Shown in pieces: positions 1 to 64,000 of a stretch of 64,000 bases of DNA. Under the pieces are notes generated by a model, which was not told where the DNA came from, did no database searches, and worked only from the letters and a program-made list of their open reading frames with translations. Position numbers and translations under genes: made by a program. The first letter of the stretch is position 1; each line of letters begins with the position of its first letter. Location: the NCBI GenBank assembly GCA_000987045.1, contig LAKY01000073.1, forward strand, positions 21,498 to 85,497, given 5' to 3'. The DNA is from Clostridiales bacterium PH28_bin88. GTDB lineage: Bacteria > Bacillota > PH28-bin88.

Positions 1-586
1 TATGCAGCCCCTGGCGCTCCAGCTCGGCTGCGAAATTGAGGAAACGGTCGAACTGCCGGTGAGTAAACTCCTTGTCTACCTCATCCGCCACCGCAAAGTG
101 GGTAAAGACCCCCTCAAGTTCCAGGTGGGACAGCCGGGCTATCTGGAAGAGGGTGCGAACCGCCTCCGGCCCCGGCAGGACACCAATTCGCCCCATTCCC
201 GTATCCACCTTGACGTGGACGGTGGCGCGCCGGCCGACCCTGGCCGCAACCCGGGAGATGTATTCAGCCTGCTGGTAGGTGTAAACCGTCTGCGCAATCG
301 CCGCCCGGATGGCGTCCTCCGCCTGTTCAGGAGGGGTATACCCCAGCACCATGATGGGCACACCCAACCCGTTACGCCGTAACACCAGGGCTTCTCCCAC
401 CCTGGCCACTGCCAGGCGGTCCGCCCCGTTGGCCAGGGCGGTGCGGGCGACCTTGATGGCACCGTGGCCGTATCCGTTGGCTTTTACTACCGCCATCAAC
501 TTGGCCGAGGATCGCGTGACCCGCCGGATCTCCCGGACGTTATGCGCTATCGCTCCCAGGTCTATTTCCGCCCAGACAGGTTCCAT
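1..586 (-). CDS. alr: Alanine racemase, N-terminal part (3' end of gene runs off the window)
   Basis: Reverse-strand translation by eye from ATG at 586: [22 protein letters not shown]...[23 protein letters not shown]..., with the PLP-lysine motif KANGYGHG. Absent from the ORF track because it has no stop inside the window. Confidence 0.9.
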
Positions 587-945
587 TTCCCCACCTCCCG
601 GATAGCGCTATGATCAAGTCTTTGCCGTACCATCAGAAAGTATAACTTTCTGTGGCATAAGTGCAACTAAGGCTTCCGCCTGCGCCCAAGGCTTGGCGCA
701 AGCCAAGTTTTCTTTATTATTTGCGCTTTTAATGTGCTTTGTACCCCCGTGTAGTAGACGTTTTCTATCACTTTACAGTTCCCAAATATATATTTTTCCA
801 ACCATAAGTTAATTCCACCGGGATGTACAGATTCCTTCACAGGGTGTGAAGTTTTCGCAAGAAAAAAGGGGCACACTACCTGGACAATATGTGGTAAAAT
901 TACGTACAGAGTTGCAACTACCAGACTGGTTTTAAGGAGGTTATT

Positions 946-1749
946 GTGGGGATGACCGGCAACATTTTCGGGAAAGGATACTGGGCACTCGTTCTGGGAG
1001 CTTCCAGTGGTTTTGGCGAGGCCACGGCGCTGGAACTCTCCCGCCAGGGCATGAATATCTTCGGGGTACACCTGGACCGCAAGGCCACCATGCCTAACGT
1101 CGAGCGCATCATTAAAGAAATACAGTCTATGGGGTCTGAAGCCGTATTCTTTAATATCAACGCCGCCGACCCAAAAGCCATGGACAAGGCAATCCTAGAA
1201 ATACAGGACAAGGTCTCTCCCTCGCCCGGTGGGTTAAGCGTGCTGCTACACTCACTGGCCTTTGGTACATTAAAGCCGTTTATCGGGGAGGATGTCTTGA
1301 ACCCTTCCCAGCTGGACATGACGCTGAACGTGATGGCCAACAGCCTGGTGTTTTGGACCCAAAAACTCGTAAGCCGCCACCTCTTTTTACGGGGAGGCCG
1401 CATCTTCGCCATGACCAGTTCCGGTTCGAACCGGGTGTTACCGGCCTACGGGGGTGTATCCGCCGCCAAGTGCGCCCTGGAATCCCACTGCCGCCAACTG
1501 GCCATGGAACTGGCTCCTTTAGCCATTACCGCCAACGCAATCCGGGCCGGTGTCACTGATACGCCGGCCCTGCGGAAAATCCCCGGTAACGAAGTGATTA
1601 TCGAGAAAGCCCTTTCCCATAACCCTTACGGCCGGCTGACCACGCCCGCCGATGTGGCGCAGGCCATCGCCGCCCTCTGCGACCCGCGAGCCCACTGGAT
1701 TAACGGCAACGTCATCAACGTGGACGGCGGAGAAGAGATGACCGGGTAA
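946..1749 (+). CDS. SDR family oxidoreductase (enoyl-ACP reductase-like)
   Basis: GASSGFG nucleotide-binding motif and YGGVSAAK (YxxxK) catalytic motif; AAGGAGG SD before GTG 946 (ATG 952 is an alternative start). Confidence 0.85.
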   Translation: MGMTGNIFGKGYWALVLGASSGFGEATALELSRQGMNIFGVHLDRKATMPNVERIIKEIQSMGSEAVFFNINAADPKAMDKAILEIQDKVSPSPGGLSVLLHSLAFGTLKPFIGEDVLNPSQLDMTLNVMANSLVFWTQKLVSRHLFLRGGRIFAMTSSGSNRVLPAYGGVSAAKCALESHCRQLAMELAPLAITANAIRAGVTDTPALRKIPGNEVIIEKALSHNPYGRLTTPADVAQAIAALCDPRAHWINGNVINVDGGEEMTG

Positions 1750-1763
1750 CGCACCCGGTTTTC

Positions 1764-3068
1764 TTATTTTCTTCCCGCGCACAGCCTGGCGCTGGCGGGG
1801 TGAGTCCTTAAGACCATTAATACCACCGGACCAACCAGCGCCCCCAGGCCCAGGAGGGTAAAGCCCACTCCCCAGCCCAGCGGTTCGCCGAAGTAATCCA
1901 GGATCCAGCCGAAAAAGGCAGGCGACGCAGTGGCTGCCCCGAACCCCAAGAAGGACTGCACCGCCATCACCCTCCCAAGGTATCCCGGTGGGGCCAGTTC
2001 GGTCACCCCCGTAGAAAAGATCGGCGAGTCGGCGTTGACAGTCAGGCTGTAAACGATCCCTACCAGGAGAATCAAGAAAAAAGAAGCTCCGACCAGCCAG
2101 CCGAACACCAGGGAACACAGGGCACTAAGCACCATAATGCCGGCGGCGGTGGCGGTGCGGCCAAAGTGATCCGACAGCCAGCCGGCCAGCCCGGTGGACA
2201 GCGCCCCCAGAAAGACGGAAATGGAGGTCAACTGGGCGGCCCAGAAAACCGCATTGCCTGAGCCCGTTTCGGAAGCAGCGAGTACACTGTTCAAAAATGG
2301 GGCCATCCATGAACGCATCCCGTACATCTCCCACATGTGGGCGACGTAAGCCAAAATCATCAGCAGGGTGGGCAGGTCAACCGGGACCAATCGCCCTGGC
2401 GCCGGCCTGGAAGCCTGTTTCGCCACCCGGCCTCCCATGCCCGCCTGTTCCCCCCGTTCAATAACCACCTCCCGCGGCTTTACCGCAGGTACAGGCATGA
2501 CCCGCCCCCTCCAGAGGAGGTACACCGCCAAAAGAATGGCGGTGGAACTGGCCAGGGAAACGACCATGTATCCCGTTTTCCAGCCATATGCGGCAGCCAG
2601 CGCCCCGGTGGCCGCAAAGGACAAGGCATTACCCAGGACAAAGCAGGCCACGTAAAACCCAACTATTCTTCCCCGCCGCTCGCTCCCGTACGCCTCGGAA
2701 ATCAATCGCAAGCCAGGCATGTACACCCCGCCCAGCCCGGCCCCCGCTATCCCCCGAAAGACCATGCCGGTAAGCGTGTCACTGGCCAGCAAGGGCAGCA
2801 GGACACTCCCGGCAAAGCTAAGAGTGGCCCCAACCAGGACCACGTAGCGGGTGTTGATCCTGTCGGTGACGGATAGGGCCAGTAAAACCGAGGCAATGTA
2901 GCCCCCCTGGAAAGCGGAGAGGATTGCTCCCGACTGGGCATGGGAAATTCCCCACTCCTGCTCCACCAGGGTCAGAACCGCTGAAAAGCTGGACGCCGGC
3001 AGCAACACCAGCAAAAGTATCCCGCACAGCAGGGGTACCATGGTCATGTCCTTTTCTTGCTGCGTCAA
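1764..3068 (-). CDS. MFS transporter
   Basis: 434-aa, ~12 TM hydrophobic protein with MFS-type SDHFGR loop motif. Confidence 0.85.
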   Translation of the reverse strand: MTQQEKDMTMVPLLCGILLLVLLPASSFSAVLTLVEQEWGISHAQSGAILSAFQGGYIASVLLALSVTDRINTRYVVLVGATLSFAGSVLLPLLASDTLTGMVFRGIAGAGLGGVYMPGLRLISEAYGSERRGRIVGFYVACFVLGNALSFAATGALAAAYGWKTGYMVVSLASSTAILLAVYLLWRGRVMPVPAVKPREVVIERGEQAGMGGRVAKQASRPAPGRLVPVDLPTLLMILAYVAHMWEMYGMRSWMAPFLNSVLAASETGSGNAVFWAAQLTSISVFLGALSTGLAGWLSDHFGRTATAAGIMVLSALCSLVFGWLVGASFFLILLVGIVYSLTVNADSPIFSTGVTELAPPGYLGRVMAVQSFLGFGAATASPAFFGWILDYFGEPLGWGVGFTLLGLGALVGPVVLMVLRTHPASARLCAGRK

Positions 3069-3090
3069 ATTCTGTCACTCCTAACAAGAG

Positions 3091-3117
3091 GCAAGAAGCA
3101 GGAGGCAGGAAGCAAGA
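3091..3117. repeat. Short A/G-rich dispersed repeat, copy 1 (GCAAGAAGCAGGAGGCAGGAAGCAAGA)
   Basis: 26/27 identical to 7490..7516. Confidence 0.8.
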
Positions 3118-3203
3118 ACAAGGGAAAGGATTGGCGAAGCCAATCCAACAGGAGGTCTTGCCTCTTTCATCTTGTATCTAGCTTTATGTAACCAAGTCTA
3201 CCG

Positions 3204-4769
3204 CTAGTCCTCCGGGCCTACCTCCAGATCTCGCCAGATAGTAGGCAGCATCTCCAGGATGTCCCCGGCAATCAAGCCCCGGTGGCCCTTGGACCGGGCA
3301 GCCAGGTCTCCGGCAGCGCCGTGGACAAACACCCCTACCGCTGCAGCCACCGGCGCCGCCAGCCCCTGGGCCATCAACCCGGCGATGACGCCTGTCAGTA
3401 CATCTCCGCTCCCGCCGGTAGCCATCCCCGGGTTGCCGGTGGGATTGAGAAAGGTCTCCCCGCCGGGGCTCGCCACCACTGTTTTCGCTCCTTTAAGTAC
3501 CACCGTTACTCCCCAGTCTTTTGCCGCCTGTTCGGCCCCCTTTAACCTGTCTTCTTGTACCCGGGCTGCCGCCACGTCTAACAGCCGGGCCATCTCTCCC
3601 GGATGGGGGGTTATTACCACCGGGACACCAAGGGAGGGAAAAAGGCCGGTAGCCCCGGCCAGGGCGTTCAAACCGTCGGCGTCTATTACCACCGGCACTT
3701 TCAACTGGGGTAACAACCGGCGTACCCATTCCACCGTCGCCGGGTGCCGCCCGATACCCATTCCCAGAGCAACCACCGTCGCGTCCCGCGCCAACTCCAG
3801 CACCGGCGCCACAGCTTCCATGCTAAACGACCGGGCATCCGTCTCGGGCAAGGGGCTGGTCATCACCTCGGTGGTCTTGGTTTCCAACACCGGGTGCAGG
3901 GAACGAGGCACCGCCGCGGTCACCAGTCCCGCCCCGCTCCTCAAAGCCGCCTGGGCAGACAGGGTAACAGCCCCGGTCATCCCTTCCGACCCTCCCACCA
4001 CCAGCACCCGCCCGAAGCTGCCCTTGTGGGCGGACGGCTCCCGCCGCGGGAGTTGAGCGCTGCACCAGGAAGGGGTAAGCAGTTCCCGCTTCAACGGGCG
4101 ACCGGAGACCAACCGGGCCGGCAGGGAAATGTCCGCCACCGTCACGTCCCCCGCGTACCGGGCGCCCGGCTCCAGGTAAAGGCCAAGTTTTGGCAGTCCG
4201 AAGGTGACAGTACGGGTAGCCTGGACACATGGGCCGTACACCTTGCCGGTATTGGCCTCCAACCCTGAGGGCAGGTCCACCGCCACCAACGGCCGGTGAG
4301 CGGAGTTGATCTGGCGGATCACCTGGGCAATGGTTCCCATGGCCGCGCCCTTAAACCCCGTACCGTAAATGGCATCCACCAGCACATCGGCGTGCAACAG
4401 AGCGATATCCACCCGCTGCAGGTCTTTTTCCGCCTGGAGCGGGTAGATTTTAACCCCCATCTGCTCGAGGATGTCCAGGTTGACGCGGGCGTCCCCCCTC
4501 ACGTCCTCCGGCCGGCCCAACAGAAAAACCTTGACTTCCGCCCTCTTGTTAGCTAAATGGCGGGCCACCACAAAGCCGTCCCCACCGTTATTGCCCTTAC
4601 CGGCAAAGACCAGTACCCGTTTCCCCGCCACCTCACCCTCCAGGATCTCCAGCACCGCATCCAGCACCCGGAGACCGGCATTCTCCATCAGGACGATGCC
4701 GGGAATACCGTACTGGCTGGAAGCCAATTGATCCAGTTCCCTCATTTCTTCTGCCGTAACCAGTTTCAT
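3204..4769 (-). CDS. nnr: Bifunctional NAD(P)H-hydrate epimerase / ADP-dependent NAD(P)H-hydrate dehydratase
   Basis: YjeF_N-like N-terminus (GKGNNGGDGFVVARHL) and carbohydrate-kinase-like C-terminus (TGNPGMATGGSGDVLTGVIAGL). Confidence 0.92.
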   Translation of the reverse strand: MKLVTAEEMRELDQLASSQYGIPGIVLMENAGLRVLDAVLEILEGEVAGKRVLVFAGKGNNGGDGFVVARHLANKRAEVKVFLLGRPEDVRGDARVNLDILEQMGVKIYPLQAEKDLQRVDIALLHADVLVDAIYGTGFKGAAMGTIAQVIRQINSAHRPLVAVDLPSGLEANTGKVYGPCVQATRTVTFGLPKLGLYLEPGARYAGDVTVADISLPARLVSGRPLKRELLTPSWCSAQLPRREPSAHKGSFGRVLVVGGSEGMTGAVTLSAQAALRSGAGLVTAAVPRSLHPVLETKTTEVMTSPLPETDARSFSMEAVAPVLELARDATVVALGMGIGRHPATVEWVRRLLPQLKVPVVIDADGLNALAGATGLFPSLGVPVVITPHPGEMARLLDVAAARVQEDRLKGAEQAAKDWGVTVVLKGAKTVVASPGGETFLNPTGNPGMATGGSGDVLTGVIAGLMAQGLAAPVAAAVGVFVHGAAGDLAARSKGHRGLIAGDILEMLPTIWRDLEVGPED

Positions 4770-4812
4770 ACCGTTCTCCCCCTACCCGGTTTCCCCATGA
4801 AACCCGTAAACA

Positions 4813-5202
4813 TTATTCCGCCACCACCACAGCCAGGGCATGGCCGCGGCTGTGGGACAGGGTGAGCATCCACCGGGAAATGCCCTGTTCCCCGGCCAAA
4901 CGGCTGGCCCGCCCGTGGAGGACAAGTTCCGGCCGGCCGTTTTCCCTGGAAGTCACCTCGATCTCCGTCCAACCAATAGCGCCCCAGCCAGTCCCCAGTA
5001 CCTTCATCACCGCCTCCTTGGCAGCAAACCGGGCAGCCAGGGAGGTTTCGGGAGCAGCCTTTTGGAAACAGTACTTCACCTCGGCGGGTGTGTAGACCCG
5101 CCGGCAAAATGCATCGGGCCGGCGCACCAGCACCTGCCGGATGCGTTCCACCTCAATCAGGTCCGCTCCAACCCCTTTCAGCATTTTGCACCGTCCTTTC
5201 AC
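4813..5202 (-). CDS. acpS: Holo-[acyl-carrier-protein] synthase
   Basis: GVGADLIEVERIR and RFAAKEAVMKVLGTG motifs; adjacent to nnr, a common arrangement. Confidence 0.93.
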   Translation of the reverse strand: MKGRCKMLKGVGADLIEVERIRQVLVRRPDAFCRRVYTPAEVKYCFQKAAPETSLAARFAAKEAVMKVLGTGWGAIGWTEIEVTSRENGRPELVLHGRASRLAGEQGISRWMLTLSHSRGHALAVVVAE

Positions 5203-5393
5203 ATGCTAAATAAAATATATTAAACTATATTTGCCTTCTTCACAGCAATCCCTGCCGCCCAAACCATGATTCCCCTCGCCAGGAAAAACTTTTTGTTGTT
5301 TGTGACCATTCTGCACTAACCGTCAGCAGGAATATACATAGGTATTATCGAAATATTTGGCCATACGTTGAATCCGGAAAGGAGGGCAGAGGC

Positions 5394-6701
5394 GTGTATT
5401 TTAAGGTCGCAGGTATTGCCGGTTTATTGAGCGGGCTGCAGATTCTTCTTTTACTGCGATTGTTTGCCCTACAGGCCTGGCAGGTCGGACTGACCATTTT
5501 TGTCATCAACCTTGCCACCCTGGTGGCCATCTCAAGTTGGCTGAAACCGCGCCCCAAGCCCAAGGAGGATGCTCTACTCCCCCCCTTTGACCCTACCGTA
5601 ATGATCGCGCATGAAACTCTACCCGTATTGCGGCGGGGGCTCAACGAGGAGACTGCCCACAAGACCGCCCAGATTATCCAGAAGATCAGCGAGGTGCCGG
5701 CGGTAGCCATCACCGACAAGGAAAGGGTGCTGGCCTATATCGGGGTTGGCTGTGAAAAGCACCATCCCGGCGACCGCATCCTGACCGAGGCCACCAGGCA
5801 GGTAATTGCCACAGGGTTGCACAAAGTGGTTCAGACCAGCCAGGAGCTAAACTGTACGGTGAAAAACTGCGAGTGTCCCCTGGCGGCGGCGGTAATCGTC
5901 CCCCTTAAGTCCCGTGACGAAGTCATCGGATCACTGAAACTGTACCAGACCAAGGACGGGCAGCTGCCACCCCACGTGATCAGGCTGGCAATCGGCATCG
6001 CCCAGTTGTTGAGCATCCAAATGGAATTGGCTGAAGTGGACAGGCAAACCCAACTGGTCACCCTGGCTAAACTGGATGCCCTGCATGCCCAGATCAACCC
6101 GCACTTTTTGTTTAATACTCTTAACACCATCATCATGTACAGCAGGACCAACCCGCAAAGGGCCCGGAGGCTATTAATCCATCTGGCCGACTTCTTCCGG
6201 CGGACCCTGAAGCGCCACGGCCACTACGTAACCCTGCAGGAAGAATTGGAATGCGTGCATACCTACCTGGTTCTGGAGAAGGCCCGGTTCGGGAAAAAAC
6301 TTCATATCATCGAGGACGTGGATCAAAGTTTATTGGGATACCGGGTGCCTGTGCTCAGCATCCAGCCGTTAGTGGAGAACGCCGTGAAACATGGCATCTC
6401 TCCCAAGTTGAGCAAGGGGGCGGTGCGCATCGCCGCCCGCTTGGAAGGTCCGGAACTGGTAATCACCGTCACCGACGATGGTGTCGGGATCCCCACCGAC
6501 AAGCTGGCGCTGGTGCTTAAACCCGGTTACGGCTCCGGCAACGGGGTCGGACTGAGCAACGTCCACGAGCGGTTAAAGAGCCTTTACCACAATAATACCG
6601 GGCTCACGGTGATCAGTACCGAAGGAAAGGGGACGACCATCTCCTTCCGAGTACCATCAGAGAGCCAGGAGCGTAAATACCAGGAGCTGGAGGCCTTATG
6701 A
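5394..6701 (+). CDS. LytS-type sensor histidine kinase (GAF-like + His_kinase + HATPase)
   Basis: ALHAQINPHFLFNTLNTI H-box; N box LVENAVKHGI; G boxes DDGVGI and GNGVGLSNVHERL. Confidence 0.9.
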   Translation: MYFKVAGIAGLLSGLQILLLLRLFALQAWQVGLTIFVINLATLVAISSWLKPRPKPKEDALLPPFDPTVMIAHETLPVLRRGLNEETAHKTAQIIQKISEVPAVAITDKERVLAYIGVGCEKHHPGDRILTEATRQVIATGLHKVVQTSQELNCTVKNCECPLAAAVIVPLKSRDEVIGSLKLYQTKDGQLPPHVIRLAIGIAQLLSIQMELAEVDRQTQLVTLAKLDALHAQINPHFLFNTLNTIIMYSRTNPQRARRLLIHLADFFRRTLKRHGHYVTLQEELECVHTYLVLEKARFGKKLHIIEDVDQSLLGYRVPVLSIQPLVENAVKHGISPKLSKGAVRIAARLEGPELVITVTDDGVGIPTDKLALVLKPGYGSGNGVGLSNVHERLKSLYHNNTGLTVISTEGKGTTISFRVPSESQERKYQELEAL

Positions 6702-7480
6702 CATTAAAGGCGTTAATAGTGGACGACGAGTACCCGGCACGCAAGGAATTGCGATATCTATTGGAAAACTTCTTTGACGTGGAAGTGGTTGGAGAGGCCA
6801 CCAACGCCCAGGAGGCCTTGAAATTAATCTCCGCCATTAATTATACCGTGGTGTTTGTGGATATCCAGATGCCCGGGATGACCGGCCTGGAACTGGGTGA
6901 ATTGCTGCAGCAGCACTCCGGCTTCCCCTACGTGATCTTCGTCACCGCCTTCGAGGAGTACGCCGTCAAGGCCTTCGAGGTGGATGCGGTGGACTACCTC
7001 TTAAAGCCCTTCGATCAGCGCCGGTTGGGCCAGGCCCTGGAAAAGGTCCGGAAACTGGTGGAACAAAACCAGGCCAGGCAGCGGGACAGCAAAAACTACC
7101 CCGGCGAACAGGGTGACCCCTCCCGCCAGGAACAATACCTTGATCAGCTAGACCGCCTCCCCGCGGAAAAGCAGGGCAAGACCTTGCTGATCAGCCCTGA
7201 AGAAATCATCTATGCTTACGTTCAGGAAGATGCGGTTTACATCCGTACCGACAAGGATACTCTCTTAAGCCGCTTTTCCTTAAAGGAGCTGGAAGGCCGC
7301 TTGGACCCCAAGCACTTTTTCCGCTCCCACCGCCGCTTTATCGTTAACCTGACCAAGGTACGGGAGATTATCCCTTTCTTTAACGGCACCTATTCGCTGG
7401 TCCTACTGGACGAAGGGGGCAGTGAAGTCCCGGTCAGCCGCAACCACGCCCGCCGCCTCCGGGAACTTCTCGGCATCTAG
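6698..7480 (+). CDS. LytTR-family response regulator
   Basis: Receiver domain (VDDEYPARKELRYLL, FVDIQMPGMTG) followed by LytTR DNA-binding domain (FFRSHRRFIVNLTKV); overlaps the kinase stop codon. Confidence 0.92.
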   Translation: MTLKALIVDDEYPARKELRYLLENFFDVEVVGEATNAQEALKLISAINYTVVFVDIQMPGMTGLELGELLQQHSGFPYVIFVTAFEEYAVKAFEVDAVDYLLKPFDQRRLGQALEKVRKLVEQNQARQRDSKNYPGEQGDPSRQEQYLDQLDRLPAEKQGKTLLISPEEIIYAYVQEDAVYIRTDKDTLLSRFSLKELEGRLDPKHFFRSHRRFIVNLTKVREIIPFFNGTYSLVLLDEGGSEVPVSRNHARRLRELLGI

Positions 7481-7489
7481 CTTCAGGAA

Positions 7490-7516
7490 GCAAGAAACAG
7501 GAGGCAGGAAGCAAGA
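7490..7516. repeat. Short A/G-rich dispersed repeat, copy 2
   Basis: 26/27 identical to 3091..3117. Confidence 0.8.
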
Positions 7517-7517
7517 T

Positions 7518-7697
7518 TAAAGCGTAAGTCCCATTAGTACCGCGGAATAGAAATGCCCGTCCAACAAAAACTCGCGGGTCAAGAGCCCCTCTTTCATACA
7601 AACCCAACCGCTCGTACAGCCTCATGGCGTTCAGGTTGTCTTCCCTTACCCGGAGGTTGATTTTTTTGATTACCTTCCCTTCCCTGGCCCACTGGAT
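7518..7697 (-). pseudogene. GNAT acetyltransferase C-terminal remnant
   Basis: Translation IQWAREGKVIKKINLRVREDNLNAMRLYERLGLYERG... resembles the GNAT motif B region; no upstream acetyl-CoA-binding motif A. Confidence 0.6.
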
Positions 7698-7879
7698 CAT
7701 ATGACATATACTGCAATAGTAACTCCTTACAACTTTATCCGTCAAGTGAATTGCCAGTTCCTAGCAACACATTTTCGTCACGTCTTGACGCCCGCGGATT
7801 CTTTTGGCAGCCAGTACATAGCTGCCGGCTATTGAGCCATACTAGTTGGTAGGTTTCGGAATAGGAGGTGATGATACAG

Positions 7880-8059
7880 ATGATGCACCAAGAGATCCAG
7901 CAGTGTATTGACCGATGCACCAAAACGGCCCAGATGATCCGCGGTATCACCAACAACATGGTGGATCACAGAGCACGGCTGGCCCTGGCTGAAGCCGACC
8001 GGCACATTGAAATGTGTATCCACGATTGCCTGGACGCCAAGGAAATGGCTAAATCCTAA
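7880..8059 (+). CDS. Small Cys/His-containing helical protein (paralogue A)
   Basis: AGGAGGTG SD; MMHQEIQQCIDRCTKTAQMI...ADRHIEMCIHDCLDAKEMAKS; paralogous to the next ORF. Confidence 0.75.
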   Translation: MMHQEIQQCIDRCTKTAQMIRGITNNMVDHRARLALAEADRHIEMCIHDCLDAKEMAKS

Positions 8060-8076
8060 ACTCGAAGGGAGTGATG

Positions 8077-8259
8077 ATGATGGATCAAAAGCAGCAGATC
8101 CAGCAATGCATCAAGGACTGCCAACAGGTGATCACTGACCTGCAATCCGTCTCCAACCGGGCTCAGGACCAGAAGATGAAAGCCACTTTAAACGAGTCCG
8201 TGCATCACCTGGAAATGTGTATGCGAGAGTGTGAATTCGCCTCCAAGCAAGCTCCTTAA
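8077..8259 (+). CDS. Small Cys/His-containing helical protein (paralogue B)
   Basis: MMDQKQQIQQCIKDCQQVITDL...ESVHHLEMCMRECEFASKQAP; same Q-Q-C-I-x2-C ... H-x-E-M-C-x3-C pattern as paralogue A. Confidence 0.75.
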   Translation: MMDQKQQIQQCIKDCQQVITDLQSVSNRAQDQKMKATLNESVHHLEMCMRECEFASKQAP

Positions 8260-8272
8260 AAACAGAAGGTGT

Positions 8273-8313
8273 AAAAATAATCCCTGGCCGCAACGCAACC
8301 AGGGATTATTTTT
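8273..8313. terminator. Intrinsic (bidirectional) terminator
   Basis: Perfect stem AAAAATAATCCCTGG / CCAGGGATTATTTTT between convergent genes. Confidence 0.9.
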
Positions 8314-8314
8314 G

Positions 8315-8833
8315 CTACATTATTTGTCTCACCCAGCCCCGCGGCAGGTTCAGGCGCGTGTCCACCAGGTGAACGATAAATACCTGGGGTTTGAGATCTT
8401 TAGGCGCAATCTCGATGTTGAGCCGGGCGTACTCCTTGGAGGAAAAGAAATAGGAATCTACCATCCCGTCCGCCCTCTTCGCCACCGGGGTGTTTTCAAA
8501 AGGCGTTCCATTCAGGTTGTTAAGGTAGTTAATTACCCTTTTTTGGCCGGGAGTAAACTTCTCGGGTTGATCATTGACCTGCTGCCAGGGCTGGCGGCGC
8601 ACGACGATAATGTCAGCGGTGGTGAAAAACTCCCGCCTGCCGTTCCATTTAAAGTCAAGCACCAGCCCCTTGTCGTTTTCCATCAGATAATAAGTGATGT
8701 CGTCAGGATCGGAGACGTATCGGTTATCAATTATCGACAGGATAACCTCCTGGGCAGGGTAAAACGAGGCAATAAAAATACCAAGGCTCAGGATAACCAG
8801 AAAAGCGTATTTCAAAAAATGAACGGCCTTCAC
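8315..8833 (-). CDS. Hypothetical membrane-anchored protein
   Basis: 172-aa ORF with one N-terminal TM helix; no family recognised. Confidence 0.65.
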   Translation of the reverse strand: MKAVHFLKYAFLVILSLGIFIASFYPAQEVILSIIDNRYVSDPDDITYYLMENDKGLVLDFKWNGRREFFTTADIIVVRRQPWQQVNDQPEKFTPGQKRVINYLNNLNGTPFENTPVAKRADGMVDSYFFSSKEYARLNIEIAPKDLKPQVFIVHLVDTRLNLPRGWVRQIM

Positions 8834-9010
8834 CGTCTCCCCCCCTACTTGGAGCTAAACAAGATGAAGAGTTTCGACAAATTTGTAGGTATTTCGCATA
8901 CATTTCAATTTACTACTACGCCAAAAAGGAGTCAAGTGACAATCATCGCCTTCCGCACGTGCTTTGAACGTTTTTACTCAAATAATAGGGTCACCAGTCC
9001 CTGTGCCGTA

Positions 9011-9190
9011 CAAGAAAGGCGACTTTCATCGCCTTCGGCGACTTTTCGAAAGTCGCCTTTCTTGTCCGCTAGGGGCTGCCGCCCCTTCGGCGGCCTTCGG
9101 CCTGAGCACCCCGCAAGAGTAGGGGGGCTCACCCCCCTATAACCCCCCAGGTATAGGAAATTATCCACAGGACCATAATTTCCTGTACCT
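9011..9190. repeat. ~180-bp structured dispersed repeat, copy 1
   Basis: Near-identical to 36408..36590; contains several hairpins (AAGAAAGGCGACTTTC/GAAAGTCGCCTTTCTT; UUCG tetraloops; TAGGGGGG/CCCCCCTA; AGGTATAGGAAATTAT/ATAATTTCCTGTACCT). Confidence 0.92.
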
Positions 9191-9197
9191 AGATTAA

Positions 9198-9215
9198 GAC
9201 CACCTGCCGGTGGTC
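9198..9215. terminator. Hairpin downstream of M23 peptidase gene
   Basis: GACCACC-TGCC-GGTGGTC. Confidence 0.45.
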
Positions 9216-9219
9216 TCCA

Positions 9220-10557
9220 TTAAATGTAGTCCCACGGGTTCTGGGGTTCGCCGCCCTTTCTCACTTCGAAGTGGAGATGGGGGCCGGTAGCGTCACCCGT
9301 ACTGCCCACCGCCCCGATCTTGGTGCCGGCGGAGACCTTTTGTCCGGTCGAAACATAGAACTTGGACAGGTGGGCGTACCTGGTTTCCATGCCACCGCCG
9401 TGGTCGATGATGATCAGGTTGCCGTACCCTCCCGATTGGCCCGCAAATGACACCACTCCAGACGTGTACGCATATACCCCGTTGCCGGTGGGTGCCGCAA
9501 TATCTATACCGGCGTGAAACTTCCTGGTGCCGAAGATGGGATGCGTCCTCCAGCCGAAACCACTGCTGACACGGGTACCCTGGACAACCCCATAATTCCT
9601 GTTCACTCCCCGGGAGAGGGTCTTCCGGGTACCTACCTGCAACACGCGGGTTACCGGCTCCTTGACCACTTCTTCCGACACCGTTTCCATGGATTGCTGG
9701 TAGCCGTTCACCAGGGTTACCCGGTAGGTTACCTTCCTTTCCCCGTTGACCCCCTGGCGCAGTACCTGCCGGTCCCGGCTCATCAGGCCGGCGTCTTTCC
9801 TGTACTCAGTTTCGTAGGGGATTTGTTCCAGCACTGTGTTGGTCACGGTCACCACCACGTCCAGCAAGGGCTTTCCCCTCCGGACGACAATCATGTCTCC
9901 GGGCTTGATCCTTTCCGCGTCGATTAACGGGTTGAGATCGAGGATGTCCTGGAGAGTGGCATTGTGGTCCCTGGCGATTTTCCCAAGGTAATCCCCCGGC
10001 TGCACTTGCACTTGCAGTTCCTCTTCTTCCAGCTTAAACAAGGCATCCCGGGCTTGTTCCCCGGTAAGAATGGAATCCACTTCTACTCTCGAGGTTTTAA
10101 CCTCGACCTGTTGCCTGAATTTCACGGACTGGATCCGGGCAGCCGGATCAATTCCACGGGTGTACCGCTCCTTGTATTCCTCCAGCATCGCTTCCAGGTC
10201 TTCCGCCGACAGCACGGACAACCTCCGGTCGCCATCCACAAAGAGGCTGGGGGCATCAGTGGTAAGGGCTACCTCTTCCTGAATCACCTGGCCCAGGTCT
10301 TTAGCCAGCATTTCCGGCCTGACCCGGGTTTTTTCCAGTACAATTTCGTCTCTTTCCCGCACCGCCCCGTTTATTTGCTCCGCGACCTCCGCCTTGTACC
10401 CGGTCAGGGCTTGCTCCCATGCCCGCAAGTCTTTGACCTGCGTTACCACTTCACCATTGATGATCACGTTATAGGCAAGGGTTTCCTTTTGATAGTAAAG
10501 AAAGCTGGCTGATGCTACGATCAAAGCTATAACCCCTACGACGAGTTTCTTCCTCAT
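9220..10557 (-). CDS. Exported peptidoglycan metallopeptidase (LysM + G5 + M23)
   Basis: LysM-like VQPGDYLGKIARDHNATLQDILDLNP; G5-like segment; M23 motifs FHAGIDIAAPTG and HLHFEVRKGGEPQNPW; N-terminal TM. Confidence 0.9.
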   Translation of the reverse strand: MRKKLVVGVIALIVASASFLYYQKETLAYNVIINGEVVTQVKDLRAWEQALTGYKAEVAEQINGAVRERDEIVLEKTRVRPEMLAKDLGQVIQEEVALTTDAPSLFVDGDRRLSVLSAEDLEAMLEEYKERYTRGIDPAARIQSVKFRQQVEVKTSRVEVDSILTGEQARDALFKLEEEELQVQVQPGDYLGKIARDHNATLQDILDLNPLIDAERIKPGDMIVVRRGKPLLDVVVTVTNTVLEQIPYETEYRKDAGLMSRDRQVLRQGVNGERKVTYRVTLVNGYQQSMETVSEEVVKEPVTRVLQVGTRKTLSRGVNRNYGVVQGTRVSSGFGWRTHPIFGTRKFHAGIDIAAPTGNGVYAYTSGVVSFAGQSGGYGNLIIIDHGGGMETRYAHLSKFYVSTGQKVSAGTKIGAVGSTGDATGPHLHFEVRKGGEPQNPWDYI

Positions 10558-10651
10558 ATTTTCCTCCCGTATTCTCTTAAACCTCGCTTTGCCTGCATAT
10601 CGTGCATTCGCCTAATTCGACAGGAGTAGCGGAAAACCCTACAGAAAATTT

Positions 10652-10678
10652 ATGGCAACCGCTTGGAGCGGTTGCCAT
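10652..10678 (-). terminator. Intrinsic terminator of enoyl-CoA hydratase gene
   Basis: ATGGCAACCGCT...AGCGGTTGCCAT hairpin followed by an A/T-rich tract on the minus strand. Confidence 0.65.
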
Positions 10679-10691
10679 GGGAAGCTGACCG

Positions 10692-11498
10692 TTACTGGCC
10701 TTTGAACCTGGGAGGTCGTTTCTCTGTGAATGCGGTAATACCTTCCATGGCGTCCCCGGTGAGGCCGGCGGCGATCATCCCCTGCCTTTCCCGTTCCAAC
10801 AGTGTTTCCAGGGAAGGCAAAACCGCGCCATTCAGCAGTGACTTAACCTGACCCAGGGCAAAAAGAGCGCCAGTGGATAGCCGCTCCGCCCACTGCCTGG
10901 CAACGGGCATCACCTGCTCTTCAGGCACCACCAGATTCACCAGTCCCCACTCCAAGGCCGTGCTGGCATCCAGCACAGGGTCCAGCAGAGCCAGTTCAAA
11001 GGCCCGGCCCAGGCCGGCGTAGACCGGAACAAAGGCAGTCCAGCCACCGTCGGGGACCAGGCCGTTACTGGTGTAGGCCTGCCTTAACTTGGCCTTCTCG
11101 GACATTACCCGCAGGTCGCAGGCCATGGCAAGACTAAAACCCGCTCCCCCCGCCGAGCCGTTGACAGCCGCGATGACGGGCTTATGCATCAGGCGGATGT
11201 CCGTCACGGCCCGGTGGAGCAGCTTGGTTAGCTGGCGCAAAACAACCACGGGCTGATCCGGCAAGACGTCCCGCATCATCTTCAGGTCCCCGCCGGAGCA
11301 GAAAGCCTTTCCCGCACCCGTAACGATCACCACCTTCGTCTCCCTGTCTTCGCCGCATTGCTCCAGGGCATCCACCAGTTCACGGCCCATGGCCATGTCC
11401 AGGGCATTAAACGTCTCCGGCCTGTTCAAGGTCAGAACCGCAACGCCTCCCTCTAGTGTTTTCAACACTGCCGATCCACTCATTCCATTACCTCCCAA
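10692..11498 (-). CDS. Enoyl-CoA hydratase/isomerase family protein
   Basis: Crotonase motifs AFCSGGDLKMM and AAVNGSAGGAGFSLAMACDLRV. Confidence 0.9.
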   Translation of the reverse strand: MGGNGMSGSAVLKTLEGGVAVLTLNRPETFNALDMAMGRELVDALEQCGEDRETKVVIVTGAGKAFCSGGDLKMMRDVLPDQPVVVLRQLTKLLHRAVTDIRLMHKPVIAAVNGSAGGAGFSLAMACDLRVMSEKAKLRQAYTSNGLVPDGGWTAFVPVYAGLGRAFELALLDPVLDASTALEWGLVNLVVPEEQVMPVARQWAERLSTGALFALGQVKSLLNGAVLPSLETLLERERQGMIAAGLTGDAMEGITAFTEKRPPRFKGQ

Positions 11499-11679
11499 GT
11501 CATTGATGTTATTTCCATTATATTCTTAAAATTGAATATGAGCCATCTTCTTTTTTTCGGTTTTTTTAAAGGGCTTTTCATAATCATTATACAGCACTTC
11601 GGGCAGGTTTCCCTTGTCTTGATATCATAAATATGATAGATTATAGTCAGAATAATGGCATGAGAAAGGAGTCGCTAAG

Positions 11680-11952
11680 ATGAATATTAAGCCCTCCACA
11701 ACAATCCGACAGGATTATAATGGCTTTTCAAAACTTTGCCACGAGCTTGACGAACCGGTAGTACTTACCCGTAATGGTGAAGCCGACTTGATTGTCATGA
11801 GTTATGAGGCGTTTCGACGTATGGAGGCCCGCATCAAATTGCAATCCAAGTTACTGGTGGCAGAAAAGCAGATTGCCGAAGGTGCACAACTGCTTGAACA
11901 TGATGAAGTCATAGCTAGGGTTCGGGGGAAGATCAATGCCACGAAAGCATAA
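11680..11952 (+). CDS. Type II antitoxin, Phd/YefM family
   Basis: MNIKPSTTIRQDYNGFSKLCHELDEPVVLTRNGEADLIVMSYEAFRRM; overlaps the downstream toxin ORF. Confidence 0.88.
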   Translation: MNIKPSTTIRQDYNGFSKLCHELDEPVVLTRNGEADLIVMSYEAFRRMEARIKLQSKLLVAEKQIAEGAQLLEHDEVIARVRGKINATKA

Positions 11953-12262
11953 GATCAAGTATGCTCCTGCAGCGGTTGACGATATGGATGAGATTTTCTC
12001 ATACATATCACAGGATAACATCTCCTCAGCGGAAATGATGCTGGAAAAGATAAACAGAGGAATAGCCAACCTAGCAGAGTTTCCCAATATGGGTTCAGTG
12101 TTATCGGATGAGGAATATACGCTTATTCACCGGGGATACCGCTTTATTGTTGTACAGCCGTATCTGGTTTTTTACAGGATAATAAACAATACCCTTATCA
12201 TTCACCGCATATTGCATGGTCGCCGGGATTACCTTCGTGAATTATTTGACTCGCAGGAATAA
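11936..12262 (+). CDS. Type II toxin, RelE/ParE family
   Basis: IKYAPAAVDDMDEIFSYI...YRFIVVQPYLVFYRIINNTLIIHRILHGRRDY. Confidence 0.9.
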   Translation: MPRKHKIKYAPAAVDDMDEIFSYISQDNISSAEMMLEKINRGIANLAEFPNMGSVLSDEEYTLIHRGYRFIVVQPYLVFYRIINNTLIIHRILHGRRDYLRELFDSQE

Positions 12263-12454
12263 TCATCCTTGCCCTAGTCTGTCCTCTGATTGTGCGTTTT
12301 TCCCCTGTTAATGAACCGACGCACGCTGAGGGTGTAAGTAGTGGGAATTGTTTGAGGTTTTGTAGACATGATGCAACCTCCAATCCGTATAGTGGCTGAC
12401 TCAATCAAAATCTCCCGCGTCAGATAAGGACAAAGGGAGTTATCTAAGTGATGC

Positions 12455-12952
12455 CTAGAAACGCCCGCCCGGGCTAAAGGGAATCGTTGGGGCAGGCTTC
12501 GGCGGAGGAGGAGTATATGAAGGTGTAGGGGGTAGCGTGGGTGAAGTTGGCCGGTATTGCTGCACATCACGTTGGACCTGGTTTTCCCAACTGTTCCTTT
12601 GCTGATCAACCTGGCGCTGGATCTCTCTTCCCTGTTGCTCCTTAAGCATCTGCTGGCGCAGCCTCCATTGTTCCAGTATCCTATCCTGCTCAAGTTGCCG
12701 GGCTATTTCTTCCTGCCGCCGTTGAATTTCCAATTCTTGTACTTTTTGTAGGTTCAACTCGTCACGCTCTTTGGCACCCACGCCGGTAGTCGCCTCAATT
12801 TTCCCCTGTGTGCCATTCTGTGGCTTAAGCGTTTCCTCAATCTCCTTAACCGTTAATCCTGCATTGGCAGGCTTTTGCGATGTAGTATCAGAACATGCGG
12901 TTATACCCAATAAGGAAACTGCCAGCAGTCCCGCTATTAGATAAGGTTTCAT
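12455..12952 (-). CDS. Putative lipoprotein with coiled-coil and Pro-rich tail
   Basis: Lipobox-like LLGITAC; QKVQELEIQRRQEE coiled coil; tail PTSPTLPPTPSYTPPPPKP. Confidence 0.75.
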   Translation of the reverse strand: MKPYLIAGLLAVSLLGITACSDTTSQKPANAGLTVKEIEETLKPQNGTQGKIEATTGVGAKERDELNLQKVQELEIQRRQEEIARQLEQDRILEQWRLRQQMLKEQQGREIQRQVDQQRNSWENQVQRDVQQYRPTSPTLPPTPSYTPPPPKPAPTIPFSPGGRF

Positions 12953-12976
12953 AAAATCCCTCCGCGTTTCGCTTTT

Positions 12977-13774
12977 TTAATGAGAAGAAGCTATTCCCAA
13001 CTTTTTCCCCACCTTCTTCCTGTGCGCCCGCAACCTGTTCTGATATGCCCTTCCGCCCTGGGCTCCGTTAGAGCGATTGAAGGCAGCGTTCGCCTCGGCA
13101 AAAGCCCCCAGCTTAAACATCGCAACCCCTGCCAGTCCCCAAAGTACAGGATCGCCCCCCGGCATGGCAATAGCCTGCTTAATACTTTCCAGGGCCTCTG
13201 ATCCCCGGCCTAGTACTTTTTGCAAGAGTATCCCTTTTTCCAGGAGGAGATCCACCCCTGGAGCAGGTTGAAGGTTTATCTCATTCAGCCTCCGCTTGGC
13301 CGCAGCCTGGTATTTCCCCAGCGTCCTGTTCGCATCCACCCAGGCAATCGCCCAAATGGCAACCACAAGAATAAACAAGGGAATACTACCTACGGCAAAC
13401 CTGGCAAAGATAAAAACAGGTACGAAGTATAGCAAACCCTTATACGGTTTCCCTAAAAATGAATAGACCATTATGGCCAGCCATCCGAGGATAAAAATTC
13501 CCACCGCCATGCAGATGTTGATGGTTTTTGCGTTGGTCCCCTCAGCCTCCATCACGTAATTGGCGAATTCCTGATCACCGCCAAATCTTTGCGCCGGCTT
13601 AAAACCCGGCCTGCTAGCCGGCTCTGCCGTAACCGGGTTCAGTCTCTCGCCGGTGTAGGCCGCGGCCGTAGCTACGCCGGCGCCAGCATCCAAGTCAGTT
13701 TTCGCACCGCACTGGGAACAAAACTGTGCGTCCGGGGCAGCCAGTTCCGCACCACATTCTGAACAAAAAGGCAT
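12977..13774 (-). CDS. Zinc-ribbon membrane protein
   Basis: MPFCSECGAELAAPDAQFCSQCGAKTD plus TM helices and a TPR-like C-terminal region. Confidence 0.75.
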   Translation of the reverse strand: MPFCSECGAELAAPDAQFCSQCGAKTDLDAGAGVATAAAYTGERLNPVTAEPASRPGFKPAQRFGGDQEFANYVMEAEGTNAKTINICMAVGIFILGWLAIMVYSFLGKPYKGLLYFVPVFIFARFAVGSIPLFILVVAIWAIAWVDANRTLGKYQAAAKRRLNEINLQPAPGVDLLLEKGILLQKVLGRGSEALESIKQAIAMPGGDPVLWGLAGVAMFKLGAFAEANAAFNRSNGAQGGRAYQNRLRAHRKKVGKKLGIASSH

Positions 13775-13786
13775 TTTTCTTCCCCC

Positions 13787-15031
13787 CTAAAAATCTTTCC
13801 GTGTAATATTTGAAGTGCTTAAATTGCCGCCTGGTTGGCTGTAAAGTTCTACTGTATAGCCATGGACCCTGTCTCCCTCTCTGCTAAACTCGAACCTTTT
13901 ATCAGCTTTGCCAAAGGCGGTTGCCGGCCCGAATAGAAGATCTTCCCCGTACCAGTTTTCACCAACTGCGTACCTTATTTCATAAGTGCCCAAAGGCAGT
14001 TTGACCTCCGCGGATTGGCCGGACCGGACAAAGACCGTCAGGACCAGCTGCTTGGTGTCCCAATCCACAACCTTGACAAAATAGTTGGGTCCACCGGTTC
14101 TGGTTATCACTTTGAAGGGGGCTATAGCATCCCCTTTAAAAAACTTGGTGGTCGTTCCGTTCGCCGGCAAAGGCTGCGCGGGAGGGTTAGTTTCGGCCTG
14201 TGGGTTGGGTTCCTGAACCAGCCCGGCTGCCGGGGTTTCCCCACTTTGAAGTTGGGCGATGGCATTCTCCACAATGCTTGAAAGCTGGTTCACTACTCCG
14301 TCGTCCAACTTCTTTCCCGGGTAAGGTATGACACTTGTTTCAAAGAGGTAGCTGCCGCTAATCCACGCAGATTCAGAAGATGAATAGGAATAACGAATTC
14401 CCTGCGGGGTGTTTTCCTGGGGGATCCTGCTTTTAATGCTTCCCGGGTAATCAGCAATGCTTCGAGTGCCGGTAGTGGGTGATGAAATAACCGCCGGGCC
14501 TGCAAACCGGTGGATGGCAATATAAGCAAATTTTACGGTCCCGTAACTTGCGCTTGAGGGGGCCGGTTCTAAAACAACGAAGGACACTTCTTCGGCCTTG
14601 GAAAAACCGGACGACGGTGCGGTAATGGTCTCTCTGGCTACAATCTGATAACCCGGTACTTCACCCGGTAGCAGTTGGTCTGGTCTAGTTCCCACCGGAA
14701 TGGCGGTAGCCCCGGTAGGTGAAGACGTGGTCTTGGGTCCAAGCACATCCGATTTGTCCTTTTCAATAGTTGGGATGCCACCTGATGGTGTTTGGTTGGA
14801 AACTGTAGTCCTGGTAGTAATACTTCTTTTCTCGAAAGAAAGCCCGGAAGCTCTTCCCGCTAAAAAGGCAAAGGTCAAAAGGGCCAGAGAAGCAACCCCG
14901 TAGATGAGCACCGCCTGGCGGCGGGTCTTTAGCGGCCCCCAGAACATGAGCCCCGGTTTGGCAAGTCCTGCAATAAGGCCCGCCAGGGCAACTCCCGTAA
15001 GGAGGGTAAACAATACCAGGAGAAAACGCAT
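13787..15031 (-). CDS. Exported/membrane hypothetical protein (start moved downstream from the ORF-track start at 15301)
   Basis: MRFLLVLFTLLTGVALAGLIAGLAK start overlaps the TGA of the upstream gene (TGATG); the upstream extension is antisense-like low-quality sequence. Confidence 0.75.
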   Translation of the reverse strand: MRFLLVLFTLLTGVALAGLIAGLAKPGLMFWGPLKTRRQAVLIYGVASLALLTFAFLAGRASGLSFEKRSITTRTTVSNQTPSGGIPTIEKDKSDVLGPKTTSSPTGATAIPVGTRPDQLLPGEVPGYQIVARETITAPSSGFSKAEEVSFVVLEPAPSSASYGTVKFAYIAIHRFAGPAVISSPTTGTRSIADYPGSIKSRIPQENTPQGIRYSYSSSESAWISGSYLFETSVIPYPGKKLDDGVVNQLSSIVENAIAQLQSGETPAAGLVQEPNPQAETNPPAQPLPANGTTTKFFKGDAIAPFKVITRTGGPNYFVKVVDWDTKQLVLTVFVRSGQSAEVKLPLGTYEIRYAVGENWYGEDLLFGPATAFGKADKRFEFSREGDRVHGYTVELYSQPGGNLSTSNITRKDF

Positions 15032-15843
15032 CAGACCGCATCTCCCTTCATAACTTCCACAGAAGTGCCGCAACGGAAGCAAAAGCGTGCCGTTAAGGAA
15101 AGTTCGGTTTGACATTTGGGGCAGAAAACCTGCTGAACGGCTGGCTTTACCGCTTCCAGTTTCGTGCCGCACATGTTGCAGAAACGGGCACCAGCCCGCA
15201 GCCGGGCCTGGCAGTGGGGGCAGACCACCTCCTGCTCCCGCGGGGTTGGAATGTTGTACTGCGTTTTTCGCGCTCCTGCCATGTTGTTTACACCCTGACA
15301 AGCCTCCGCTATGAGGAAAGAGCCGATAAGCAGGCTGATAACCGCGTTAATGACAGATAACCCGCCTGTTACCAGGGGGCGGAAGGCAAGATTGCCCTCA
15401 ATTACCTGGGCAACGTTTAACAATACCCCCGCCGTTACGGCGTAAATGCTGAAGGCCAGAAAAAGTCCTTCGGACAAAGGCTGAATGTAAATGGAATGCC
15501 GCTTAACATACGAGTTAAATTCCCCGGCAAATCCCCCCACAGCCCGGAAAATCCAGTAGACATTGAAGAAAGGAATAAACATAAAGCCGACGGCTTTACC
15601 TGGAGAAATGGAAGTTAAGTTATCCTCAATTGACGCCCAGAGCTTGTATATAAGAATTAGAAACACTATGCCCAGATAAATTAAAGCTACCACGGGAATA
15701 ATGTTAAACGCTATCCATAATTCCCATCCTTTTTTACCCCAACTGGCTACCCATCCAGCAGTAGTCAGGATCAATATCAGGCTATACGAGGCAATCCAGG
15801 ACGCCATGTAAAAGTTTTTTGCTACCCTTCGCATCCGGTCCAC
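15031..15843 (-). CDS. Multi-TM protein with two C-terminal zinc ribbons
   Basis: CPHCQARLRAGARFCNMCGTKLE and CPKCQTELSLTARFCFRCGTSVE after several TM helices. Confidence 0.8.
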   Translation of the reverse strand: MDRMRRVAKNFYMASWIASYSLILILTTAGWVASWGKKGWELWIAFNIIPVVALIYLGIVFLILIYKLWASIEDNLTSISPGKAVGFMFIPFFNVYWIFRAVGGFAGEFNSYVKRHSIYIQPLSEGLFLAFSIYAVTAGVLLNVAQVIEGNLAFRPLVTGGLSVINAVISLLIGSFLIAEACQGVNNMAGARKTQYNIPTPREQEVVCPHCQARLRAGARFCNMCGTKLEAVKPAVQQVFCPKCQTELSLTARFCFRCGTSVEVMKGDAV

Positions 15844-15879
15844 TCCTACATCAAATACTTTATCGACTAACCTTCTTGA

Positions 15880-16665
15880 CTAAACGCTCCTACTGAATGA
15901 ATCAGGCTCTATTTTTGCGCCGCAGGAAATACAGAACTTGGCCCCGGGACTGATCTCGGCCCCGCAATTAGCGCAACCGAGCTTGGCGGTGCTGGCTTCT
16001 GCCGCCGCTGTGCCGACAACGCCCTTGCCGCAGGTGGTGCAGAACTTGGCGTCCGGCCTCAGGGCAGCGCCACAATTGGAGCAGGTTTGAAGTACCGGCT
16101 CTATGATCATTTCCTTACCACATAGGCCGCAAAACCTGGCTTGGGAAACAATACCCCCGCAGTGCGGGCAGGCGACGGTGGTCGCCGCCCCGGAAGGCGC
16201 CTTTCCCCCTGTCGTCAACGCGGTGATTTTAGCGGAACTGTTTAAAAGGGTGGTGATTATCTGGTAAACGGGAAAAGCGATTGCCCCCAGCAGGAGGAGC
16301 GGGTATAGCCAGGTCACACCGGACGAGAACAATAAGGGTACGATCAAGTCATCAAAGGCGTTATAAGCAATTAATATGGCTGCCAGAGCCGCAATATTAT
16401 TGACGAACGTAACCGTCTCCGGGAAAGTGGGAAACACTTCCACCGCCCATTGGGCAATCACTCTGCTGGCTGAGAGGACTAGGATGATTATTACAACGAA
16501 AAAACCTGCGGAAACAATGGCGGCCAAAGAAATATGCCGGTAGACCGCTATGCCCATGACCGGGAGCCGGACTGCCACAGCCTGAACTATGGCGAGGATA
16601 ATAATGGCTGCCAGGATGCCAACCACCTGGCTTGCCAGTTTGGCAAGTTCCTCCTTGCTAACCAA
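15880..16665 (-). CDS. Multi-TM protein with three C-terminal zinc ribbons
   Basis: CPHCGGIVSQARFCGLCGKE; CSNCGAALRPDAKFCTTCGKG; CANCGAEISPGAKFCISCGAK. Confidence 0.8.
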   Translation of the reverse strand: MVSKEELAKLASQVVGILAAIIILAIVQAVAVRLPVMGIAVYRHISLAAIVSAGFFVVIIILVLSASRVIAQWAVEVFPTFPETVTFVNNIAALAAILIAYNAFDDLIVPLLFSSGVTWLYPLLLLGAIAFPVYQIITTLLNSSAKITALTTGGKAPSGAATTVACPHCGGIVSQARFCGLCGKEMIIEPVLQTCSNCGAALRPDAKFCTTCGKGVVGTAAAEASTAKLGCANCGAEISPGAKFCISCGAKIEPDSFSRSV

Positions 16666-16746
16666 TGGTCAGTTCTCCCTTCGCTAATATCCCGCGACGT
16701 TACCCGTTACGCGGGACTCATTTACTGTTCCAGGTATTCTTATCAT

Positions 16747-17724
16747 CTACCTACCTGGAATCCCCGGAATGGTTGGTACGGTTGGCACAGTCGGTGTACG
16801 TGGAGGTGTATAGGGCTGTATATTTGATGGCGGTGTGTAATTGGGAACTGTCGGATTCTTTGGTATTGTGGGGCTGATCTGCTCCCTGCGCCTTGCCTCT
16901 ATCTCCTGCGCCCGGCGGATTTCTTCCTGTACTTTCTGGTTCTGCATCTCCTTTACTATCCTGTCTATCGATACAGCCAAATTGTTGCTTTGGATCACCG
17001 GGTCCTTGCGCCACTCGTCCTCTGAAAAATGGTAAGTGCGCTTTTCTCCTGTGTTCGGATCGGTGATGGTAAGCTCAGTAGGTACACCACCACCAGAAAG
17101 CGCCAGGTACCAATTCTTTCCTTCCACTCCTACCATAATTCCACCACTGTATCTATAAACTGCAACAAGTTTGCGGGCATCAGTCACAGCACCTTCCCCG
17201 CTGGTGCCGCCATTTGCCTCTTGCTGCGGCTTCAGGCTCAAACCTCGGCCGCTGCCCTTGGCTCCCACCATAACCTTCTGGGAATCTCCATCCCAAGTAA
17301 CGGCATGGCTGAAAGCTTCCGCAATATACCGAGTCGGCAGAAAAACGCGGCCGTTTTTCATCACCGGCGCGGTGTCCATATTCCCAGCCAGCTTTCCGTC
17401 CAGATAGAGTGAACTATTGCCCAGCCGTAACAATACGCTAACGCCGTCCCTAGTTAATGTTACCGTCTGGGTCCCACTGTCCCAGGTAATACCTTCCTCG
17501 GGTATGCCGAGGGCATAGGCCATGAACCTAACAGGTACCAGGGTCCTGCCGTTGTTATCAGTAAAGGGCGCCACATCCATTTGCCGGGTTTGCCCGTTTA
17601 CATTGTAGGTGTTTTTACCAATAGTGAAAGAGGCCAGCGGTGGTACTTCTGTTGTCTCAGCGAGGGCTATTCCTCCCAACCCCAAAAACAAAAAGCCGCT
17701 CAGTAATACCGTGAACATACGCAT
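16747..17724 (-). CDS. Stalk-domain (copper amine oxidase N-terminal-like) exported protein with Pro-rich tail
   Basis: Signal peptide; VPVRFMAYALGIPEEGITWDSGTQTVTL and LPTRYIAEAFSHAVTWDGDSQKV; tail RREQISPTIPKNPTVPNYTPP. Confidence 0.85.
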   Translation of the reverse strand: MRMFTVLLSGFLFLGLGGIALAETTEVPPLASFTIGKNTYNVNGQTRQMDVAPFTDNNGRTLVPVRFMAYALGIPEEGITWDSGTQTVTLTRDGVSVLLRLGNSSLYLDGKLAGNMDTAPVMKNGRVFLPTRYIAEAFSHAVTWDGDSQKVMVGAKGSGRGLSLKPQQEANGGTSGEGAVTDARKLVAVYRYSGGIMVGVEGKNWYLALSGGGVPTELTITDPNTGEKRTYHFSEDEWRKDPVIQSNNLAVSIDRIVKEMQNQKVQEEIRRAQEIEARRREQISPTIPKNPTVPNYTPPSNIQPYTPPRTPTVPTVPTIPGIPGR

Positions 17725-17865
17725 ATTGAGTTTATCTCCCTTCTAATTACTAATCCGTCCTAATTCCGAGAAATCCACTGCTGCCATTGCTTTTGATCCG
17801 GATGCTTGCACTTTCAAATCACTTTCTATGTAATCAACTCTTGATTCCGCTTTTGATCTTGCGGT

Positions 17866-18406
17866 TTATTCGTCAAACGCTGCAATTTCAAGATCCCGTG
17901 TTACCTCTTCCATCGCTGGTCTTGTAACTATCATACTCGCGTTGTCAGGCAATCTTGCCCTCGCCCGGGCTAATGCTTCTTCCTTTGTATTTCCGACCCC
18001 CCTTACAGTTACCTTGCTTTCCGCGAGGACGCTTTCCGCCAGGATCCGGAAACCACTCGGCAATTCTGATTTTATCTGCTCTTTAGCTTCCTCCAATGTA
18101 TTGGCCTCGACGTTAATTCCAATCTCAGGCCTATTACCCAGAGCGATGTAACCAACAAACTGACCATCGACCTCGATTCTGTATTCATTACCATCGCTTG
18201 TCTTTTGGGCGGATATTGTTCGATAGTTGGGCCGCAAGAGAATAACCGGGTAGGACCGGCCATATCCAATTTGTTTTGTAAACCAGTCCATACTTACCCT
18301 GAACCTCCACCCGATAGAGCAGATACTGGACACCGGAATAGGCATCGTAATGATAGTATTCATTTGCAATAATTTCGACTTTCTCGTTATCTTCAAAAAA
18401 CGTCAC
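17866..18406 (-). pseudogene. Hypothetical protein, apparently frameshifted
   Basis: Plausible N-terminus in ORF 18188..18406 (MTFFEDNEKVEIIANEYYHYDAYSGVQYLLYRVEVQGKYGLVYKTNW) and C-terminus in overlapping ORF 17866..18396 (LRPNYRTISAQKTSDGNEYRIEVDGQFVGYIALG...). Confidence 0.5.
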
Positions 18407-18547
18407 ATGGCTTCACACCCTTGCCTGAGTAACCCTCAGCCTCTCTGCTATCTTCCCTTGAGTACCTTATATCGATATTTCGTTGTCCAAGGGTTTACTG
18501 GCTGAACGCCAGTGGTTTAAACAAAGAACTTGTTGACTAAACGTGCA

Positions 18548-19231
18548 CTAAGGCCAAATAAACTCGCGTCTGATGAAGCGAACTAGGCCTAAAGACAGCG
18601 CCACCAATAAATAGGTTAAACTACGAACCATCTGTACGCCGGTAGCGTTCACTCCAGCTTTGATGTTTTCCACTATGGGAGGAAAGAAGACCGCCAATTG
18701 CTGCCAAGGCTGCCCTTGGTCCCCAATGCCAAAGCTGATCAGTATAACGATTACGGCGAGGTATGGTTCGATGGCCCTGCCGGTAAGAGGAGAAAAGAAC
18801 AGGAACAGCGCCGTAATTACCAGCAGATTACTGATTATCGCCATAGAAAGTTGCTGGATTTTTTCAGGTAAAACTTGATCCGGTATTGGGATCAACAAAG
18901 CGATATAGGCACTGATCAGTGCCAGCCAGAAGACTGCAATAAGAAGGGCGGCTAAAAATACGGCGAAATAGAATGAGGTTTTTCCGGCTTTTAAAACTAG
19001 AATATCCAGTTTGTTATCCGCATTGCGCCAAATCAAAAGTCCGGAGGAGAGGGCGGCTAAAAACAAGGTTGCCCAACCCAAGTACAAGGCGACGTATTGC
19101 CATTCATAAGTACCTAATCTGGGGTTCAGAAAATAGCTGATAAACAACACGACTACTACAAGTTGAAATACCACTGCTTTGCCGCGGAAGAAGTCGCGCC
19201 ACAGTGCCCATGTTAAAGCCAGTACTTTCAC
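18548..19231 (-). CDS. ABC-2 type transporter permease
   Basis: ~6 TM helices; start overlaps the ABC ATPase stop. Confidence 0.75.
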   Translation of the reverse strand: MKVLALTWALWRDFFRGKAVVFQLVVVVLFISYFLNPRLGTYEWQYVALYLGWATLFLAALSSGLLIWRNADNKLDILVLKAGKTSFYFAVFLAALLIAVFWLALISAYIALLIPIPDQVLPEKIQQLSMAIISNLLVITALFLFFSPLTGRAIEPYLAVIVILISFGIGDQGQPWQQLAVFFPPIVENIKAGVNATGVQMVRSLTYLLVALSLGLVRFIRREFIWP

Positions 19232-20163
19232 TGATCTTCCCTCCTCTGACTAGTCGCTTGCAGGAATATTTCCTCCAAAAGAAATCCGGAGTGTTTGAGA
19301 GCCAACAAGCGAATGCCGTGCTCGTTGAGTAGCCGCATCATGGCAAAGTAATGGTCATCATCCAGGTCAAAAACCAGTACCTTGCGCCCTTCTACCTCAA
19401 AACGCAGGTTCCATCCACAAAAAGCGTTTTCAAGTACAGTAGTTTCTCTGTCGACTTCAATCTCTACCTTTTCCCTGTGGCTGCGAATCAGTTCCTCCAG
19501 GTTACGGTCCAACACGAGCTGACCTTTGTGGATAAAGCCAACGCGGTCGCAAACCCTTTCAATCTCCACCAGGTAGTGGGAACTAAAAAGGATGCTTTTC
19601 TCTTGCTGGTGAATATGCATAATCAGGTCTCTTATCCCTCTTTGGCCCAAAGGGTCTAAACCCGCCGCCGGTTCGTCCATAACAATAAAGTCCGAATCAC
19701 CAAGAATGGCCTGCGCGATACCCAGGCGTTGCAGCATGCCCCTGGAAAGGGTGTTGATTTTCGCATCGGCTTTTCCCACTAGATCGACTACTTGGAGGAC
19801 CTCGTCTACACTATTTTTTAATTTTATCCCGTTCAGCCCCACGGTACGCCCAATTAAAGTAAGGTACTCTCTTACCTTGAACGTTGTATAAAAAGCCGGC
19901 TTTTCAGGGACGTAACCTATCCGTAAGTCTTTTGGGAATTTTACTTGCCCTGTGGTGGGACGAATCAAGCCTAAGATGAGGCGGATTAAAGTGGTCTTAC
20001 CGGCCCCGTTTTCTCCAACTAGGCCGTAAACCTCCCCGCGGCGAAAAGCCAAAGAAACATCTTTTAAAGCCCAGTTAGCTGCCCCGGGATATCGTTTTCC
20101 CAAATCGCTTATCTCTATCACGGTATCCAAACTTGAGCCCCCTTGCTCCGAAGAGAGTATCAT
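19228..20163 (-). CDS. ABC transporter ATP-binding protein
   Basis: Walker A GENGAGKTT; signature LSRGMLQRLGIAQAI; Walker B FIVMDEPAAGLD. Confidence 0.92.
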   Translation of the reverse strand: MILSSEQGGSSLDTVIEISDLGKRYPGAANWALKDVSLAFRRGEVYGLVGENGAGKTTLIRLILGLIRPTTGQVKFPKDLRIGYVPEKPAFYTTFKVREYLTLIGRTVGLNGIKLKNSVDEVLQVVDLVGKADAKINTLSRGMLQRLGIAQAILGDSDFIVMDEPAAGLDPLGQRGIRDLIMHIHQQEKSILFSSHYLVEIERVCDRVGFIHKGQLVLDRNLEELIRSHREKVEIEVDRETTVLENAFCGWNLRFEVEGRKVLVFDLDDDHYFAMMRLLNEHGIRLLALKHSGFLLEEIFLQATSQRREDQ

Positions 20164-20371
20164 CGCCCCTTAACAGCAGCATATTTTATTGGCGAAAATT
20201 CAAATACGAACCCATTTTGTCACGACACACCGTGGTGCCAAACGACATGTTTAATTCTGCTAGCAGTAGTGGTGTAATATCTCTAGAAAAACAAATGCCT
20301 CCGCACCTAGCGCTTCAAAAATGGCTCTTAACGGAACAAAGGTTCTCCCGTTAATAATTTGGGGCGGGACA

Positions 20372-20710
20372 TCAAAAGACAGTCGCGGCTGTCTTCCATT
20401 CAATCCCGTCAAGCGAGGTAATTACTTGATTACGGGTTACGGCTGTAAATAGCTTCCCGTTCCAAGCTATTGATTGAAAAGCGTTGGTAGTTCCGGAATT
20501 TCTTTGTGCCCATTGCAGTCCGTCAGTTGACGTGAGTATTGTTCCGCTATTGCCAACAGCAACATAGATGCTGCCGTTATACACAACGTCGTTTAGGAAG
20601 TCAGTAGTTCCTGATACTCTGGTAGACCACTGGAAAGTTTCTTCCGCCCGAACGACCTGTTGCTCCCCCAAGGAAAGCAAGCTTGTTACAATAACGAGGA
20701 CCGCCAACAT
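20372..20710 (-). CDS. Short exported protein with beta-propeller-like repeats (possibly truncated)
   Basis: Signal peptide; repeats ...YNGSIYVAVGNSGTILTSTDGLQW... / ...WNGKLFTAVTRNQVITSLDGIEW.... Confidence 0.55.
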   Translation of the reverse strand: MLAVLVIVTSLLSLGEQQVVRAEETFQWSTRVSGTTDFLNDVVYNGSIYVAVGNSGTILTSTDGLQWAQRNSGTTNAFQSIAWNGKLFTAVTRNQVITSLDGIEWKTAATVF

Positions 20711-20964
20711 TGGCCTGAGCGCCGAAAATTGCCTCCTTTGGAACCAGTGCTAAACGGTAAAACTAGATGAAAATAACATTTTTATTCCCCCTTATTGAAA
20801 TCAGTCATTCAAACAATATTTTCAGGCAAAATCAACTTAAGAACCCCCTATATTGGAACCATACTGCATATTTCAAGCCTAAAAAAATCGGGTAACCGCT
20901 CTTTGTAAATTTTGACACGAGAGATCCAAATTGCTACGCTGGTCCAAATTAGCTAATAGCGGGA

Positions 20965-23442
20965 TTACCTTTCCTTGCCAATATCTTCGGGTTTGCCCTT
21001 TTCTCCAATGAAGATAACCCCGTAAGCATCCAGTTCTGGCACTTGAAAACTGGCAATATTATTCCGGATGGTATAGCTTAACTCTTTTACGTCTTCCCAA
21101 TCAGGTGAACTGTAGTATACCCCGACTTCTCTTCCCAAGAGCTTTCTGTTCAAAGGAACGTCAAAACCAAGATTACTTTGCGGGTTGAACTTTTGAGCGT
21201 TAAGGTCATAATCGTAATTGATTAAATGCATTACTTGTGATCCTTCACTGCTCAGGTATTCTATCACGGCTACATTGTTGCTCGCATTGATTTTAGGACC
21301 TTGTTGTCCCAAATCATTTAAGATGCCTGCTACTTTTTGCCTGATAACAGCCTCCCTGCTTTCTAAATACTTTGCTCCCAGATCATCCTTAATATGCACG
21401 AACTGCCCCAAGCCATACTTGTGGGAGCCTTCAACCAGCAGCCCGTTCAGTTGCGGCCTGTTTTGCGGGCGGTCCGCCTCATCGCGGCTTCCGGTTTCTC
21501 CAAAGGCAACGACTGTTCCTCCCTGCTCAACAAAAGCTAGAACGAGATCCAACTGCCGGTCGGTCATGTTTCTTACCTTTGGCATTATCACCGTGTCGAA
21601 CCGGCTCAAATCATCCAGGGCCAGTTGATCCTCAATTAATTGGTTGTCTCCTGCGAACAATACATCGTATTGGAAGTGGGCGTCAAGAATCAAGTCGGCC
21701 ATGCCGAAGAAACTGGCGCTACTGAGCAAGTCCCTTCTTACGGATGGGTAGGAATAGAGAAGGGCAGTCTTCGCTGTTGATACAAGGTCATTATAAAAGG
21801 CTTTATTCTTATCGATGAAGTCAAAATATGAATATAGTTCGCTCAGATCCGCCGAATACAACTTCCAACCTTCGGAGCTGTTTAGGAGGTTGGCATAGGG
21901 GACGTAGGTAAACCCACCGGAAGAGTATGCCTCGGCTATATATATTTTGGAGAGCTCTGCCATATCCGGTCTGGAAGCCAGATCGGATTGAACAGCATTA
22001 GGCTGAAGACTGGTGGGCTTCCCCAAACTCCTGAATAATTTGTATACCGGCAAGGTTTTTCTTTCCGGGGGATAGCCGAACATATATTCCGACATGAAAG
22101 CGTCAACACTGTCCTGAATTGGAAGCCCGGTAATCAGGCCGTTGTTGTACCTGTTATCGCTGCTGGGCACATTCACAGTAAATAAGATTTCCTTCCCCTG
22201 TCCTCGCGCGTATGTTCTGACCTCATTTATAATATCCTGCCAAAATTTTTTGGAACTGCTTAATTGAAAGTCGCCAAACTCTATTAACAGGGGAACTTTC
22301 CACCTGTCGCCAAATTTAAATTGCTCCAGGTAATTGTCTCTGATAAATTTGCCATAGTCAAAAGTATCAAGATCATATATGCCAAAGCTTTTTATTCTTT
22401 CTTGGGGGAGTTTGTTTTTTAAATAGTTCCTGAACCCTTCCAGGCTTTTTTCCGAAAAATCACCGTTTAAAAGCTTACCGTCAGGTCCCCGGTTAAAAAG
22501 GATATCGTAACCCAGCGTCCACGTGTCAATGGCCAGGATATCAACGCCGCTGTCCACCGCTTTTTTTGCCTGTTTGATTACATGACTTTTCCATGCGGGG
22601 TAGTGAATCGATTTCCAAATCCGGGGCGTTTCCGTGGGCATGGAATTGTAGATTATTTTTCCGTCAATATTAAGGGCTGCTACCTCCGTTTGGTTGGTAA
22701 AGCTGGGATCGCTGGTATCCGAGGTTAAATGGGCGACGTATTTCAAACCGGCCTTATGCGCTATGGAAGTAATCTTGCTTAGATATTCGGATTCTTGCAG
22801 AAACGATTCCTGTCTGCCCTGAATTGCCTGGTGCGCGCTCCCGACCACTGAGGCATGTGTTTTTAGAGCTACCTCTAAATTATTCCAGTCCGGCTGGTCA
22901 AAGACAAATATATCGGTGGGCTTAAACGGTTTCGCAGTCTGGCTGGTACTCTTTTTGCTTTCTATATCGCGCCTACTTATAAGTACTGCCTGTTCTTCCT
23001 CATTCCACTTCACGGTGGCCCCAAGCGGCTCCGCGATAAATCTAGCCGGCACCATTACCCGGTCGTTTAGCATCACGGGTTGCACATCGGGAAGGATCTC
23101 CTGCCCGTTAATATTGATGCGGATACCGGAACCGGCTCCCTCGTTTGGAGCGGGTGAGTAATTAAGGGCCCTTTCCAAGTCGCCCTCAGATACAACAACC
23201 GCATTTTTTGCTTCATCCCATTCAACTTTAGCGTTAAGCGGTTCGGCAATGAATCTGGCCGGCACCATTACCCGGTCATTTAGCTTCACGGGTTGCACAT
23301 CGGGATGTATCTCCTGCCCGTTAATAAAAATACGAATCTTTTCGGATTGGGCATAGGCATGGGTCGGGATCAGTAAGTTAATGAAAAATGCCAGCCCTAA
23401 AACAATAAACCCAAATAAACCGCGCACTGCACAGCCCTCCAA
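20965..23442 (-). CDS. Exported stalk-domain protein fused to a glycoside-hydrolase/beta-galactosidase-like region
   Basis: Two copies of INGQEI.PDVQPV.LNDRVMVPARFIAEPL.A.V.W; 825 aa; TIM-barrel-like and trimerisation-like segments by eye. Confidence 0.7.
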   Translation of the reverse strand: MEGCAVRGLFGFIVLGLAFFINLLIPTHAYAQSEKIRIFINGQEIHPDVQPVKLNDRVMVPARFIAEPLNAKVEWDEAKNAVVVSEGDLERALNYSPAPNEGAGSGIRININGQEILPDVQPVMLNDRVMVPARFIAEPLGATVKWNEEEQAVLISRRDIESKKSTSQTAKPFKPTDIFVFDQPDWNNLEVALKTHASVVGSAHQAIQGRQESFLQESEYLSKITSIAHKAGLKYVAHLTSDTSDPSFTNQTEVAALNIDGKIIYNSMPTETPRIWKSIHYPAWKSHVIKQAKKAVDSGVDILAIDTWTLGYDILFNRGPDGKLLNGDFSEKSLEGFRNYLKNKLPQERIKSFGIYDLDTFDYGKFIRDNYLEQFKFGDRWKVPLLIEFGDFQLSSSKKFWQDIINEVRTYARGQGKEILFTVNVPSSDNRYNNGLITGLPIQDSVDAFMSEYMFGYPPERKTLPVYKLFRSLGKPTSLQPNAVQSDLASRPDMAELSKIYIAEAYSSGGFTYVPYANLLNSSEGWKLYSADLSELYSYFDFIDKNKAFYNDLVSTAKTALLYSYPSVRRDLLSSASFFGMADLILDAHFQYDVLFAGDNQLIEDQLALDDLSRFDTVIMPKVRNMTDRQLDLVLAFVEQGGTVVAFGETGSRDEADRPQNRPQLNGLLVEGSHKYGLGQFVHIKDDLGAKYLESREAVIRQKVAGILNDLGQQGPKINASNNVAVIEYLSSEGSQVMHLINYDYDLNAQKFNPQSNLGFDVPLNRKLLGREVGVYYSSPDWEDVKELSYTIRNNIASFQVPELDAYGVIFIGEKGKPEDIGKER

Positions 23443-23504
23443 TCGAACTGGTGATTTATCTATAAATATACTCTAGCATGGAATAAGATTCCTAACCTTG
23501 AAGG

Positions 23505-23718
23505 ACTGAATCGATGTTTCGTCCCCGCGCATTCTCAATAAGGACTGGGGCTGGCTTTAGGAATCCCAAAACAATTTTTATCAGTGTTGTTTTCCCAGCG
23601 CCCTTTTTGCCAATCAGACCTACAGTCTGCCCTCACGAAAAGTGAAGTTGATACCGAACAAAACTTCCCTGTCAAACTTTTTGCTTAAGTCCCCAATAAC
23701 CCCGTTTCAACTCTAACG
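23505..23718 (-). pseudogene. Degenerate ABC transporter ATPase N-terminal fragment
   Basis: VIGDLSKKFDREVLFGINFTFREG (one frame) then VGLIGKKGAGKTTLIKIVLGFLKP (another frame), separated by a frameshift. Confidence 0.75.
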
Positions 23719-23910
23719 TCAGGCACTCCAAACCAAGACCGTTATGATATCGGACACCTATTATAAATGATACATCAGGTTTAAAGATCTAATTAGCACC
23801 CAAAGGTAACGAATTTCATTCCGTAAGTCACTTTTTTAGAAACCGACCGTAAAAATAAAAAAGTGGAGGTACCTATAAAAAAGCACAACACCACCCTCAA
23901 GAGAAGAAAC

Positions 23911-24582
23911 TCATTCAATGAGATTATTTTTATATGCATAGCTTATCAACTGGTAACGGTCCCGCAACTTTAGCTTTGTGAACATTTCGGAAATGATGTT
24001 CTTTACTCTCCCTTCACTAAGGTAAACAACCGAAGCTATTTCCCGGTTGCTTTTTCCCTCGGCAATCAAACGGAGTATTTTCAATTCAGCATCTTTCAAA
24101 ACCATTCCTCGTTCACTTTTGTCACCTAACTTATCGGGTTGGAAATCTTTGTGAACTGTTCTATCTTCATCAAGCCGTTTTGCAACGGTACCGTAAGTTT
24201 TATTACTAAGGATATAAAATCCTTTGACCGCATTCTTAATTATTAATATTAACTCTTCGGGAGTCACATCTTTTAGGATATATCCGTCTGCTCCATTTTT
24301 TAGTGCTCTTGTCACATTTTCATCATCATCAAATGTCGTGAGAATAAGTACTTTGATTGTGTTATGCCTGGCTTTTATCAATTTTGTACCTTCTACTCCA
24401 TCACACAATGGCATTTTAATATCCATCAGAACCAAGTCGGGCAACAACTCGTCACACATCCTTAATGCTTCAAAGCCATTTTCCGCGCAGCCTATGACGT
24501 CAATTTCGTTATCACATTCTATTATGCTTTTCAAGCTCTCCCTTAAAAGTATTTGGTCATCCACAATCAAAATTCGAATCAT
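23911..24582 (-). CDS. NarL/FixJ-family response regulator (REC + LuxR HTH)
   Basis: ILIVDDQILLRESL, LVLMDIKMPLCDG; HTH ELKILRLIAEGKSNREIASVVYLSEGRVKNIISEM. Confidence 0.92.
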   Translation of the reverse strand: MIRILIVDDQILLRESLKSIIECDNEIDVIGCAENGFEALRMCDELLPDLVLMDIKMPLCDGVEGTKLIKARHNTIKVLILTTFDDDENVTRALKNGADGYILKDVTPEELILIIKNAVKGFYILSNKTYGTVAKRLDEDRTVHKDFQPDKLGDKSERGMVLKDAELKILRLIAEGKSNREIASVVYLSEGRVKNIISEMFTKLKLRDRYQLISYAYKNNLIE

Positions 24583-24587
24583 GATCT

Positions 24588-27500
24588 TCAGCTTCTTTCT
24601 AAAGGTATTTCCACACGAATGATAAACCCGCTTTCTCCGTCGGATGCAAATGAAATGTGGCCATTTAAGTCGCTAACCCGTTGTTCCATTCCCGACAGGC
24701 CATACCCTTTAATAATGTTGCTGCATCCGCAGCCATCATCAACAATTATTAGCCGGATTTTATTTTCCACTAACTTTAAGATAATTGAAACATTTTCTGA
24801 TTGTCCATGTCTCACGGAATTGGTTAAAGCCTCCCGGCAAATGTTATAGACAGCATTAGAATATACGGGACTCCGGAAACCGATAATACCTTCAGCCAAA
24901 AAGTCAATTTTCACTTTGGATGGTCGAAAATCGGCTATTAATTCCTCTAAAGCTCTGACGAGGTCATTGGCTGCAGGTTTTTCAGACACCATTCCTTTGA
25001 TTGAATGCCTTATTTCTTTCAAACCTTCCCTCGCTACCCTTATCGCATGATCCAGTGTTTCCACCATAACCTTAGGATTTTGATAGTTTATCTTCCCGAG
25101 CTCCAGCAGCTTAATAAGCAAAGTCAGGGTGTGTCCCATTGTATCATGCATATCCATTGCGAATCTGTTTCTTTCCCTGGTAACAGCCAGTTCTTCTACG
25201 ATTTTGGCATGTTCCTCTAATTGCTCAATTACTGAATTTAGTTCGGCGTTCTTGATATTGAGTTCTTCCGTCCTCTCATTGACACGTTGTTCAAGGGTAC
25301 GATTCCATTTAGCTATCTCATTTCGTGACTTCTCGATTTCTTCGGAATAAACCTTGAGCCTGTTATACAGCCTGGCATTTTCTATCGATACACCGGCCTG
25401 ACTGCCGATTACGTCCAACACATTAAGATTTTCCCCACTGAACAGGCCGCTTAACAGACTGTTATCCAGGTATATAACTCCCAACAGTTCTCCCTTGGCC
25501 ATGATAGGAGTGCACACTACCGATCTAACTGCACTTAAGATTACGCTGGAATTATTTTTAAACTGCTTATCAGACATTGCATCTGATATTATTAATGGTG
25601 TCTTTTCTTTTTCTACTTTGGAAATGATGCTCCGGCTGAGAATACTTTCCTTGCCCTCTATCTCTTCTCTTGGCACGTTGCGAACCACTCTTATTTCAAG
25701 CTTCCTGTCCCCCACTTCTGGATAAAGCAAAAGTACACCCCGTTCTGCCCCCAAAAGCTCCATGGCACTATCAACAATCTTTTCCAACAGCTCATCTAGA
25801 TCGAGAATGGAGCTTATGTACCTGCTGGTAGATAGTAAAGTATTCATTTCTCTCTCTGTTCTCAACCTTTCCCGGGGTGTCGTTCCGCCAGCGTGATCTT
25901 CCTCAGCGCTTTGTTTTTCCTGAAGGTTTTCGCACTTCTTAATATATGCTTCGGCGCCTATATCTTTAAAAATCGTATAGCCTTTTTTCAGATTGTCCGA
26001 TGCCTCAATGTTTCTGCCAAGGGAGGCGAGATACATGCTATATTCATAATATCCCTTGGCAGCTTCAAATCGTCTGCCAATTTTCAATGTGTGTTTAATA
26101 CTAGCAAGAAAATATCCTTCCGCTCTTTTATTTTTTCCGGCAAGCGCGTAATAGTTTGCCGCTGCTCGAAGGGCAGCCCCGTAATGATTTACCCATGATT
26201 TGGTTTTTTTCAGTGCTTCTGAAAGTAACCCACGTACTTCCTTAATCTCTTTCTCAGGTATCTTATTACCGGTTGTAAAATAACATTGGCGTAAATTTTT
26301 AATGAATGCATCTGCTAAGAATGGAAATAACGAAATCAAATAGTCCTTTAAAAACGCATTCTTTTTGTATATTTCAATGGCTTCTGTGAAGTCTCCAGCA
26401 GCTTCATAATATTTACCTCTTTCAAGTTCAAGGTAACCTCTAAGTTGAAGGGCATCGCAGTACAAAAAATTCAGTTCATGTTTTTTGCATATGTCAAATA
26501 GAGTTTCTATGGCTTCTTCAGCTTCCGCAAATTGTCCTTTTTCAATACTGTACTTGGCAAAGTGTATGTGCGAAATTGCTATCCCGTAATAATCTTTCAT
26601 TTTTTTGCTTATTTCCAGATATTGTTCGAAACAGTCCGTCGCCTTCTCATAATCCGATGTGTAGCCAAAACAAATTCCCATACCGCAGATTGACTTTCCA
26701 ATCTGCCAGGCGTCACCTATTCTTTCAAATCCATCCCTAGACTGTGTGAAATAATAGATACTTTTATCATGTTCACCCTTCCAGGAAAAACCGTAACCAT
26801 AAAATTGATGGCACTGGGCCACACCCCACTTGTCACTCAGTTTTTCCCTGAGCTGCAAAGACTTGTGCAAATACCTAAAACCTTGGCGAAACAGTGGAAC
26901 AGTAAACCATACCCCAGCGAACTGGCTAAGGCTTAATCCAAGTTCAGCCGAGCCTCTCGCTCTGCTTTCAGAAATGTTCAACATTCTTAAAATGCTGCAA
27001 AGATATTTTTTTAAATTAGATAATAAGTACATCCAATTAAGAAAATGGTATAACCAAATGATTTCCAGGTCATCTTCTTTCACTACTTTACGTCTATGAC
27101 AAAAAAACGGTATTGGAATCAATGAATGCGTGATATGGGAAAAAATGTTTTTTATTATGCCAATTTCAATCTCTATTTTATTGCATGGTATTTCTTCCCC
27201 CAAGAGCTTTAAACCTTTTCCCAAGTTGGCCTCACAATCAACCCAATCACTCTTTTTAAAATATGCTATTCCTATCTTTTTGTATATCCTTGCCTTATCT
27301 ATGTCTTTGTCAACAAAAGGAATCATGCTGGAAGCGGAAGAAATTGCCTCATCGTTTTTTCCAATTGTAAGATAGACATCTGTTAAGGACGACTGTATCT
27401 TAATCCATTCCGTACTTCCTCTGGCTTTTCTATCTTCCAACAGAGTTAATCCAATTTTATAATACCGTATTGCTTCCTCATTATCATATGACAGTTTTGC

Positions 27501-29696
27501 TTTATCTCCTGCCGGAACAACATATTCCAGTGATTTAATCTTGTCGCCGCCCTCGACAAAATGATGTGCCAATTCAAATACCGGTTTATCGCTTGCGTTT
27601 TGATTTATTTTCTCTATTGCCCCAGCTATTTCCAGGTGTGTTTTCCGTATTTCTTCTTTGTTCAACATGAAGTAAAAGGCATCCCTGATTCTGTCGTGGG
27701 CAAACAAGAATCTGCCTCTTACCGTTTTTTTCTCTAAAAGCTGCATGGATACCGCTTCATCAATTATTCCTACCAGGATTTCATTATCGTACTTGACCAG
27801 TGTCTTCAATATTTCAAAGTCAAATTCCCTTCCAATAATTGCCGCTCTGCATAGAACTTCTTTCTGTTCTTGACTGAGCTTTTTAACTCTCTTCAAAATC
27901 ACATCAACTATGCTTTTAGAAACATACAGGTTCTCCAAGGAATTCCAAACTCCCAACCACTGGTCGTTCTTGCGCACGATTGCTTTACTTTCTACCAACT
28001 CACGCAATATGTTGAGAGCAAAAAACGGGTTACCTTCCGATTTTTCCAATATAAAGCCGGTTAAGTCTGTTACTGCTTCGATTCTTTCCCCTAAAATATT
28101 TGCCACTATTTTGTTCAAGGAAAGAAAATCCAACCCGGGCAGCTGTATTTTCTCCGCTAAAATTTCAATCCGGGCCAAGTTGTGCCCTTCGTCTACTTCA
28201 CTGTTCCTGTATGTTCCTAATACAAGTAAATTGGTCTTACCCACTTTTTCGAGTATTTCATAAAGTAAATTCAATGTACCTTCGTCCGCCCACTGTAGGT
28301 CATCTAAGGCAAGCACGCAGACCCCTGAACTTCCGGCCAAGCCGCAGAAAAAATTGGAAAGCAATGTCAGGAATCTTTGGTTCTCTCTTTCAGGCTCTAA
28401 CGGTACAAGTTGTTCTGTTTCTCCAATCAGCCTTTTTATCCGGAAATTTAATCTTACAAGGATTTCGCCCAGCTCACCAATCAAATTTTTTAACCTGATT
28501 ATTTCCTTTTTTCTTGTTTCATCATCTGCTTTTTCAATTTTTGTGATATATTCATCAAGGGCATCCCGAAATGGCTGATACGGAGTCTTGTTTTTGTGAT
28601 TTAAGCATCTCCCTCCAATAAATAAGCCGTTTTGCTTAAATACATAGTTCCTAATCTCCTCCACCAGCCTGCTCTTGCCGCTGCCTGCTTCACCGCTGAT
28701 CAAGCATACGCTTCCCTTTCCTTCCCTGGCTTTGTTGAACAGGGCCTTGATTGTTTCCGTTTCTTCCTCTCTACCTTCTAATCTAACCCTAAATGTCAAA
28801 TGGGTCTTTCGGTCTTTCTCTCCCAAAACAAACTGTCTCCGGCCTTGCAGGTACAGTTCAATATCATGTACCAATCCCTTGGCGCTTTGATACCTGGAAT
28901 CAGGGTCTTTTTGAAGCAGTTTCATTATTATTTTCTCAAGTACAGCAGGTACCTTGCTATTAATTTCTCCAGGCCGCACCGGAATAGATGCCGCCTGTTG
29001 ATGTAAAAGCTTCCCTAATTCCCTGGCCTTGAAGGGCAGTTCCCCGGTAAGAAGCTGATAGAAAATCACTCCAAGGGAATATAAATCGCTGCGCCCGTCA
29101 ATACTGCCATTAAAGACGCCGCTCGCCTCAGGGGACATGTATCCGAAAGTCCCGACAATCCTCTTTTCGCCTTTTATCTCGCTAAACTCCATAATGTGGG
29201 CTACTCCAAAATCAAGCAGCTTTATATTGATCTTTCCTTGGCTTTGACAAATCATGATATTGGCCGGTTTCAAATCCCTATGTATTATTCCTTTGCTGTG
29301 GACATGATTTAAAGCTTCTGTCAGCTGCTTAATGATTTCTACAGAATCATAAATGCTAAATCTAATACCTTTTTCTATTTTACTGTGCAGGCTATCCCCG
29401 TCAAGGCACTCCATCACGATGAAAGGCCTGCTTTCATATTCTCCGGTATCATATATCCTTATAATATTAGGATGGTCAACATTGCTTATCAATCCAATTT
29501 CTCTTTTGAACCTTATGATATCTTCCATGTAACCCGAAGTAGCTCCGTCTTTCATAAATTTGACGGCAACAGGGATTTTTTTCTCCACGTCAAGAGCTTT
29601 ACATACGAAGCTCATCCCGCCTTCACCAATTTGCTCTAAAAGGCTATATTTACCACCAATTATTGTGCCTTCCAATCCCATATATCCATCCCCCAA
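24588..29696 (-). CDS. Multidomain Ser/Thr protein kinase - AAA ATPase - TPR - GAF - HisKA_3/HATPase sensor kinase (1702 aa)
   Basis: IIHRDLKPANIM and LLDFGVAHI (STK); LISGEAGSGKSRL (Walker A); TPR-like midregion; GAF; MDMHDTMGHTLTLL (H-box); VDDGCGCSNIIKGYGLSGMEQRV (HATPase). Confidence 0.9.
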   Translation of the reverse strand: MGDGYMGLEGTIIGGKYSLLEQIGEGGMSFVCKALDVEKKIPVAVKFMKDGATSGYMEDIIRFKREIGLISNVDHPNIIRIYDTGEYESRPFIVMECLDGDSLHSKIEKGIRFSIYDSVEIIKQLTEALNHVHSKGIIHRDLKPANIMICQSQGKINIKLLDFGVAHIMEFSEIKGEKRIVGTFGYMSPEASGVFNGSIDGRSDLYSLGVIFYQLLTGELPFKARELGKLLHQQAASIPVRPGEINSKVPAVLEKIIMKLLQKDPDSRYQSAKGLVHDIELYLQGRRQFVLGEKDRKTHLTFRVRLEGREEETETIKALFNKAREGKGSVCLISGEAGSGKSRLVEEIRNYVFKQNGLFIGGRCLNHKNKTPYQPFRDALDEYITKIEKADDETRKKEIIRLKNLIGELGEILVRLNFRIKRLIGETEQLVPLEPERENQRFLTLLSNFFCGLAGSSGVCVLALDDLQWADEGTLNLLYEILEKVGKTNLLVLGTYRNSEVDEGHNLARIEILAEKIQLPGLDFLSLNKIVANILGERIEAVTDLTGFILEKSEGNPFFALNILRELVESKAIVRKNDQWLGVWNSLENLYVSKSIVDVILKRVKKLSQEQKEVLCRAAIIGREFDFEILKTLVKYDNEILVGIIDEAVSMQLLEKKTVRGRFLFAHDRIRDAFYFMLNKEEIRKTHLEIAGAIEKINQNASDKPVFELAHHFVEGGDKIKSLEYVVPAGDKAKLSYDNEEAIRYYKIGLTLLEDRKARGSTEWIKIQSSLTDVYLTIGKNDEAISSASSMIPFVDKDIDKARIYKKIGIAYFKKSDWVDCEANLGKGLKLLGEEIPCNKIEIEIGIIKNIFSHITHSLIPIPFFCHRRKVVKEDDLEIIWLYHFLNWMYLLSNLKKYLCSILRMLNISESRARGSAELGLSLSQFAGVWFTVPLFRQGFRYLHKSLQLREKLSDKWGVAQCHQFYGYGFSWKGEHDKSIYYFTQSRDGFERIGDAWQIGKSICGMGICFGYTSDYEKATDCFEQYLEISKKMKDYYGIAISHIHFAKYSIEKGQFAEAEEAIETLFDICKKHELNFLYCDALQLRGYLELERGKYYEAAGDFTEAIEIYKKNAFLKDYLISLFPFLADAFIKNLRQCYFTTGNKIPEKEIKEVRGLLSEALKKTKSWVNHYGAALRAAANYYALAGKNKRAEGYFLASIKHTLKIGRRFEAAKGYYEYSMYLASLGRNIEASDNLKKGYTIFKDIGAEAYIKKCENLQEKQSAEEDHAGGTTPRERLRTEREMNTLLSTSRYISSILDLDELLEKIVDSAMELLGAERGVLLLYPEVGDRKLEIRVVRNVPREEIEGKESILSRSIISKVEKEKTPLIISDAMSDKQFKNNSSVILSAVRSVVCTPIMAKGELLGVIYLDNSLLSGLFSGENLNVLDVIGSQAGVSIENARLYNRLKVYSEEIEKSRNEIAKWNRTLEQRVNERTEELNIKNAELNSVIEQLEEHAKIVEELAVTRERNRFAMDMHDTMGHTLTLLIKLLELGKINYQNPKVMVETLDHAIRVAREGLKEIRHSIKGMVSEKPAANDLVRALEELIADFRPSKVKIDFLAEGIIGFRSPVYSNAVYNICREALTNSVRHGQSENVSIILKLVENKIRLIIVDDGCGCSNIIKGYGLSGMEQRVSDLNGHISFASDGESGFIIRVEIPLERS

Positions 29697-29850
29697 CTTC
29701 TGGATAACAGCGCGGCCAGTGAATTATCTCGAGGTTTGAAAGAAATAAAATCAAATTTTTTCCTTTAATTCTTCTTCCCTAAATTTATTTCCTGCACTTT
29801 TCAATGTCCTTTAAAAAAATTAGAGCGAAAACCCCCTATTCAGAGACGCA

Positions 29851-29882
29851 AAAAGCCGGGGTCATTATGACCTCGGCATCTT
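29851..29882. terminator. Putative hairpin terminator
   Basis: GCCGGGGTCAT/ATGACCTCGGC. Confidence 0.4.
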
Positions 29883-30085
29883 TAACATATTTGGTGGAGG
29901 TGAAGCGTACCTGTATATTCCCCTTTCCATCGACCTAAAAGATGCTTACAAAAACTCCTATCCCTCTAATAATTAGGGCTTGCTGAACAGGAACACTGTT
30001 CAAATTCCAACCGGTTCAGCAATGCCAAATATTTTAGTTATCACTTGATAGTAAAAATGGTAAAAAAGAAGTCTTAGCCTATGTT

Positions 30086-31021
30086 CCAGGTTCATCACAA
30101 TGAACTGAAGCGCGGTCTAAACAAGAGATCCAAAAGGACTTGCCTTCCCACTACCTGGCGGCCGAAACCGAGTATACTTTTCAGGTGGAAGTAAACCCCC
30201 GCCAAAAAGGAGAACCCCGGCGCAAAAAGGGAACACGGGAATTCGTTACCGTAACCGTACGAGCGGTAATCTACCGGGATACGGAAAAACAAAAACGGGA
30301 TGCTAAACACCGCCAGGAGGCCATAGAAGAAGTAGAGACGGCGCTCCAAGAATTAAAGGGAAAACTCAACAAGCGTAACCTTAAAACCCAGGAAGCATGC
30401 CAGCAAAAAGTCCAGGAGATCTTCAAGGGCAAGCCGGACATGCGCCGGGCCTATACCGTTACAGTAGACACCAACCAGTACGGGGCCGTCACCCTGGCGT
30501 GGAAAAAGAACGAAGACGCAAACCAAGAATTAGCCAAAACCGACGGTATCTTCGTCCTCCTGACCAACCACCCCAGAGAAAAGGTAGATGCGGCAGATCT
30601 GCTCACCCGCTACCGGGGGAGAAACGACATCGAAATGAGCTTCCGGTTTCTCAAAGGAGCACTGGACCTCAATCAGATATTTCTCCGCAAAGACGGTAGG
30701 GTAGATGCCTACTGTTTCCTCAAGGTGATAGGCATGTTCGTCATTAACTTTGCCGCCTGGTACCTGCAAAAACACGGCAGGATCAAACTCAGCCCCAAGA
30801 AACTGCAAAAAGAATTCGGCAACACCACCCTGGTGGAACAGCGCCTGCAACCCTTTGGCATTCGCCGCTGGATTGGAACCAACATTACTTCGCCTATTGA
30901 AACTCTGGTTGACCTTCTCCGGCTACCCCATCCCAGGATACTGATAGAGTTACTGAATGTCCCGCTGGATTACGGCCAAATCATCGACGAATGGGTGAAG
31001 AAGTACATGGCAGCAACCTGA
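30086..31021 (+). pseudogene. IS1634-like transposase, 5'-truncated
   Basis: ADLLTRYRGRNDIEMSFRFLKGALDLNQIFLRKDGRVDAYCFLKVIGMFVINF resembles the IS1634/IS4-superfamily C-terminal region; N-terminal catalytic part missing. Confidence 0.75.
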
Positions 31022-31177
31022 ACTCCTTGAATTAAACATGGCTGGTAGGAAGCCCCATTTTGGTGAATCTGTGATGCGAAACTTGGTTAAGCGGGAGATA
31101 AAAAAGAAGAAGCCCGGTATTGTGGGCCTCACGTCAGTTTATGAAGAAGAGTTTTTCTATCAGAAAGCCCCGGCATT

Positions 31178-33382
31178 TTATTCCATTTGGTCTCCCGGAA
31201 TGCGGAAGAAAGCCTCCAGCACCCGCGGGTCAAATTGCCGGTACGCCCATCGCTTCAGTTCTTCCAGCGCTTGCTCTGGAGTAAGCGCTGGCCGGTAGGG
31301 TCTGGCAGACGTCATGGCATCGTAAGCATCGGCCACACGGATTATGCGTGCCAGGAGCGGGATCTCTTCCCCCACCAGGCCGGCGGGATAACCGCCGCCA
31401 CCGTAGTCTTCGTGGTGATGCCACACGGCCACAATAACCGCAGCCGGCAACCTGGCCGGCTCCAGGATCCTGGCTCCCACCACAGGGTGGCTCTGGATCT
31501 CCTTTCTTTCTTCCTCAGTGGGTGGTCCCGGCTTGAGAAGAATGTCTTCCCGCACGCCAATCTTGCCCAGATCGTGTAAAAGCCCGGCCAGGTAGACCTG
31601 GTCCTGGTCTTCCGCACTAAGCCCCAGCACGCGGGCACATGCCAGCGCCCACCTCGCCACCCGTACGGAATGACCTCGCGTGTAAACGTCCTTGGCCTCC
31701 AATGCCACCTCCAGAGCCTGCACGATACCCAAATAATACTCCCGCAGCGAGTTGTAAAGGCGGGCGTTCTCCAACGCCAGTCCGGTCTGACTCGCGACGG
31801 TCGCCATGTAACCGACTTCTTCCTCGCTCCACCGCCGCGGTACGGGGGAATAAACCTTCAATGTGCCCAGAATCTTTCCTCCCGCCTGTACCGGCGCCAC
31901 GGCTGCGGCCCGCATCTCGCCCGCATAGTAGGGCAGGTGTATCTCGGATCCGCTAGCGGTCAGATCTTCTACCACGACAGGTTCTCTCGTCTGGAGCACC
32001 TTGCCCAGTATGGTGCCGTTCGGCCGGACACGGCCTGCCCTGGCTTGCAGCTCTGCGCTCATGCCCAGGCTGGCCTTCAGCACCAACTCACCCGTCTCTT
32101 CGTCTAGCAACCGCAGCGCACACCATTGTACTCCTAACACATCCCTAACGCCCGCCAGAGCCGACTCAAGTATCAGATCCACATCCAGGCTGCTCGATAC
32201 CACCTGCCCCACTTCGATCAACCGTTCCAGCATAGTCGCCCTGGCCTGCAACTGGCTAAAAAGGCGGGCATTCTCCAGCGCCAGCCCCAGGCTGGTGCCC
32301 AGGGTGGTCAAAAAAACGGTCTCATCTTCGGTGAAGCCCGCACCTTCTGGCCTGCCTGCCAAGGTAAGTACGGCCGTTACTTTACCCCCAACTAAAAGAG
32401 GCAAGGCTACCGCCGGCCGCCTTTCTCCAGGCGTGCCACCTTCGGGCCGGCTGTTAAAATGTGAGGCGCGGGCCTCTCGCTCAACGAAGGCGACTATTTC
32501 GCTTGTCGGCACGATCCGGAACTCGCTACAGGACTCCAGGGTAGCCGCCACTTCGCTGGACGACACCTCCGGCGTCAATTCACTCAGCATAACCACCGAC
32601 CCGCTGGTGGCCCCGGTTAACCCTAGCATGGCTTCCAGGGCACGCTGGGCCACTTCTGTCACCTGGATGCCCCTGGAGACCTTCTGGCTGAATTCAAAGA
32701 GAGCGGTAAGCTCGTCCACCTTCCTCTGAAGGTCCTGTTTGGTGTACAGCAGCAAAGTCACGACGTCCGTTACTTTCTGGAACACCGCCATGACGGTCCG
32801 GAGCCGCTCTTCCGGCCAGACGGGCACCTCTCCGGCTGCCACCAGAAGCTTCTCCGGGTCAAGCCCAGTTTCCCGGGCTAGCCGCACCACCGCCTCATCT
32901 GCCAGCGGCCGCAGGGCCACATTGCCGCCTAGCACAACGGCTACGATTTCTCCCGCCACATGCAGGGGAACCGCTAGGTGCACCAGCCCAGCGTGGCAAG
33001 TTTGAAAAACCTCCTCCCCCGCAGCCGCAGCAGTTCTGACAGAGGCCACACGCGAAGCCGCACATCGGACCCATCCTTCCGGGTTGGTGTTCAGCATGGC
33101 GCAGAAAGAGCACAAGTTGGACAGTTCGGTCAGCGGACGCCCGTCCGGGTACATGACCATAACCGCCAGCCCCAGGGCCCGGCTCATGCTCTCATGTAAT
33201 TCCTGTAAGCCGATCCGCTGTAGTTCTTGATAGTACACCGATTTCTCCTTCATAGTCCGTAATGCGCTTTGGCCCCCTTTACCAGCATCCGCCGGCCAGC
33301 ACCTGCCTCTGGCATCGGTAACGCCGCAAGCACTGGCCGTCCCTCGATTCATGAATAACGACGCAGTCTTAGAATTCGACAT
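31178..33382 (-). CDS. PocR-like sensory domain + GAF + GAF + HD-GYP protein
   Basis: CSFCAMLNTNPEGWVRCAASRV...FQTCHAGLVHLAVPL (PocR-like); two GAF segments; HD-GYP GHSVRVARWALACARVLGL, AGLLHDLGKIGV, WHHHEDYGGGGYPAGL. Confidence 0.88.
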   Translation of the reverse strand: MSNSKTASLFMNRGTASACGVTDARGRCWPADAGKGGQSALRTMKEKSVYYQELQRIGLQELHESMSRALGLAVMVMYPDGRPLTELSNLCSFCAMLNTNPEGWVRCAASRVASVRTAAAAGEEVFQTCHAGLVHLAVPLHVAGEIVAVVLGGNVALRPLADEAVVRLARETGLDPEKLLVAAGEVPVWPEERLRTVMAVFQKVTDVVTLLLYTKQDLQRKVDELTALFEFSQKVSRGIQVTEVAQRALEAMLGLTGATSGSVVMLSELTPEVSSSEVAATLESCSEFRIVPTSEIVAFVEREARASHFNSRPEGGTPGERRPAVALPLLVGGKVTAVLTLAGRPEGAGFTEDETVFLTTLGTSLGLALENARLFSQLQARATMLERLIEVGQVVSSSLDVDLILESALAGVRDVLGVQWCALRLLDEETGELVLKASLGMSAELQARAGRVRPNGTILGKVLQTREPVVVEDLTASGSEIHLPYYAGEMRAAAVAPVQAGGKILGTLKVYSPVPRRWSEEEVGYMATVASQTGLALENARLYNSLREYYLGIVQALEVALEAKDVYTRGHSVRVARWALACARVLGLSAEDQDQVYLAGLLHDLGKIGVREDILLKPGPPTEEERKEIQSHPVVGARILEPARLPAAVIVAVWHHHEDYGGGGYPAGLVGEEIPLLARIIRVADAYDAMTSARPYRPALTPEQALEELKRWAYRQFDPRVLEAFFRIPGDQME

Positions 33383-33460
33383 GCCTTATTGGAATTCCTC
33401 TCCGGGCAGAGCGATTACGACGTGGGAGGAATGGCCCCAAGTTATCCAGGGTGTTTTACA

Positions 33461-34450
33461 CTAGACGTTCAGTTCCACCACATCCTCGTCGGCAAGTACA
33501 TAATCCCTGGGCACCGGCAGGCCGTCAAAACGCGCCGATCCCCAAATGCGGGCGCTTTTAAGCCGCTCAGGAAAATCCCTGTGCACCTGGTAGGCCAGGT
33601 CCAGGACGGTACCGCCTCTCTTCAGGACAAAGGGCGCCGTACGGTCCGGGTCCTTGCCCGGTGCCTTGGTATAGATCCGGATGATGTCGAGCAGTTGAAA
33701 CAACCTGGTTTTGAACAGTTCCAGGTTATAACCGGTTTTGGCGGAAAGGGCGATAACCTCCGGGGCATCCGGCACCAACTCGCGCATTACTTCAATATTC
33801 TCCTCACTGCTGCCGGCATCCGCCTTATTGGCCAGAACCAGGCAGGGAATACAGGGATTACCCGGCTTTCCGCCGCCGGGGCCGATCAGCTTCCTGGTTA
33901 TCAAGAAGCTCAACGAAGCCTCTAACTGTTCGGGACAGTCGCCGTCACTCGCGTCTACCACCACCAGCACCGCGTCGGCCCGCCGGAGGGCACCCGCCAA
34001 TCCGGGAGGCTGCTCGCCGGCCGTAACAGGCGGTGTATCCACCAGCTGGATCAGGATGTTCTCAAAGGGCATCATACCGGCAACGGGCAGGGAAGTGGCA
34101 AAGGGATAATCGGCCACCTGCACCTTGGCCCTGGTGAGAGCCCCTACCAGCGAGGACTTGCCGGTGTTGGGAAAACCGATCAACCAGACCTGTCCGGCCC
34201 CTTCCTTGGGGATCATAAAGGGGTCAAAGTGAGAGGCGGTCTTTTTTTTCTCTCCCTCTTTTCTAAGTTTAGCCAGCCTGCTCTTGATTTCCGCCTGGAG
34301 CTTCTCGGTTCCCTTGTGCTTGGGGATCACCGCCAACATTTCTTCCAGGGCGGATATTTTTTCCTCCAGGCTGGTTGCGCTTTTAAAGGCCTCTTCCGCG
34401 GCGTAATACTGGGGGGTTAGGTTAGCCGGCATGTGCTCCTTCACCTCCAC
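33461..34450 (-). CDS. DRG/Obg-like GTPase with TGS domain
   Basis: G1 GFPNTGKSSL, G3 DTPP, G4 LANKAD; TGS-like C-terminus PRDYVLADEDVVELNV. Confidence 0.82.
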   Translation of the reverse strand: MEVKEHMPANLTPQYYAAEEAFKSATSLEEKISALEEMLAVIPKHKGTEKLQAEIKSRLAKLRKEGEKKKTASHFDPFMIPKEGAGQVWLIGFPNTGKSSLVGALTRAKVQVADYPFATSLPVAGMMPFENILIQLVDTPPVTAGEQPPGLAGALRRADAVLVVVDASDGDCPEQLEASLSFLITRKLIGPGGGKPGNPCIPCLVLANKADAGSSEENIEVMRELVPDAPEVIALSAKTGYNLELFKTRLFQLLDIIRIYTKAPGKDPDRTAPFVLKRGGTVLDLAYQVHRDFPERLKSARIWGSARFDGLPVPRDYVLADEDVVELNV

Positions 34451-34499
34451 TTACTATTTTCTCCCGGAAAAGATAAATCGTCGCCTGTTCAATGACATC

Positions 34500-35333
34500 C
34501 TACTTAAGGGTTTTGTGAGGTCCCCCAGAAAAGCCGGCAAATAGCCGCTTACGCCAATTGGATTGGCGGAGGCGCTCTGATTGCTCTCTACCGCAATGGA
34601 GGCATAACACCTGGAGATTGGTGGGGTCGTTATTACCGTTCGCCGAAAGGGGAACAAGGTATCCCACTACATACTTGCTTTTCAGGTTCATGATGCCGGA
34701 CACGTCCCTGCCGCAAACGGCACACCTTCCCTGCTCCCGGTAAACCAGGGCACGTTCAAGCCATAAGGGCCAAAATTTCGGGGTCCGTAACTTCAAGACC
34801 TCCGTAAAATCCTCGGGGTACAGGTCACCCAGCCTCGGTAGGTTATCCTGCAGCTTTTCAGCCAGGTACATGTTGAAATCATTGAGAAACGTCTTATTAT
34901 GAACCAAAAGGTGGAACGCCGCGTGTTCTATGGTACGCATGGCTTGTTCCAGGTGATGCGCCACCGTCTCTTCGTATTCCTTCAAATGCCGGCAGGCCCG
35001 GCAAGAACCGCAACTGGCGCATTCTTCGACGGCCTTAAAATCAGGATAGGACATGCTGAATGGTATTTTGGCGTCGTTCAGGATGCGAAAATGCATTTCG
35101 AAAACGGTTTCCCGGTCGAATTTAAGGGTAGAGAAATTTAATGTAAAGTCGTGCAGGTACTGGAGGTATACATGCAGTGCCGTACGCTGCTGGGGCGCGA
35201 TCATGCACTTAGTTAATTCCTCCCAGCAGGATTCCCAAAAGTATGCCAACAGGGACTCGGTACCGTGATAAAACTCGTCAGTAGCCTTATTGGCCAGCCA
35301 GTAGGCGGAGGTGGAGCCAAATTGACTATGCAT
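34500..35333 (-). CDS. HNH-like protein with degenerate active-site motif and Cys-rich midregion
   Basis: CAVCGRDVSG...YVVGYLVPLSANGNNDPTNLQVLCLHCG (HNH fold signature with the usual DH replaced by GY); CASCGSCRACRH cluster. Confidence 0.65.
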   Translation of the reverse strand: MHSQFGSTSAYWLANKATDEFYHGTESLLAYFWESCWEELTKCMIAPQQRTALHVYLQYLHDFTLNFSTLKFDRETVFEMHFRILNDAKIPFSMSYPDFKAVEECASCGSCRACRHLKEYEETVAHHLEQAMRTIEHAAFHLLVHNKTFLNDFNMYLAEKLQDNLPRLGDLYPEDFTEVLKLRTPKFWPLWLERALVYREQGRCAVCGRDVSGIMNLKSKYVVGYLVPLSANGNNDPTNLQVLCLHCGREQSERLRQSNWRKRLFAGFSGGPHKTLK

Positions 35334-35976
35334 ATGGTTTTAAGCCTCCCACGAGGGTAGCCGGTACAATACCTGGCGGGAGGTTTTCCGTAAGAACTTC
35401 CCGGAACGGAAGGGAGAAGTGCCGGCAGATTCCCTTGGCGATAGCGACCGCCAGTACCCGGTGAAAGGATCCGTCGCGAAGCTGACGCTCCTGTTCCGGG
35501 TTGGAAATAAACCCCATTTCCACCACTACCGCCGGGGCATGAGTTTCGCGCACCATGTGCAGGTTCCTGACCATTACCCCATCAGGCGAGTGGGGTCCCG
35601 GCCACCCGGTAACACGCCGCAATTCCTCCTGGATCAGCCGGGCGGCGCTTTCAGCCCTACCACCACGCCCATAGACGAATGACGCCACATAATTGGGGGC
35701 CGGATCCGCAACTTTGTTTACGTGGACCGAAATAACCAGGTCCACATCGGCGGCGTTGAACATATCACTTCTTTGGCGCAGGCTGACAAAAACATCAGTG
35801 GTGCGGGTCACCGTCGTCTCTATGCCGTTTCCCTCTAATAGAGAGAGCACTATCAAGCCCACCGAAAGATTTACATCCTTCTCCTGCAGCCCCGTGGGGC
35901 CGATAGCCCCCGGGTCCCGCCCCCCATGGCCGATGTCCAGGCCCACTTTAACCATTACCCTACCCTCCCCAAGCAT
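35326..35976 (-). CDS. N-acetylmuramoyl-L-alanine amidase (Amidase_3)
   Basis: VGLDIGHGGRDPGAIGPTGLQEKDVNLSVG; VVVEMGFISNPEQERQL. Confidence 0.92.
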   Translation of the reverse strand: MLGEGRVMVKVGLDIGHGGRDPGAIGPTGLQEKDVNLSVGLIVLSLLEGNGIETTVTRTTDVFVSLRQRSDMFNAADVDLVISVHVNKVADPAPNYVASFVYGRGGRAESAARLIQEELRRVTGWPGPHSPDGVMVRNLHMVRETHAPAVVVEMGFISNPEQERQLRDGSFHRVLAVAIAKGICRHFSLPFREVLTENLPPGIVPATLVGGLKPYA

Positions 35977-36062
35977 TCCTACGCTATATCATAACACCCC
36001 GGTATCCCTGCCGCATTTCTCGCACGTCTGTCACTCCGTATTTGAGATTAGCATAGGATAAC

Positions 36063-36392
36063 GTGGAGGTAAATACCAGGGAGGAGGGGTTAAAGTTGTC
36101 GTATAACATGTCGGAATGCTTGTATATGATGTACCCGGAAGTATATTATAAGATTTACCCGGTGGTAAGGCGGGTTTGCGCCATGTATGACGACCCGGCC
36201 AATCCCGAGATGAATCCCTATCCCACGCGGGCAGCCGTGGAAAGAATGGCGGATTATGTTTATAACCAGGTGGTAGGTGAACTGGAATCTTCCCAGGTTT
36301 TCGGGGAAATTGACCTGCAGCAGGACGGGAGAAGACTCCTGAGAGCGCTGATATTAGTGTTACTGATTCGTGAGTTGTTGCGAAGGCGATAA
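36063..36392 (+). CDS. Conserved-looking hypothetical protein, 109 aa
   Basis: Compact ORF with charged C-terminus; no domain recognised. Confidence 0.6.
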   Translation: MEVNTREEGLKLSYNMSECLYMMYPEVYYKIYPVVRRVCAMYDDPANPEMNPYPTRAAVERMADYVYNQVVGELESSQVFGEIDLQQDGRRLLRALILVLLIRELLRRR

Positions 36393-36407
36393 AGCTTCTC
36401 CCACAAC

Positions 36408-36590
36408 CAAGAAAGGCGACTTTCATCGCCTTCGGCGGTCTATCGGAAGTCGCCTTTCTTGTCCGCTAGGGGCTGCCGCCCCTTCGGCGGCCTTCGGCCT
36501 GAGCACCCCGCAAGAGTAGGGGGGCACACCCCCCTACAACCCCCCCAGGTATAGGAAATTATCTACAGGACCATAATTTCCTATACCTGG
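36408..36590. repeat. ~180-bp structured dispersed repeat, copy 2
   Basis: Near-identical to 9011..9190, same order of hairpins; sits between convergent genes. Confidence 0.92.
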
Positions 36591-36594
36591 ACAA

Positions 36595-36624
36595 GGCACC
36601 TGTCAAGACGATCAGGTGTCTTTT
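36595..36624. terminator. Intrinsic terminator
   Basis: GGCACCTG...CAGGTGTC followed by TTTTG. Confidence 0.65.
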
Positions 36625-36661
36625 GTTATGATAATGGTGCACCTTCACGGGTACCCCCGTT

Positions 36662-37471
36662 CTAACCATAGTTCCTGATTACCACCTCTGTAACCGGCCC
36701 GCGGCGGTCCGGCCGGCAGTTAATGGCCCGGCGGGCGCTCACCGTGCTGATGTTGAAACCCTGATAAATATCCCAGATGAGCGGAGTATCCGAGTTGCTT
36801 TCCATCACCAGGCATCCCCTGTCCGACAATTCCCTGAATACTTGTGCCAAGCGAACCTGCTCCGATTCCGGGAACGAGCCCAAGGTGTACCCGGTAAAAT
36901 TAGCGGTAGTGGATAGTGGATGGTAAGGGGGATCAAGGTAAACAAAATCCCCTGCCCCGGCATGTTCCAGGGCAAGGCTGAAATCGCCGTGCAGGATCAG
37001 GCAGTTCTTCAGCACCCGCCTGGCCTGCTCCAGGGATTCCCTGTCGGCATACCGGGGGTTCTTGTAACGGCCAAAAGGCACGTTATGTTTACCGGCCCGG
37101 TTTTCCCGCCATAGGCCGTTGTACCCGGTTTTGTTGAGATACAAAAACCGCGAAGCCCGCTGTACCGGGGTGAGGGTGGCCACGTCCAGCGCGCGGATGG
37201 TGTAGTAGTAGTCCGGTTCGTTGACATGCCGGCTCAGGTCCTCCAGCAGACTTTCCAACCGGTCACGCACCACGGTGTAGAAATTGATCAGTTCCGGGTT
37301 GCTGTCGATAATGACCGCCCGCTGGGGCCGCAGGTAAAAAAGGCAGGCCCCTCCCCCCACCATGGGTTCAAGGTAATGACGGTAATCTTGCGGAAACAGG
37401 GCCGCGTATTGAGGGAGCAGTTGTTTTTTGCCTCCTGCCCACTTGAGGGGAGGTCTAATTTTTTCTGACAC
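36662..37471 (-). CDS. dam: DNA adenine methyltransferase (D12 class), solitary
   Basis: LKWAGGKKQLLPQY (motif I) and DFVYLDPPYHPLS (DPPY motif IV). Confidence 0.92.
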   Translation of the reverse strand: MSEKIRPPLKWAGGKKQLLPQYAALFPQDYRHYLEPMVGGGACLFYLRPQRAVIIDSNPELINFYTVVRDRLESLLEDLSRHVNEPDYYYTIRALDVATLTPVQRASRFLYLNKTGYNGLWRENRAGKHNVPFGRYKNPRYADRESLEQARRVLKNCLILHGDFSLALEHAGAGDFVYLDPPYHPLSTTANFTGYTLGSFPESEQVRLAQVFRELSDRGCLVMESNSDTPLIWDIYQGFNISTVSARRAINCRPDRRGPVTEVVIRNYG

Positions 37472-37601
37472 CCAACATCACCTGATGATATTTTCGTCCT
37501 GTTTGCGCTCATTCCTCTGTTGGCATCAACAATATTTCCCTTGAGCATCTCTGCATACCCTTTAACTCCGGGCAGGATAATAACGGCAAAAGGAGTGGGA
37601 C

Positions 37602-39023
37602 GTGATGTTCTGGGACCTGATAGCCCCTTTTGCCAAGGGGCTGACCAACGAGGCTGCCGACGACTTCATGACCAAGCTGATGAAGGACAAGTACACGGAT
37701 AACCTGACAGTCATCCTCTCCGCCCTCCAGAAGATGACTTTACTGAACACCCTGGAATTGAAAATGAGGGCCTCCCAGGGAGAGGTCATCGAACGCCCGC
37801 TGGGCACCCACCTGCGCCTTTCCCCCTGGGAAAAGCTCCTGTTGAACCCGGTGCAACTATACCGGTTCCCTACCCCGGATAGCACCGCCATCGACATGGG
37901 AGTGACCATCGGGCCGCTGGCTCCCCGCCCGGTCCACCTGGACATCCCCATTTTGATCGCCGGGATGTCCTTCGGCAGTGCTCTCACCAGGCAAGCCAAG
38001 GTAGCCCTCGCCCGGGCCGCTACTATCATGGGTACCGCCACCAACTCGGGCGAAGGGGGCCTGCTGCCCGAGGAGCGCCAGGCAGCCACCAGGTTCATCG
38101 GCCAGTATAACCGTGGTGGCTTTATGAACACACCTGACAGGTACGGGCAGCTGGATGCCCTCGAAATCCCGCTGGGATGGGGAGCCCGGGGCGCCGCGCC
38201 CCGGCGTACGCCGGCAGGATTCATCGGGGAGGATATGCGAAAGGTCTATGGACTGGAAGAGGGACAAGACGCCGTGCTGCATTCCCGCGTCCCGGGTATT
38301 GACTCGGCACAGGACTTCATCCACACAGTCCATACCTTGAAGGAGGAGACCAAGGTACCAGTGGGAGTAAAGCTGGCTGCCTCTCACTTTCTGGAGCGGG
38401 ACCTGGACGTGGCCCTGGCGGCGGGGGTAGACTTTATCTCCCTGGACGGGGCCGAGGGCGGCAGCCACGGGGGTGAACCCACGCTGGCCGACGACCTGGG
38501 GCTTCCCACCGCCTTCGCCATCCCCCGGGCCCACCGGTATTTAATGTCCCGCGGCAAGCGAGACGACCTCTCCCTCCTGGCCGGCGGCGGGCTCATCACT
38601 CCTGGCCATTTCCTGAAGGCCCTGGCGCTGGGGGCAGACGCGGTGTATACCGGCACGGCGGCCCTGATAGCCCTGGTGGGCGCGCAGTTGATGAAGGTTG
38701 CACCGTGGGAGCCTCCCACCCAACTGGTACTGTATAATGGGAAACTGGTAGACCGTTTCGACGAGGAAGAGGGGGTGCAGTCCCTGGTCAATTTCCTGAA
38801 AGTAAGCGTGAAGGAAATGGAGGCCGCCCTCTACGCCCTGGGAAAAACCGCTGTCACCCGGCTGGAGCCCGATGACCTCTGCTGCCTGGACCCGCTCCTG
38901 GCGAGAACCCTCGGGGTCGCCTACGCCGGGGTAGCCCCGGAGGAACAAGACCGGTTCTTCCATGACCTGCCGCTGGCGCAGAGCACCGCGGAGCGCCCCG
39001 TACCCCACCACGAGCTGCATTAA
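37602..39023 (+). CDS. FMN-binding glutamate synthase-family protein (GltB central domain, stand-alone)
   Basis: ILIAGMSFGSAL, ATNSGEGGLLPEER, FISLDGAEGGSHGGEPTLADDLGLPTAFA. Confidence 0.88.
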   Translation: MMFWDLIAPFAKGLTNEAADDFMTKLMKDKYTDNLTVILSALQKMTLLNTLELKMRASQGEVIERPLGTHLRLSPWEKLLLNPVQLYRFPTPDSTAIDMGVTIGPLAPRPVHLDIPILIAGMSFGSALTRQAKVALARAATIMGTATNSGEGGLLPEERQAATRFIGQYNRGGFMNTPDRYGQLDALEIPLGWGARGAAPRRTPAGFIGEDMRKVYGLEEGQDAVLHSRVPGIDSAQDFIHTVHTLKEETKVPVGVKLAASHFLERDLDVALAAGVDFISLDGAEGGSHGGEPTLADDLGLPTAFAIPRAHRYLMSRGKRDDLSLLAGGGLITPGHFLKALALGADAVYTGTAALIALVGAQLMKVAPWEPPTQLVLYNGKLVDRFDEEEGVQSLVNFLKVSVKEMEAALYALGKTAVTRLEPDDLCCLDPLLARTLGVAYAGVAPEEQDRFFHDLPLAQSTAERPVPHHELH

Positions 39024-39156
39024 CCTTTGTAATTTGCGAACCATTTCGCTTGTCATCCGGTAAAACGGCATTTATACTAAAAAATAGGTACCAAGCTTTT
39101 CCACACCGGCCGGATATCACTAAACATGACCTATCAGGTAGAAAGGAGAGGCTATT

Positions 39157-40368
39157 ATGACTGAACTGTTGGACGCCAAGAGAATGCGGCAGGAAATTCT
39201 TAAAGGGATTATCCTGGACTTGCACGCGGGGAAGGACCTGGAAGAACTCAAGGCACGGTTCGCCAAGCTGATCCAAAATGTGAGCGCATCGGAAATCGCG
39301 GAGATGGAGGACCGTCTCATCGCCGAAGGTATGCCGCCGGAAGAAGTTAAGCGGATGTGCGACGTTCACGTGGCTGTATTCAAGGAGGCCCTGGAACAGC
39401 AGGAAAGCCCCGACAGCCTGCCAGGACACCCAGTACATACTTTTCGCTTAGAGAACCGCGCCATCGAAAAAGTAGTCCAATCCCTGAAAGAGTTGCTTGA
39501 TCAACTGGCTGCCGCCGGTAAACCGGACCTGGCCGGCTACAGCCAGGCCCTTCAATCCCAGTTAAGCTTACTGGCGGAGATTGACAAGCACTACCTGCGG
39601 AAGGAGAACCAACTGTTTCCCGTGCTGGAAAAACGCGGTATCTACGGACCTCCCAAGGTGATGTGGCAGGTTCACGACGACATCAGAACCATGTTGAAAG
39701 CGACAACCCGGGCCGTGGACGAGGGGAATGCCCAGGCGGTTATCGATCATGGGAACAAGCTCCTGACAGCCGTCTCGGATATGATCTACAAGGAGGAGAA
39801 CATCCTTTTCCCCATGTCTCTGGAAACCCTTAGTGAATCGGATTGGGGTAAAGTACGGATTGGCGAGGAGGAAATCGGTTATACCCTGGTGTCTCCGGGC
39901 AACCGGTGGCAACCCCCTGCTGCCAGGGAAGATGAACCCGTTGCTGAACCTGGCGTCACTCCCGGAGCAATTAAATTGAATACCGGGGAATTGTCACCGG
40001 ACCAGGTAAACCTGATGCTTACCCATTTGCCTATCGACATCACGTTTGTGGACGAGCACGGGCAGGTCCGTTACTATTCCCAGGGTATGCACCGCATCTT
40101 TCCTCGCAGCCCGGGGATCATCGGCCGCAAGGTGCAGGACTGCCACCCGGTGGACAGCGTGCATGTGGTCAACCGCATCGTCGAAGAGTTTAAAACCGGG
40201 TCGAAGGACCAGGCGGAGTTCTGGCTGGAAGTGGACGGCCGCTTCGTTCACATCCGGTACTTTGCCGTCCGCGACACACAAGGGAATTACCGGGGCGTGG
40301 TGGAGGTCACCCAGGACGTCACCGACATCCGGGCATTACAGGGCCAAAAACGCCTGCTTGATTGGTAA
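39157..40368 (+). CDS. DUF438 domain protein (hemerythrin-like + PAS)
   Basis: HYLRKENQLFPVLEKRGIYGPPKVMWQVHDDIR; YKEENILFPM; C-terminal PAS. Confidence 0.88.
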   Translation: MTELLDAKRMRQEILKGIILDLHAGKDLEELKARFAKLIQNVSASEIAEMEDRLIAEGMPPEEVKRMCDVHVAVFKEALEQQESPDSLPGHPVHTFRLENRAIEKVVQSLKELLDQLAAAGKPDLAGYSQALQSQLSLLAEIDKHYLRKENQLFPVLEKRGIYGPPKVMWQVHDDIRTMLKATTRAVDEGNAQAVIDHGNKLLTAVSDMIYKEENILFPMSLETLSESDWGKVRIGEEEIGYTLVSPGNRWQPPAAREDEPVAEPGVTPGAIKLNTGELSPDQVNLMLTHLPIDITFVDEHGQVRYYSQGMHRIFPRSPGIIGRKVQDCHPVDSVHVVNRIVEEFKTGSKDQAEFWLEVDGRFVHIRYFAVRDTQGNYRGVVEVTQDVTDIRALQGQKRLLDW

Positions 40369-40405
40369 ACCGCCGGAGACCCGGCGCCCGCCGTTAGTGG
40401 ATCAG

Positions 40406-40440
40406 GAGAGGGCTGCACCGCCTGCAGCCCTCTCATTTTT
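40406..40440. terminator. Intrinsic terminator (bidirectional)
   Basis: GAGAGGGCTGCA-CCGCC-TGCAGCCCTCTC-ATTTTT. Confidence 0.92.
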
Positions 40441-40447
40441 AACCCAG

Positions 40448-41287
40448 CTACTCGATCTTCACATCAAAATCGCATGAAGAGGCTCCAGTCAACACATTTG
40501 TGGGCCGGTTAAACTTAACCTTGTCGTTGAAAGCCTCCATCATCGCCCGGTCCTGCTCGCAATAAAGCAGGCCCAGTTCCTCCGCGCCTTTTTCCCGCCA
40601 GAGACGGGCGAAGGGGCAATAGGTGATGCTGGAGGTGTAATGTTCGGCTGTAACGGCGCTCTCCGCTTGCCAGGCCTCTTTCAAAGGCATGTCATAGAAC
40701 TTGGACAGGTTTTCGAAATTCGGCTCCAGCCCCGCTGACAGCACCTTTTCCCGCACCTGCCGGCCGCGTTCGCTGCCGAAGTTATGGATGGCCCGCCTGA
40801 CAGCCTCTTTACCCTTGTCACCGAAAGTATCTATGATTTCCTTGGACAGATGGTAATACAGCGAGGCCATAATCCTGGCCATTCTCTCCACGCTGTTAAA
40901 CTCCTCCTCGCCCGCGGCGGGGGCCGGCATACCGCAAGCCCGGGTGCCCTTGGGTACCACACAGATGAAGTCGAAGGGCTCGGTGCCGGAATTCTTGAAC
41001 TGGTGCATTTCCCCGGCGGGAACCAGCACGGCGCTGCCAGCCCGGAGCGGGATTAGCCCCTCTGCCATGCGGACACCCCCCTCCCCATTGACCACAAACA
41101 CCTCGTGCTCCCAGGGATGGCTGTGCCATTCGGTATGGGCGTTACTTGAAAGGGAGAAATACCGCATCTCGTAATTGGGTGCCCCCTGTTCCTGGGTAAG
41201 CAGCCACCGTACGGTAACCCTGCCCGGGCTTCCGGCATCCACCATCACCTGTTGTTCTTCCGTTTTGTCCAGGTCGGTAATATACAT
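40448..41287 (-). CDS. Cupin fused to L-2-amino-thiazoline-4-carboxylate hydrolase-like domain
   Basis: Cupin HTEWHSHPWEHEVFVVNGEG...VLVPAGEMHQFKN; C-terminal ITYCPFARLWREKGAEELGLLYCEQDRAMMEAFN. Confidence 0.78.
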   Translation of the reverse strand: MYITDLDKTEEQQVMVDAGSPGRVTVRWLLTQEQGAPNYEMRYFSLSSNAHTEWHSHPWEHEVFVVNGEGGVRMAEGLIPLRAGSAVLVPAGEMHQFKNSGTEPFDFICVVPKGTRACGMPAPAAGEEEFNSVERMARIMASLYYHLSKEIIDTFGDKGKEAVRRAIHNFGSERGRQVREKVLSAGLEPNFENLSKFYDMPLKEAWQAESAVTAEHYTSSITYCPFARLWREKGAEELGLLYCEQDRAMMEAFNDKVKFNRPTNVLTGASSCDFDVKIE

Positions 41288-41473
41288 GGTCCCCCTCCTT
41301 TAAAAACTGCTCTTGATGAACTTCGCTGGTTTTTCCCAAATCCCTCTCAGGCGGTAAAACTCTTTCTCCGGGCAGCCAATCAAATCAAAGCCCTACTGGT
41401 ATGAAGGAAAGCGTGATATCGGAATAGAAGTATTATATGAACATCCTGCGAACGAAAGGGAGTGAAAGGTTTT

Positions 41474-42664
41474 GTGAAAACAGCTCCGGCACAGTCCAAC
41501 AAACCGGTGGGAACCTACGTAGTTTTGACGGTTGTCTTAATAACTTTCTTTGACATGTTCAGCCAGTTGCCCATCATCTCACCCCATGCCAGTTTGCTGG
41601 GGGCGGGGGTGTTCATGACCGGCTTGACCGTTGCTATGTACTCGTTAACCAATATGGTCGGAAATTTCTTCGCCGGCAGGGTCATTAGCCTCACAGGCAA
41701 GGTCAATGCCATCTTCGGCGGAATGCTGGTGGCCGGAGCGGCAGTCAGCGGTTACGCGATGGTGAACGGACCGGGCGAGTTCCTGCTGCTGCGGGCGGTA
41801 CACGGCCTGGGCACCTCGGTGGTTGTGCCAGCGGCCTATGCCTACCTGGGAAATCTCGTTTCCCGTGACCGGCGCGGAAAAGAAATGTCCAAAACAGGTA
41901 TAGCCATTGGGGTTGCGGCCTTGATTGGCCCGGCTTTTGGGGGGATCATGAAAGACCGGCTGGGGGTGGATTTCGTGTTCTGGTTTGTCGCTGCCTCCCT
42001 GGCTGCCACAGCCCTGTTGGTCCGCTGGATCTTGCGGGACCAACTGGATTCAACCGCAGCGAAAGAACAGGCGGTACCCCTGAAAACTCTATTGAACCGC
42101 CGGGGCCTGGTGACGGCATACATCGCCGCTTTCAGCCTCATGTTTGCCAAGGGCACTATGGCTTTCTCGCTGCCGCTCTATGCGGACTCTCTCGGGTACT
42201 CCGGCGGCATTACCGGGGCGCTTTTCAGCAGTTTTGCCCTGGCTGCCCTGCTGGTATTTGCTACCCCGTTAAACAGGGTGTCCGACCGGGTGGGTAGATT
42301 TGGCCCTTTGTGCACAGGACTCTTTTTAATTGGCAGCTCGTTGATCCTCTTGCTGTTGTCCGGCAACCTGGCCTACCTGCTGGCAGTAATGTTCCTGTAC
42401 GGCATCGGCTTCGGTTTCTTGTTCCCAACGGCAACCGCCCTGGTGCTGGACCAAACTTACCCCGGCGAACGGGGCACGGCTTTCGGCCTCTTTTACGGTG
42501 TTTTCTCACTGGGCGTGGTGGTAGGTCCTGTGCTCAGCGGTTTTCTGGCCATGTGGAGAGTCCCCTCTTTCCTGGTGGGAGGTTCTGTTGCCTTGCTGGG
42601 TGTATTCAGTCTACTTCTCCTTAAAGCCGGGGTCCCGGATCCGGCGGCACTTGAGGAAAAATAG
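41474..42664 (+). CDS. MFS transporter
   Basis: ~12 TM helices; loop motifs GRVISLTGKV and NRVSDRVGRFG. Confidence 0.85.
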   Translation: MKTAPAQSNKPVGTYVVLTVVLITFFDMFSQLPIISPHASLLGAGVFMTGLTVAMYSLTNMVGNFFAGRVISLTGKVNAIFGGMLVAGAAVSGYAMVNGPGEFLLLRAVHGLGTSVVVPAAYAYLGNLVSRDRRGKEMSKTGIAIGVAALIGPAFGGIMKDRLGVDFVFWFVAASLAATALLVRWILRDQLDSTAAKEQAVPLKTLLNRRGLVTAYIAAFSLMFAKGTMAFSLPLYADSLGYSGGITGALFSSFALAALLVFATPLNRVSDRVGRFGPLCTGLFLIGSSLILLLLSGNLAYLLAVMFLYGIGFGFLFPTATALVLDQTYPGERGTAFGLFYGVFSLGVVVGPVLSGFLAMWRVPSFLVGGSVALLGVFSLLLLKAGVPDPAALEEK

Positions 42665-42667
42665 CGA

Positions 42668-42712
42668 TTGCAAAGGGACAGCCAAAGTGCCGTCCCTTTG
42701 CAGTTCTTTAAC
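42668..42712. terminator. Intrinsic terminator-like hairpin
   Basis: GCAAAGGGAC...GTCCCTTTGC. Confidence 0.65.
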
Positions 42713-42820
42713 TATTACATATTTATCAGTGCACCTGGGGGGCTGCATCTGTCTCGCGGTCTGGTTCCACTGGACGGTGTTCATGTCTTGGAAATTGCTT
42801 ACCTGCTCTACCGGACGTTT

Positions 42821-43549
42821 TCAGTCAAAATGCTTGCCAAGACACCTGTCCTTCAACAATACGTAGTATCTACCTTCTCTGGATACTACTGATGCTTCTT
42901 TAAGCTCCTGCAGCACCTGAGCCACCATCACCCGTGAGGCTCCAACCATGTCGGCCAGGTCCTGCTGGGTCAACTGCACCTCGATCAAGGTTCCAGCCGG
43001 GGTGTCCCGTCCGTATTCCGCCGCCAGCCTGGAAAAGACCAGCAACAGTTTCTCCCTTACCGGCAGCAGGGCCGCCTCCCCCAGCTGTTCCAGGGTATTG
43101 TATAACTTCCGGCCCAGGGCGCTGATGATTTTCACGGCAAACTCCGGGTTTTGCCGGACCAGTTCTTCCAAGTGCCGGCGGCTGAAACAACATAGTTTGG
43201 CCGTTTCCAGAGTCACGGCGCTGAAGGGCTGTTCTTGTGCCTGGAACAGAGCTGTTTCTCCCAACACCTCTCCCGGACCGAGTACGTCCAGAATTAATTC
43301 CCTCCCGCTTTCAGTCGCCCGCACGATCTTGATCTTCCCGGCCTTGATCAGGTACACGGTCTCTAACCGGTCGCCCTGGTTAAACAAGGTTGTCCCCTTA
43401 TCCAGCTGTTTTTTGGCGGCACTCAGGCATACATTGACGAATTCATTCCTGGCCAACCCCGTAAACACGGGTAGTTCTTGCAAGCATAGAAGACACCTTT
43501 TCACCGGCATTACCCCCCACAGGCCTATTTTAACGCCAATCACCAACAT
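42821..43549 (-). CDS. Crp/Fnr-family transcriptional regulator
   Basis: cNMP-binding domain (DVLGPGEVLGETALF) and HTH (LTQQDLADMVGASRVMVAQVLQEL). Confidence 0.9.
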   Translation of the reverse strand: MLVIGVKIGLWGVMPVKRCLLCLQELPVFTGLARNEFVNVCLSAAKKQLDKGTTLFNQGDRLETVYLIKAGKIKIVRATESGRELILDVLGPGEVLGETALFQAQEQPFSAVTLETAKLCCFSRRHLEELVRQNPEFAVKIISALGRKLYNTLEQLGEAALLPVREKLLLVFSRLAAEYGRDTPAGTLIEVQLTQQDLADMVGASRVMVAQVLQELKEASVVSREGRYYVLLKDRCLGKHFD

Positions 43550-43638
43550 TTGAAAGCTGAATCTGCCCGGTTCTGATGCCAGACAATAATACCCGCTCCA
43601 CCTGGGAAGCGGGTATCACTGAGAAAGGCCCGGAACCG

Positions 43639-43950
43639 TTATAAAAGGGATTCAACCTTTTCAACCTGAAACAACACTTCTTTCCCTTCGATGCGACCTT
43701 CACCCTTTAACCGGAAGCCTTTGGGTGAATTTTCCCTTGAGGCTATCACCACCTGCATTTTCCCGGTTTCCCGGAGGTTCTTTTGGGTGGTTTCCATCCT
43801 GAAGATACCAAAGACTAAGATACCTTCGTCTCGCACCTCCTTAACTTTACCCACCGTGATCAGGTGAGGCTCCCCTTCCCTGGAGACAGTCACGACAGGT
43901 ACGATTGGCGCTTTGGGAATCAATTCCTTGACTTCATCCGTTAAAAGCAT
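43639..43950 (-). CDS. Pyridoxamine 5'-phosphate oxidase-like FMN split-barrel protein
   Basis: PIVPVVTVSREGEPHLITVGKVKEV...TQKNLRETGKMQVVIASREN. Confidence 0.75.
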   Translation of the reverse strand: MLLTDEVKELIPKAPIVPVVTVSREGEPHLITVGKVKEVRDEGILVFGIFRMETTQKNLRETGKMQVVIASRENSPKGFRLKGEGRIEGKEVLFQVEKVESLL

Positions 43951-44035
43951 GGGCGGACCTCCTTTCCGTTGATGCCTGGATCATATCACCGGTCGCCGTG
44001 CCGGTCTGTAAATAATTTTACAAGCCAGGGCTAAT

Positions 44036-44719
44036 TTACCCTTGGCTTTGCGGGCAGGAGCCGATGCACATCCCGCACCGTTTCCCTGCAAGCCGGACAA
44101 AAATGTAGTGATAGCATTTTTCCTTGTCCATGCGCCAGCCCTCTTCGGGAGAATAAGCCCCTCGCCAGCCGTTCAGGGCCTGTGCGGGACAGGCGGTAAC
44201 ACAGTCCTCGCACAAGGTGCAGGGGTTATCCTGGAGAGGTTCATCGGGAATCAGCGGTGCTGACGTGACTATCGTACAAAATCGCAACCGGGCGCCAAAC
44301 CGGGAGTTAAGTACCAGGTTGTTCAGTCCAAAGAGGCCCAGGCCGCAGGCTACCGCTGCGTGCTTATGCGATAAATCACCCATCAAGCGGGAAGCGTCGC
44401 CGATACTGGCCTCAGGCGAAAAAGGCAGGCTGTCATAACCCTTTGTCTCCAGGAAACGAGCGCCCCGGTAGCCCAACTCTTTCAAAAACCCGTTGACGCA
44501 ATCGAATTCCAGGACATACTCGTTCCTGCTGGCCGGCAAGTTTTTCACAGGTCCCCGGTTCAGCGCATAAGCGATGGAAACGATACTCCGGGCCGCAGGC
44601 AGGTAATCCGCAGGCCGGAAGCCTTCCCCGGCGGAGGAAAGCGCGGAGGCCGGAGCCACCCCAACCAAGTCCGCCCCCAGGCCTTGCAGGTACTCTTTTA
44701 GTTCTCTCGTAATGTCCAT
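44036..44719 (-). CDS. Epoxyqueuosine reductase-like 4Fe-4S protein
   Basis: CTLCEDCVTACPAQAL and CGMCIGSCP clusters; ADLVGVAPASAL N-terminus. Confidence 0.82.
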   Translation of the reverse strand: MDITRELKEYLQGLGADLVGVAPASALSSAGEGFRPADYLPAARSIVSIAYALNRGPVKNLPASRNEYVLEFDCVNGFLKELGYRGARFLETKGYDSLPFSPEASIGDASRLMGDLSHKHAAVACGLGLFGLNNLVLNSRFGARLRFCTIVTSAPLIPDEPLQDNPCTLCEDCVTACPAQALNGWRGAYSPEEGWRMDKEKCYHYIFVRLAGKRCGMCIGSCPQSQG

Positions 44720-44969
44720 TCCTCTTTTCCCCCTTTCTCTCCTCCTTAGTTTACACATAAAAAGTCTCAGCCGCAGTCAAATATTTTACACTCTGCCAAT
44801 CCATCCCCCGTGAAATACTCCAGCGCGCGATGAATACAGGCTCAATAACCGTCTCTAAGGTCTGGGAAAAGATAAACCCTGGCGGCAGGCTTAACGCCGC
44901 TGGGTTTGGCGGTGCGGGCGCCGCATTTTCAGCCAGTACGGCGCCCGGGGTAGCTAAAACCTATCAATT

Positions 44970-45704
44970 TTACGCTTGTATTAAATATCTGAGCAATTGC
45001 CTTAACTTATTTTCGTCTTCCAAATGACCAACCTTTAATTTGCAAATCCCCAGGCGTTGGCTTTTCAGGTAATCACTGGACATGAACTTTGTTATATCCG
45101 TATCCAGCGGAAGTTCCGGCACTAGTATAAAAGCCCCTTGCACCACTCGTTGAAAACTTTGGTTGACGATAGCATCCTTATACATATGCATGTCATCTAG
45201 AGCGCTTGTGACCCCTATCTGGTAAACCCGGTACTTTGGGTCAAGTATAATTACCCTGGTTTCACCGAGCTTGTCGATATATTCAATAGCAATATCCGGT
45301 ATCATCAGATGAGAATATGATCCTATAGTGTCAGGGGTGTTTATGCTGCGATAATACCGCTGAAAATACACCTTGACTTTTTCACTGATGGTTACCCGAC
45401 TTTGGGTTCCGTGAGTGAGCCTAAGGGATAAGCCGCCGTCTGCCGGTGACGCAGAAAAAAGATTGCTCGCATCAAAACCGGAGTCACCGAAGATGTCCCG
45501 CAATATTTCCACCGTCTTGAAGTAACTCCAGTACTCGTAGAGTTGATAGGTCTTGTCGAGGCTGAGACGGAAAACTTCTCCCGCAAAAGGGGAAACTGTT
45601 TTCTTAAACTTCCGGTACAAGGCCCGCAGCAAATATTTTTTCTTCGGGAATTGTAAGGTCAGTCTCGTCACAAAGTCTCTTGATTCTGTCTTGGATAGAA
45701 CCAT
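44970..45704 (-). pseudogene. DUF2357-like PD-(D/E)xK nuclease, C-terminal fragment
   Basis: MIPDIAIEYIDKLGETRVIILDPKYRVY...DDMHMYKDAIV; same core as 62848..63939; N-terminal region missing. Confidence 0.65.
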
Positions 45705-46190
45705 TGTCTGGTTGGTTTGTCCTTTCGTTCAACTCGTTGGCAGATAAGTAGACTTTTCCTTTCTGACCATGCCTCGCGCAAACAACTGCCATCATCTGCA
45801 CGCCTATTCTCCCGGCCTTACCCTCCGACTTGACATAACCGTTCGGCACGTTGGAGCCGCAGAAGGGACAGGTGGCGTTCCCCCGGCTGGAAAACCCGGC
45901 GGGGTTGAAGCCCAGCTCTTTTTCCGTCGTTGCCGATACCACCTGGAAGCGCACTTTCTTCAGTGCCCGGTCCGGGAGTATCTTCAGGGCAACGTAAAGA
46001 CCCTTCTTTTTGCAAAGCCAGGTCTGGCGCAGCAGGGGCACGGTAGCGCGGCAGGCCGGGTTGGGACAGTCAACCGTACGGGTCCAGAGATAGGCGATGG
46101 GGGTGAGAAATTCCTCCCGCTCGCCTCCATCGACGGCCTCTGCCAGGGTTAACTGCCGGGGCTGTCCGGCCCGGCCAGCTTTTTACCAAA
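45604..46190 (-). pseudogene. DUF1156-like adenine-specific DNA methylase fragment
   Basis: LAEAVDGGEREEFLTPIAYLWTRTVDCPNPACRATVPLLRQTWLCKKKGLYVALKILPD...GNATCPFCGSNV; no methylase catalytic motifs remain. Confidence 0.7.
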
Positions 46191-46737
46191 CTTTTGCGGG
46201 TACTTTCAGATGTTTTTTGTAGAAGGTCAGCTTTAAGTAACGGTCCCGGGGCGTACCGTACCGGCGAACCGCCTGCAGCCTGGTGGCCCGGAATTTGGCC
46301 GGCACTGAATGTAAACGCCACAACCCGTCAGCCCTGGCCTCAACGGGCAAATTAACCTGGGCCGCCGCCTGAAGAAAGTACTCTTGAATGTATTCCGGCA
46401 TCAACCGCCGCTTTCCTTCATGCGGCGCAGGAACCAGGGGCTATGGTCCATGGAGATGATCCGCTTATTTATTTCACCGCCGACAAACTGGTCCGGATCC
46501 AACAGCCGGAGAAAGTGCTCAAACTGGTCCTCATCGCCCTGGTGGGGGGTGGCAGTCAACATCAGCACGTTGTTAGCCTGAGCGGTTATTCTTTCCGCCA
46601 GTTGGTACCGCCGGGTCCTGCGAACCTCTTTCCCGGCAGTGCGAGCCGAACATTTGTGGGCTTCGTCTATCACCACCAGGTCCCATTCAGCCCTTAAAAT
46701 GCCGGGCCAGATGTCATCCTGCTTGGTGGGATAGAGA
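46183..46737 (-). pseudogene. SNF2/DEAH-family helicase fragments
   Basis: ILRAEWDLVVIDEAHKCSA (DEAH) and NVLMLTATPHQGDEDQFEHFLRLLDP (motif III region) then a separate frame DGLWRLHSVPAKFRA.... Confidence 0.75.
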
Positions 46738-47020
46738 GCAGGCCAAATCTATTTTCGCCTTGTCTGGAAGAGATCGTTTCCCTCAGTTGAGAGTTTTAAG
46801 TAATACCCCCGGGTGAATCAGAGGGTATCATTATTCAGCTCTGGCGTCATGCATTTGGGAAGAGTGGAGTCATAGAAATTTTCCTTACTGTTTTACTGTT
46901 AAAGAAGAATCTAAAAAGCCCTTCAAGTTGGTATGAAGGGTTCTACAAAGTTATTTGGCAAAAAAACCTAGCTGTGCATCCATGTTGTTATAACCTGATG
47001 ACGTTGATATTCATTCTTCT

Positions 47021-47386
47021 TTAATCCTGGGGCAACATCCTTCTCACGCGAAACTTATTTTCATCTAGAATGACCAGGTTTCCTTCGAGTTTGCCTGTAT
47101 AGTTCCGTAAAAAGTTAGTCAAGATCACATTGATCTTTCCTGGTCGACTATCCCGGATTCGTATCACTAAAACCCCTGTATCTACAGTAGGCCGATAAAC
47201 AAGAATATTTGAGAAGTCAAGGTCTTTGGTTATGAAGTTTCGCCTCTCTTTGACCGCAACCTTAAATAGATGGTTATCATTTTGACCACGTAAATCCGAT
47301 TCGACTACATAACTTACATCATGTCCCAATGATCGAAGAGTGGCAACTGTTGAGGCGGGAATATTTTCGTCCGCAAGAAACCTCAT
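47021..47386 (-). CDS. DUF5615-like PIN-fold toxin candidate
   Basis: MRFLADENIPASTVATLRSLGHDV...NFITKDLDFSNI. Confidence 0.82.
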   Translation of the reverse strand: MRFLADENIPASTVATLRSLGHDVSYVVESDLRGQNDNHLFKVAVKERRNFITKDLDFSNILVYRPTVDTGVLVIRIRDSRPGKINVILTNFLRNYTGKLEGNLVILDENKFRVRRMLPQD

Positions 47387-47619
47387 ACGTTGGCCTCCAG
47401 TGGGTACAATTCATCCCGTGCCGCAACTGCCGCATACTGTAAACAAGCCTTGATATCTTCCGGTGCAAGATGTGGATATTCTTTAAGAATCTCGTCGAAC
47501 GAATAATCTCCAGCCAACATTTCCAACACCATATAAACAGCTACCCTTGTGCCTTTTATTCTTGCTTTGCCATGTAACACTTCCGGCGTTATTTCTATCC
47601 TCTCGAGAAGTTCAGACAT
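47383..47619 (-). CDS. DUF433-family antitoxin candidate
   Basis: RIEITPEVLHGKARIKGTRVAVYMVLEMLAGDYSFDEILKEYPHLAPEDIKACLQYAA. Confidence 0.85.
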   Translation of the reverse strand: MSELLERIEITPEVLHGKARIKGTRVAVYMVLEMLAGDYSFDEILKEYPHLAPEDIKACLQYAAVAARDELYPLEANV

Positions 47620-47758
47620 TTTACCCCTCCGTTCATCTTGGGACTTGCTTGTTTTAATTCATTATAACAGAAACGATAATTGAATTCCAGTATCTGTTAG
47701 AGAGATGTTCCAGGGTATCGTATGGGTGAAGCCAGGTGCCGCATCAGCCGTAAAAAGT

Positions 47759-47852
47759 ATTCTCCCGGCCTTACCATCGTACTTGATATAACCGTTCGGC
47801 ACGTTGGATCCGCAGAAGGGGCAGGTGGTGTTCCCCGGCTAGAAAAGCCGGC
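47759..47852 (-). pseudogene. Second DUF1156-methylase Zn-ribbon fragment
   Basis: Nucleotide similarity to 45806..45900 (shared CCGTTCGGCACGTTGGA.CCGCAGAAGGG.CAGGTGG). Confidence 0.75.
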
Positions 47853-48169
47853 GCGCACCATCTGGCGGCCCTGGCTCCCCTGGCGCATGTTGAGATAGGG
47901 GCAGTTCATCCTCCGGTCCTATGGTTACCAGCCTTTTAGTACTAATTCCTGGAACGGATAATGAATGGTGTTTCTTGTAACGATATCCGCGTTCAGGCCG
48001 GGGTGTTGAAAGGAAACTACCTGAACCCGGTTTAAAGCTACACCAATGTAAAAGCAATAGACACCCTAAATTTACCACAATTTTATCTTCCCTTTATTCG
48101 CATACCTATAGCAAAGGAAAAAGTCGTGCTTTTTTATTCTTTTCAAAAATATCTCTTCTCCTTTTTGTT

Positions 48170-48358
48170 CCAGGCCATTTACGCGGCTAGTGCTTCCCTG
48201 TTTTGCTCCCCTTTTTGCCGCTCGAACTGGCTGCGGCTCAACCGCCACCACATACACCAGCACCCACCGCAGGCCCCCCGCGACCCGAACAGCGTCTCAA
48301 GGTCCCGCCACCGCTCCGGGGTTACCGGATAGTACCGCAGCTCCGATTGTTGTGCCAT
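48170..48358 (-). pseudogene. GNAT-family acetyltransferase N-terminal fragment
   Basis: MAQQSELRYYPVTPERWRDLETLFGSRGACGGCWCMWWRLSRSQFERQKGEQNREALAA*. Confidence 0.7.
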
Positions 48359-48631
48359 GTTACTTCACCCTATCTAAGATATTTCAAACCGTGTCCATCC
48401 TAAACAATCATTATGTAAAGATCGCTACTCAGCGTAAGGATTGATCGCGATCCATACCTAGATTAGCATTTCCCCGCTAATTGGCAACCTCTTCGTCACT
48501 CCTGGCATAAGCAGCCAAGACCCGTAGGTTTCGTCCGATAACAGGTTCGTAATGTCCCCCTCTGTTGTCAAGTATGAGGGAAAGTGATTGTAAGAACAGT
48601 TGTTTAGTGATATATTTAGATCGACAACAAC

Positions 48632-48850
48632 ACATTTGCTTCGTTAGGTGAGGCTCCTGTACGGAAACAGGTCGCTACCCGGAAACATCGAAAGATGCCA
48701 ATGGGTTAACAGGTATTACCGGATTAAGGTTCTACCTAATGCGGCTGGGAAATCCCCCTTACGCCGTGCAGTGCTAAAGCTCAACGAGTGGAGAGAACAT
48801 CCCTGTCTTTTGGTAAAAGCCTTCCGCTTGTTGAGAAGGCTTTTATTATT
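48632..48850 (+). ncRNA. M-box (Mg2+) riboswitch with terminator
   Basis: CTTCGTTAGGTGAGGCTCCTGTACGGAAACAGG...CTACCCGGAAACATCGAAAGATGCCAATGGGTTAACAGGTATTACCGGATTAAGG; upstream of corA. Confidence 0.9.
48815..48850 (+). terminator. Expression-platform terminator of the M-box
   Basis: AAAAGCCTTC...GAAGGCTTTTATTATT. Confidence 0.88.
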
Positions 48851-48993
48851 GGGGAGGTGGTAGAAATGGATAGCGACGGAGATAGTAGTAAAAGAAAATA
48901 TTCTATTCGTTATACCATCGTTATGCCAACTACTACCATACGGAATCCCCCATAAGCGTGGAGCCGGGTAGCAAAAGAAAGGAGGAAGCATCC

Positions 48994-49959
48994 GTGCTGA
49001 ACATCTTCAAGACCGTAGGAGACCGGCTTGTTGCCATTGAAAATCTAGGTGAAAAGGGCAGCTGGATTAGTCTTGCCGCCCCTTCCGAAATAGAACTGTC
49101 GGGGGTATGTGACCATGCGAAAGTCTCCCCTGATCTGCTCCGTTACCCCCTTGACGAAGAGGAAATTTCCCGCATCGAGTTTGATGAAGGCCAAGCTCTG
49201 ATTATCATCAAGATCCCGGTGATCAGGGGGAATACTTATGACACCATCCCCCTGGGAATGATCATGACGGAAGAGCTCTTTATCACGGTCTCATTAGAAA
49301 AAAACGAACTCCTGGACGAGTTCGCTTCCGGTAAGCTGAAGACTTTTAACACGAATAAAAAAACACGGTTTTTGCTGCAGATTTTGTTCAGGACGGCAAC
49401 ATTATACCTTAAGTACCTGAGGCAGATCGATAAAAAGACTGATGAAGTCGAGCGAAGGCTCCACCAGTCCATGCGGAACGAGGAATTGATTAAACTGTTG
49501 GACCTGCAAAAGAGCCTGGTGTACTTCACCACGTCCCTGAAGTCCAACGAAATTGTCATGGAAAAACTATTAAAATCCAGGTTGAGCAAGGAACCCCTGG
49601 ACCCGGACGCAAGCAATTCTCGGCTGATCAAGATGTATGAAGAGGACGAGGACCTGCTGGAAGACGTGATCACCGAAAACAAGCAGGCCATTGAGATGGG
49701 TGAAATCTATACCAGCATTTTGAGCGGGACCATGGACGCCTTCGCGTCCGTTATCTCCAACAACCTCAACATCGTAATGAAGTTCCTCACCTCGGTAACC
49801 ATTGTCTTATCAATACCGACGATCATCGCCAGCCTGTACGGAATGAACGTCCCTCTTCCGTTTCAGGACTCCCCCCACGCTTTTGCGGGGACGCTGGCTG
49901 TTTCCGCATCGCTGGCAGCATTAATCGTAATGGTCTTTGTCAAGAGGAGAATGTTTTAG
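48994..49959 (+). CDS. corA: CorA-family Mg2+ transporter (GTG start)
   Basis: IASLYGMNVPLPF (GMN motif), two C-terminal TMs; AAAGGAGG SD before GTG 48994. Confidence 0.92.
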   Translation: MLNIFKTVGDRLVAIENLGEKGSWISLAAPSEIELSGVCDHAKVSPDLLRYPLDEEEISRIEFDEGQALIIIKIPVIRGNTYDTIPLGMIMTEELFITVSLEKNELLDEFASGKLKTFNTNKKTRFLLQILFRTATLYLKYLRQIDKKTDEVERRLHQSMRNEELIKLLDLQKSLVYFTTSLKSNEIVMEKLLKSRLSKEPLDPDASNSRLIKMYEEDEDLLEDVITENKQAIEMGEIYTSILSGTMDAFASVISNNLNIVMKFLTSVTIVLSIPTIIASLYGMNVPLPFQDSPHAFAGTLAVSASLAALIVMVFVKRRMF

Positions 49960-50958
49960 GCTCACGGAGCCTGTCTTGCCGGCTTCGGGGGGAAATAGCC
50001 TTTCGCTCCTCCCATGCCGGCCTACGCTCTCCATGGCAACTCGTGCCAGAAGTGCTATCGTTATGTTTATATAAGCCTCACCATAAATACCTGCTCCGCG
50101 AACGGGGTGAAACCTTCGCGTTCCAGCAAATCCAACACGGGCGTTAGACGCGGAGAGGTTTACCGTATAGCGGCGACATGCCAAGTCGAAGGGAGCGTAC
50201 ACCTGGGCAAGCATGAAGCAGGCGATATCGTCCGCGTCCTCCCGTTCAGGTTTCACCTCACACTGGTAAAGAGCGATGGCAACCTGCCTTTCCGACTCAT
50301 CGAAAAAACGCTTGAACACGGCATACCCTGCTTCTTCCCCGGAAGAATCGATGATCACCAGCGACTCGCCATCCCGCACGCTCGCCCACTGGGTTTGCCA
50401 GGGAGCCATGTTCCGGTAGAAAGAGAGGTCTCGCACGTCCGCCGGTATCCCCCGGATTGCCCGGTAGAAAAGTTCTTTATCACTGCGAAATGGCGCCTGT
50501 GCGAACGCACCGTGACGCTGGTGGAAAACCAGCCGGTCGGTAATTTCGTATCCCATTTGCCGGTACAGCGCGATCGCATTGCTGTTTTCCCTTATTGCTT
50601 CCAAGGTCGCGACCTCGACCTTTTCTTCGCGATAGATGTTCAGAGTCGCTTCAATCAACGCTTTGCCGACGCCTCACCGCCGAAACCCGGGCAGCACCGC
50701 GGTGCCGCCGTTCCATGCCACCTTTCTCCCACCGATGATGCGTACACCGTTCAACGTGAAACCGGCGGGTTGTCCGTCCACAAAGGCAACGACAGACATC
50801 GCTGGGGAAAGCCCCTCCATTCCCAGCCTGGCGGTATAAGCATCCACCGTCATCGCCATGTTAAAGTAATACCCGGAAAACCCCTCGTTCCAGAGGTAAA
50901 AAATCTGAAAATGTACATGGAAGTAAAGAACAACAGAAATCCCTAAAAAAAGGCGCAC
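49921..50958 (-). pseudogene. GNAT-family acetyltransferase interrupted by one in-frame TGA
   Basis: ...AWNGGTAVLPGFRR-TGA(50676..50674)-GVGKALIEATLNIYREEKVEVATLEAIRENSNAIALYRQMGYE...; both halves in the same frame. Confidence 0.85.
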
Positions 50959-51009
50959 TTAAACAGACCTGAAAAGTCAGGTCAAAAAAGAAACAATAGC
51001 AATCAGAGT

Positions 51010-52257
51010 CTAAGCAGACTCAGTTATTTTGACAACCGAATAACCCAAACGCTGTAATAGTTTAACCGCATGTTGTTCTGACGAAGCTACGAAACCGGGT
51101 TTGCACTGCGACTTCTCATAGAGACTCGGATTGAACAATTCACCGGTTGAAAGCATGTGGTAAATAGCTGTCAACATCATTCGAGCAATGGCGATAATGG
51201 CTCTCTTGTGGCCGCGACGGCGCTTAATCGCTTCATAGCGGGTACGATAGTGCGGGAAGTCTTTATCCTTGATAGCTGCGTTGGCACACTGAACGAGTAA
51301 GGGCTTGATGTAAACGCCAGCACGACTGATGCGAACCGATTTCTTCTTGCCGGCACTCTGATCGTTGGAGGGAGCAAGTCCAGCCCATGAACAAAGGTGC
51401 TTGGCTGAGTGAAAAGCGGCCATATCGGCACCGATTTCAGAGAGAATGACAAGTGCCGAAAGTTGGCTAATACCAGGAACAGACTGGATAATCTTTATAG
51501 CACCGGAATAAGAGACAGCCAAGTGCAGGGCAGTTGCTTCTATCTGAGCGATATAGCTTTTAATAACATCCATGTGGCTTAAACAAAGAGTGATTTTACC
51601 AGCCTGAACTTCGCTAATGGTGCCGTCAATGGCTAAGGCAATATCGTCTTGTTTCTTAAGCATCGAGCCGTGTAAAAGCGGCCGAAAATCAAAGTCCTGA
51701 TCATCAGGATGTTTCAACAAATGCGAAAGAATAGCCGAAGCACTTTTGCCAAAGGTATCGGACACCACACTGGAAAGCATGATATTAGAAACCGTCAGGG
51801 AGTTTTGCACCCGGTTCTTTTCACTGGACGCAAAGGAAACCAGTTTGGAACGGTAGCGCAGCAAGTCGCGAATTTCGCGAATATCTGCTGGAGGGATGAA
51901 ACTACCTGGGACCAGCCCATGTTTGTGGAGGTCTGCAATCCAAACGGAATCCTTTTTGTCAGTCTTCTTGCCGCGGATCGCCTTGACATACTTCGGATGT
52001 GCCAGGGTGATCCGGCAGGAAGGTTCCAGGATGTTGTAGACAGGAATCCAGTACTTGCCAGTGGACTCCATGCAGACATGCACACACTGATTATTTGAGA
52101 GCCACAGCGCTAAAGCTCTAAGATCTCGGGTAAAGGTGGAAAAGCGTTTGGTTTGGTAGGTTGTGATATTTTCGCGATCAGTGGTCGCGATGGTAGCAAC
52201 GACGAAAGTTTTGTGCACGTCGATGCCGCAACAGATAGGGTACACAATTTTGAGCAT
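51010..52257 (-). CDS. IS110-family transposase
   Basis: CCGIDVHKTFVVATI; CMESTGKYWIPVYNIL; KKTDKKDSVWIADL; VPGISQLSALVILSEIGADMAAF. Confidence 0.92.
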   Translation of the reverse strand: MLKIVYPICCGIDVHKTFVVATIATTDRENITTYQTKRFSTFTRDLRALALWLSNNQCVHVCMESTGKYWIPVYNILEPSCRITLAHPKYVKAIRGKKTDKKDSVWIADLHKHGLVPGSFIPPADIREIRDLLRYRSKLVSFASSEKNRVQNSLTVSNIMLSSVVSDTFGKSASAILSHLLKHPDDQDFDFRPLLHGSMLKKQDDIALAIDGTISEVQAGKITLCLSHMDVIKSYIAQIEATALHLAVSYSGAIKIIQSVPGISQLSALVILSEIGADMAAFHSAKHLCSWAGLAPSNDQSAGKKKSVRISRAGVYIKPLLVQCANAAIKDKDFPHYRTRYEAIKRRRGHKRAIIAIARMMLTAIYHMLSTGELFNPSLYEKSQCKPGFVASSEQHAVKLLQRLGYSVVKITESA

Positions 52258-52353
52258 AAACACTCCCTCTCTCAGATGGTATAGTGGTCGCACAAGCATT
52301 GACTGCTCGCCCTCTATAAACAAAGGAGTTGTTTATACAAAGATAAATCTACG

Positions 52354-54262
52354 GTGCGCCAAGAAGGTTATGTAGTCGAGTGGGTGCGAATCCCACCTGG
52401 GAAAGGCCTAGCCAGCCACCAGTAGCGAGTCTTGGGAACTACTGAGTAATCAGTGGGACTAAGCGTAGACAGCGAGGTAGTAGGCCGAAAGCGAAAGCTG
52501 AAGGGATTGAGCCCCGAAATCATAAATTGGGAGGGCCGATGCTGTCGTAGAAGCATAAGGCAACACAGCGACCGCCGCAATGGCAAGGAGGTCAATGCAT
52601 CCCCGGGGTCAGAGACCTTGGCATGCTACACAATGCGATTGCATGACAACTTGGGAGATCCCCGCCGCCCTTCCGCAAGGGAGTATGACGGACAAGTGAT
52701 AAACACGAGGAAGTCAAACGGTTTAAGGCGGGGAAGTCGGATTGCTTCATAGTACCGATGAAAACTGGGAAAGCCAGCGGAGGGAAGGGAGCAACATGGT
52801 ATCAATCTTGTTAGGGAGACATTCACACACTAGGAGGTGACGAAGGAATGGAACCAGAACTGACAAGAATAGCGGAACCCACCAAAGGACAAGCGAAGCC
52901 GCGATTGACATCGCTGATACATCTCATTAATGCGGAGATGTTGAAAGCATGCCACGCGGAGCTCAAGGGCAACAAAGCAGTCGGAGTCGACAAGGTGACC
53001 AAAGAAGAATATGGGCAGAACCTGGATGCAAACATCGAGGATTTGCTGGGTCGCATGAAACGATGGGCATATCGACCGCTACCCGTACGACGCACGTATA
53101 TACCCAAAGCTGGAACAGACAAGATGAGACCGTTAGGGATACTCGCCTACGAGGACAAGCTGGTGCAAATGGCGGTCAGTAAGATACTGAACGGCATTTA
53201 CGAGGAGGAATTCCTAGACAATTCGTTTGGATTCCGACCGGGAAGAGGCCAACACGATGCGCTGAAACTGCTGGATTGGCTAATCGCCAATAAACCAGTC
53301 AACTACATTGTCGATGCCGATATCAAAGGGTTCTTTGACAATGTGGACCACGACTGGGTGATGAAGTTTCTAGGGCATCGAATAGCGGACACCAACCTGC
53401 TACGACTAATAAAGCGGTTTCTAATAGCGGGCATCATGGAAGATGGTCAGCTCCAGAAATCGGAAGTCGGCGTACCGCAAGGCGGCAATATCTCGCCGAT
53501 TTTATCGAACATATATTTGCATTATGCGTTAGACCTTTGGTTTGAAAAGGTGGTACGGAAAAGGTGCAAAGGAGCGGCATACATCGTCCGCTTTGCGGAC
53601 GACTTCGCATGTTGCTTCGAGTACAAAGAAGATGCGGAAGCCTTCCTCGGCCTACTGACAGAGCGACTAGCAGAATTCAAGCTGGAAGTGGCCGTGGAAA
53701 AGACGAAGATTTTAGCCTTTGGGCGAAGAGCGCACGCAGAGGCAAGGCGAGAAGGGAAGACCACCCATGGCACATTCGACTTCCTCGGTTTCACCCACTA
53801 CTGTAGCAAAAGCAGACATGGAAGATTCCGAGCAAAACGCCAAACGAGTAAAAAGAAGTTGAGGGCGAAGCTGGCCGAATTCACGGAGTGGATCAAGAAG
53901 AACCGCCATATGCCGATGCATGAAATCATGAAAATGGTGGAGAGCAAACTGAGAGGGCATTATCTTTACTACGGGATTACAGATAATTACCAAGCCATGA
54001 ACCGATACAAAAGAGCGGTAATTCGACTCTTGTTCAAGTGGTTAAATCTGCGTAGCCAAAAGAGAAGCTATACCTGGGAGCAGTTCAACAAAATAATCGA
54101 ACGCTTCAAGCTACCCAATCCCAAAGTAATGATAACGATATGGGAGCTAAGACTACCCTCTCTGTATATACCGTGAATGGTACTATGAAGAGCCGTATGC
54201 GCGAATAGTGCATGTACGGTTCTGTGGGGGGGAGCGGCACAAGGACACTATGCCGGTTCAAC
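52354..54262 (+). mobile_element. Group II intron
   Basis: 5' GTGCGCC; intron-encoded RT at 52848..54176; domain V-like GAGCCGTATGCGCGAATAGTGCATGTACGGTTC at 54190..54222 followed by a domain VI-like hairpin. Confidence 0.88.
52848..54176 (+). CDS. ltrA: Group II intron reverse transcriptase/maturase
   Basis: RT motifs IPKAGTDKMRPLGI, DADIKGFFDNVDH, GVPQGGNISPILSNIYLH, YIVRFADDFACCF; maturase-like region; no HNH at the C-terminus. Confidence 0.95.
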   Translation: MEPELTRIAEPTKGQAKPRLTSLIHLINAEMLKACHAELKGNKAVGVDKVTKEEYGQNLDANIEDLLGRMKRWAYRPLPVRRTYIPKAGTDKMRPLGILAYEDKLVQMAVSKILNGIYEEEFLDNSFGFRPGRGQHDALKLLDWLIANKPVNYIVDADIKGFFDNVDHDWVMKFLGHRIADTNLLRLIKRFLIAGIMEDGQLQKSEVGVPQGGNISPILSNIYLHYALDLWFEKVVRKRCKGAAYIVRFADDFACCFEYKEDAEAFLGLLTERLAEFKLEVAVEKTKILAFGRRAHAEARREGKTTHGTFDFLGFTHYCSKSRHGRFRAKRQTSKKKLRAKLAEFTEWIKKNRHMPMHEIMKMVESKLRGHYLYYGITDNYQAMNRYKRAVIRLLFKWLNLRSQKRSYTWEQFNKIIERFKLPNPKVMITIWELRLPSLYIP

Positions 54263-54540
54263 TAGGACACTGCGCCGAAAGGGGCAGGCACTGGGACAGT
54301 TGCTATGGATAAGGTGTGCGAGGCCGTCTCTCTACCCGACTGGTCGATGCCACACTTATTTGTGCTTGACCGGGCAGAGCGACACATATAAAAATGCGGT
54401 CTCCCCAAATAAGGGTAGGGTGACGCACTCACCTCCCCGTGCTCTGTAGTATACTTGCACGACCAATTAAATAATAGCGCACAGGCAACAATTTTCATGA
54501 CGTTTTGTGCCTGAGCGCAGCGAAAGGAATGGTTATAAAA

Positions 54541-54732
54541 ATGGATGAATACCTTCTTGTTGAACGCTCCCCAACAATAGAAGAGTTTAAAAAATTGCGC
54601 AAGGCGGTTGGATGGAGGACTTTAGAGACTGCAGCCACGGAAATCAGTCTGGGTAATTCCCTGTTCTCGATATGCGTAATACATAACAATGAAGTGATTG
54701 GTTGCGGTAGGGTGGTTGGGGATGGCGGCAAA
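54541..54732 (+). pseudogene. GNAT acetyltransferase N-terminal fragment
   Basis: MDEYLLVERSPTIEEFKKLRKAVGWRT...SICVIHNNEVIGCGRVVGDGG, then homology stops abruptly. Confidence 0.65.
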
Positions 54733-55032
54733 GAAGCACCGTGCCAAAACAATAAAGCAGCACGGTGTCCCGAAAACCACATGATAAATACTGGAAGAAT
54801 ACGTCAGAATGCATACAGCGTCAGAGTGTCAACAAGAAATACCGGCGAAAATGCTCTTCAGGCAGCCGTTTTGGTAACCTCATCCAAGGTATTGGCATAG
54901 GATATAGCAAATTGCACGCTAGGAGGTTTGAAGCAGTTACAGATTAAATAAATAAATAAAGAGAAGCATGAAGTAATAAACCATTGCACCAAACACGTGT
55001 TCGACCTAAAATGTTGGTAAGAGGTGGTGTCA

Positions 55033-55224
55033 ATGGAAAACTTGTTAACATCTCACCAGGTAGCAAAACTGTTGAACGTGTGGCCCCATACATTACGCCG
55101 ATGGGAAAAAGAAGGGAAGTTAAAACCCTTGCGCACACCCGGCGGTCACAGACGTTACAACGAGTCCCAGGTGATGGCTCTAATTGGCGAGCAGGAGGTG
55201 GCTGCCTGTGAAAACAACAGTTAG
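55033..55224 (+). CDS. MerR-type helix-turn-helix protein (IS607 TnpA N-terminal-like, no recombinase domain)
   Basis: MENLLTSHQVAKLLNVWPHTLRRWEKEGKLKPLRTPGGHRRYNESQVMALIGEQ. Confidence 0.85.
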   Translation: MENLLTSHQVAKLLNVWPHTLRRWEKEGKLKPLRTPGGHRRYNESQVMALIGEQEVAACENNS

Positions 55225-55780
55225 AGGCATCATCCTTCAACTCACAGAAGAACAACGAAGTAACCGGCGGGACAACAGCATCGGCGAAACCGCTGCCCTG
55301 GTGGTAGACATGGCACAGCAGTTGAACAGCCTCCTGGCTGTCGAAGACCTGGCCTTCAAAGACGACAAGACAGTAACAGCAAAATTCAACCGGATGAGCC
55401 ACAGCTTTGTCTGGTCCAAGTTCCTGCAGGCCGTGGAGCGGCGGGCAGCCAGGGAAGGGGTGCCATTGGTCAAAGTACCACCGCCGTTCACCACAGTAAT
55501 AGGCATCATGAAATACCAACAGCAGTACGGGATATCCAACCATCAAGCGGCGGCCTATACCATAGCCCGGCGGGGGTTGGGCATCAGCAAAGAAAAAATA
55601 CCAAAGCCCCTGATAGACAGATACATCAAAGACAAAGAGAATTTCTTAAGACTTCCCAACTGGAAGCAGTGGAGCGGAATAAATAGAGCGGCTGCCGCCG
55701 CGATCAAAAAACTAACCAAACAGGAGGTGTATAACCTGGTTTCATGGCAGTACTACAGAAAACAACTGATAGCAGGGTAA
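55208..55780 (+). CDS. Compact TnpB-related protein (190 aa; GTG start)
   Basis: AGGAGGTG SD; LAVEDLAFKDDK (RuvC-II-like), FVWSKFLQAVERRAAREGVPLVKVPPPFTTVIGIMKYQQQYGISNHQAAAYTIARRGLG; lacks N-terminal ~200 aa, RuvC-I and zinc finger. Confidence 0.7.
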   Translation: MKTTVRGIILQLTEEQRSNRRDNSIGETAALVVDMAQQLNSLLAVEDLAFKDDKTVTAKFNRMSHSFVWSKFLQAVERRAAREGVPLVKVPPPFTTVIGIMKYQQQYGISNHQAAAYTIARRGLGISKEKIPKPLIDRYIKDKENFLRLPNWKQWSGINRAAAAAIKKLTKQEVYNLVSWQYYRKQLIAG

Positions 55781-56074
55781 ACCCTTTGCCATAAAGTTTG
55801 CGGTAAGTACGGCACAGTACACGCGGTGAAAGGCTGCTGCCGTACAATTGAGAAGTGAGAGGCGAGAAGTGGGAAGTGAGACATAAGATCTTTTTTCTCA
55901 CTTCTAACCTCACACATCTCACCTCTCAAATAGGCGGTGGGTAACACCCCCTTCCGGGCAGAACGGATAACCGAAAGGTTAACGGCGGCGGTAAGCCACC
56001 CGGAACACAGGCGAGAGCCTGTGGTTCAGCAGTTGAATCCTGTGACACTGCCTCCCGTTAGTCGGCGGGAGAGA
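55781..56074 (+). ncRNA. Structured non-coding region downstream of the TnpB-like gene (omegaRNA-like candidate)
   Basis: Hairpins AACC-GAAA-GGTT, CACAGGC-GAGA-GCCTGTG, CTCCCG...CGGGAG, long-range TTCCGGG...CCCGGAA; GNRA tetraloops. Confidence 0.55.
55849..55928. repeat. Imperfect A/G-rich / C/T-rich palindromic element inside the structured region
   Basis: GAGAAGTGAGAGGCGAGAAGTGGGAAGTGAG...CTCACTTCTAACCTCACACATCTCACCTCTC. Confidence 0.65.
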
Positions 56075-56106
56075 AACCTGAATAAATCTGATTTGTTTAG
56101 GTTTTT
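56075..56106 (+). terminator. Putative terminator after the structured RNA
   Basis: AACCTGAATAAATC/GATTTGTTTAGGTT (two G.U wobbles) then TTT. Confidence 0.6.
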
Positions 56107-56124
56107 CAGAAACCAGGGTATCGA

Positions 56125-56436
56125 ATGTTCCCTATCAACATTGAGGGGCTGTTGCAACGGTTTAAGGAGGAGCTGTTTCGCTCGGCGGAGGAGTTACGCA
56201 GGCAGCAGGTTACCGGGTCTGATCCTCAAGGACAGGTAACCGTTGTGGTCAATGGAATGCTGGAGGTCCAAGCGGTCCGTCTGTCTCCTAATGCATACTG
56301 GCCTGACCGGCAGAGCGCCGAAAAATGCATCCTGGCTTCAATACAAAATGCCCTGGCCGGATCTCGACAAATGATTAAGGCCAGGGCGAAGGAGATCAGT
56401 AAGGGCCTGCCATTGGACCTTTCGGACCTGTTTTAG
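56125..56436 (+). CDS. YbaB/EbfC-like nucleoid-associated protein
   Basis: QGQVTVVVNGMLEVQAVRLSPNAY...AEKCILASIQNALAGSRQMIKARAKEISKGLP. Confidence 0.65.
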   Translation: MFPINIEGLLQRFKEELFRSAEELRRQQVTGSDPQGQVTVVVNGMLEVQAVRLSPNAYWPDRQSAEKCILASIQNALAGSRQMIKARAKEISKGLPLDLSDLF

Positions 56437-56849
56437 GTCCCGTGCAGGGGAAGGTAGGAACCAGCGACGGTTGAAGATGAATAGCGAGAGTCCAGCAAAC
56501 TATGCACCGTTTCCAGCACGTCCGTTAGATCAAAGGGTTTACTGATAAAGGCCTGGTAGCTCCCTTCCGGCGGTAGATTCTCCGCGCAGGGTAGGGACCC
56601 TGTGATAATGATTACAGGTATATCCTGGAGCATTGGATCGGAACGCATGGCTTCCACTACTGCCCGCCCGTTCATGCGGGGCATAACGAGGTCGACCAGC
56701 ACGATTTCCGGCACAGGCGCCCGTCTGAGCCGCTCCAGCCCGGACACACCGTTAGGTACTGTAATGACGTTATGCCCTTCTTCACGTAAAACTTCCCGCA
56801 GCACCATGGCAATACCGGGCTCATCTTCGATGACTAATACGCGTGCCAT
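56433..56849 (-). CDS. Single-domain response regulator (CheY-like)
   Basis: MARVLVIEDEPGIAMVLREVL; VLVDLVMPRMNG; FISKPFD. Start moved from 56969 to ATG 56849. Confidence 0.9.
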   Translation of the reverse strand: MARVLVIEDEPGIAMVLREVLREEGHNVITVPNGVSGLERLRRAPVPEIVLVDLVMPRMNGRAVVEAMRSDPMLQDIPVIIITGSLPCAENLPPEGSYQAFISKPFDLTDVLETVHSLLDSRYSSSTVAGSYLPLHGT

Positions 56850-56987
56850 GCGGATCCCCCTCTTGCTTGTGGCAAAGGTTTTTGCCGGAAAACGGGCCGG
56901 AGCCGCGAAAATCCGCCACGAATTAGTATAATACACCGCATCAACGAAAAATGTCGTAATCAGGTTCATCCCTTAAAAAATTATTGT

Positions 56988-58460
56988 TTATCCATCCCCG
57001 TCACCGGCAGGCCGGGGAAGCACTGCTAATTCCGCTTGAACGGCTCTCGTGGACCTGTCGATCACCTCCACGGTGTCGATGTCAATTCCCGTTGAGGCCC
57101 CAAGCTCCTTGAATTTCCTGGCGGTAACCAAAACCCTCCCCTCGAAAGAGCCCACGGCTTTGTTATACGCGTCTATCGCCCGGTCCAAACCCTTACGGAT
57201 ATCGGAAAAATGCCCGGCAAGAGTCCGGATACGGTCATACAAAGTATTGCCCAGTTCGCTGATTGCCTGGGCGTTTTGCGCGATTTGCTCCTGCCGCCAG
57301 CCGTAAGCTACAGCCCGCAGCAGGGCGATAAGCGTGGTAGGGGTAGCCAGGATCACGCGCTGATCAACGCCAAACTCTATCAGCCGCGGGTCTTGTTCCA
57401 GGGCCGCACTGAAAAAGGTTTCACCGGGCAAAAAAAGCACCGCGAATTCCGGGGACGGGTTGAACTGGTCCCAGTAGGCCTTGGTGCCCAGCTGTGTAAG
57501 ATGAGAGCGAATCTGGCGCGCATGATCCTTCAGTTTGGCCAGTCTCGTGTTCTCGTCTTGAGCCTCCAGGGCCTCCAGGTAGGCCTGCAGCGGCGCCTTG
57601 GAATCCACGACTATGTTTTTGTTGTTGGGCAGCTTGATGACCAGGTCCGGCCGCAAGCGGCCGTCCTGGGTAGTGACCGATTCCTGTTGCGTAAAGTCGC
57701 AGTACTCGACCATGCCGGCGATTTCGACAACCCGTTTAAGCTGAATCTCACCCCAGCGACCGCGGACCGTGGGAGCGCGCAGCGCCTTCACCAGGTTCGC
57801 GGTCTCACTTTGCAGCTGGGCCTGGGTGGTGGCAAGGGTCTTGACTTGTTCGGTGAGACTGGAATAAGCGCTGGTGCGCGCGATTTCGATCTCCCGGATT
57901 TTATGATCAACCTTCTCCAGGGACTCCTTCAAGGGCTTGACAAGTTCGTCGATGGCCTGCCGGCGCTGCTCCAAGTCGCCCCTGGCACCTTCTTGAAATC
58001 TTTCCAGGGTTGATTTGGCTATCTCCAAAAACGACTGGTTATTGCTTTTGAGCGCCTCGGCGGAAAGCGCCTTAAATGCGTCGGAAAACTTCTGCTGCGC
58101 CTCGTTTAAGAGGGCGAGCTTTTCAGCCGTTGCTTTGCGCTCTTCTTCCAGTTTTGTTTCAAGTTCGGACAGCCTGGCCCTGAGTGAAGTGTTTTCCTCC
58201 TGCATCCTCGCGAGTTGCTCATCTCTTGCCTTTGCTGACGATTCGAGTTCCGGGATGCGGGAGTTTTTTTCTTCCGCCGCGGCCCGTCTTTCGGATTCCG
58301 ATTTCAATTCACTCTTGAGACGGCTGATTTCTTCAACAGCCTTGTCAAAGGAGCCTGTTAACTGTTTTAACTGCTGCTCCTTGGCTATCAGCAAGGCTGC
58401 GAGTCCACCAACCAAAAGTCCGAGTAGCGCAAATATGAATGGAGCAATACCTCCCGTCAC
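56988..58460 (-). CDS. rmuC: DNA recombination protein RmuC
   Basis: Long N-terminal coiled coil; [64 protein letters not shown]. Confidence 0.93.
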
Positions 58461-58589
58461 CGGTCACCACTTCCCCAGATGAACTTGGCTAAAGTGCCAA
58501 TTAACCATGTTCTATTTCTACACTGCCCGACCCATTCCTGCCCTGGAGGATGGCATCCAGCCACTCTTATCAAGACCTGAAGTGTTTGG

Positions 58590-59158
58590 TTTACTCGCGT
58601 TCGCTCACCACGGTGGCGGTCATATTCCAGCGCAGCTGCTCATCCTGCCGGTCGGGTTTGATGGTGACGGTGTAGGTAGGTCGTATTTCGGCCCTCAATC
58701 TTCAGTGTAACCTCGTCACCCACCTTGATGTCCGGCTCTTCTTTCCGCAAGTCGGTGTTGATCACAATGGCATTCTCATCCTCCGGGAGCAGCCACCGCC
58801 CTTAAAGTACGACGGGCTGCAGCATCCCGGTGGCGGCAGGTGGCCGGTCTATCCCGGTAATCATATTGATCAGCGTGGATTTGCCGCTGCCCGACTTGCC
58901 GATGACGGCCACGAATTCACCGGCATCCACCTGCAGGTCTACCCCGTGGAGCGCGGTAAAGATCCCCGCGGTACTCTCGTACGTTTTCACCACCTGCCGG
59001 AGATCAATGAGATGTTCATTGCCATGCCGGTAGCGCCCATTGGATTCCTTGTTTGAGGATCCATTCCGCTTAAATAAAGTCGCAAGCATAGGTACCTCCC
59101 ATGAGTTCAAAATCCCTATGGCCCCTGCTTGAAAATTACTCTTTTTCAGGGATGCCAT
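58590..59158 (-). pseudogene. MacB-like ABC ATPase truncated after Walker A and abutting a permease periplasmic-domain remnant
   Basis: [56 protein letters not shown], then in the adjacent region RWLLPEDENAIVINTDLRKEEPDIKVGDEVTLKIE (FtsX/MacB-like). Confidence 0.75.
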
Positions 59159-59262
59159 CCGTCAAGTAAATACGCAAACATAACCAATAAGTTTCGCTAT
59201 CCCAACCCAAATTAGCCGCTCCTAACAGAGATTTTCGGCATAGGAGTCTACCGATCAGCAAA

Positions 59263-59297
59263 GGGCCACCCGTTAGTCCGGGTAGCCCTTTTGTTTA
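59263..59297. terminator. Intrinsic terminator
   Basis: GGGCTACCCGGACTAACGGGTGGCCC hairpin with T tracts on both strands. Confidence 0.8.
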
Positions 59298-59321
59298 GGT
59301 AATTCATGGCGCTGGGTTTGA

Positions 59322-59660
59322 TTAGCCCGGCTTCCGGTTCCCGGGGATCACCTGGACATCTGCCAGGGTAATGAGCCCCCTGCTAACCATAGCCTGGATC
59401 TCCGGCAACGCCTTTTCAATCTTTTCGGCCTGGTCCACCGCCTCCACGATCACGGGCAGGTCGACAGAAAGGTCCAACAGCCGAGTGGTGTGCAGCCGGT
59501 TTGCCTCTCCGTAACCCTCAACACCACGAATGACTGTAGCCCCGGCAATACCCGCTTCTTTAAGCTTCATCACCAGGGCATGGTAAAGGCTTTTTCCCTG
59601 CCACTGCATCCCTTCCCCAATGTAAATGGTCAAGAGTTTGGCCGGACCCGGGATATTCAA
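59322..59660 (-). CDS. DUF190 (PII-like) protein
   Basis: LTIYIGEGMQWQGKSLYHALVMKLKEAGIAGATVIRGVEGYGEANRLHTTRLLDLSVDLPVIVE. Confidence 0.9.
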   Translation of the reverse strand: MNIPGPAKLLTIYIGEGMQWQGKSLYHALVMKLKEAGIAGATVIRGVEGYGEANRLHTTRLLDLSVDLPVIVEAVDQAEKIEKALPEIQAMVSRGLITLADVQVIPGNRKPG

Positions 59661-59672
59661 ATGAACCCCCTC

Positions 59673-60050
59673 CTACGATACCAAATGGATCGAAACCAGT
59701 ATGCCCAACCAGGCCGCTGCAAGGCCAAAGATGACGCTGGATATAATGTAACTCAGGGCGCGAAAGGATTCCCCGTCCTCAACCAGCCTGACGGCTTCAT
59801 AAGAAAAGGTAGAAAAGGTGGTATAAGCCCCTAAAAAGCCGGTGGTCAGCGCCGGACCCAAGTCTCTTCCCAGTACAACCCCATGGGCCAGCAGTCCAAG
59901 GAGGAAGCTCAAAAAGAATGCTCCCGTGATGTTAACCAGCCAGGTCCCCAGCGGGAAAGGGGTGTTGATTTTCTCCGCAGTCACTTTACTGACCACATAA
60001 CGCGTTATAGCACCTAAAGCTCCGCCCATCCCGACCAAGATGTAGTCCAA
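59673..60050 (-). CDS. crcB: CrcB/Fluc-family fluoride channel subunit
   Basis: MGGALGAITRYVVSK...FPLGTWLVNITGAFFLSFLLG...LTTGFLGAYTTFSTFSYE. Confidence 0.93.
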   Translation of the reverse strand: MDYILVGMGGALGAITRYVVSKVTAEKINTPFPLGTWLVNITGAFFLSFLLGLLAHGVVLGRDLGPALTTGFLGAYTTFSTFSYEAVRLVEDGESFRALSYIISSVIFGLAAAWLGILVSIHLVS

Positions 60051-60062
60051 TTGACTCTCCCC

Positions 60063-60494
60063 TTAATCTCCCGGATCTCTTTGTGCTGCCCATCCTCGCT
60101 GCGCCGCCCTTTGGGAGAACGCGGGGACCGCCCTGGCTGCCGCCACTCCTAGCCAAGCCGCGATCAAAGCTACCAGCACGCTGAGTAAGATGTACCAAAC
60201 CGCCGTACCCCACAGCCCATTACTCACCAGGTTAAGTGCCTCATAGGTGTAAGTTGAGAAGGTCGTGAGTCCCCCCAGAAAACCTGTGGCCGCGCCCATC
60301 CGGACGCTGGGGGTGATCACCAGCCTCTCCAGGGACAAGGTCATTAAAAACCCTAACAAGAAACATCCCACCAGATTAACCAGAAAGGTTCCCGCCGGGA
60401 AAGAACCTTCCCACACAATTCCGGCAAAGTTGCCAACGGCAAACCGGGCAACAGCGCCAAAGAACCCCCCGATCCCAATGTAAATATATACCAA
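60063..60494 (-). CDS. crcB: CrcB/Fluc-family fluoride channel subunit (second copy)
   Basis: GIGGFFGAVARFAVGN...FPAGTFLVNLVGCFLLGFLM...AATGFLGGLTTFSTYTYE. Confidence 0.93.
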   Translation of the reverse strand: MVYIYIGIGGFFGAVARFAVGNFAGIVWEGSFPAGTFLVNLVGCFLLGFLMTLSLERLVITPSVRMGAATGFLGGLTTFSTYTYEALNLVSNGLWGTAVWYILLSVLVALIAAWLGVAAARAVPAFSQRAAQRGWAAQRDPGD

Positions 60495-60640
60495 GAATAT
60501 GCCTCCTGTCTATGTTTTCCATGAATTCTCTGCGTTAATGCCTTTCATGCAGTATTTTCAAATCCCCGGTGAAAAAATCACACGAAGCTTAACCCCTTTC
60601 CACTTCGCCGCTCCTTTCCCCGTCATTGTGTACAGTACGA

Positions 60641-60722
60641 TAAAGGCTCCTACCAAGGGGTTTCCCCGGTAGGAGCCATCAACTGCTTGGCAGTGGTTAA
60701 GGCGAGCTCCATCGCCTATTTC
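60641..60722 (-). ncRNA. Fluoride (crcB-motif) riboswitch with overlapping terminator
   Basis: Minus strand: AGGCGATGGAGCTCGCCTTAACCACTGCCAAGCAGTTGATGGCTCCTACC...GGTAGGAGCCTTTA; upstream of the two crcB genes. Confidence 0.92.
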
Positions 60723-60899
60723 GTTAATTTATTTCTACATCGGACAGGTTTTTCCTGCAACAGGACAGCACCGTTTGCGGTTTACCCGAGCGAAGAAGCT
60801 AAGTGTTAAATTTTCTTTGTTGGAGGAGATTCCGCCCTCTTTGCCTAAACACTCAATGATGGCCGGAGTGAAACCTGCATAGGAAGAAGGGTTGTATCA

Positions 60900-61364
60900 A
60901 TGAGCAATAAAGGATTGCCACCGGAGTATTTTACAGAGGACCATGAGTCCGATGGGATGTTTCCTGAGCGCCGCCGCCACGCTAAAAAGTCTTCCGCATC
61001 AAAGATCTTTGCCTGGCTGCTGACAGCGGTTTTCTGGGCAGCCCTGGTCTACGGCGGGCACTGGTACATGGATGCCAGGCTCCGCCAGCACCAGGCGTCT
61101 CTCCAGGAGTATGTGGACAGCGCCCTGCGGGACGTCCAGGAAACCAACGCCCTCAACGTGCAGTCACTGGAAGGTAAATTACAGTCTCTCGCGGCTGAAA
61201 TGAGGGATATCACGGATGCCCTGGAGCAGGCGGATGAAACCATCAGTACCTCCAACACCGCCAGGGCGGCCCTGAACGTGAAGATCGAAGAACTTAACCA
61301 GCAACTGGAAGACTTGAGGCAGAGCCTTGATAACCTTAAGGAGTTAAACAATGGGAAAAAGTAA
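60900..61364 (+). CDS. Single-TM coiled-coil protein
   Basis: TM IFAWLLTAVFWAALVYGGHWYM followed by long coiled coil; overlaps next gene start. Confidence 0.75.
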   Translation: MSNKGLPPEYFTEDHESDGMFPERRRHAKKSSASKIFAWLLTAVFWAALVYGGHWYMDARLRQHQASLQEYVDSALRDVQETNALNVQSLEGKLQSLAAEMRDITDALEQADETISTSNTARAALNVKIEELNQQLEDLRQSLDNLKELNNGKK

Positions 61365-62412
61365 CCGGTTCCTTTTTCTGGCCACTGCCCCTTTCCTGGG
61401 AATGTTTTTGGCGGTCAGCAGCATCACCCTCCCCCCTGTGCGGTTGGAGAAGAATCTTCTGAGCTTGGACCTCAACGAATTCACGCGGGGAACCACCGCG
61501 GTTCAGGCTCAACTGGACCTGACCCGGGAAGGGATCGGGCTGATCAGGCTGTCCACTGAGGACCAGCAACGCCAGTACGAAGAGCAGCAGCGGTTGCTGC
61601 AGGAACTGGTCCAAAGAAGCCAGGAACAGAAAGAGTTTTCCGATGAGGTATACGAACAGCAGATCACCGCCAGGCTGGGTACGCCGGTAGATGTTCACCG
61701 GTCAGATCAGGTCGAGGTGATGGTTTTCAAGATAATTGAAAAAGAGTACCGGGGGTACGCTGCCAAGGTGAAGCTGTTCAATCCGGAAGCCATCGAGGTG
61801 GCCCTGGGGCAGGGTCAACCTGGAAAAGCGGAAACCACCCTGGACGCTGTACAGCGCACGGGAGCCGTGCTGGGGATTAACGGAGGAGGTTTCTACTGGA
61901 CCTCTCGCCAGGGAGAACCCCAAATCGTACCCATCGGCAATACCATGATCAACGGGGAACTGGTCGGCGGTTTTTCTCCTTCCCACGACGACCTGTTCTT
62001 CGCGGGGTTCTCCCGGGAGAGCCGGTTAATAGGCGGGGTTTTTAGCCGGGAAGAAGAACTGCTGGCGCTAAATCCCCGGGAAGGCGTGAGCTTTGTGCCG
62101 GTCCTGCTGGCGGGGCGGCTGCCCCAAAACATACCGGCCAAGTGGCAGCGCGAAAAGCAGCCCCGCACCGTCATCGGGCAGTATGCCAACGGGGACTTGC
62201 TCATGATGGTGATTGACGGCCGCCAAGCGGGCTGGAGCAACGGGGCTACCCTGGAGGAACTGCAAATCAAGTTGATGCAACTGGGCGTAGTGGATGCCTA
62301 CAACCTGGATGGCGGTGGGTCCAGCACCTTCGTTTTCAACGGCAAGGTCCTTAACCGCCCCTCAGACGGCAATTCCCGGCCGGTTGCCACCAATATACTG
62401 GTCTACCCATAA
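61351..62412 (+). CDS. Phosphodiester glycosidase-family (NAGPA-like) exported protein
   Basis: GAVLGINGGGFYW...PIGNTMINGELVGG...AYNLDGGGSSTFVFNGKVLNRPSDGNSRPVATNILVYP. Confidence 0.88.
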   Translation: MGKSNRFLFLATAPFLGMFLAVSSITLPPVRLEKNLLSLDLNEFTRGTTAVQAQLDLTREGIGLIRLSTEDQQRQYEEQQRLLQELVQRSQEQKEFSDEVYEQQITARLGTPVDVHRSDQVEVMVFKIIEKEYRGYAAKVKLFNPEAIEVALGQGQPGKAETTLDAVQRTGAVLGINGGGFYWTSRQGEPQIVPIGNTMINGELVGGFSPSHDDLFFAGFSRESRLIGGVFSREEELLALNPREGVSFVPVLLAGRLPQNIPAKWQREKQPRTVIGQYANGDLLMMVIDGRQAGWSNGATLEELQIKLMQLGVVDAYNLDGGGSSTFVFNGKVLNRPSDGNSRPVATNILVYP

Positions 62413-62482
62413 GGCCGAATCCGAACCCCCCACGAAGAACAGGCCGAAGAATCGCCACGTGTTACTGGAACCCCTGTAGGTA

Positions 62483-62522
62483 AATAAAAATAGCCGGAAC
62501 GGAGTTAACCCGCTCCGGCCTT
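62483..62522 (-). terminator. Intrinsic terminator of the 53-aa ORF
   Basis: Minus strand GGCCGGAGCGGGTTAACTCCGTTCCGGCTATTTTTATTT. Confidence 0.75.
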
Positions 62523-62529
62523 AAATAAA

Positions 62530-62691
62530 CTAGCTGTCGACCCTGTTACTAAACCCCCAGAAGAACGGGAAAATGAACGGAATGAAAAACAGGAGCGGAA
62601 ACAGGAACGGCAAGAACCACGACTGTGACCCATACTGAGACCCGGATTGAGGGCCGTAGTAAGGACCAAATGGATTTTGATAATTGGGCAT
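62530..62691 (-). CDS. Small Phe/Pro-rich hydrophobic protein, 53 aa (not in ORF track)
   Basis: AGGAGG SD; MPNYQNPFGPYYGPQSGSQYGSQSWFLPFLFPLLFFIPFIFPFFWGFSNRVDS*. Confidence 0.7.
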   Translation of the reverse strand: MPNYQNPFGPYYGPQSGSQYGSQSWFLPFLFPLLFFIPFIFPFFWGFSNRVDS

Positions 62692-62847
62692 TTTAGAAAC
62701 CTCCTAAATGACCTTATTTTATTAACAGTATATGGATGGCAGCTATCAGATGTTACAAGGTGGACTTGCCAATTATACACAACACACCTCTGCACAAGGT
62801 ACCAATTCCACATCCTATCCCTTACCAGCTTTTTTACACATTATCCT

Positions 62848-63939
62848 TCACATTGGCCCCAACCGCAAGATCGTTTTTAAAACCGACCGGGGATTGGAGT
62901 TAAGGTTTGCAAGGGACATGTCTTCAGTGTTCACTCCATTGCTGATAACCAATCGGTCCCCAGAAACCCTGATGGTAACATTATCGAACTCAATTTCATC
63001 GACCTTACTGCCAGCGGTCAACAGCCGGTTCTGGGCTCTCCATTTGATCCTCTTTCCCAGTCTCCGAAGTTCTTTCCATAGTCGCATTTCTTCTTCAGAC
63101 ATTAAGCTTAGTTCGGGCAATTCTTGAGCCTGTTTAAGCAAGTATAGCGTGGTATATATATGACTCCTCACTCCGTACCCGGCCGGCTTGATGGGTTGGT
63201 CAAGTGTTTTCCACTCCCTTACCGTAAACTTGACGTACAGTTCTTCGCTCTTTTTGGGGATTTCAGTAATATCATTTCGCTTGACAACCTCCATCTCGTC
63301 TATTTGCCCATAATACCTTATTCCGGCATTTGTTTCAAAAATTGTTTCTGGTTGGTAGAGGGCTATGCAGTCGATGTTAAAACACGTCTTCTTCACCCGT
63401 TGGTAAGGTATATGATAGAAGCGATTATCAAGGTTGACTTTCAGCTGTCGCTCATCTCTCACCATCCCGACCAGAACGGTTCTCGGACGGAATTTGTGCT
63501 TATAATACGATTTGGACCCCGCCTGAGGAACCGCCCGCTCAAAGGCCGAATCAGGTGAGTCCATAACCAGTTCGTCCAAAAAGTTTTCCACCAACCCAGT
63601 CTCTCCCGGAAGAAAAGGGAACCCCCCAATGTTTACTTTTTCAATACTTGAGTAGAAAGCATGTGGCTGTCCGTCCGTTATGCCTGTATAATAATTACTG
63701 TCCTTGTAAGGGAAAAGAATGTAGGCCCCAAAAACAGTTTTAGCTATTGCTTCTCCTTTGGAGTAGTAAAGGATCGCGTCACGGTAACGATGCATGTTAT
63801 TGATATCGTCCTCTTCGGGCCCCGGCTTGCGGTACTTTGAGTGATAGTCACTACCGAAGAGAGCAGGATTTAGGCGGTATTTGGCGTCAAACACGTACTG
63901 GTACTCAACATCCCCATCTTCCTTTTTTAACGTAAGCAT
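62848..63939 (-). CDS. DUF2357-like PD-(D/E)xK nuclease, N-terminally short
   Basis: YQYVFDAKYRLNPALF...DDINNMHRYRDAILYY; in-frame TAG just upstream of the ATG. Confidence 0.7.
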   Translation of the reverse strand: MLTLKKEDGDVEYQYVFDAKYRLNPALFGSDYHSKYRKPGPEEDDINNMHRYRDAILYYSKGEAIAKTVFGAYILFPYKDSNYYTGITDGQPHAFYSSIEKVNIGGFPFLPGETGLVENFLDELVMDSPDSAFERAVPQAGSKSYYKHKFRPRTVLVGMVRDERQLKVNLDNRFYHIPYQRVKKTCFNIDCIALYQPETIFETNAGIRYYGQIDEMEVVKRNDITEIPKKSEELYVKFTVREWKTLDQPIKPAGYGVRSHIYTTLYLLKQAQELPELSLMSEEEMRLWKELRRLGKRIKWRAQNRLLTAGSKVDEIEFDNVTIRVSGDRLVISNGVNTEDMSLANLNSNPRSVLKTILRLGPM

Positions 63940-64000
63940 GTTATACTAGCGAAGCAAACTAACTTACATTATCATATAACTGGAAATTGAGTGTCATAAG

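Follow-up and report, generated by a model that had tools for sequence, protein, structure and literature searches.

At positions 54927–56117 of the window (the window is the whole 64,000-nucleotide stretch of DNA that was analyzed) lies a decayed IS607-family element that is no longer autonomous. It sits immediately behind the GG in the AGGAGG of a ybaB-like gene. Our main reading, to which we give a probability of about 0.5, is that the conserved RNA of this copy bridges the element's own Shine-Dalgarno (SD) sequence to the start codon of the host gene. A wider proposal is advanced more tentatively, i.e. that a mobile family targets SD sequences and neutralizes its own insertion translationally by means of a self-closing RNA with a replacement SD, an arrangement kept ahead of essential genes in different species. 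The RNA together with the insertion habit forms a strong pattern that is apparently undescribed. The apparent behavior of the RNA, insertion exactly between SD and start codon with an SD of its own, was not anticipated by the first-pass annotation of this DNA. The features of the locus are as follows.

54921–54926, + strand: host SD AGGAGG, now the left flank of the element (target site); other copies have a matching layout.
54927–56117, + strand: complete IS607-family element of 1191 bp without target duplication, from end alignments.
54984–55012, + strand: left-end promoter TTGCAC, 17 nt, TAAAAT, with the palindrome AAACACGTGTTC (54991–55002) between −35 and −10.
55033–55224, + strand: TnpA remnant of 63 aa, a helix-turn-helix (HTH, to ...LIGE) fused in frame to the last ~10 aa of TnpA, from alignment by eye to the TnpA of relative L156 and from HMM coverage.
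55208–55780, + strand: TnpB remnant of 190 aa, the first 16 aa joined (at about 55255/55256) to the RuvC-II-to-C-terminal part, from HMM and alignments.
55722–55729, + strand: element-encoded SD AGGAGGTG at the 5′ foot of the RNA, anti-SD pairing −14.2 kcal/mol.
55735–56117, + strand: conserved structured RNA (putative omegaRNA) closed by stem P1, from covariation and a covariance-model family.
55735–55743, + strand: P1 5′ strand CCTGGTTTC, 93.3% of cells paired in about 27 copies.
55848–55929, no strand assigned: 82-bp palindromic repeat inside the RNA, a dispersed repeat lacking in the G001 copy.
56052–56071, + strand: P8 hairpin CTCCCG-TTAGTCGG-CGGGAG, 5 of 6 pairs changed on both sides.
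56109–56117, + strand: P1 3′ strand GAAACCAGG, which is the right end of the element.
56118–56124, + strand: 7-nt spacer from the right end to the start codon; 7–8 nt is the commonest spacing among 94 copies.
56125–56436, + strand: downstream host gene of the YbaB/EbfC family (PF02575, E = 3.5e-13).

The left end is given by alignment with the element of G001, a genome of the same family, which starts at AGGAGG/TT. On the right, similarity ceases at AACCAGG, at 0 to +3 nt in most copy pairs. The insertion displays a GG core without target duplication (AGGAGG/TT...AACCAGG/flank), as also seen from empty atpD sites. Rejoining of positions 54921–54926 to 56118–56124 gives AGGAGG-GTATCGA-ATG for the YbaB-like gene. 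No empty counterpart of the window insertion was recovered; in the two relatives the YbaB-like gene is represented by remote paralogues only. The last hairpin of the RNA had been called terminator-like, a reading that finds no support here: the RNA abuts the start codon of the YbaB-family gene at 56125. Other elements are found nearby: a group II intron at 52848–54340 (reverse-transcriptase ORF at 52848–54176, domain V/VI at 54188–54340 as an RF00029 match) and a predicted IS110-like transposase ORF at 51010–52323 on the minus strand. Judged, like the IS110-like ORF, from inspection of the sequence only, a truncated acetyltransferase-like ORF at 54505–54900, just left of the element, is probably a pseudogene.

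About 94 non-redundant copies, many of them protein-free, were found across Clostridia and Bacillota with a covariance model and a motif scan. Their right ends are AGAAACCAGG or close variants, and pairwise similarity halts there. In 78 of the 94 copies a start codon that opens at least 50 codons lies 4–12 nt past the right end, with a peak at 7–8 nt, compared with 12–23 of 94 at shifted downstream control positions. Only 26% of all AGGAGG sequences in these loci lie at such a spacing from a start codon. Where the left flank could be delimited, its last letters are in most cases AGGAGG or something close to it. The genes hit encode GroEL, MetK, CTP synthase (pyrG), L28 (rpmB), L32 (rpmF), S18 and AtpD, in addition to the YbaB-family gene of the window. 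In one family the atpD site is empty in 12 species, most of which display GCAAAGGAGG-TACGGA..ATG, and is occupied exactly after the SD in four species. The empty sites thus prove the insertion point. Sixteen copies do not obey the rule, several of them from one metagenome-assembled genome, FK5.bin106. The FK5.bin106 copies L089, L102, L105, L144 and L149 are not followed by a recognizable start codon and may reflect relaxed targeting or contig artefacts. No description of such SD targeting was found in the openly accessible literature that the search covered.

The window RNA begins within the mini-TnpB ORF and finishes at the right end of the element. Structured RNA had been noted in some 300 nt downstream of the ORF; the structure is far beyond chance, but the RNA is longer (55735–56117) and starts inside the ORF. 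Across the family its length is 250–380 nt. The region downstream of the mini-TnpB is 82%–84% identical in G001 and in C56, a protein-free copy in the same genome. The RNA belongs to a widespread family. Covariance model R1, built from four copies, picks up 24 places, spread over 11 of the 399 genomes. Scanning with a two-block DNA pattern gave 79 loci in GTDB genomes, which belong to Pelotomaculum, Desulfosporosinus, Desulforamulus, Desulfoscipio, Clostridium, Tissierellia and others, and gave no match among viral contigs; left out of the 79 pattern hits are the chance-like Niastella L122 and Methanosarcina L135, and also L154 at a contig end.

Alignment A4 of 33 copies has 54 pairs with 88.4% of cells paired, and 33 of the pairs have changed on both sides. 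Its covariation is 0.304 versus 0.160 in shuffled alignments (0 of 500 shuffles reach the observed value) and versus 0.06–0.09 in slid alignments, a control biased in favor of the structure since the structure is partly derived from the same sequences. P1 has a pairing probability of 1.0 in the window copy and is predicted in 30 of 36 copies; it varies mostly on one side and its covariation support is weak. The CCTCC within P8 was considered as an internal guide that pairs with the SD in the manner of an intron P1 and was rejected: the covariation of P8 is with the strand it pairs with in the hairpin, and the CCTCC itself shows no conservation. The 82-bp repeat is a GAGAAGTGAG-type palindrome, parts of which are matched at many places in the same genome. 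A protein-free lineage is present in several genera (L108, L115, L116, L121, L124, L128, L095, L048, L062, L086 and L157), parallel to the TnpB-bearing lineage. It has its own 5′ RNA domain, ACATCCGATGATGCGTCGCAAAGACACGCGGTGAAAGTCGGGCGCGG, and many of its copies have a leader ORF of 2–4 codons.

Rfam gives no match for the window RNA or for 14 related loci, other than the neighboring group II intron and an unrelated T-box. The layout is that of TnpB omegaRNAs: a conserved structure that runs from the 3′ end of tnpB to the right end of the transposon and stops where host sequence begins. Unlike these, the present RNA is large, GNRA-rich and without an Rfam match. It is a putative omegaRNA of the family, and as such would bind and guide TnpB.

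A strong SD is present about 7 nt 5′ of P1 in nearly every full-length copy, whether coding or not. The mean anti-SD pairing is −14.3 kcal/mol for the element SD (36 copies), −7.3 for the right end and −5.7 for the background, i.e. the rest of the RNA. The native atpD SD, at −13.9 kcal/mol, is comparable to the element SD. L104 is an exception, with an element SD of only −7.6.

The element in the four occupied atpD species encodes no protein. Invariant positions in these species comprise 17 of 18 in the element SD block, 14 of 15 in the P1/P7 5′ strand, 27 of 28 in the P7 3′ strand plus P8, and 12 of 12 in the spacer, compared with 49% at four-fold sites of atpD. The flank that holds the old host SD is 61% invariant and the central part of the element 34%. 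The element SD and stems are selectively kept at atpD while the old host SD drifts. Shrunken atpD copies (~135 nt) retain only P1, P7, P8 and P10. A second example is a gene that we take, from our own reading of its protein, to be ypeB. In four species its SD-like sequence before P1 is kept despite changed letters, and the inner RNA domains are deleted in two of the four.

In the proposed mechanism, the RNA would fold, close via P1, and loop itself out of the path from SD to start codon. The P1 3′ strand lies 4–12 nt upstream of the host start codon, and ribosomes that bind the element SD would reach this codon across the base of the fold. We infer such use of the element SD by ribosomes. Even essential genes might thereby tolerate an insertion in their ribosome-binding site. 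T4 genes 38 and 25 offer a precedent: structure in the RNA that separates SD from AUG moves a distant SD close to the start codon and shortens the effective spacing (PMC3014915). The T4 structures are short hairpins with a spacing of 22–27 nt, whereas the present case is a mobile RNA domain of 130–380 nt. The bridging reading has weak points. With P1 formed, ~14 unpaired nt (7 + 7) remain between SD and start codon, and 18 at atpD, which is above the optimum. The right end CCAGG is a weak SD at ideal spacing and could serve instead. Several protein-free copies have a P1 probability of 0.0–0.3 together with an SD of about −10. L197 lacks one of the P1 pairs and seems to have evolved an SD at its right end.

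The second of these points is shared by the best-surviving alternative, an ordinary decaying IS607/TnpB element whose RNA is only an omegaRNA, either kept for guiding TnpB in trans or still present because the copies are young. Insertion would be tolerated because a weak SD remains in the right end CCAGG and the gene is transcribed from the left-end promoter. The RNA does start inside the tnpB 3′ end and stop at the insertion boundary as omegaRNAs do, and the AGG of the right end lies at the old SD spacing with the anti-SD pairing given above. Like IS607-family insertion sequences, the present elements have a TnpA with MerR-type HTH and resolvase domain, a TnpB, a GG target core and a right-end RNA. 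They differ in that the target is essentially the SD before a start codon, the RNA has its own SD, many copies are protein-free, and the TnpB clade is without a zinc finger and mostly without the RuvC-III Asp. We judge the ordinary-element explanation rather unlikely: four species have kept the element SD, P7 and P8 at atpD in an element that encodes no protein, and the strong SD at P1 occurs in nearly all copies, coding or not.

It is improbable that the element is an IStron-like self-splicing intron of a new kind, whose excision as RNA rejoins AGGAGG to the start-codon context. Group B IStrons (IS607 plus a group IA2 intron; BcISt1, CbISt) have IS607 TnpA/TnpB, are inserted behind GG-ending sites, and carry U as first base and GG at the 3′ end (PMC4227781). 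The first base is likewise U in most present copies; a closing inverted repeat, frequent loss of ORF A and ORF-less copies are further likenesses (PMC4227781). Joining of AAAGGAGG to TACGGA would also restore the native atpD site. However no group I or group II intron match is found in the RNA; a group I core gives no Rfam hit in the window copy or the 14 loci. The ~135-nt atpD copies hold only the four stems listed above. IStrons are 58% intragenic (PMC4227781), whereas 83% of the present copies are just before a start codon. A location before start codons and not inside genes is expected if the copies are unable to splice or are protected at initiation. Compared with group B IStrons, then, the present family differs in its lack of a detectable group I intron, its insertion before start codons and its proposed protection at translation initiation.

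The layout of the left-end promoter, −35 and −10 with a palindrome that resembles the Gram-positive LexA box, recurs in 10 or more related copies, of which TTGACACGAACACCTGTTCTATTTTATAAT is an example. The palindrome GAACACCTGTTC and variants are found at the left ends of the window copy, L048, L062, L095, L108, L115, L116, L121, L124, L128 and L154. Judged from this resemblance, the element may be SOS-controlled. The element could be kept as a portable promoter or leader, possibly under SOS control, that alters regulation of the host gene with its structured 5′ UTR. This explanation has little probability, since several retained copies (atpD, ypeB) have no left-end promoter any more and lie within operon neighbors or directly behind them.

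The two reading frames of the window copy overlap by 17 nt, as first noted. The 63-aa product is an HTH of the IS607 TnpA type, also as first noted, with a MerR match (PF00376, E = 1.3e-13), and its serine-recombinase domain is deleted; of the 187 positions of the IS607 transposase model NF033518, only the first 51 are matched. As only the HTH is kept, the window TnpA is filed as a remnant. Both domains are intact in the relative L156. The 190-aa product matches TnpB model NF040570 at positions 264–357 of 389, which agrees with the first description of it as only the RuvC-II-to-C-terminal part, and it is 71% identical to the full-length G001 TnpB over the C-terminal part. Everything before RuvC-II is absent. 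The first ~20 aa were said to be joined directly to this part with ~200 aa missing; the junction is real and follows residue 16, but residues 1–16 abut a residue equivalent to ~317 of the G001 and L156 TnpB, so that about 300 are gone. Breakpoints read from the intact Pelotomaculum copy L156 are ...LIGE to QEAAACENHG in TnpA and residue 16 to about 316 in TnpB. A CxxC zinc finger was thought to have been lost in the deletion, however the inspected intact relatives are also without one. Most intact relatives have His at the position that we take to be the RuvC-III Asp of canonical TnpB.

The 190-aa protein has matches in 52 of the 399 genomes searched, all from the phylum. The majority are TnpBs roughly 450–580 aa long, whose alignments to this query start near residue 16, the deletion junction. 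A conserved mini-TnpB family was considered and rejected: orthologues with the same deletion, which the first-pass annotation had proposed to look for, were not found in the 52 matching genomes of the 399, in plasmids, phages and viral contigs, or in related loci, and an exact-peptide search of genome contigs recovered none. Other short copies (L101, L073, L078, L140, L138 and L072) are truncated independently at different breakpoints, so that protein has been lost repeatedly from copies that kept their 3′ end. TnpA remnants with only an HTH are also found in G001, where one precedes the full-length TnpB, in D. putei and in L113. TnpA cut down to the HTH beside an intact TnpB is seen in L113, L097 and L002, which represent several genera and different deletions. 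The deletion in D. putei L097 is out of frame, therefore no claim is made that in-frame retention of the HTH is selected. In the intact members L156 and L109, TnpA and TnpB are both complete and accompany the RNA (NF033518, E = 2.3e-60 in L156). Neither G000 nor G001 yielded an intact IS607 TnpA, and copies of the window type may be mobilized in trans.

The pairwise dN/dS of the TnpB part is 0.07–0.13, and changes private to the window copy number 11 non-synonymous versus 5 synonymous. The frame was thus under constraint for a long time, and this constraint may since have eased. The mini-TnpB is an ordinary decayed transposon protein. A non-autonomous IS607 deletion derivative that kept its 3′ RNA, one of the options first offered, is supported, while the other, a domesticated nuclease-dead guide-RNA regulator, is not. 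What had been named as evidence against the first-pass idea holds by half: the protein is a unique internally deleted copy, but the RNA does display strong conserved covariation. Descent from TnpB and loss of RuvC catalytic residues are shared with TldR proteins, but the window protein has nothing before RuvC-II, is not near full length, and belongs to a transposon copy inserted in a host SD, not to a conserved locus among non-transposon genes with orthologues of this architecture. That the HTH and mini-TnpB act with the RNA on host genes as a TldR-like regulator is therefore very improbable, even with both frames intact, TnpB in-frame constraint and recurrent HTH-only remnants in its favor, since the deletion has no orthologue, the private changes hint at relaxation, and TldRs keep guide RNA and DNA binding (PMC13418256).

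Transposons that survive before atpD, groEL, metK and ribosomal-protein genes must not block translation. If the bridging reading is true, it would provide a second route, besides splicing, by which transposon RNA protects the host, a translational counterpart of the self-splicing IStron. It would also tie a TnpB guide-like RNA to ribosome recruitment and would predict a portable leader that moves ribosome-binding sites.
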